Positions 1 through 25,174 of a stretch of 25,174 nt of DNA are shown here, piece after piece; the stretch's first letter is position 1, and each line of letters opens with the position of its first letter. The stretch is from a virus: positions 1-25,174 of the IMG/VR virus record IMGVR_UViG_3300042898_000480. One strand, 5' to 3'. The notes beneath the pieces are model-generated. The model was not told the origin of the DNA and searched no databases. It saw only the letters and a program-made list of their open reading frames with translations. Made by a program: the position numbers and the translations under genes.

Positions 1-3000
1 AGTTGTAAGTGTCAATCAATGATCCAAAATACTTACCTGGTTTAGCTAATGCTAGCGCCTGTTGGACTGCATAAGGGAATTCACTGCTAGTTCTCCAAGC
101 AAATTCTACAGGACCATATTGTCCAATAGCCCAAGAACTTGCTGATCTCTTGCTGTTGAATGATTGTGATAGAGCCTGTGCCGGACTTAGTAAATTACCA
201 TTGACATCAACAGGTATAACTGCACTTAATCCTGGACGTGCATAATTTAAATCTATGCCGGCACGATCTCCGTAGCGTATTAATCCTGCTTCAAGATCAT
301 CCCACAATAGTTTGTTACCACCTGTATATGGTCCTGGTCCATAGAATGCCTGCCACCAGTCTGGTTCTGTAGCAAATCCAAGCATTTCCCAAGGTGTTAT
401 ATGTGGACGTATAGTATCATAAAAATATTGATAACAAGCACGCCATGAACCTTGCAGTTTACTACCATCTATTCTGTCAGTAGAGTCTGCATAGTTCCAA
501 GTAAACGAATCATTAGGATCAAAAGTATCATTGGTTGAATAATCTAATTTATTATTGCCAATCCAGTTTAAGAAATCTATGCTGACCAGCTGATTAATCT
601 CAGCTAACGAATAATCGCTGTCACGGAATTTACCGGGTATTACACGGAAAATATCACCAAATATAGAATTCTGAGGCAACTTGATATTATTATAGATACG
701 TAATTCTAATTCTAATAGGAAATTATCTCTATAGTCACCAAACACTGGTGTAATGCTACCATCATGTCCTCGAATAACATTTGTAGGTTCTCTATAAGTA
801 TTGTCTAAGAATATCTCAGGTATAAATGTTGGCCATAATCCTAATTTGCTAGGAGTTTCTGGAATATAGTTACCGTCAGTATTTGAATACTCTACTATCT
901 TAACTATATCTCCTACAGCAAGTTCTGTGGTAAAGTTGATACTTGGGGTATCTATGCTGAAATTATAATCAACATTTTTGATTAGCTGAACATTATTAAG
1001 ATAAACTAATACTGCTTTATTACTTAATTCTTGATCATTGAATATTTCTGTGATTTCATAATTTAATTTCAACGGATCAAATATCTCAAATCCGTCAATA
1101 TTACCAATCTGTCCAACGATATTTTTTAGTGCACCATATGGTACCATGTCTGAATAATACCATGGGAATGTTTTATTTTTAACTTGATTAATTTTAGTTA
1201 ATATTAAATCAACACTGGCTACTGGATCATCAGAATCAATACCATTTAGGCTAGTGCTGAGCTCTAAGAATTTGTTTTTAAATTTAGTGTATTCTTGTTG
1301 TGCTAATCGTAGAGCATTGATAAAGTTTGCTTTTTCGTCAATCAAGAACAAACTAGCATAAGGTGTTGGGCTACTGTGTTGTAAGATCGTGCCACCTTGT
1401 TGTTTGATATCAATATCACGTAAGTTACTTTGTGATAGAACATCGCCTATTAAGATAGTGCTGTTCTGTGCTAGGGCTACTAAGTGGTTACGTACTTGTC
1501 CAAGTGTTAAGGTATCAATATCAATATTCTGTGCATTTAAATCTAAATTCTGCGGAACTTGGTAGAATCCTAGTTTACTGATCTCAGAACTGTAAATTAA
1601 GATGTCAATTTGATCGCCCACTGTTAATTCAGCAGATATTGTAATCTCATTATTGGTTAATGACCATTGATTGGTTTGCAGATATACGAAGTTTTGAAAT
1701 ACTTTAATGCTAGGAATACTCGCAGCAGTGTTAGGAGTTATGTCAATCTTAAATTGAGTAGTTGTACCATCATATAGGTAACTGATCTGTTGATATTGTC
1801 TGCTGCTTTCTGGCACAGTCAACCAAGTATTTCTAGGTGTTAATGTTAACGCATCTTGTATTTTTTGTAAGTAACTTAGATTAATTAGATTAGTTACGAT
1901 AGCACCAAACTCATCTACATATTCAAACGTATCTGTGTTAAAATAATTTTGGAATTTAATATCGCCCTGTGCTTGGAATGTTTTATAGCTTAACGGAAAA
2001 CCTAACACTGGGTCATTCGTACCTGTTCCGATCACATAACCAAATATCTTAGTTCCCACAAATGTACTGCGAGAATATGTTGAGATACTTTTGCCTGTAG
2101 CATCTAAAACATCAAACAGTGGTGCTTGTTGTAGGCTCGTTTTCTGTTGGCTTTCCTTCCAGTTTTCACCATCATACCACCATTGGCTACCTTTGTATCT
2201 GCCAGATTTAACCACAGTAGTAGAATATGAACCCACTTCACCATCATCAGCTAGCGTCAGATTAATGTATTCTGGACCGGATGGTAAACCGTTAGCATCA
2301 ACATCATATTGGACTAGATTCAACACATAAATTTTGCTATTAACCAATGGATCTAGGTCAGCGGCAAAAATTACACGCAGACCATTAAATAGAGTAACAC
2401 CAAACGCAGTATCGTAGGTCTTTCCTTGTAATTCTGTGAAAGCATTTAACGTGGTATCATCTAAGACATCAATTGGTGCTTTAGCAACACGACCATCATT
2501 AAATAATTGTATATTAGTTTCAAACTGCACGATAGGACGCTGTGCTCGGCTACCTTGATCAAATATTGGTTGCACGCTGTTGTATTCTGCTGTGTCTATA
2601 ATCACATCTATATGATACCAACGGTTATTACGTGACCAAGCGTTGCGATCTATGCTTGCTCTATTAATAGTAATATAGTCTGGAAATACTGTGTCATAAC
2701 GAATAGATCCAACTATGGTACCCGTAGGTATACCTATACCAGACACTACAGCACCTATGTCATCTTGGCTGACATTGGTTAGTGTGGTAATATAATTTCT
2801 ACCAATAATCACTTCTTCATAAACTAACACACTGGTAGTGCCAACTGTTATAGTTGTACCTGTTGGAATATTTTCTGTTACCTGTTCACTTAATACTATC
2901 CTGATTAAAGGATAGTTCGTAGAGTTTTCATCATTATAAGATTCTGGAGTTACTAACTCGTCAACTGGTACTAGCTGTATACCATCACCAAGATCACCTA

Positions 3001-4978
3001 CTTGCTCAACATAGTATTGACGATTTTGATATTGTACAGGAGTAACATCATCACCAAACTGTACTTTTAATCCTGATGTAAATTCTACCCCATTTGGGCT
3101 AGTATAGTTTAGTTGGCCAATGATTTCTGTTTCAACATCAATAGTCCACCCAGCATATTCTACTATCTGGACAGGCTGATATAAACTACCTAACGTAGCA
3201 TCTTGTATCCATAAATTGTTTAGCGTGGCAGTAATCAATGGAACTTCTTTAAAAAATCCATCGTAGTCTTTATAATATTCTTTATTTGCATTGACTAGTC
3301 CGTATTTGATGTAAACTTTTTCGTCTGTGTTGATATTGTCTGTGCGAATAAGTTGTACCAAATAGTCCGTGTTGCCAAAACTGTTGATGATTCCAGCATC
3401 AACGTAAACTACTTTCCACACGTCAAAACGTTCATCATCGGGAACAATATATCCCGGATTGTAAGCAGTGCTGGTAAATGAATATGTGCCAGTAGCGTTT
3501 GCTGTTAGATTAGCACTCAGTGTAATATTTACACCACTCACTGTGATGGTATTACCCATGCCATTGCCGTGGGTCGTGCAACGATATCTTAAACTATCAG
3601 GCGCATCGTTAGGCACTGTAAAAACTGTTTGTGCGCCAACTTGACCTGGAATACCTGTACTAATAACACCTCTGGTAAATGCAGCACCAGTGCTATCTTG
3701 AAACGCCAGAGGATGATTAGTGTTGGAGGCGCCACTTTGATCAAATGTATAGACTCCACCACGTAGGAGTGTCAGTATAGGCCTGTTTGCTCCATCTATC
3801 TGATAAATGTTATTAGGGGGAGGAGTATCAGGATTTGGCACACTAGCAACTACAAATGTTTGTGAAATGGAACTACCGCCTGTGCTGACATTGACCACAG
3901 TGGTTCCAGCTGGAATACCTGTGCCTGTGATGATTAGATTAGCATAGACATTTTGGACTGAGTTAAGTTTTAATGTGTTGGTCCCAACCGCGCCAATGGC
4001 TACATTAGCTACGTTAGCTGTCTGTGATCCATAGCTAACATTACTATTAGTCCATGCCTCTTCACCTAGATTATCGTAGGCAGAACTATTGATAAAGATT
4101 AATTCTTTACCGTTTAGTTGTCCAGTAATACCACCATACTGCGGATATGCCGCTAGGAACTGACTAACTGTTTTATTTTGTAATGCATAGTAAGGGAGTG
4201 GAGCTGCATACGCTACTTCAGCAGCGATAGGCATACTTAGGAATCTATCTTGTGCAGTTGACTGGGGGACACGGAATGTTATAGTGCCTTGATCAGACCC
4301 GTTATTTTCTACACCCAATATATCACGACTACTTAGTGTTGGTGTTGCAATCAACTTACCATCTGCGCCAAGTTCTGTCTGTATCCATAGAGGATAACCT
4401 GGTTGATCTACTACGAATTCATAAACACCACCACGAGCTAGAATAATACTATTGTCAACAACACCATTATTTTTAAACACGTATCTGTTATTGGGTGCAT
4501 CGCGCTCTACAGCGTAAGTTACAGTTAGATCAACCCCACTGGTGCTGACTTCTACTGGATCAGGACCGTTTGGTAACCAGTAATACTGGCTAAAGTTAAC
4601 AAACTTATCATAGCTGATTAATGGATCAAATGTATAATATTCTTGTTCAAACAAGCGGCTCTGATCTGTAGTGATGCCACCATAGTAACGAATCTTAGCC
4701 AGTAAGTCTAGATAGGTAGCAAAGAAAGTAATATTATTTTGTTCATTTTTGATCACTATACTAGGTTCAAGTTGATAATTTTGTCTATCAGCTGTAGACT
4801 CAATTACATAACTGTCTGTGCTGGTATATGTAGGTGCAAATCTACGACCAATATACCCATATAACGTGGCCAAATCTGGTTCACTAATCAGCTGATCCAT
4901 AGTAGCTGACAAGAATTTCTGATTCGTGTCAGTTTGGAATATTCCTGGAAGTAAATTTATACTTTTTCTTGTGGACAT
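1..4978 (-). CDS. Giant virion structural (baseplate-region) protein, partial
   Basis: An open minus-strand frame runs from ATG at 4978 to the left edge with no stop, so at least 1659 residues are encoded and the C-terminus lies outside the window. The N-terminus reads MSTRKSINLLPGIFQTDTN. From memory, this start and the late stretch RPHITPWEMLGF...WWQAFYG are typical of large structural proteins encoded just after gp6 in marine T4-like phages. Residues about 385-480 form a cupredoxin-like module with H422, C467, H470 and M474 placed like type-1 copper ligands. A similar but ligand-free module lies at about 160-255. Two GIP-x-GT-x-V segments near residues 357 and 745 suggest repeated beta-rich domains. 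It is the last visible gene of the late operon, 35 bp after gp6, which is the position of T4 gp7; equivalence to gp7 is inference from position only. No strong Shine-Dalgarno is visible. Confidence 0.88.
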   Translation of the reverse strand, partial: MSTRKSINLLPGIFQTDTNQKFLSATMDQLISEPDLATLYGYIGRRFAPTYTSTDSYVIESTADRQNYQLEPSIVIKNEQNNITFFATYLDLLAKIRYYGGITTDQSRLFEQEYYTFDPLISYDKFVNFSQYYWLPNGPDPVEVSTSGVDLTVTYAVERDAPNNRYVFKNNGVVDNSIILARGGVYEFVVDQPGYPLWIQTELGADGKLIATPTLSSRDILGVENNGSDQGTITFRVPQSTAQDRFLSMPIAAEVAYAAPLPYYALQNKTVSQFLAAYPQYGGITGQLNGKELIFINSSAYDNLGEEAWTNSNVSYGSQTANVANVAIGAVGTNTLKLNSVQNVYANLIITGTGIPAGTTVVNVSTGGSSISQTFVVASVPNPDTPPPNNIYQIDGANRPILTLLRGGVYTFDQSGASNTNHPLAFQDSTGAAFTRGVISTGIPGQVGAQTVFTVPNDAPDSLRYRCTTHGNGMGNTITVSGVNITLSANLTANATGTYSFTSTAYNPGYIVPDDERFDVWKVVYVDAGIINSFGNTDYLVQLIRTDNINTDEKVYIKYGLVNANKEYYKDYDGFFKEVPLITATLNNLWIQDATLGSLYQPVQIVEYAGWTIDVETEIIGQLNYTSPNGVEFTSGLKVQFGDDVTPVQYQNRQYYVEQVGDLGDGIQLVPVDELVTPESYNDENSTNYPLIRIVLSEQVTENIPTGTTITVGTTSVLVYEEVIIGRNYITTLTNVSQDDIGAVVSGIGIPTGTIVGSIRYDTVFPDYITINRASIDRNAWSRNNRWYHIDVIIDTAEYNSVQPIFDQGSRAQRPIVQFETNIQLFNDGRVAKAPIDVLDDTTLNAFTELQGKTYDTAFGVTLFNGLRVIFAADLDPLVNSKIYVLNLVQYDVDANGLPSGPEYINLTLADDGEVGSYSTTVVKSGRYKGSQWWYDGENWKESQQKTSLQQAPLFDVLDATGKSISTYSRSTFVGTKIFGYVIGTGTNDPVLGFPLSYKTFQAQGDIKFQNYFNTDTFEYVDEFGAIVTNLINLSYLQKIQDALTLTPRNTWLTVPESSRQYQQISYLYDGTTTQFKIDITPNTAASIPSIKVFQNFVYLQTNQWSLTNNEITISAELTVGDQIDILIYSSEISKLGFYQVPQNLDLNAQNIDIDTLTLGQVRNHLVALAQNSTILIGDVLSQSNLRDIDIKQQGGTILQHSSPTPYASLFLIDEKANFINALRLAQQEYTKFKNKFLELSTSLNGIDSDDPVASVDLILTKINQVKNKTFPWYYSDMVPYGALKNIVGQIGNIDGFEIFDPLKLNYEITEIFNDQELSNKAVLVYLNNVQLIKNVDYNFSIDTPSINFTTELAVGDIVKIVEYSNTDGNYIPETPSKLGLWPTFIPEIFLDNTYREPTNVIRGHDGSITPVFGDYRDNFLLELELRIYNNIKLPQNSIFGDIFRVIPGKFRDSDYSLAEINQLVSIDFLNWIGNNKLDYSTNDTFDPNDSFTWNYADSTDRIDGSKLQGSWRACYQYFYDTIRPHITPWEMLGFATEPDWWQAFYGPGPYTGGNKLLWDDLEAGLIRYGDRAGIDLNYARPGLSAVIPVDVNGNLLSPAQALSQSFNSKRSASSWAIGQYGPVEFAWRTSSEFPYAVQQALALAKPGKYFGSLIDTYN
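3525..3825 (-). other. Cupredoxin-like module inside the giant structural protein
   Basis: Residues about 385-484 carry the order GGVYTFDQS, NHPLAF with H422, a TRGV/GIPG segment, FTVPNDAP, and RYRCTTHGNGMG with C467, H470 and M474. In blue-copper proteins the ligands are an upstream His followed by Cys-x2-His-x(3-4)-Met on one loop, and the same set is present here. Copper binding itself is inferred. The module could instead be a purely structural beta-sandwich. Confidence 0.6.
4215..4495 (-). other. Degenerate cupredoxin-like module
   Basis: Residues about 160-255 repeat the layout of the 3525-3825 module (GGVYEFVVDQPGYPLWIQT, then DILGVENNGSDQGTITFRVP). The final loop reads QDRFLSMP, without the Cys-x2-His-x3-Met set, and the upstream His is absent. 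It looks like a second, metal-free copy of the same fold. The similarity was judged by eye. Confidence 0.45.
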
Positions 4979-5003
4979 TATGTTCTTGTTCTCAATCGTT
5001 ATG

Positions 5004-5011
5004 TATTAATA
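5004..5011 (-). promoter_or_regulatory. Possible late promoter box (TATTAATA) before the giant structural gene
   Basis: TATTAATA differs from the T4 late box TATAAATA at one position. It would start transcription near 4998, about 20 nt before the ATG at 4978, which matches the leader lengths predicted for gp6 and the first operon gene. The box overlaps the gap right after gp6. A single 7/8 match in AT-rich DNA is weak evidence. Confidence 0.3.
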
Positions 5012-5013
5012 AA

Positions 5014-8000
5014 TTAGTACCCATAGCCACCACCACCACCACCTGAACTACCACCACCACCTGAACTACCACCTGAACTACCACCTGAACTACCACCGCT
5101 ACTACTGCTGCCGCTACCACTGCTGCTACTGCTTGTGGTTGTGCTAGTTCTAGTAGATGTTGTTCTACGCACACTGCTTATACCAGCACTACTAGTATCA
5201 ATGTCTGTAATAATCGTACCTTCTCTCAGATTTAATTGTGCGGCAGTAATTGCTGAAATAATCTTGACATCATTAACTGTAGCAGAACTGGTAATAATTT
5301 CATTGATGCCAGCATTAACCTGCATCAAGCTACCAAATACTTCTGTTTCATTTGCTGGTACTATGATGATGCTAGAAATCTTTGGGACTAACTGCACATG
5401 TAAATAGGCCGCTAGTTCACTGAAATAAAATGTTTCGCCAAAGTCCCAATTGGCGATATCAAAATACTGATTAATAGCCGCTATCACCGAAGTCTTGATA
5501 TCATTATCACTAACTACCACGTTAGGATTCTTGATTACTTTAAACGTAGCTCGCAGTGTAGGATCTGCTTTGGGCCCAAATAAAGGTTTAAACGCCGCTG
5601 GATTATAGATGATAGTGTCACTGATAGCCTTGTAGTTGTCTAACGTGCTGTAATTAGTTTCTAATTCTTCACTAGTCGGTGCTGTTGGTTCTACTATAGT
5701 ACCAGTGATATCCTGTGCCCATGCTACATAGTCAATGGCATATTGCTGTGTCATGATATATAAGTCTATAATATTATTTGGGCTTGGGTCAATACGTCGA
5801 TTGTTTGGGCTGTTATGCCTGTATTGGAAATATAGATTTTGTCGACCAAGTTTAGCTGTGTAGAAATTAGTGCCGTTTGTGCCTGTTTGCATTATTAGAG
5901 TATAAACTGCACCACTTACACTAAGTTTGTAAAATTTATTTTCGCTTGGTATGTAGAATAATTGTCCATTTTGATATAGGGTGGCCGCAATCTGTGCATC
6001 TCTCAATGAACTATATATAGAAACCACTGTGGTATTGTCTACGGGTTCTTGTACTGCGAAATTATCGTATCCTACAGTCTGTACAAAATAAACATATTTG
6101 CTGTCAGTGTTGACTGTGGGATTAACTATCAGATCAAACAATTCAGGATTATCTGGAATACCATCATTATCAGAATCTGAAAATGTTAGTAGTATTTTAT
6201 TAATATCTACATATCCGTCAACATTGGTTATACTCTTGTAAATATACCAAATATAATCTAGTGCCAATGGGTTAGCGTTGTCGGGATTGCTGTTAACTTT
6301 TAATACTTTAATTTGATCACGTATAGTTACACCTGTAGCAGCATCAAATATTTTTGTAGTACCATCGTAGTAAAAATTAGTTTCTTGCACACTTTGAAAG
6401 ACATAATTTAACCCGCGGTATCTGACTGTATATGTTTGTCCTACTGTTTGGAATGCGATGATCCAACTTGAATCTAGTGCTTGACCACTGGTATCACCTG
6501 AATTAGATAAACTAAAATCATCTACAGTGTTTAAGTCTTGTGGAGTAATTGTTTTCCATGTACCTGATTGTACATCATAACGTAGACCAAAGTTAGCAAA
6601 TGCTTGTATGTAACTAACCATTTGTGCTACTAAGCTATTTGAAAAATTGTTATTAAACACGGCAAATACTTTGTCACCAATGATTGTTTGCTCTGACAGA
6701 TTAAGACCGATGTTGGGAATAACTGCATTAATAGTGACAGGACCTTGCCCACTTGATAAGTTTCCTTGACCATTATTAGTACCATTACCTACTACTAATT
6801 CAATAGCCGCATAGATATAATATTTGTCACCGGGTTGGCTTGGAATACCTACCTTGACATAATTATTGGCATCAAAATAATTACCAGGGCCTGCAGAAAA
6901 ACGAACAATTGATCCTTGTACAATGTATTGATTAGTACTGGTCACTGCTGAGCCAATTTGCAAAATTTTGCCGTCGCTGTCAACAAAATATCCCGTGCTA
7001 CCGTTAGCGATAGTAGTTGAAGTACGCCAATAGATATCATTCAATGCTATCAATGGATAGTTAGCATAGAAAAACTGTTTGGTCTCAGGTGCTTCAACTA
7101 TAGGTTGCACTTGATCATAGATCACGCGGTAGATATCGTTGGTGGTATTGTAATCAAAACTAAATGTGTTAGTAAAACTGTCTTGATACAACATACCATC
7201 TTGTGCAAAAATGTTGGTACTGGAATATTTGCCAGTGACGTCTATGACATCTAGGTATCGACTAATACCACTTGATGTTCTATTAACCGCTTTAATTTTT
7301 AATATGTCATTGAATAATGTATAAGGTAAGATATTATAATCTTCACCTGTAATCATACGATTTTGTGTGTAGTATTGTTGTGGTGCTTTCTGTTTGATAT
7401 CATCAAGGCTTTCACGTGTGGTTGCATTAGCTACTGTATATTGTAGGCTAGCTGAAATATTAAGTGTTTCTACACGGCCACTGGCGCTGACGTAGTTAAC
7501 AGGAATAATAACTCCCTGCATTTCATCGGGTGTGATCTTGTATTGCAAGGCATTACTAGTTCTATAGTAAAGTCTATAGTTGCCTTGTGGTAGGTTAGCA
7601 AAACTACCGTCACCAAATACTAGATCAATCTGATCACCAGCACGGGTGTTTATCTGATAGACATTTCTATTTTGGCTTTGATTATAGATAACGTTGGTGT
7701 TAGCTACTGCTGGAACTTGTTCCCATAATATGTCAAGATTGCCGTTGCTGTCTAGACTGTATAACCAAACATCACTGTTGTTAATATTATTAGTATTCAC
7801 ACTATACACACGATTAGGAATACTTTCAGCAAATGTAAAATCTTGGCTTTGTAGTGTTCCCTGGACGAAATATAAGAAGAATCCTGTGTTAACTGACCCA
7901 TTACCTAAGTTGTCATTTTTATATAGGATATTGAAAGGTGCATTTATGTAAGGATTAGCTTCATAGATGTAGGTTTTGCCACTGCTGGTAGGACTTACTG

Positions 8001-8640
8001 ACTCAAATGTCATTTGTGTGCCAGCTACTGTGGCAGAGAATGGAAACTTGGCCAATATGTTTGGCACTAAGTTTAATTGATATTCTTCGTTGGTAATACC
8101 ATTAATTATTTGACTATTGCTAGGGTTACCCACGTTTTGATTATTGACCATAGCAGCATTTAAAATTAGAGTAAACTGTTCTAACCAATTACCGTTACCT
8201 GCATCAGCCCAATTAATCACTAGACCACTTAGATCAAGGCCGTTACTGTCATAGATAGTTTCTGTAGTACTAACTGAATCAAATTTTAAATAACCCTTGC
8301 TGTTGATATTGCGTTTGGGATTATAGCTGATTAATCGAGCGAGTTTAAGGATACTGTCACGGCGTTGTGCAGTGTCAATAAAGTTTTCACGAGCGTTTAA
8401 GTCGGCACGGAAAGCAAGACTTTGACCTAGGAAAGCAATCATATCAATCAATGCGATAAATTCACTTGATTCTATGAAGTCATTGAAATCCTCAGGATAG
8501 TATAATTGTAGATAGCTGACCATACTAGCACGCAGAGTTTCATAATCATAGCTTTGGAAATCTGCGTTACGGAAAGTTTGATACAGCTTGGTCCAATCTT
8601 CTGCAACTAATAAACTGGTTTGTCTGGTGGTAATCGCCAT
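5014..8640 (-). CDS. 6: Baseplate wedge protein gp6
   Basis: Major baseplate wedge subunit, which in T4 forms the inner ring that holds the wedges around the hub. The N-terminal region (residues about 15-110: YPEDFNDFIESSEFIALIDM, then LARLISYNPKRN) is the recognisable gp6 signature. At 1208 residues it is nearly twice T4 gp6 (660), with the extra length in the middle and C-terminal half. The last ~50 residues are an abnormal Thr/Ser then Ser/Gly tract ending GGGGGGYGY, encoded by a short tandem repeat. The gene starts 52 bp after gp25 with a good Shine-Dalgarno (AGGAAAA, about 8 nt before ATG) that can pair with an upstream arm flanking a late promoter box. Assignment rests on the N-terminal motif and on its place next to gp25. 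Confidence 0.9.
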   Translation of the reverse strand: MAITTRQTSLLVAEDWTKLYQTFRNADFQSYDYETLRASMVSYLQLYYPEDFNDFIESSEFIALIDMIAFLGQSLAFRADLNARENFIDTAQRRDSILKLARLISYNPKRNINSKGYLKFDSVSTTETIYDSNGLDLSGLVINWADAGNGNWLEQFTLILNAAMVNNQNVGNPSNSQIINGITNEEYQLNLVPNILAKFPFSATVAGTQMTFESVSPTSSGKTYIYEANPYINAPFNILYKNDNLGNGSVNTGFFLYFVQGTLQSQDFTFAESIPNRVYSVNTNNINNSDVWLYSLDSNGNLDILWEQVPAVANTNVIYNQSQNRNVYQINTRAGDQIDLVFGDGSFANLPQGNYRLYYRTSNALQYKITPDEMQGVIIPVNYVSASGRVETLNISASLQYTVANATTRESLDDIKQKAPQQYYTQNRMITGEDYNILPYTLFNDILKIKAVNRTSSGISRYLDVIDVTGKYSSTNIFAQDGMLYQDSFTNTFSFDYNTTNDIYRVIYDQVQPIVEAPETKQFFYANYPLIALNDIYWRTSTTIANGSTGYFVDSDGKILQIGSAVTSTNQYIVQGSIVRFSAGPGNYFDANNYVKVGIPSQPGDKYYIYAAIELVVGNGTNNGQGNLSSGQGPVTINAVIPNIGLNLSEQTIIGDKVFAVFNNNFSNSLVAQMVSYIQAFANFGLRYDVQSGTWKTITPQDLNTVDDFSLSNSGDTSGQALDSSWIIAFQTVGQTYTVRYRGLNYVFQSVQETNFYYDGTTKIFDAATGVTIRDQIKVLKVNSNPDNANPLALDYIWYIYKSITNVDGYVDINKILLTFSDSDNDGIPDNPELFDLIVNPTVNTDSKYVYFVQTVGYDNFAVQEPVDNTTVVSIYSSLRDAQIAATLYQNGQLFYIPSENKFYKLSVSGAVYTLIMQTGTNGTNFYTAKLGRQNLYFQYRHNSPNNRRIDPSPNNIIDLYIMTQQYAIDYVAWAQDITGTIVEPTAPTSEELETNYSTLDNYKAISDTIIYNPAAFKPLFGPKADPTLRATFKVIKNPNVVVSDNDIKTSVIAAINQYFDIANWDFGETFYFSELAAYLHVQLVPKISSIIIVPANETEVFGSLMQVNAGINEIITSSATVNDVKIISAITAAQLNLREGTIITDIDTSSAGISSVRRTTSTRTSTTTSSSSSGSGSSSSGGSSGGSSGGSSGGGGSSGGGGGGYGY
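5020..5140. repeat. Ser/Gly-coding low-complexity tandem repeat at the gp6 3' end
   Basis: On the plus strand the unit ACCACCTGAACT recurs about four times between roughly 5036 and 5095, flanked by other ACC/ACT-rich triplets. On the minus strand it encodes runs of SSGG. The tract is likely prone to replication slippage. An antisense Val-rich open frame across it is an artefact of the repeat. Confidence 0.8.
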
Positions 8641-8645
8641 GCTTG

Positions 8646-8676
8646 TTTTCCTATTATATAGTATTTATCAGGAAAA
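8646..8676 (-). promoter_or_regulatory. Inverted repeat able to mask the gp6 ribosome binding site
   Basis: TTTTCCT (plus 8646-8652) and AGGAAAA (8670-8676) are a perfect 7-bp inverted repeat with a 17-nt loop; a G-U pair can extend it by one. In the minus-strand mRNA the downstream arm is the gp6 Shine-Dalgarno AGGAAAA. The loop contains the GATAAATA box, so mRNA starting at that promoter would lack the upstream arm. The arrangement resembles the T4 lysozyme gene e leader, in which long early transcripts hide the binding site and late ones do not. Confidence 0.5.
8662..8669 (-). promoter_or_regulatory. 6: Late promoter box (GATAAATA) before gp6
   Basis: GATAAATA matches the T4 late consensus TATAAATA at 7 of 8 positions. 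T4 spacing would put the start near 8656, giving a 16-nt leader that still includes the AGGAAAA binding site. No -35 element is needed for gp55-type promoters. The same variant occurs before gp25, which supports its being real in this phage. Confidence 0.55.
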
Positions 8677-8692
8677 TAAACTGAGTAGTTAA

Positions 8693-9070
8693 TTAACTGG
8701 CTGTGAGTCTATTAGCATCACCGTTAAACGTCAGCAGCATAAGATCAGTCTGATTTGTTTGAACGTAGCGTAGTTGTAGTTCTATCTGTATACCTTGATC
8801 ATATTCTGTGATAATGATATTATCAAAGCTAACACGTGGATCATAGCTGGCGATAGCCTGAACATCTTGTGTGATTACACTCTTTAGATCTTCAGTAAAG
8901 GGTTCATGCAATACGTTCCAGATTATAGTGCCAAAATTTGGACGCATCAGCTTTTCACCTTTGCGGATGTTAAAGTGATTTAATATGTCCTGTTTGATTA
9001 GATTAAAGTCAGTCAAGCGGAAGTTTGTACTGCCAGCTTGTGTGCTAAATCCTTTATATGTAGTAGCCAT
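8693..9070 (-). CDS. 25: Baseplate wedge protein gp25
   Basis: Small wedge component of the phage tail baseplate; the family (also TssE of type VI secretion) nucleates sheath assembly together with gp6 and gp53. The 125 residues fit the family length (T4 gp25 is 132). Visible hallmarks are an N-terminal DFNLIKQDILNHFNIRKGE, the core PNFGTIIWNVLHEPF near residues 44-58, and a C-terminal beta region ending in LLTFNGD. The start lies 8 bp beyond the gp5 stop and has no Shine-Dalgarno. A GATAAATA box six bases before the ATG would place transcription start on the start codon itself. Confidence 0.92.
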   Translation of the reverse strand: MATTYKGFSTQAGSTNFRLTDFNLIKQDILNHFNIRKGEKLMRPNFGTIIWNVLHEPFTEDLKSVITQDVQAIASYDPRVSFDNIIITEYDQGIQIELQLRYVQTNQTDLMLLTFNGDANRLTAS

Positions 9071-9075
9071 ACTAA

Positions 9076-9083
9076 TATTTATC
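9076..9083 (-). promoter_or_regulatory. 25: Late promoter box (GATAAATA) abutting the gp25 start
   Basis: GATAAATA overlaps the gp5 stop codon. With T4 late spacing (box at -13 to -6) the first transcribed base is 9070, the A of the gp25 ATG. A second near-match, TATAAATG at 9087-9094, would give an 11-nt leader instead. Either promoter would let gp25 be made independently of the upstream genes. Confidence 0.42.
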
Positions 9084-11166
9084 CAGCATTTATAGCTGGT
9101 AATTTAGGTGCTAGGACTGCTACAGCATACTTGCCTTTATTAAAGTAAGTAGCACCAGTGGTACCATAAGCATCTGCACTATTTTGCCCTTGTCGATATT
9201 TTTTAGCACCGCCTGGACCTAATAGATGTGATACTGCTAACATTCCAGCAACATCTTCTGATGTCTGATCAGCTGTAACTGCTCCAATACGGCACATAGT
9301 AGCATAGTTACGTTTAGTGTAATCACACATAGCTGATTCTTGTTCTGCTGAGCTAGCGAGCCAAGCATCTAGGCTGTCAATCCCGCCTTTGCCTGTCCAC
9401 ATATTAGGATTACGTAGTTGTGCGTTTGATGTACAGCTAGATTTAACATATCCTGTGTCGATCAATGCAGGATATCCAAATTGATATTTGCCCACGTAAC
9501 CAATAGTATTAACTGCGGCATAGTTACCACCACTTTCACTCTTACCAATCTGTGCAAAATACGCTGTCAGCTGATCACTGTCAAGATTGCCTAAAGTGCA
9601 GTCACAGGCGGGTTGATTGCGTAGATCTTTATCTTGTGCGGGATTTTGTACTCCTGTGTCCTGTGCTTGTTTAGTAGCATCAACTGATTCAGACCAGGCA
9701 GTGCCAGGTTGTATGCCAGGGCTTGTTGGTTGGAAGAATACTCCAGTCTCGCCTCTAAAATAGGGTTCATGACTTGGTGCTACAGTAACTATAGTAGACA
9801 GTGCTCCTGGCACTATGTTCCAATATCCGCCTTGATCCTCTGTGTCAGGAAGTTTATTAACCTGTATAGGTTTAAATGCGGGGATACTTACTGTCTTACC
9901 ACTATTCTGATAGATTCCACTACCTTCTGAGGCAAATATACCACCAGCTTTGAGGCTTATCTTGCCCTGTGCATCTACAAGGAAATCACCACCTGTTTTA
10001 ATAGCAACTTTACCTGCGCTTTCTATGTTTAGTGCTGATGATTGTAATAGATCAGTGGTCGCGCTATTAACAGCAAACTTGCCACCTGCGGAAATATTCA
10101 CATCACCGTCAGCATTTAGATTAAAATCACTGTCTGTGTGTAGATTAATAGTGCCTTTGGCTCGCATGTTCAGTGAGGATGTTGTAAATACATTCATTCC
10201 ACCATCAGCATTTAATTCGATCCAACTTTCACCATCTGCATGACCAATATAGATAGTATTGTTAGTGTCATGCATGAGAACCTGATGACCTTTGGCTGTG
10301 CGCAATCGAACCAGTTGATCTTCACCCAAGGCTGCGCCATCGTCCATAACGAACTGATGTCCGCCCTTACGTGATTTGATAAAAAGATATTTCTTATCTA
10401 TATTGCCGGTATTAAGCTGTTCAAGATACTTTGCTTTATCGTCGGCGGGGTCGATCAAGGGCCGACCAGGAGTTGATATACCAAACACATGGCTAGGGCT
10501 TTCACGCTGGCTTGAGCTGGATATTGACCCGCGAACAGAATCTCTATCTAGGCCCTGTAACTTTAATATTTCAAGTTGTATCCTGTGGATTGGTTTATTA
10601 TTATTATAGTAGGCTTCGTTAGTAAAATCTTTGGTATATTCATTAAATTCTACTGTAGGTAAATTTATCGCTGTTCCACTTAGATAGGCTTTCTTTTCGC
10701 TGGCACTGAGTGTTTCGGGATCTACATTAGGTGTTCCTGCCATACCTGGTAACATAAAATGGCTTAGGTGAGGGTTCACACAGGCTAACCAATAACCACG
10801 CAAGGGATCACCACCTACGAACAATACTATTACCTGCACCCCAATGTCTGGAGGTACCATCCACATACCATAGGTATGATGCACAGTTTCAAATCTATTG
10901 GCTGTGCTGGGCTTTTCTGAACTTTTTTCTGTTAGTGGGGTATATCCTTGGAATGGGCTAGCGTAACTTACTGTGCGCCAGTTGTTAGGCTCATCAGGTG
11001 GGCCACCTAGATCTGGTATGTAAACTTGTAGGCGACCACTGCGTGTGGGATCAAGATTATTTTTAACTATACCAATGTATGGATAGGGATCAACGCGAGT
11101 GCCTGTGGCTTCTTCTCTACGAGCACTTTTAATTACCTTGCTACCTATTCTATGATCGATTGCCAT
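9079..11166 (-). CDS. 5: Baseplate hub / tail spike protein gp5 with C-terminal transglycosylase-like domain
   Basis: Central puncturing device of the baseplate. Residues about 28-110 (IGIVKNNLDPTRSGRLQVYI, then NWRTVSYASPFQG) are the OB-fold typical of gp5/VgrG proteins. Residues about 265-420 are a run of short beta-helix repeats (LNADGGMNV, LNMRAKGTINL, LNADGDVNISAGG) like the gp5 needle. Residues about 528-690 form a lytic transglycosylase/SLT-like domain, with KSESGGNY placing a candidate catalytic Glu at 544, GKYQFG at about 561, and a late HLLGPGG. T4 gp5 instead has a T4-type lysozyme between OB-fold and needle, so the enzymatic module here is of another family and at the other end. 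The start is preceded by AGGAAATAAACA. Confidence 0.88.
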   Translation of the reverse strand: MAIDHRIGSKVIKSARREEATGTRVDPYPYIGIVKNNLDPTRSGRLQVYIPDLGGPPDEPNNWRTVSYASPFQGYTPLTEKSSEKPSTANRFETVHHTYGMWMVPPDIGVQVIVLFVGGDPLRGYWLACVNPHLSHFMLPGMAGTPNVDPETLSASEKKAYLSGTAINLPTVEFNEYTKDFTNEAYYNNNKPIHRIQLEILKLQGLDRDSVRGSISSSSQRESPSHVFGISTPGRPLIDPADDKAKYLEQLNTGNIDKKYLFIKSRKGGHQFVMDDGAALGEDQLVRLRTAKGHQVLMHDTNNTIYIGHADGESWIELNADGGMNVFTTSSLNMRAKGTINLHTDSDFNLNADGDVNISAGGKFAVNSATTDLLQSSALNIESAGKVAIKTGGDFLVDAQGKISLKAGGIFASEGSGIYQNSGKTVSIPAFKPIQVNKLPDTEDQGGYWNIVPGALSTIVTVAPSHEPYFRGETGVFFQPTSPGIQPGTAWSESVDATKQAQDTGVQNPAQDKDLRNQPACDCTLGNLDSDQLTAYFAQIGKSESGGNYAAVNTIGYVGKYQFGYPALIDTGYVKSSCTSNAQLRNPNMWTGKGGIDSLDAWLASSAEQESAMCDYTKRNYATMCRIGAVTADQTSEDVAGMLAVSHLLGPGGAKKYRQGQNSADAYGTTGATYFNKGKYAVAVLAPKLPAINAG

Positions 11167-11176
11167 TGTTTATTTC

Positions 11177-14100
11177 CTATAATATATTTGTAGGGTTGAC
11201 TACAAATGCTTCACCAACAACATTAGTTTGATATACTTTACCATTCCAAAAAAATGATCCCCCAGCACCGCCAAATGTAGCCCTAGCCTGTCTAAAGGCC
11301 TGTGCAAAACTAGTTGGTGGATTGTTTACGATTGCCTGCGGTTCTGTTTGAACAATTATAGGCTGGGTTGAGGCTGTATCTTTGACATTACGCAAATCTG
11401 CTTGTGATTGACTTTCTACCGGTGGTTCGCTATTTGATATTTCACTCACTGGTTGATCACCGCCTGCTGTTTGATCTGTAGCGGTATCTGCCAACTCAGC
11501 TGGACTTGCCGGAGCACCGCCACCAGATATTAGCGAACTTGGTACCGGATTAGGATTTGGTGGGCTCAACCCTGGTTGTGTCTGCTGTGAACTTTCATCC
11601 CTATTAGATGACTTGTTATTTTGATTGTTGCTGACGTAGTCAAATGCTACTTGTCGTGGCAAGCGAATCATTTCTACATCCTGTGTAAACTGTCCGTTTG
11701 AAAAACGGCTGATTACTTTAATTACTTGGTATAATCCAGAGAACACACTGTGCTTGTAATTAGGATCAAATTTCATCAGGCCCGTGGTTTCATCGATATC
11801 TGTTGGCGTTCTAAATAATATCTGTGTGTATATTCCGCCTCCGTCCATGACCAAACTACCATTGTTAGGCAGCAGTCGAGGATCATTGCTTGGTTGACTT
11901 GCTAAAGTTTTTTCTTCGCCTGACAATCTTGGCCTATAGAATATATCATCTTGTTTTATATAATCCGGATCACCTAGAATCTTTAAAGTTAATCTCAGCA
12001 TATCGGCCTGGCTATTAGTCATCAAACTATCAGCTAGGTCAACTGAAGCTACTTCTTTGGCCGTATTAGCACCACCTGTGGCCTGTGCTTTAGAATTCTG
12101 CACTATAGGTTTAACTACCATAGGCATTACTGCATTGTAATCAATGCTTTTTGGTGGTGAACCGCCACCGTAATTAGGTGCATTTTGCACCAAATAGTCT
12201 TGTGTATAAGAATCACTGCTGGGGTTTAATTCACCTAGATTATCTCTAAATGCAGTGACTTGATTATAATAAAGAGCATTAAAGTTAATGTCAAAATCAA
12301 ATACATCGTCGTTTTGTCCAGTGTAGATGTAATTATAATTTTTTACTGGGTAAAGTTGCACACCTTGTGGGCCAACATCGAGACGAACATTATAAATCTT
12401 GTAAGGTTGCACTGTATAGGTGATTTCTCTGGCCCATAATCGTTTGATTTTATCAAATTCTAATAATCTAACTATTGGCACGATCTTAAACCAATAAAGT
12501 GGTTTGTTTTTGAATGCTTCTTTCTGACGATCATAATCTGGATCTTCAGGAACAATTAATTGTCGTTGAATATAGTCACTGTTACGTATCACATACTCTA
12601 ATAATTTTTCAATGGTAGTTCCGTACTGCACTTGAAATATAGCCTTGGTGATGTCATGTATACCTGTGCTGGTATCACCTAAATCAGATCGAGCCATAGT
12701 GACTTGATCATTGAGATTCTGATTACTCTTCATCGGAGTATCTTTTGGTGTGTTGATGTTTTTTTGTATGAACTGTGCAGACCCAATCATGTCTTCACCA
12801 GTTTCGGGATCTGGGAGGAATTCAAACTTATAAATGTCATTGCTGCTAGTCTTACGGCTTTCTTTTAATGCACGATACCAATCATTGATGGCACTACCAT
12901 AGCTCTTAACTGTAGTAAAAGTTCTCTTAGTTGGAGGAGGATTTTTGCCTGCATTCCTTGCGGTAGTTGGTATAGGCCCTGCGTCAAAATTTGTTGTAGA
13001 TAATCTATTGGCATTGACATTAGTTGATGGAGTTGGTGCATTCTTGTTTGTTGTTTCTCTTTCTTGTGCATTTTGCGCAGCCAACAGTTGACTAAACTGA
13101 TCTGCATCCGCGGCACTTTGGAAGAACTCAGCTACTGTTGACGAAGTGATTTCAAAGTTTGCTGGAGTAGTAACACTGGTTGATTCGTAAGCACTGTGAT
13201 TAAATGGCACTGCGGTGATTTTGTATTCTGCGCCTTTACCTGAGACCCGGATATCCATCTTGATTATCTTGATAGGTATGCGTTTTCTCAGATCATTTAT
13301 GCTGCCCACAATATTACCAGCATCATCCATGGCAAAGAAATCAATCTGTAACAGATAAGGCATGTCTAGATAATTCTTGCTCTTAAGTGCATCTGCTACA
13401 CGTAAAAGTCTTTCTACCAAGGTAAATCCATATGGTTCAATTATGGTAAATTTCAGTTCAATCGCATTGGTATTGCGACTTGTGTCATTTGGCGCAATGA
13501 CTGTTGTGATATCACAATCGTCAAAATAAAAGTCCTCGTTAAAAAATTCATTACGTGGGAATGAACTGCTGTATCTACCGGCACTGGCTATAAGAACATT
13601 AGCGGGTGTGTAGGTCTGTTGTTCAACTACCTTATTATACTGTTCATCAGAAAGTATGTGTAGGCTTAAACCATAGATATAAGTTGGGTATTGATGAAGT
13701 CTATTAGGCAATGGTTTGGTACTAATAGTTGTGCCTGATGTACCTGATGTATCAGCACCTAATTTACCTGCAGCAGCGATTGCCTCTGGTGACATTTTAC
13801 TAAAATCATAGTACTTGGCATTAGGTCCAAAAACTGGTTCATCAGATTCTACTTTTGGGTTCTGTTGAACAGCACCGCCTGGTTCACTGGGTGTCTGGTT
13901 GTCTAGTTTATTTTGTTCACTTTGACTGAGTGTGTCATTACTAGCTAGTATAGACGGAGTAGGGGCTACATTATTAGCATAGGCCACACGTCTTGCATTT
14001 TCGGCAAATGCAGCATTAGGACGCTCGTATCGATTTGACACTACTAGAGCAGCTTCACTAGCTGTAGTAGTTGCTCGCAAGGCATTGCCTGCGGCTCGTT

Positions 14101-14380
14101 CGTTATTGTTTAATTCGTAGTTTACAAAATCTAATTGTTCTTTTAAACTAGTACCTTGTATAGGTTTACCATAAGTTTGTTTGAATATGTTCTGTCTAGG
14201 AGCTGTCCACTGTGCTATACCATAACTTGTGCCATCTGGACTGGTGATGCTGGGATCAAGATTTATGCCTGATTCTTGTTGGAAGTTACCAACTAGGCCC
14301 GCAGCTTGATTATTAGTCCAGCCAAGTTCTCTGAGATATCCTTTGGCACGTTGAGCTGATAAGGTATTTGAATCTGCCAT
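11177..14380 (-). CDS. Baseplate hub-type structural protein with N-terminal tail lysozyme domain
   Basis: The first ~135 residues match the phage tail lysozyme type (AAGLVGNFQQESGINL with candidate catalytic E36, YGIAQW, later RYERPNA), which cleaves peptidoglycan during infection. After a low-complexity linker, residues about 225-420 look like a tail hub domain (QYPTYIYGLSLHIL, then IIEPYGFTLVERLLRVADAL). Near residue 820 LTLKILGDPDYIKQDDIF resembles the second hub domain. The C-terminal ~150 residues are Pro/Ser/Gln-rich. It sits between gp53 and gp5, 3 bp after the former and 10 bp before the latter, so a gp27-like hub role is likely; that name is inferred from position and weak similarity. 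At 1067 residues it is far longer than T4 gp27 (391). Confidence 0.75.
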   Translation of the reverse strand: MADSNTLSAQRAKGYLRELGWTNNQAAGLVGNFQQESGINLDPSITSPDGTSYGIAQWTAPRQNIFKQTYGKPIQGTSLKEQLDFVNYELNNNERAAGNALRATTTASEAALVVSNRYERPNAAFAENARRVAYANNVAPTPSILASNDTLSQSEQNKLDNQTPSEPGGAVQQNPKVESDEPVFGPNAKYYDFSKMSPEAIAAAGKLGADTSGTSGTTISTKPLPNRLHQYPTYIYGLSLHILSDEQYNKVVEQQTYTPANVLIASAGRYSSSFPRNEFFNEDFYFDDCDITTVIAPNDTSRNTNAIELKFTIIEPYGFTLVERLLRVADALKSKNYLDMPYLLQIDFFAMDDAGNIVGSINDLRKRIPIKIIKMDIRVSGKGAEYKITAVPFNHSAYESTSVTTPANFEITSSTVAEFFQSAADADQFSQLLAAQNAQERETTNKNAPTPSTNVNANRLSTTNFDAGPIPTTARNAGKNPPPTKRTFTTVKSYGSAINDWYRALKESRKTSSNDIYKFEFLPDPETGEDMIGSAQFIQKNINTPKDTPMKSNQNLNDQVTMARSDLGDTSTGIHDITKAIFQVQYGTTIEKLLEYVIRNSDYIQRQLIVPEDPDYDRQKEAFKNKPLYWFKIVPIVRLLEFDKIKRLWAREITYTVQPYKIYNVRLDVGPQGVQLYPVKNYNYIYTGQNDDVFDFDINFNALYYNQVTAFRDNLGELNPSSDSYTQDYLVQNAPNYGGGSPPKSIDYNAVMPMVVKPIVQNSKAQATGGANTAKEVASVDLADSLMTNSQADMLRLTLKILGDPDYIKQDDIFYRPRLSGEEKTLASQPSNDPRLLPNNGSLVMDGGGIYTQILFRTPTDIDETTGLMKFDPNYKHSVFSGLYQVIKVISRFSNGQFTQDVEMIRLPRQVAFDYVSNNQNNKSSNRDESSQQTQPGLSPPNPNPVPSSLISGGGAPASPAELADTATDQTAGGDQPVSEISNSEPPVESQSQADLRNVKDTASTQPIIVQTEPQAIVNNPPTSFAQAFRQARATFGGAGGSFFWNGKVYQTNVVGEAFVVNPTNIL
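11185..11192 (-). promoter_or_regulatory. 5: Possible late promoter box (TACAAATA) before gp5
   Basis: TACAAATA matches TATAAATA at 7 of 8 positions, with a predicted start near 11179 and a 13-nt leader containing AGGAA. It overlaps the 3' end of the preceding hub gene. The match is weak on its own. Confidence 0.22.
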
Positions 14381-14383
14381 CGA

Positions 14384-14686
14384 TTACAACCCTAATGCTG
14401 TAGTTAAATTTTGTTTTTTTGGCACGTAGATGATCACGCCCGGTTGAAAATCGTAGATGGGATCTTGTAAGACATTTGGATTGCGGATAGAGAATACCCA
14501 CCATAGTGTGCTATCACCATACAGGTCAAATGCTAATAGATCCGGACGACCTTTGTAGATAGTATCTATCTGATACTGGACATCACTGGGGTCCAATGGT
14601 ATCTGAGGAATATTTGCCACATCTAGGAAAAATCCATACGTGTCTGTATTTGCGTATGGACTGGTTCTATTGTAAGTTATGGCCAT
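14384..14686 (-). CDS. 53: Baseplate wedge protein gp53-like (LysM-like)
   Basis: A short 100-residue protein. The core RPDLLAFDLYGDSTLWWVFS (residues about 47-66), followed by NPNVLQDPIYDFQPGVIIYVP, is the LysM-like fold found in T4 gp53 and related baseplate proteins, which clamp wedges together. T4 gp53 is 196 residues, so this version keeps little more than the LysM-like part. Its ATG overlaps the stop of the preceding gene by one base (TAATG), and GGAGG lies upstream within that gene, indicating coupled translation. The downstream hub gene begins 3 bp after its stop. Confidence 0.78.
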   Translation of the reverse strand: MAITYNRTSPYANTDTYGFFLDVANIPQIPLDPSDVQYQIDTIYKGRPDLLAFDLYGDSTLWWVFSIRNPNVLQDPIYDFQPGVIIYVPKKQNLTTALGL

Positions 14687-15684
14687 TAGATAAATCCTCC
14701 AAATCCATTGTCCTTATCTTGTAACAACCCACCAGCTGCAAATTTTTCAAGATCAAATCGTTCATGTAGATTTTTACGACTGTATACTGGACGTAGTGTT
14801 ACCGAAACGGTGCTAGTAGTTGGTACACGTGTGGTAGTTGTAATAGTTTTGGTTCTGCTATTTCTTACTGTGGCCTGTGTGCTAGGAGTAGTAGCCTGTG
14901 TATTTGAAACCAATAAACTAGGAACATTTTTCTGTTCATCGGGTGTTAGATTAACACTGCGATTAGGATCTGTTGGACTAGTATCTAACACAGTTTGACT
15001 GATAGGAACTTGGATGTAATCAACTTCGCTAGGTAACGTATGACTAAATTGTGTTATGACACAAGGCACATGCGGGAAGTAATGGCTACCATACCCATCT
15101 AAAAATACTATGGGTGGCGGATTACCTACATTACTGCCTTGTCCAAAAAACATCTTTGTAGCTGAGCGGAAAAAATAAACTGCAGCCATCAAATATTGTC
15201 CGTCTTCCATGTTTTGGACAGTGAAATCTCCTGACACTTGTATGTCTGCCACTTCCGAACTGTTATAAAAATGTGCAGGATAATTACTATGTGTAAGGTG
15301 TGCAGTTGAATATCCTGCATTGTGATTTACGGTAATTTGTGGGGTATAAGGCCAAATAACGCCATTGGTCTCTATTAAAGGATGTTGCAGTGCATTAGGC
15401 CCTAAGCTGAGATCTTGATAGAATATCTTAGCATTAGGACTTAGACTAACACGCACACGCCAATCGTCTTCGGCTGCAGCAGTAGCACCACCTGTACCTG
15501 CTAGACTCTGGAAACCAATATTAGGAATGTTTTTGCCTAGGCTGCTAGCACCGCCAGGAAGTAATCCAGCTATGTTTAATCGACTGGTGCTGGGCTTCAA
15601 TAGATCAAACACTGTATTACTACCAGTAAAGTTTACACTGGTTGGTAACTGCGTGCCTAGATTCTGTTGTGGGAAAAATGCCAT
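14686..15684 (-). CDS. Tail tube/baseplate junction protein (gp48/gp54-like)
   Basis: First gene of the late baseplate operon, 332 residues, close to T4 gp54 (320) and gp48 (364), which cap the baseplate hub and start tail tube polymerisation. Recognisable segments are DDWRVRVSLSPNAKIFYQDL (about 72-91), GVIWPYTPQITVNHNAGYST (about 108-127), LTHSNYPAHF, then SATKMFFGQGSNVGNPPPIV and LPSEVDYIQVPIS, which follow the family pattern. The C-terminal ~100 residues are Thr/Ser-rich and not conserved. It cannot be decided by eye whether it is gp48 or gp54. It has an AGAGGT binding site 10 nt before the ATG and a perfect late promoter box. Confidence 0.72.
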   Translation of the reverse strand: MAFFPQQNLGTQLPTSVNFTGSNTVFDLLKPSTSRLNIAGLLPGGASSLGKNIPNIGFQSLAGTGGATAAAEDDWRVRVSLSPNAKIFYQDLSLGPNALQHPLIETNGVIWPYTPQITVNHNAGYSTAHLTHSNYPAHFYNSSEVADIQVSGDFTVQNMEDGQYLMAAVYFFRSATKMFFGQGSNVGNPPPIVFLDGYGSHYFPHVPCVITQFSHTLPSEVDYIQVPISQTVLDTSPTDPNRSVNLTPDEQKNVPSLLVSNTQATTPSTQATVRNSRTKTITTTTRVPTTSTVSVTLRPVYSRKNLHERFDLEKFAAGGLLQDKDNGFGGFI

Positions 15685-15699
15685 TTTATCAAATACCTC

Positions 15700-15728
15700 T
15701 TGTATACTGTATTTATAGGTTATATAAT
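15700..15728 (+). promoter_or_regulatory. 55: Sigma70-like promoter for gp55 (TTGTAT-17-TATAAT)
   Basis: TTGTAT at 15700-15705 and a perfect TATAAT at 15723-15728 are separated by exactly 17 bp. The predicted start is about 15735, giving a ~22-nt leader with the AAAAGGAAAA binding site before the ATG at 15757. It uses the host sigma-factor pattern, which suits expression of a phage sigma factor before late promoters are active. Confidence 0.68.
15710..15717 (-). promoter_or_regulatory. T4-type late promoter (TATAAATA) of the baseplate operon
   Basis: A perfect 8/8 T4 late box on the minus strand. The predicted start is 15704, giving a 20-nt leader with AGAGGT at 15700-15695 before the first baseplate gene. 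The box lies wholly within the spacer of the opposing sigma70-like promoter, so simultaneous occupancy seems impossible. gp55 encoded next door would be the factor that reads it. Confidence 0.8.
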
Positions 15729-15756
15729 AGTAGTAGTTTAAAAGGAAAACTTAACG

Positions 15757-16638
15757 ATGAGAAAGGTGAATTATTTAAACAATAAAGACATACTTAAGGA
15801 AATCGCTAAAAGTAAGTTAACTTATTGTAGTTTTGTAGACGATACAGTTAAAAGTTATGACATGATTGTCACAGGTGTTGACAAGATCACTAAAAAAGCC
15901 ATTGCTGAAGCACGCAAACTACGTGCAGAACGCCTGGCTAAAGAAGCACAAGAAATAGATCTATTAAATGGCGTTAAGAAAAAGCTAGACGAATACCTCG
16001 CTCCTATCAAAGATATTCCACAAACAGATGTGGTCTTCCGTGTGATGACATGGGATCATATACCCGTCGATGAAGTCAAGCAGAAAAAAGCCGATGCTAA
16101 GGCACAGGAAGAACATGATGCTGATGAAGACAACTTTGAAACTGAGTATGATGAGCCCGTGGTTGTCAAAGGTGCTACCAAATATACCAAGGTAAACTTT
16201 CCTCCATTCCAGCATTTTAAAGTTGATGAAGAAGGTAATCCCGTTTGTGTAGGTCTAAGCCACTGGAAAGGTGGGGTCGAAAAAGGTAAGTTCAGTCGAG
16301 ACCACGGGTCAATGACTGCTAAACTAGCACACATGTTTATCAAATTATGTGAACGCTATGCTACCCGTTCAAATTGGCGTGGTTATACTTACAATGATGA
16401 AATGCGTAGTCAAGCATTACTACAGTTAAGTCAAATTGGTCTACAGTTTGATGAAGCAAAAAGCCAAAACCCGTTTGCTTATTACACTGCGGCAATTACC
16501 AACAGCTTCACTCGTGTGCTTAATATAGAAAAGCGTAACCAAAATATCCGTGATGATATTTTAGAGATGAACAACTATAGCCCAAGTTATACACGTCAAG
16601 GTGACTGGGGTGCTGGTGGTGGGCACTACGAAGAATAA
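15757..16638 (+). CDS. 55: Late-transcription sigma factor gp55
   Basis: Phage sigma factor that directs host RNA polymerase to TATAAATA promoters. The N-terminus VNYLNNKDILKEI matches the T4 gp55 start. Residues about 188-270 (AKLAHMFIKLCERY, GYTYNDEMRSQALLQLSQIG, NPFAYYTAAITNSFTRVLNI) align with the T4 sigma-region-2-like core. At 293 residues it is much longer than T4 gp55 (185) because about 120-140 highly charged residues (roughly 25-160, Lys/Glu/Asp-rich) separate the two conserved parts. The C-terminus, GDWGAGGGHYEE, lacks the hydrophobic SLDFLYE-type tail that binds the T4 sliding clamp. It faces away from the baseplate operon across a shared promoter region. Confidence 0.88.
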   Translation: MRKVNYLNNKDILKEIAKSKLTYCSFVDDTVKSYDMIVTGVDKITKKAIAEARKLRAERLAKEAQEIDLLNGVKKKLDEYLAPIKDIPQTDVVFRVMTWDHIPVDEVKQKKADAKAQEEHDADEDNFETEYDEPVVVKGATKYTKVNFPPFQHFKVDEEGNPVCVGLSHWKGGVEKGKFSRDHGSMTAKLAHMFIKLCERYATRSNWRGYTYNDEMRSQALLQLSQIGLQFDEAKSQNPFAYYTAAITNSFTRVLNIEKRNQNIRDDILEMNNYSPSYTRQGDWGAGGGHYEE

Positions 16639-16653
16639 TTGGCAATATAAGAT

Positions 16654-16682
16654 TTGCACTTTACTCTTAACTCGCGTATACT
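16654..16682 (+). promoter_or_regulatory. 47: Sigma70-like promoter for gp47 (TTGCAC-17-TATACT)
   Basis: TTGCAC at 16654-16659 and TATACT at 16677-16682 are spaced by exactly 17 bp. Standard spacing puts the first transcribed base at about 16689, the A of the gp47 ATG. No Shine-Dalgarno is present between the -10 element and the ATG, which fits a leaderless transcript. Confidence 0.58.
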
Positions 16683-16688
16683 ATAACT

Positions 16689-17705
16689 ATGGCTAATCTA
16701 TTTAAGAAAGCAGCTGTTCTGACTGACATTCATTTTGGATTGAAGTCTAACAGTGCTACACACAACGACGATTGTCTTAACTTTGTCAAATGGTTTATAG
16801 AAACCGCCAAGGCTGAGGACTGTGATACCTGTTTCATGACGGGTGACTGGCATAACAATCGTGCGGCAATCAACATAGTCACATTGAACTATAGTCTTAC
16901 TGCCCTGGAGTTATTGGGCAAGGCCTTTGATCGTGTGTTCTTTATCCCAGGTAATCACGACTTATACTATAGAGATAAGCGTGACATCCAATCAGCTGAG
17001 TGGGCCCGTCATATCCCCAACATTGAGATCATCAATGATTTCTATAAAGAAGGTGATGTCAGTATCGTTCCTTGGCTAGTCGGTGATGATCATAAGAAAC
17101 TAGGTAAGATTGAAGCCAAGTACATGTTTGGACATTTAGAACTGCCACACTTCTATATGAATGCCATGGTTGCTATGCCAGACACTGGTGAAATCAAAGA
17201 AGGTGCGTTCAATGGTGTAGAGAAAGTATTCACTGGACACTTCCATAAACGACAGACACGTGGTAACATTACCTACATGGGCAACTGTTTCCCACACAAT
17301 TATGCTGATGCTGGTGACGATGCTCGTGGTATGATGATCATCGAATGGGGCCAGGAGCCTGTATTTCATAGTTGGCCAGGACAGCCCATGTATCGGGTGT
17401 ATAATCTCAGTGATGTGCTACGCACTCCGGAGAACTTACTGTTACCAAACATGCACTGTCGTGTTAACCTAGACATTGATATTAGTTATGAAGAAGCAAC
17501 ATTTATCAAAGAAACATTTGTTGGCACATATCAACTGCGTGAATTAACATTACTACCAGTTAAGAATGCAGATATTGGCACAGACATCATGCTGGGCAAT
17601 ATCAAATTTGAAAGTATTGACAGTATTGTAACTAGTCAATTGACTAATATCGCCAGTGAGCACTACGATCCAAATTTATTATTAGATATCTATAGACATC
17701 TATGA
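16689..17705 (+). CDS. 47: Recombination endonuclease subunit gp47 (Mre11/SbcD-like)
   Basis: Nuclease subunit of the gp46/gp47 complex that resects DNA ends for recombination-dependent replication. The metallophosphoesterase motifs appear in order: TDIHFG with D13 and H15, TGDWHNNR with D53, PGNHDLYYR with N89, H90 and D91, a FGHLELPH segment, and TGHFHKR with H184 and H186. The 338 residues match T4 gp47 (339). The start codon has no Shine-Dalgarno but stands exactly at the predicted start of a sigma70-like promoter. The stop overlaps the next start as ATGA at 17702-17705, so the downstream gene is probably translationally coupled. Confidence 0.95.
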   Translation: MANLFKKAAVLTDIHFGLKSNSATHNDDCLNFVKWFIETAKAEDCDTCFMTGDWHNNRAAINIVTLNYSLTALELLGKAFDRVFFIPGNHDLYYRDKRDIQSAEWARHIPNIEIINDFYKEGDVSIVPWLVGDDHKKLGKIEAKYMFGHLELPHFYMNAMVAMPDTGEIKEGAFNGVEKVFTGHFHKRQTRGNITYMGNCFPHNYADAGDDARGMMIIEWGQEPVFHSWPGQPMYRVYNLSDVLRTPENLLLPNMHCRVNLDIDISYEEATFIKETFVGTYQLRELTLLPVKNADIGTDIMLGNIKFESIDSIVTSQLTNIASEHYDPNLLLDIYRHL

Positions 17706-18058
17706 TTTTAGAGCACGTCCAACAATTAATTCCAAAAGAATTTAATGTCAAGGAATTTTTAGATTTGTCGGCATTGGATTTAGGCAGTAAGTTATACACG
17801 GTGTTGGCGCCTCTTAAAGAAAAAGAATTTAAAGAGTTTACTAGAATTGTATTTTATCATAGTGCTCCTTTGGTATATACTTTTAATGATTTGCCCGCAG
17901 ACTCTTTAATTCAACTACAAAAGATGCTAGTATATATAGATATACCTAATTTCTTTTGTTTGATTGTCAGCGATAAAGATATTAAAGAAGAATTAGAATA
18001 TGTTTGTAAAAAATATTGTGTTGGTGAGCATCCGATCGAATTTATATGTTTAAAATAA
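17702..18058 (+). CDS. Hypothetical protein between gp47 and gp46
   Basis: Not recognised. A 118-residue, slightly acidic, soluble-looking protein with alternating helix- and strand-forming stretches (LIPKEFNVKEFLDLSALDLG, IDIPNFFCLIVSD, IKEELEYVCKKY); no signal peptide, membrane segment or metal motif is seen. Its ATG overlaps the gp47 stop by four bases, and its last 13 bases overlap the gp46 start, so the three genes are locked into one translational unit. That context suggests a role with, or dosage tied to, the gp46/gp47 nuclease, for example as an accessory subunit. This is inference from position only. Confidence 0.8.
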   Translation: MILEHVQQLIPKEFNVKEFLDLSALDLGSKLYTVLAPLKEKEFKEFTRIVFYHSAPLVYTFNDLPADSLIQLQKMLVYIDIPNFFCLIVSDKDIKEELEYVCKKYCVGEHPIEFICLK

Positions 18059-19818
18059 AATATCTTACAGTTAAAAACTTTATGAGCGTGGGTAATAGCA
18101 CCCAGGCTGTTAACTTTGACCGTAAAGACCTTACATTGGTCTTAGGTGAAAACATTGACCTAGGTGGTGATGACACAGGTGCACGTAATGGTACAGGTAA
18201 AACTACTATCATTAACGCATTGTCATATGCTTTGTATGGTACTGCGTTAACTAACATACGTAAAGACAATCTGGTTAACAAAACCAACACCAAGGCCATG
18301 TTGGTCACTATCGAATTTGAAGTCAACGGAGTTGACTATAAGATTGAGCGTGGCCGTAAGCCTAATGTACTTAAATTCTACATAGGTGAACAGGAACAGG
18401 AAGCCAAAGACGATAATAGTCAAGGTGACAGCAGAGAAACGCAACAAGAAATTGAGCGTTTATTGGGCATGAGCCATGACATGTTCAAGCACGTGGTGGC
18501 TCTGAATACATACACAGAACCATTCCTAGCATTAAAGCCAAACGATCAGCGTGCTATAATCGAACAACTGTTGGGTATTACTTTATTGAGTGAGAAAGCC
18601 GAACTACTCAAAGAGCAGAGTAAGGCTACAAAGGACGCCATCCAACAGGAAGAAGCCAACATCAAGGCAGTGACTGATGCCAATAAGCGTATTGAAGAGC
18701 AGATCGAAGCTACACAGCGTCGTCAGATTCTTTGGTTAACTAAACGCAAGGATGATGTCGCTAAATTGCAGACAGCATTAGATGAATTACTTACATTAGA
18801 CATTGACGCAGAGATCGTCGCACACAAAGAATTATCAGCATACAATCAACGTCGTAAAGATCTAACTGATCTGGACAAAGCCATAGCACGTAGTGAGCAG
18901 GACCTAACACGTGAAGTTAAAGGCATCGCTAACTTAACAGGGGATATAGCTACTCTACGTGAACATAAATGTAATACCTGTGGACAAGATCTACATGATA
19001 GCAAACATGAAGAACTATTAGCGATCAAAGAAAGCAAACTTAAAGATGCAGAAACACAGCAAGGTGTCCATGCTGGAGATTTAGAAGCACTGATCTTAGC
19101 CAAACAAGAATTAGGTGAGCTAGGTAGTCAACCCAAGACATTCTATGACAATGAGGGTCTTGCTATCCAACATCGTAGCAGTATCGCTAGTATACAAGAA
19201 CAGATCACCAGTAAGTCAGCAGAAGAAGATCCCTACACTGAACAGATCGCAGATATGAAGGCAACTGCACTTGCTGAAATTGATTATACTAAGATGAATG
19301 AGCTTAGTCGAGTCAAAGATCATCAGGAATTCCTATACAAACTATTAACTAATAAAGATTCTTATATCCGTAAGAGAATCATTGATCAAAATCTGAGCTA
19401 CTTGAACGCCAGACTGAGCCAATATCTTGACCGTATTGGCTTACCCCATACCGTGGTGTTTATGAATGACCTAAGTGTCAACATCACTGAACTAGGACGT
19501 GAACTAGACTTTGACAACTTGTCCCGTGGTGAACGTAATAGACTTATACTTTCATTATCGTGGAGCTTCCGTGATGTTTGGGAATCATTATATCAACCAA
19601 TCAATTTATTATTCATTGACGAATTGATTGATAGTGGTATGGATGCCAGTGGTGTAGAGAATGCCATGGCTATCCTTAAGAAGATGAGCCGTGATGCACA
19701 TAAATCAATTTGGTTAGTATCGCATAGAGATGAGTTGGGTGGTCGGGTAAATAATGTACTTACTGTAGTAAAAGAAAACGGCTTTACTAGTTATAACACT
19801 GATATTGAGATTACCTAA
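18046..19818 (+). CDS. 46: Recombination endonuclease subunit gp46 (Rad50/SbcC-like ATPase)
   Basis: SMC-type ATPase partner of gp47. The N-terminal Walker A is at residues 45-54 (GARNGTGKTT). A coiled coil follows, with a zinc hook C309-x2-C312 (HKCNTCGQDL) near its middle. The C-terminal lobe has the ABC signature NLSRGERNR at 491-499, Walker B LLFIDELID with D525 and E526, and the switch histidine H560 in SHRDEL. The 590 residues are close to T4 gp46 (560). An unusual Gly/Asp-rich stretch (DLGGDDTGARNG) precedes the P-loop, as if the strand-loop were lengthened. The gene starts inside the preceding small gene, and the radical SAM gene begins 3 bp after its stop. Confidence 0.95.
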   Translation: MFKIKYLTVKNFMSVGNSTQAVNFDRKDLTLVLGENIDLGGDDTGARNGTGKTTIINALSYALYGTALTNIRKDNLVNKTNTKAMLVTIEFEVNGVDYKIERGRKPNVLKFYIGEQEQEAKDDNSQGDSRETQQEIERLLGMSHDMFKHVVALNTYTEPFLALKPNDQRAIIEQLLGITLLSEKAELLKEQSKATKDAIQQEEANIKAVTDANKRIEEQIEATQRRQILWLTKRKDDVAKLQTALDELLTLDIDAEIVAHKELSAYNQRRKDLTDLDKAIARSEQDLTREVKGIANLTGDIATLREHKCNTCGQDLHDSKHEELLAIKESKLKDAETQQGVHAGDLEALILAKQELGELGSQPKTFYDNEGLAIQHRSSIASIQEQITSKSAEEDPYTEQIADMKATALAEIDYTKMNELSRVKDHQEFLYKLLTNKDSYIRKRIIDQNLSYLNARLSQYLDRIGLPHTVVFMNDLSVNITELGRELDFDNLSRGERNRLILSLSWSFRDVWESLYQPINLLFIDELIDSGMDASGVENAMAILKKMSRDAHKSIWLVSHRDELGGRVNNVLTVVKENGFTSYNTDIEIT

Positions 19819-19821
19819 TTT

Positions 19822-21228
19822 ATGAATATTACCATCGTAGCTGTGCCATTTATAGATACAACGCAACCTATAATGGGCCCAGCATTGTTAACTGCCATAC
19901 TTAAAGAACATGGTATAAATGCAATTGGTATAGATTTAAATGTTGATATTGTAAATAAAATTGAAAATCATCCTAACAAACAAAAAATAATAGATTTTTT
20001 CTTTTCACAGTACACACATCCGGATACTATTGATGATCTTGTAGAACTTGTTAATCATTGCTCAACTAAGATATTAGACACAAACCCAGACATACTTGCG
20101 CTGAGCTTGTTGACCTATGGATGTCAGATATTTACTCGATGGTTAGTAACTGATATAAAACAAAAACGTCCCAATATTAAAATTGTGATTGGTGGCCCTG
20201 GTATTAAAAACTTTGTCACTGACAAGAATGGTGAATTTTATCAACAACTCATATCTCTTAAACTAGTTGATGACTATATATTTGGCGATGCTGAGGAATC
20301 ATTTGTTGAATACATAAAAGGCAATCTTAATTATCCTGGTATAAATTCTGATAAATGGAAACCAATTCCAGATTTAAATGTGGTTCCTTACCCTGACTAT
20401 TCTAATTATGATTTTTCTGTATACAAAGATCCAGTAATCCCACTCAGCGACAGTCGAGGTTGTATTAAAAACTGCGAGTTTTGTGATGTAATTGAGCATT
20501 GGACCAAATATCAATATCGATATTCTGATAATGTTTTTGCAGAAATGTTGTATCAAATTGAAAAACACGGCATAACTGCCTTTGCTATGCGTAATAGTTT
20601 ATCAAATGGCAATATGAAAGAATTTAAAAAGTTATTAGTGATGATTGCTGACTATAATGAGAACAAACCCAAAGAAAAACAAATCAGCTGGGAAGGATTT
20701 TTCATTGTTAGACCTCCACAATTCCACCCTGCTGATTTTTGGGAATTATTAGGACGTACTAATGCTAAAATACTGTTAGGTGTTGAAAGCGTAATCTATC
20801 ATGTACGTAAAGGCATGGACAAAACATGTGAAGATAGTGACATTGATTATCATTTAGAAATGGGTCAAAAACACAATGTCAAACTGCAACTATTAATGAT
20901 TGTGGCTTATCCTACAGAAACCTTAGCTGATTATGAATATACCAAACAATGGTTCAGAGACAGGAAACAATATGCCAACAATAGTGTAGTAGCATTGAAT
21001 TTATCATTAGCGTCAATATTACCAGGTACAGAGTTAGATCGCCGCAGTGATGATTATGGTATTAAGAAAGGTAATTTGCCTAGTATTTGGATCAATCAAA
21101 ATTTAAATATTACCCCTAAACAACGTGTAAAATATTTGCTAGAACTTCAACAGGTTTGCAAAGAGTGTGGATTTTTCTTTTATGAAAATCAAGAACAAAC
21201 AGTGGAGCATACTCGCAATGAAGAATAG
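19822..21228 (+). CDS. B12-binding-type radical SAM protein
   Basis: 468 residues with the two-domain plan of cobalamin-type radical SAM enzymes. Residues about 1-160 form a Rossmann-like B12-binding domain (ITIVAVPF, GPALLTAILKEHGINAIGID, LALSLLTYG, IVIGGPGIK). The radical SAM barrel carries C214-x3-C218-x2-C221 (RGCIKNCEFC), which binds the 4Fe-4S cluster, and later LLGVESV and PTETLADYEYT. The usual cobalamin-ligand motif DxHxxG is replaced by DLNVDI, so the lower axial His is missing. It starts 3 bp after gp46 and its last 11 bases overlap the next gene. The substrate is unknown; family members act in methylation, methylthiolation and ring formation. It may work with the PLP proteins downstream. 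Confidence 0.85.
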   Translation: MNITIVAVPFIDTTQPIMGPALLTAILKEHGINAIGIDLNVDIVNKIENHPNKQKIIDFFFSQYTHPDTIDDLVELVNHCSTKILDTNPDILALSLLTYGCQIFTRWLVTDIKQKRPNIKIVIGGPGIKNFVTDKNGEFYQQLISLKLVDDYIFGDAEESFVEYIKGNLNYPGINSDKWKPIPDLNVVPYPDYSNYDFSVYKDPVIPLSDSRGCIKNCEFCDVIEHWTKYQYRYSDNVFAEMLYQIEKHGITAFAMRNSLSNGNMKEFKKLLVMIADYNENKPKEKQISWEGFFIVRPPQFHPADFWELLGRTNAKILLGVESVIYHVRKGMDKTCEDSDIDYHLEMGQKHNVKLQLLMIVAYPTETLADYEYTKQWFRDRKQYANNSVVALNLSLASILPGTELDRRSDDYGIKKGNLPSIWINQNLNITPKQRVKYLLELQQVCKECGFFFYENQEQTVEHTRNEE

Positions 21229-21667
21229 TGCCAGATTAGATTTAACCTTAGAGTTTGGTTCTTGCAATGGCACCATGTTAGTTGATATTATTAATAATAA
21301 TGAAACTCTGTATAGTTTCCACAATGTGACTGAACAATTTATCAATGTTTCTACCCTGATAGAATTACCTAGCCAACTAAAATTTATTATTAACGGAAAA
21401 AATCCTCGATATGATACCAAGGTAGATGCTGATGGGCGTATTTTAGCTGACAAATTTGTAAAACTAGCAAATATGTCATTTGGTTATGTTCCTGTCACCG
21501 AATCAACGTTGTTTTCGATGCTCACTTATACTCCTTACGAAGACCCCACTGTCTATCATGATATATTTTGGGGATTCAACGGAGAAGTTACCATTGATTT
21601 TTCGTATAACACAGTTATCGAGTGGCATCTAAGAAATAACAATAAATTCAATTTGAAACGCAAATAA
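21218..21667 (+). CDS. Hypothetical ~150-residue protein, paralog A
   Basis: Not recognised as a named family. The start chosen is ATG 21218 (MKNSARLDLTLEF), 11 bases inside the radical SAM gene, giving 149 residues; an upstream in-frame ATG at 21167 would overlap much more and is not supported by the paralog. The protein is beta-rich by inspection. It shares a pattern with the protein at 23136-23591: LxLTxxF start, KNP-x(2-3)-DT-x-V-x3-G-x-I-x2-D-x(1-2)-F-x-L, a GY, and a final NG-x(3)-x-x-F-x(5)-x-W-x-L-x-N-N/R. No catalytic motif is visible. Overlap with the radical SAM gene suggests coupled translation and perhaps a shared task such as binding the substrate. Confidence 0.78.
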   Translation: MKNSARLDLTLEFGSCNGTMLVDIINNNETLYSFHNVTEQFINVSTLIELPSQLKFIINGKNPRYDTKVDADGRILADKFVKLANMSFGYVPVTESTLFSMLTYTPYEDPTVYHDIFWGFNGEVTIDFSYNTVIEWHLRNNNKFNLKRK

Positions 21668-21751
21668 GTTTCAAGAATGCCCGGACTTAGATAAAATTAC
21701 GCTAATTACTTTAGTCAAACCCAGTATAAGTTAATAAAAAGGAGTAATCAA
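21668..21751 (+). other. 84-bp intergenic gap before the small basic genes
   Basis: AT-rich spacer. TATAAG at 21725-21730 is the only -10-like element and lacks a convincing -35 hexamer at 16-18 bp. The AAAAAGGAG Shine-Dalgarno of the next gene lies at its end. No hairpin terminator is evident. Confidence 0.5.
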
Positions 21752-21946
21752 ATGGCAGGTCCAGCAGGTAGAGTACACCCAGGTAAGCGCAAAGCTAACC
21801 CAATGTTGACACGTAATGGTAAATCTAGACTAGGCCCATTAAACATCAAACAACTAGAAGAGTTAAAAGAAAAAACGCAACAAAAAAAGAACAAGGCAAA
21901 GATTGCTAGAGAAATTGCTAGACGTCAAGCCTTACTAATAGTATAA
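21752..21946 (+). CDS. Small basic protein (64 residues)
   Basis: A short, strongly basic protein: Gly/Pro/Arg/Lys-rich N-terminus (GRVHPGKRKANPM) followed by a Lys/Glu/Gln-rich helix (residues about 31-60) likely to be continuous alpha or coiled coil. It has a good AAAGGAG Shine-Dalgarno 7-8 nt before the ATG. The composition suggests nucleic-acid binding, but no named domain is recognised. It is followed 22 bp later by another small helical basic protein, and together they interrupt the run of cassette genes. Confidence 0.8.
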   Translation: MAGPAGRVHPGKRKANPMLTRNGKSRLGPLNIKQLEELKEKTQQKKNKAKIAREIARRQALLIV

Positions 21947-21947
21947 T
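21919..21947 (+). promoter_or_regulatory. Possible sigma70-like promoter (TAGACG-17-TATAAT)
   Basis: A perfect TATAAT at 21942-21947 overlaps the stop of the preceding gene. TAGACG, 17 bp upstream, matches TTGACA at four of six bases. The start would be near 21954, giving a 15-nt leader carrying AAAGGAAAAG before the ATG at 21969. It could give the histone-like gene its own transcript. Confidence 0.38.
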
Positions 21948-21968
21948 TTTTAAAAAGGAAAAGTAAAC

Positions 21969-22157
21969 ATGGCAATTCATAATGATATTTTAGCAGCAGT
22001 TGAACTATACGTAGCAGAATCAGAAAAATTTGAAGGTAAAGGTGTCAAGGCTTCGGCGGCACGTGCTCGTGGCGCATTAGGTGATCTGGCTAAACTAGCC
22101 AAGGCTAGACGTGCTGAGATCCAAGAGAAGAAAAACGCAATGGGTGGGGCAAAATAA
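21969..22157 (+). CDS. Small histone-like / H1-like basic protein (62 residues)
   Basis: A short Ala/Lys/Glu-rich helical protein (DILAAVELYVAESEKFEGKG, then ASAARARGALGDLAKLAKAR). From memory, near-identical short proteins in marine T4-like phages are annotated as histone-like, and the Lys/Ala composition fits DNA or protein binding in phage chromatin; function is unproven. AAAGGAAAAG precedes the start by about 8 nt. Its TAA stop at 22155-22157 lies where homology of the following PLP protein begins in the -1 frame. Confidence 0.82.
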   Translation: MAIHNDILAAVELYVAESEKFEGKGVKASAARARGALGDLAKLAKARRAEIQEKKNAMGGAK

Positions 22158-22303
22158 AACAGCTTGCCTACTTACTCTCTAGCAAAGATAAAAACTTTTT
22201 TGAAGCTAGAGATCAGGCAAAATACCTGTTTCAAGGATCTAGGGCAGTCAGAGATCCTAATACATTAGATTTCGTTAACAGCCAATTACAGTCAAATCTA
22301 TCT
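22154..22303 (+). other. In-frame upstream extension of the first PLP protein, without a canonical start
   Basis: The frame of the PLP protein stays open upstream to 22118. From about 22157 it encodes KQLAYLLSS..., EARDQAKYLFQGSRAVRDP, then LDFV. These match the N-terminus of the second PLP protein (RKLAWTLS..., EVRARSRSIFSSGNSIKDP, INFV) in order. No ATG, GTG or TTG occurs in frame before 22304. The only special point is ATA at 22154 overlapping the upstream stop as ATAA. Translation by rare initiation or a -1 slip is possible; so is an N-terminally broken gene. Confidence 0.55.
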
Positions 22304-23170
22304 GTGGTCATGAATAAAGACTACTTAAAAGAATTTGAAAATACTTTCAGTGATTGGCTGTTGGCGCACTCTAGTAATCAAATACAAGGGTTGGAACAAT
22401 ATGTTCCAGCATTTAGTACTGGTACTACCCAGGGATTTGACAGTTTTTATATCAGACACAGGAACTGTCGTTTTCGATGTTTTGTTGGTGAATATTTTTA
22501 TCATTTAAAAAATTGGCAAGCCAATGGAATTGATTGGCAGTTTATCACATCCACTGATCCTGTTATCAAAGGCGATGCGGTAGTTATTAGCATGCCGTTT
22601 TGTGATACCGGGTCACCGCACTCGCAATATAAAGAATTATTAGACCACTGTGAAAGCCTAAATATACCTGTATTAGTCGACTGTGCGTATTATGCTATCA
22701 GTGGTGATTTAAAAATAAACTTAGACTATACTTGTATTGATACTGTTTGCTTTAGTTTAAGCAAAGCATTTCCTGTAGCACAATTACGTATTGGGGTAAG
22801 ATACAGTCGACCAAATATATTTGATGGACAAAGTTTACATTCTAAAATAAATTACAATCATAACTTATCTGCTTACATAGGATTAAATGTCATGCGAGCA
22901 TTTGGCAGTGATTACATACATAAAACTTTTAAATCTAAACAACAGGAAATATGTAATACATTACCTGGGTTGACTGCCAGCAACTGTAGTATATTTGCTG
23001 TAGGCAATAAGCATTGGGACCACTACAGTCGAGCCAATTTATTAAATGAATACCAGTTGTCATTTAACCCAGAATTATTTGTTAATAGAATTTGTTTAAA
23101 TCCCGTATATGAAAATTGGGATATTTGGAAATTATATGCGTCTACATCTGACATTCAAAAATATAGTTGA
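22304..23170 (+). CDS. Fold-type-I PLP-dependent aminotransferase-like protein 1
   Basis: 288 residues from the first possible start (GTG 22304, ATG at 22310), but homology with the paralog at 23567 begins about 50 codons earlier, so a ~338-residue product is likelier. Visible aminotransferase hallmarks, numbered from 22304: STGTTQGF (phosphate-binding region), VLVDCAYY with D126 and Y129, and the Schiff-base lysine K154 in SLSKAFP, with R162 eight residues on as in aspartate aminotransferases. R262 in VNRICLN may bind the substrate carboxylate. The usual NPTG asparagine motif is replaced by PFCDTG. The start at 22304 has no Shine-Dalgarno. The next gene overlaps its 3' end. The reaction is unknown; transamination, decarboxylation or other PLP chemistry are all open. 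Confidence 0.8.
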   Translation: MVMNKDYLKEFENTFSDWLLAHSSNQIQGLEQYVPAFSTGTTQGFDSFYIRHRNCRFRCFVGEYFYHLKNWQANGIDWQFITSTDPVIKGDAVVISMPFCDTGSPHSQYKELLDHCESLNIPVLVDCAYYAISGDLKINLDYTCIDTVCFSLSKAFPVAQLRIGVRYSRPNIFDGQSLHSKINYNHNLSAYIGLNVMRAFGSDYIHKTFKSKQQEICNTLPGLTASNCSIFAVGNKHWDHYSRANLLNEYQLSFNPELFVNRICLNPVYENWDIWKLYASTSDIQKYS

Positions 23171-23591
23171 TAATCCTAAATGTAGGATTTATATCAATCA
23201 ACAGTTACTGGCAGAAGGTACTGTAGAACCGTCGTACGAATTTAATATTGATCTTGATGCTGTAGAATGTTGTCTACGCATTGATCATTGGGACAAAAAT
23301 CCGTCTGACACTATTGTAGAAAATGGTAAGATTATAAGAGATCGTAGTTTTGAATTAGAAAAAATTATCATTGACGGATATGATTTACAAGAATTAATCT
23401 GGCAAAGCAGTTTTGTTTCTTCTAACAGTGAACGCTACGAAAGTTGTTTATTTTTTGGCCCCAATGGTAGTTTTGAATTATCCTTCCATTTGCCAATATT
23501 ACATTGGATCTTATCTAATAGAAACGAATCAGGATGGGAAGAAGATTATAACCATTATCAAACAGCATGTCAACTTTTAAAACAGATATAG
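23136..23591 (+). CDS. Hypothetical ~150-residue protein, paralog B
   Basis: Not recognised as a named family; 151 residues from ATG 23136 (MRLHLTF), chosen because this matches the start of paralog A at 21218; an in-frame ATG at 23109 would lie deeper in the preceding gene. The shared pattern includes KNPSDTIVENGKIIRDRSFE against the paralog's KNPRYDTKVDADGRILADKF, and FFGPNGSFELSFHLPILHW against WGFNGEVTIDFSYNTVIEW. Compared with A it has an extra C-terminal helix (HYQTACQLLKQI). It overlaps the PLP gene upstream by 35 bases and the one downstream by 25, so all three are probably translated together. Confidence 0.78.
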   Translation: MRLHLTFKNIVDNPKCRIYINQQLLAEGTVEPSYEFNIDLDAVECCLRIDHWDKNPSDTIVENGKIIRDRSFELEKIIIDGYDLQELIWQSSFVSSNSERYESCLFFGPNGSFELSFHLPILHWILSNRNESGWEEDYNHYQTACQLLKQI

Positions 23592-24628
23592 ATCAGGTAC
23601 GCAAGTTAGCGTGGACATTATCTTTGGCTAGTGCTAAGAGTAAACTAGACGTACCTGGTGAATATATTTGGGCTTTTCCTAAAAACGTTGGCATGGATGA
23701 AGTTCGTGCTCGTAGTCGTAGTATATTCAGCAGTGGTAATAGCATTAAAGATCCCACTGTGATTAATTTTGTACAAGGATTAAATCTCAGCAGACACTTA
23801 TTAAATCCTTGGGTAGTCAATGAATTTCAAGATGCTTTTCCTACATGGGTCAAGCAAGGAACATTGTATAATTTAAAAAACTTTGACCTATTCAAGTATG
23901 TGGGATTCAGTGCTGGCACACAGGAATCTTTTTTAAATTATTATTTGGTCAACAATGCCAAACGTTTCCGTGTATTCCGTGGTGACTATTGGTGGCACAT
24001 GGATATATGGACTAAGATAGGACTAGAGTGGGCTTACATAGAAGATGACGATATCAGACCCAACGATGTATGTATATGTAGTTGTCCTTTTGCGCTATTG
24101 GGAGATGTACATCCACAGTTTAATTGGTTAATCGAAGAATGTAATCGTATAGGAGTAAAACTATTGGTAGATTTTATCTACTTACCCAATAGCATGAATT
24201 GTGTGGACTTAGATCTTAGTGCCGACTGTATTGACGAAATTACTTTTAGTTTTAGCAAGACATTTCCTGTACAGTGTGCTAAAATAGCAGTTAGAATGCG
24301 TAAAACCAAACCGCAGGATCCTATGCAGATGAGCAATGATGAAAACATCTGTAATAGATTAAGTGCTGGGCTAGGTATTGACATTATTGGTCAATTTCCT
24401 ATAGACTATCAAGCACACAAATATCGAGATAAACAATTACACTGGTGTAATAAATTAGGCCTTAAGGCAACAAAAGTTGTTCATTTTGGTCTAGGTGATG
24501 ATTATACTGACTATGGGCGCAGTGATACTGCTGCCTGGTGTAGTCCATTCAATGAACAACAGAATAGATACAATTTAGGTATGTTGTATGAAAACGAAAA
24601 TTTATTAAAAAAGTTACGACTCTATTAA
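23567..24628 (+). CDS. Fold-type-I PLP-dependent aminotransferase-like protein 2
   Basis: 353 residues, paralogous to the protein at 22304 along its length (GFSAGTQESF, FRVFRGDYWWHMDIWTKIGL, CPFALLGDVHPQF). Key positions: D202 and Y205 in LLVDFIYL (PLP ring contacts) and the Schiff-base lysine K231 in FSFSKTFP. Eight residues later the arginine that normally grips the PLP phosphate is lysine (K239), and the following Gly is Ala, so the cofactor pocket differs from paralog 1. The NPTG motif is again absent. The NRYNLGMLYEN segment near the C-terminus parallels NRICLNPVYEN in paralog 1, keeping a possible substrate-binding Arg. The start overlaps the preceding gene by 25 bases. A heterodimer of the two paralogs is plausible since this fold is usually dimeric. 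Confidence 0.85.
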   Translation: MSTFKTDIDQVRKLAWTLSLASAKSKLDVPGEYIWAFPKNVGMDEVRARSRSIFSSGNSIKDPTVINFVQGLNLSRHLLNPWVVNEFQDAFPTWVKQGTLYNLKNFDLFKYVGFSAGTQESFLNYYLVNNAKRFRVFRGDYWWHMDIWTKIGLEWAYIEDDDIRPNDVCICSCPFALLGDVHPQFNWLIEECNRIGVKLLVDFIYLPNSMNCVDLDLSADCIDEITFSFSKTFPVQCAKIAVRMRKTKPQDPMQMSNDENICNRLSAGLGIDIIGQFPIDYQAHKYRDKQLHWCNKLGLKATKVVHFGLGDDYTDYGRSDTAAWCSPFNEQQNRYNLGMLYENENLLKKLRLY

Positions 24629-24646
24629 TCAAGGATAATTAAGTAT

Positions 24647-25081
24647 ATGACATATCAGCATCCTTGGATTTATAGCGGTAAACCTTTTGAATCTGAGGAT
24701 ATCAACGAGTATTATGGATTTATATATAGGATAACTAATACTGTTAACGGTCATGATTACGTTGGCAGGAAATACTTCAAAACAATCAAAAAGAGACCAC
24801 CTCTAAAAGGCAAGAAAAACAAGCGCAGGGAAACAGTTGAAACTGATTGGAAAGAATACTGGGGCAGTAGTCCTAGACTCCAAGCAGATATAGACTTACT
24901 AGGCAAGGACAAGTTCACTCGTGAAATCATACATCTATGTGAGTCACGTGGCGAAACTAACTACTTGGAAGCCTATTACCAGTTTAAGGAAGATGTATTG
25001 TTACGTGAAAACAACTACAATGGCATCATCCAGATCAGACTAGGTAAGAATTCCGTAAAAGATTTAAAGATTACAAAATAA
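24647..25081 (+). CDS. GIY-YIG-like phage nuclease
   Basis: 144 residues. The N-terminal EYYGFIYRITNTVNGHDYVG followed by RKYF gives the GIY...YIG pattern in the forms FIY and YVG, with the Arg just after as in GIY-YIG nucleases. Later WKEYWGSSPRLQADIDLLGK and a Glu in NYLEAYYQF (candidate metal ligand) fit small phage nucleases of this superfamily. No separate DNA-binding domain is seen, unlike homing enzymes such as I-TevI. It has an AAGGAT Shine-Dalgarno about 12 nt before the ATG, rather distant. It follows the PLP gene by 18 bp; whether it belongs to the cassette is unclear. Activity is inferred. Confidence 0.7.
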   Translation: MTYQHPWIYSGKPFESEDINEYYGFIYRITNTVNGHDYVGRKYFKTIKKRPPLKGKKNKRRETVETDWKEYWGSSPRLQADIDLLGKDKFTREIIHLCESRGETNYLEAYYQFKEDVLLRENNYNGIIQIRLGKNSVKDLKITK

Positions 25082-25174
25082 CAGTCAATGATGCAGATGT
25101 ATTTCTGTGTCCTGAGGAGATGGTAGGTTATGCCTACTTGGAACAGATAGAGAAGACTATCTACAGGACGACAC
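25082..25174 (+). other. Right-edge sequence, possible start of another gene
   Basis: After the nuclease stop, one forward frame stays open to the edge and reads DADVFLCPEEMVGYAYLEQ. The only ATG in it is at 25120, with GAGGAG directly abutting and therefore badly spaced. Too short to identify. Confidence 0.2.

Follow-up and report, generated by a model that had tools for sequence, protein, structure and literature searches.

Within a 25,174-nucleotide stretch of viral DNA (hereafter the window), genes for a radical-SAM enzyme, two PLP enzymes and two small proteins follow one another on the same strand. This locus raises the question of whether the five genes encode one pathway, and of what two related small proteins contribute to the chemistry of their neighbours. 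The original prediction, made from sequence alone, was that all five constitute a single system that uses radical-SAM and PLP chemistry, perhaps to act on a nucleotide, sugar or peptide. Our analysis yields five features, arranged as two modules, each of which combines one or two enzymes with one member of a small-protein family that we call S.

19822..21228 (+): rSAM, the module 1 enzyme, a 468-aa putative B12-binding/radical-SAM protein (class-B type) with a CxxxCxxC motif (Pfam, alignment)
21218..21667 (+): S1, the module 1 partner, an S family small protein (sequence, homology to S2, tree placement)
22154..23170 (+), start uncertain: PLP1, a module 2 enzyme, an amino-acid-type fold-I PLP enzyme (Pfam, AF2, PDB matches)
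23136..23591 (+): S2, the module 2 partner, a predicted CBM60-like beta-sandwich with a C-terminal helical tail (AF2, alignment)
23567..24628 (+): PLP2, a module 2 enzyme and PLP1 paralogue (30% identity to PLP1, 18 relatives)

Two exchangeable modules

The window genes are real and intact. Because PLP1, S2 and PLP2 each show a dN much lower than dS in comparison with the relative L007 (with dS near saturation), and because the cassette gene order is found again in dozens of contigs, the genes and their arrangement represent more than chance. Consecutive genes overlap by 11 nt (rSAM/S1), 35 nt (PLP1/S2) and 25 nt (S2/PLP2), precisely as had been claimed. The accompanying description of five tightly packed genes is accurate for these overlaps but not for a single packed run, as 486 nt separate the end of S1 (21667) from PLP1, and two small ORFs (21752-21946 and 21969-22157), overlooked in the original prediction, lie inside this gap. 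Homology of PLP1 extends back to approximately 22154, which rules out a GTG at 22304 as its start, and no ATG, GTG or TTG is present at the upstream position. Translation might begin at an ATA at 22154 or be reached by a -1 frameshift from the 62-aa ORF that ends at 22157.

Comparison with relatives reveals that the five genes are two exchangeable modules, rSAM-S1 and PLP1-S2-PLP2, rather than one system. L007 has a clean empty site for rSAM-S1 and retains PLP1-S2-PLP2, whereas another relative (L005), whose gp46 is 96% identical, has a clean empty site and no PLP1-S2-PLP2 at the homologous location. In larger records, some of which may be fragments, all six phages found with rSAM as the seed carry the rSAM module but no PLP cassette, and five of the ten found with PLP seeds carry the PLP cassette but no rSAM of this family. 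Independent occurrence in relatives is what the original prediction had itself named as evidence against a five-gene pathway, and that reading is therefore rejected.

In these uncultured phages, most of them aquatic, each enzyme-S pair comes and goes as an entire cassette. Swapping of cassettes among close relatives suggests diversifying selection, as is seen for surface-modifying or counter-defence genes, and not a role in core replication. The island that surrounds the modules is also rich in unrelated swapped genes.

A family of small partner proteins

S1 and S2 share 25% identity by BLASTP (E 0.006), and the profiles of their families align with an HHalign probability of 97.4 (E 1.1e-11). 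The S types associated with different enzyme partners are likewise homologous to one another; judged by sequence, the S proteins are one family. The AF2 model of S2 is of high confidence (pLDDT 92.9) and forms a beta-sandwich, which together with this homology upholds the earlier description of two paralogous, beta-rich small proteins. The structure search that had been recommended for these proteins returned the carbohydrate-binding module vCBM60 (2xfd, Z 10.7, rmsd 2.7 over 100 aligned residues; 2xhh, Z 9.6), and the next fold to match was PLAT/C2-like (Z 6.5). S2 is thus predicted to have the fold of the Ca-dependent module CBM60, a likeness that alone shows no function, and S1, as a homologue, probably adopts the same fold.

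Window S2 has no match to the Pfam model for CBM60 (PF16841), and the best S members score 17.6-18.2 bits against a cut-off of 28.2. Because no member reaches this cut-off, S is not filed as CBM60. Assignment to another known family was also rejected, since the window S proteins have no PHROG or Pfam match and their best PDB sequence matches are insignificant. Among rSAM-linked S proteins, acidic residues are not strictly conserved, and the conserved columns are P, W, G, L and N only. Conserved C-terminal tails are observed in S proteins linked to twitch-type radical-SAM enzymes (GQGW, with the Trp absent in some members) and in PLP-linked S proteins (N-D-P-x-W).

The association of S with enzymes recurs well beyond the window. 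In loci that were retrieved in part for carrying these genes, 76 of 95 related class-B radical-SAM genes have an S gene as their immediate neighbour (none was found for 17 of the 95). Of 29 close twitch-type radical-SAM genes, 26 are followed directly by an S gene, and all 26 S matches in those loci occupy that position. Every one of the 71 S-to-PLP junctions overlaps or touches, as do 98.6% of the 73 rSAM-to-S junctions. On the S tree, the partner label changes 11 times, compared with 42.4 times in shuffles, such that S clades, as reconstructed from sequence, follow the type of enzyme partner; S1 groups with the rSAM-linked proteins. An S-enzyme partnership across about 150 S proteins is strongly supported by this adjacency, overlap and clade structure, and the earlier suggestion that the small proteins are enzyme partners is supported to that extent. 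The many unrelated swapped genes of the island could be taken to mean that S and the enzymes are simply neighbouring cargo, but a linkage that recurs with three enzyme types, in differing gene orders and phage lineages, and nearly always with overlap makes this explanation highly improbable.

Neither S nor PLP2 resembles anything in the 50,697 GenBank phage records, PHROGs or literature that we searched. In cultured phages, tblastn gave no relatives for window PLP2 and S1, for a further two PLP2/S pairs or for an unpaired S, and rSAM searches gave distant partial matches only. In GTDB contigs, two pattern scans yielded no confirmed cellular relatives, although the patterns were narrow and this result does not prove absence. 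A scan with window PLP1 alone recovered only L007. The enzyme-S pairs suggest an undescribed means of directing unusual chemistry to a target that may be a coat of sugars.

Enzyme chemistry and candidate targets

The presence of unusual radical-SAM and PLP chemistry, as originally proposed, was borne out. The rSAM protein scores just below the curated Pfam cut-offs for B12-binding (PF02310; E 2.9e-7, 30.8 bits versus 32.1) and Radical_SAM (E 2.4e-5), and C214, C218 and C221 of its cluster motif are invariant in an alignment of 10 relatives. Its closest NCBIfam models are RiPP C-methyltransferases (TIGR03975; 7e-18, 64.4 bits against a cut-off of 281.85) and PhpK P-methyltransferases (TIGR04479; 2.6e-16, 59 bits against 600), and neither cut-off is reached. 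PADLOC matched rSAM to a single candidate model (PDC-M51A, 3.8e-11); S1, PLP1 and S2 had no match, and the one for PLP2 was at chance level. No PADLOC system was matched, which leaves a known anti-phage defence a weakly supported assignment.

PLP1 and PLP2 are paralogues (30% identity, E 2e-43) with the aminotransferase I/II fold. PLP1 passes the Pfam Aminotran_1_2 model (PF00155; 27.3 bits, cut-off 19.7), and its AF2 model (pLDDT 92.5) has PDB matches with Z of about 22; the Pfam search with PLP2 returned no match. Within the cassette, PLP2 is the best conserved gene (18 relatives, 58-89% identity). Residues K203, D175, Y178 and R311, assigned by motif as the Schiff-base lysine, the cofactor-contacting aspartate and tyrosine, and a carboxylate-type arginine, are invariant across 34 PLP1/PLP2 rows. 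Loss of catalytic residues among homologues had been named as a further sign against the proposed chemistry; the residues are kept, and that objection falls. The conserved substrate-type arginine suggests an alpha-amino acid, and, for lack of a DegT match, an identity as sugar aminotransferases was rejected for both proteins.

Both cassettes would follow one plan, an enzyme with a dedicated small partner. The overlapping S and enzyme genes are probably translated together and their products may form a complex, in which the shared S domain would bind the target while docking of the enzyme would fall to the last strand and C-terminal tail, both specific to the partner. Our favoured, still tentative reading is that S serves as a dedicated subunit that directs each enzyme to its target, most likely a glycan or glycoconjugate of the host envelope or the virion. 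C-methylation or some other alteration of this target would be the task of the radical-SAM enzyme, and PLP1 and PLP2 would alter the target at an amino-acid or amine substituent. Because each PLP paralogue keeps separate invariant active-site residues (T/Q91, C/A149, D/L150 and R/K211), the two are probably an unequal pair that functions as a heterodimer or in consecutive steps, with S2-PLP2 as the minimal unit.

The main rival proposal, which we consider rather unlikely, is that S is the substrate: a folded RiPP-like or virion protein that its cognate enzyme modifies at or near the partner-specific tail. A single adjacent, overlapping S per enzyme, partner-specific clades with conserved tails, and the action of the nearest radical-SAM families on peptides or proteins (RiPP C-methyltransferase, the glutamine C-methyltransferase for McrA) all fit this proposal; indeed, the characterised class-B enzymes nearest to rSAM act on peptides, proteins and phosphinates, not glycans. 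However, the few conserved columns of rSAM-linked S include no invariant candidate modification residue, the tail Trp of twitch-linked S is dispensed with in some members, and fold-I aminotransferase-type PLP enzymes normally work on free amino acids. PLP1 and PLP2 look like such free-amino-acid enzymes, which would instead suit S as a structural or chaperone subunit, its CBM-like fold a mere scaffold with no polymeric glycan involved, for enzymes whose product is a small molecule or that modify a sugar or amino acid bound to a nucleotide. Overlapping genes are appropriate for a fixed subunit and sugar-nucleotide genes are present in these phages, yet this alternative is less probable still: a shared target or location accounts more readily for the association of three unrelated enzyme classes with one family, and conservation is much lower in S than in PLP2 (mean identity 0.50 versus 0.68), although PLP1 is as variable as S.

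Genomic context bears on the target itself. A glycosyltransferase gene (phrog_1962, 1.2e-22) abuts the cassette in one lineage, a carbamoyltransferase and a DegT aminotransferase lie beside S-PLP2 in another, and epimerase and PIG-L genes occur in such phages, such that the chemistry adjoining cassettes in relatives is of glycan type. Because large phages commonly carry glycan genes, this context is weak evidence. Hypermodification of phage DNA, which the original prediction considered compatible with the proximity of recombination genes (gp46/gp47, which the window cassettes adjoin), now appears barely credible. No nucleotide kinase, base hydroxylase or DNA glycosyltransferase travels with the cassettes or was found among their neighbours, neither cassette holds a supporting gene, and the modules occupy differing genomic sites, some beside tail-fibre-like genes. 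Thymidylate-synthase-type genes, which would favour DNA as the target, are present in only two of 16 records.

Returning to S as a targeting subunit, one can imagine a phage toolkit in which a single lectin-like family with partner-specific docking tails directs otherwise unrelated proteins, the class-B and twitch radical-SAM enzymes and the PLP enzymes, to one shared surface glycan, and is swapped in cassettes like serotype-conversion genes; this extension is doubtful. Uncultured T4-like phages are rich in radical-SAM genes, and a common S partner offers a single handle on the substrates of the encoded enzymes, since the ligand or modification of S, once found, would give the substrate class of both radical-SAM types and of the PLP pair. 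If S aims enzymes, a carbohydrate-binding module would here be acting in trans for radical chemistry, for which we know of no precedent. If S is instead a substrate, then phages would possess a large repertoire of radical-modified proteins that is as yet undescribed.

Relationship to known systems

Our literature search on phage radical-SAM partners found one relevant report, which describes T4-like genomes from the ocean that carry as many as 12 radical-SAM genes (PMC5332604); its passage on these radical-SAM-rich environmental viruses does not mention an S partner. Phages also carry twitch/SPASM radical-SAM proteins (NF033640), and S relatives lie directly behind such genes, whereas window rSAM is of class-B type. 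Its best family matches, the RiPP C-methyltransferases and PhpK P-methyltransferases, combine an N-terminal B12-binding domain, which rSAM probably has as well, with a radical-SAM domain. However, RiPP C-methyltransferases act with a short precursor peptide, and the partner here is a folded protein of approximately 140-160 aa.

PLP1 resembles fold-type-I aminotransferases such as HisC, kynurenine aminotransferase, C-S lyases and the O2/PLP enzyme Plu4 (a weak sequence match, E 0.0018) in fold and catalytic residues, but PLP1 and PLP2 differ from these in being two diverged paralogues around an S gene, and their identity of only ~10-14% to solved fold-I structures does not allow a substrate to be read. 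The DegT/DnrJ/EryC1 sugar aminotransferases are also PLP enzymes and are present in 11 of 16 of these phage records, whereas PLP1 and PLP2 belong to the amino-acid branch. Finally, the predicted S2 beta-sandwich resembles the Ca-dependent xylan-binding module CBM60, to which two S members show a weak sequence match. Known carbohydrate-binding modules are appended to glycoside hydrolases, whereas S is a stand-alone phage protein, encoded beside radical-SAM or PLP enzymes, that unlike CBM60 carries a partner-specific C-terminal tail.

Gene content and two separable modules

The IMG/VR virus record that makes up the window (25,174 bases) carries T4-type genes. In comparison with deposited phages, its gp46 protein comes closest to those of jumbo phages, for example PA5oct (50.6%) and Atu_ph07 (44.2%). 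The cassettes lie downstream of genes that we take to be gp59, gp47 and gp46 homologues, and upstream of a GIY-YIG gene of the SegE type (7.6e-39). They consist of intact ORFs for a radical-SAM protein of the class-B (B12-binding) type (rSAM), two paralogous fold-type-I PLP enzymes (PLP1 and PLP2) and two members of a small-protein family, S (S1 and S2), with two Lys/Arg-rich small ORFs at their borders:

19822-21228, rSAM
21218-21667, S1
21752-21946, small ORF, 64 aa
21969-22157, small ORF, 62 aa
about 22154 (from homology; start uncertain) to 23170, PLP1
23136-23591, S2
23567-24628, PLP2

The overlaps of 11, 35 and 25 nt between cassette genes were correctly given in the original prediction, and its packed run of five genes overlooked the two small ORFs. 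These lie at cassette borders and are kept in close relatives (L005, 7132-7533; L007, 2957-3145).

The proposal that the five genes form one system combining radical-SAM and PLP chemistry in a single pathway is unsupported, because rSAM-S1 and PLP1-S2-PLP2 occur apart. The close relative L007 lacks rSAM, S1 and the 64-aa ORF, and its blocks matching window positions 18044-19813 and 21936-24951 are separated by 17 bases. Another, L005, whose gp46 is 88.7% (nt) and 96% (aa) identical to that of the window, lacks the PLP cassette, with 5 bases between blocks matching 21739-22145 and 24635-25080. In the larger records, PLP is absent from 6/6 rSAM-seeded phages, and PLP occurs without an rSAM of the window’s family in 5/10; these counts are soft, as the records may be incomplete, but the two empty sites are not. 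Most of the 28 contigs retrieved with PLP2 as query hold PLP1-S2-PLP2 in the interval from gp46 to the GIY-YIG gene; S2-PLP2 is also seen in further phage lineages, where PLP1 may be present or missing. The position of rSAM and its S gene varies: the pair may precede PLP1, follow PLP2, lie elsewhere in the opposite orientation, or occur alone.

The same islands also swap other enzymes, and we infer that cassette turnover among near relatives resembles that of cargo under diversifying selection. Between gp47 and gp46 of one locus (L015, 110-4351), genes named by eye as AMP-ligase-like, TctC-like and Rieske-type oxygenase large- and small-subunit-like appear to be further enzymes exchanged into this island.

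Enzymes and the PLP1 start

The predicted structure of PLP1 (pLDDT 92.5) is that of a fold-type-I enzyme. It most resembles those of amino-acid aminotransferases, C-S lyases and O2/PLP enzymes, none of which stands out (Z about 22). K203, D175, Y178 and R311 are invariant in all 34 PLP1/PLP2 rows; by motif, these are presumably the Schiff-base Lys, the cofactor Asp and Tyr, and a carboxylate-type Arg. Columns 91, 149, 150 and 211 are fixed differently between the paralogues (T/Q, C/A, D/L and R/K), so the two probably work as an unequal pair. PLP2 evolves slowest (mean identity 0.68, versus 0.49 for PLP1 and 0.50 for S2). A divergent PLP1/PLP2 relative (4e-35; L113, 8782-9774) lies near an rSAM-S pair without adjoining S, in a phage that has S-PLP2 elsewhere (L117).

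In rSAM the CxxxCxxC motif is invariant and the B12-binding domain scores just under the cut-off. The best family models for rSAM are a RiPP C-methyltransferase and the PhpK P-methyltransferase, both far under their cut-offs, so methylation is likely, judged by class.

PLP1 was originally drawn too short, since homology with relatives extends back to about 22154. No ATG, GTG or TTG start is present there in either the window (22140-22160) or L007 (3130-3160), and the frame opens at GCAAAATAA, exactly the stop of the 62-aa ORF. PLP1 might therefore begin at an ATA start, or by a -1 slip on AAAA that would fuse it to the 62-aa ORF.

The S family and its enzyme partners

S1 is homologous to S2, and a third type, adjoining twitch radical-SAM genes, joins them in a family with 149 members in the fetched loci (iterated profile). 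The S2 model (pLDDT 92.9) matches vCBM60 best (Foldseek E 8.3e-4; VIA-align Z 10.7 over 100 residues), followed by the related 2xhh (Z 9.6) and the PLAT fold (Z 6.5). The model suggests that S shares the CBM60 fold, and perhaps its ancestry, yet we do not file it as CBM60 because Pfam CBM60 matches individual members weakly and below cut-off (0.0076, 0.0055). S1 presumably adopts the same fold, by homology.

S directly neighbours 76/95 class-B rSAM genes. Junctions overlap or touch in 98.6% of cases where S follows rSAM (n=73) and in 71/71 where PLP follows S; every ORF was begun at its earliest possible start, a choice that makes overlaps longer. S lies directly downstream of 26/29 twitch rSAM genes in a close group of our own delimitation (L204-L230 and L244; several near-copies, 16 different S sequences); all 26 S matches there fall directly behind rSAM, and no S was found beside more distant twitch rSAMs among the mapped loci. 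Jumbo-phage Twitch/SPASM radical-SAM genes followed directly by an S gene, whose product has a conserved GQGW-like C-terminal tail, occur at L196 (5002-6721), L204-L230 and L244.

S lineages are partner-specific: in a tree built from 96 S proteins, 11 changes of partner type are required, versus 42.4 in shuffles, with rSAM-linked S at more than one position. The last strand and tail are specific to each type (NDPxWEEDY when PLP-linked, NKF when rSAM-linked, GQGW in most twitch-linked members). Our leading, still tentative, reading is that S forms a complex with each enzyme as a dedicated subunit, the common domain binding a target, putatively a glycan or glycoconjugate, and the tail engaging the enzyme. 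That S is instead the substrate of its neighbouring enzyme seems less likely, and that it is a plain subunit slightly less likely still.

S also occurs with none of the three enzymes adjoining (L109, 5786-6627, two in tandem; L112, 5675-6232; L116, 8566-9045; L111, 5504-5935). Window-family rSAM genes lack adjoining S in L180, L182, L185-L188, L194 and L195; in L180 and L187 they lie between ssDNA-binding-like and RecA/UvsX-like genes.

Genomic setting and relation to known systems

One lineage has the cassette abutting a glycosyltransferase-like gene (phrog_1962, 1.2e-22), near Fe-S assembly and QueD-like genes, and a carbamoyltransferase and a DegT aminotransferase flank S-PLP2 in another lineage (G005). 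DegT is found in 11/16 records, several of which have epimerase and PIG-L genes. This setting favours glycan chemistry weakly, because large phages often carry such genes. Epimerase and DegT genes in L199, L200, L202 and L203 (PIG-L also in L200 and L202) adjoin thymidylate synthase and DHFR-like genes or a ThyX-like gene.

PLP2 and S have no match among 50,697 deposited phage records, S has no PHROG match, narrow pattern scans of GTDB contigs found none, and a literature search found no paper on such an enzyme partner. T4-like ocean genomes with as many as 12 radical-SAM genes have been described (PMC5332604). The enzyme folds are ordinary; the new part is the arrangement, an S partner common to three enzyme classes.
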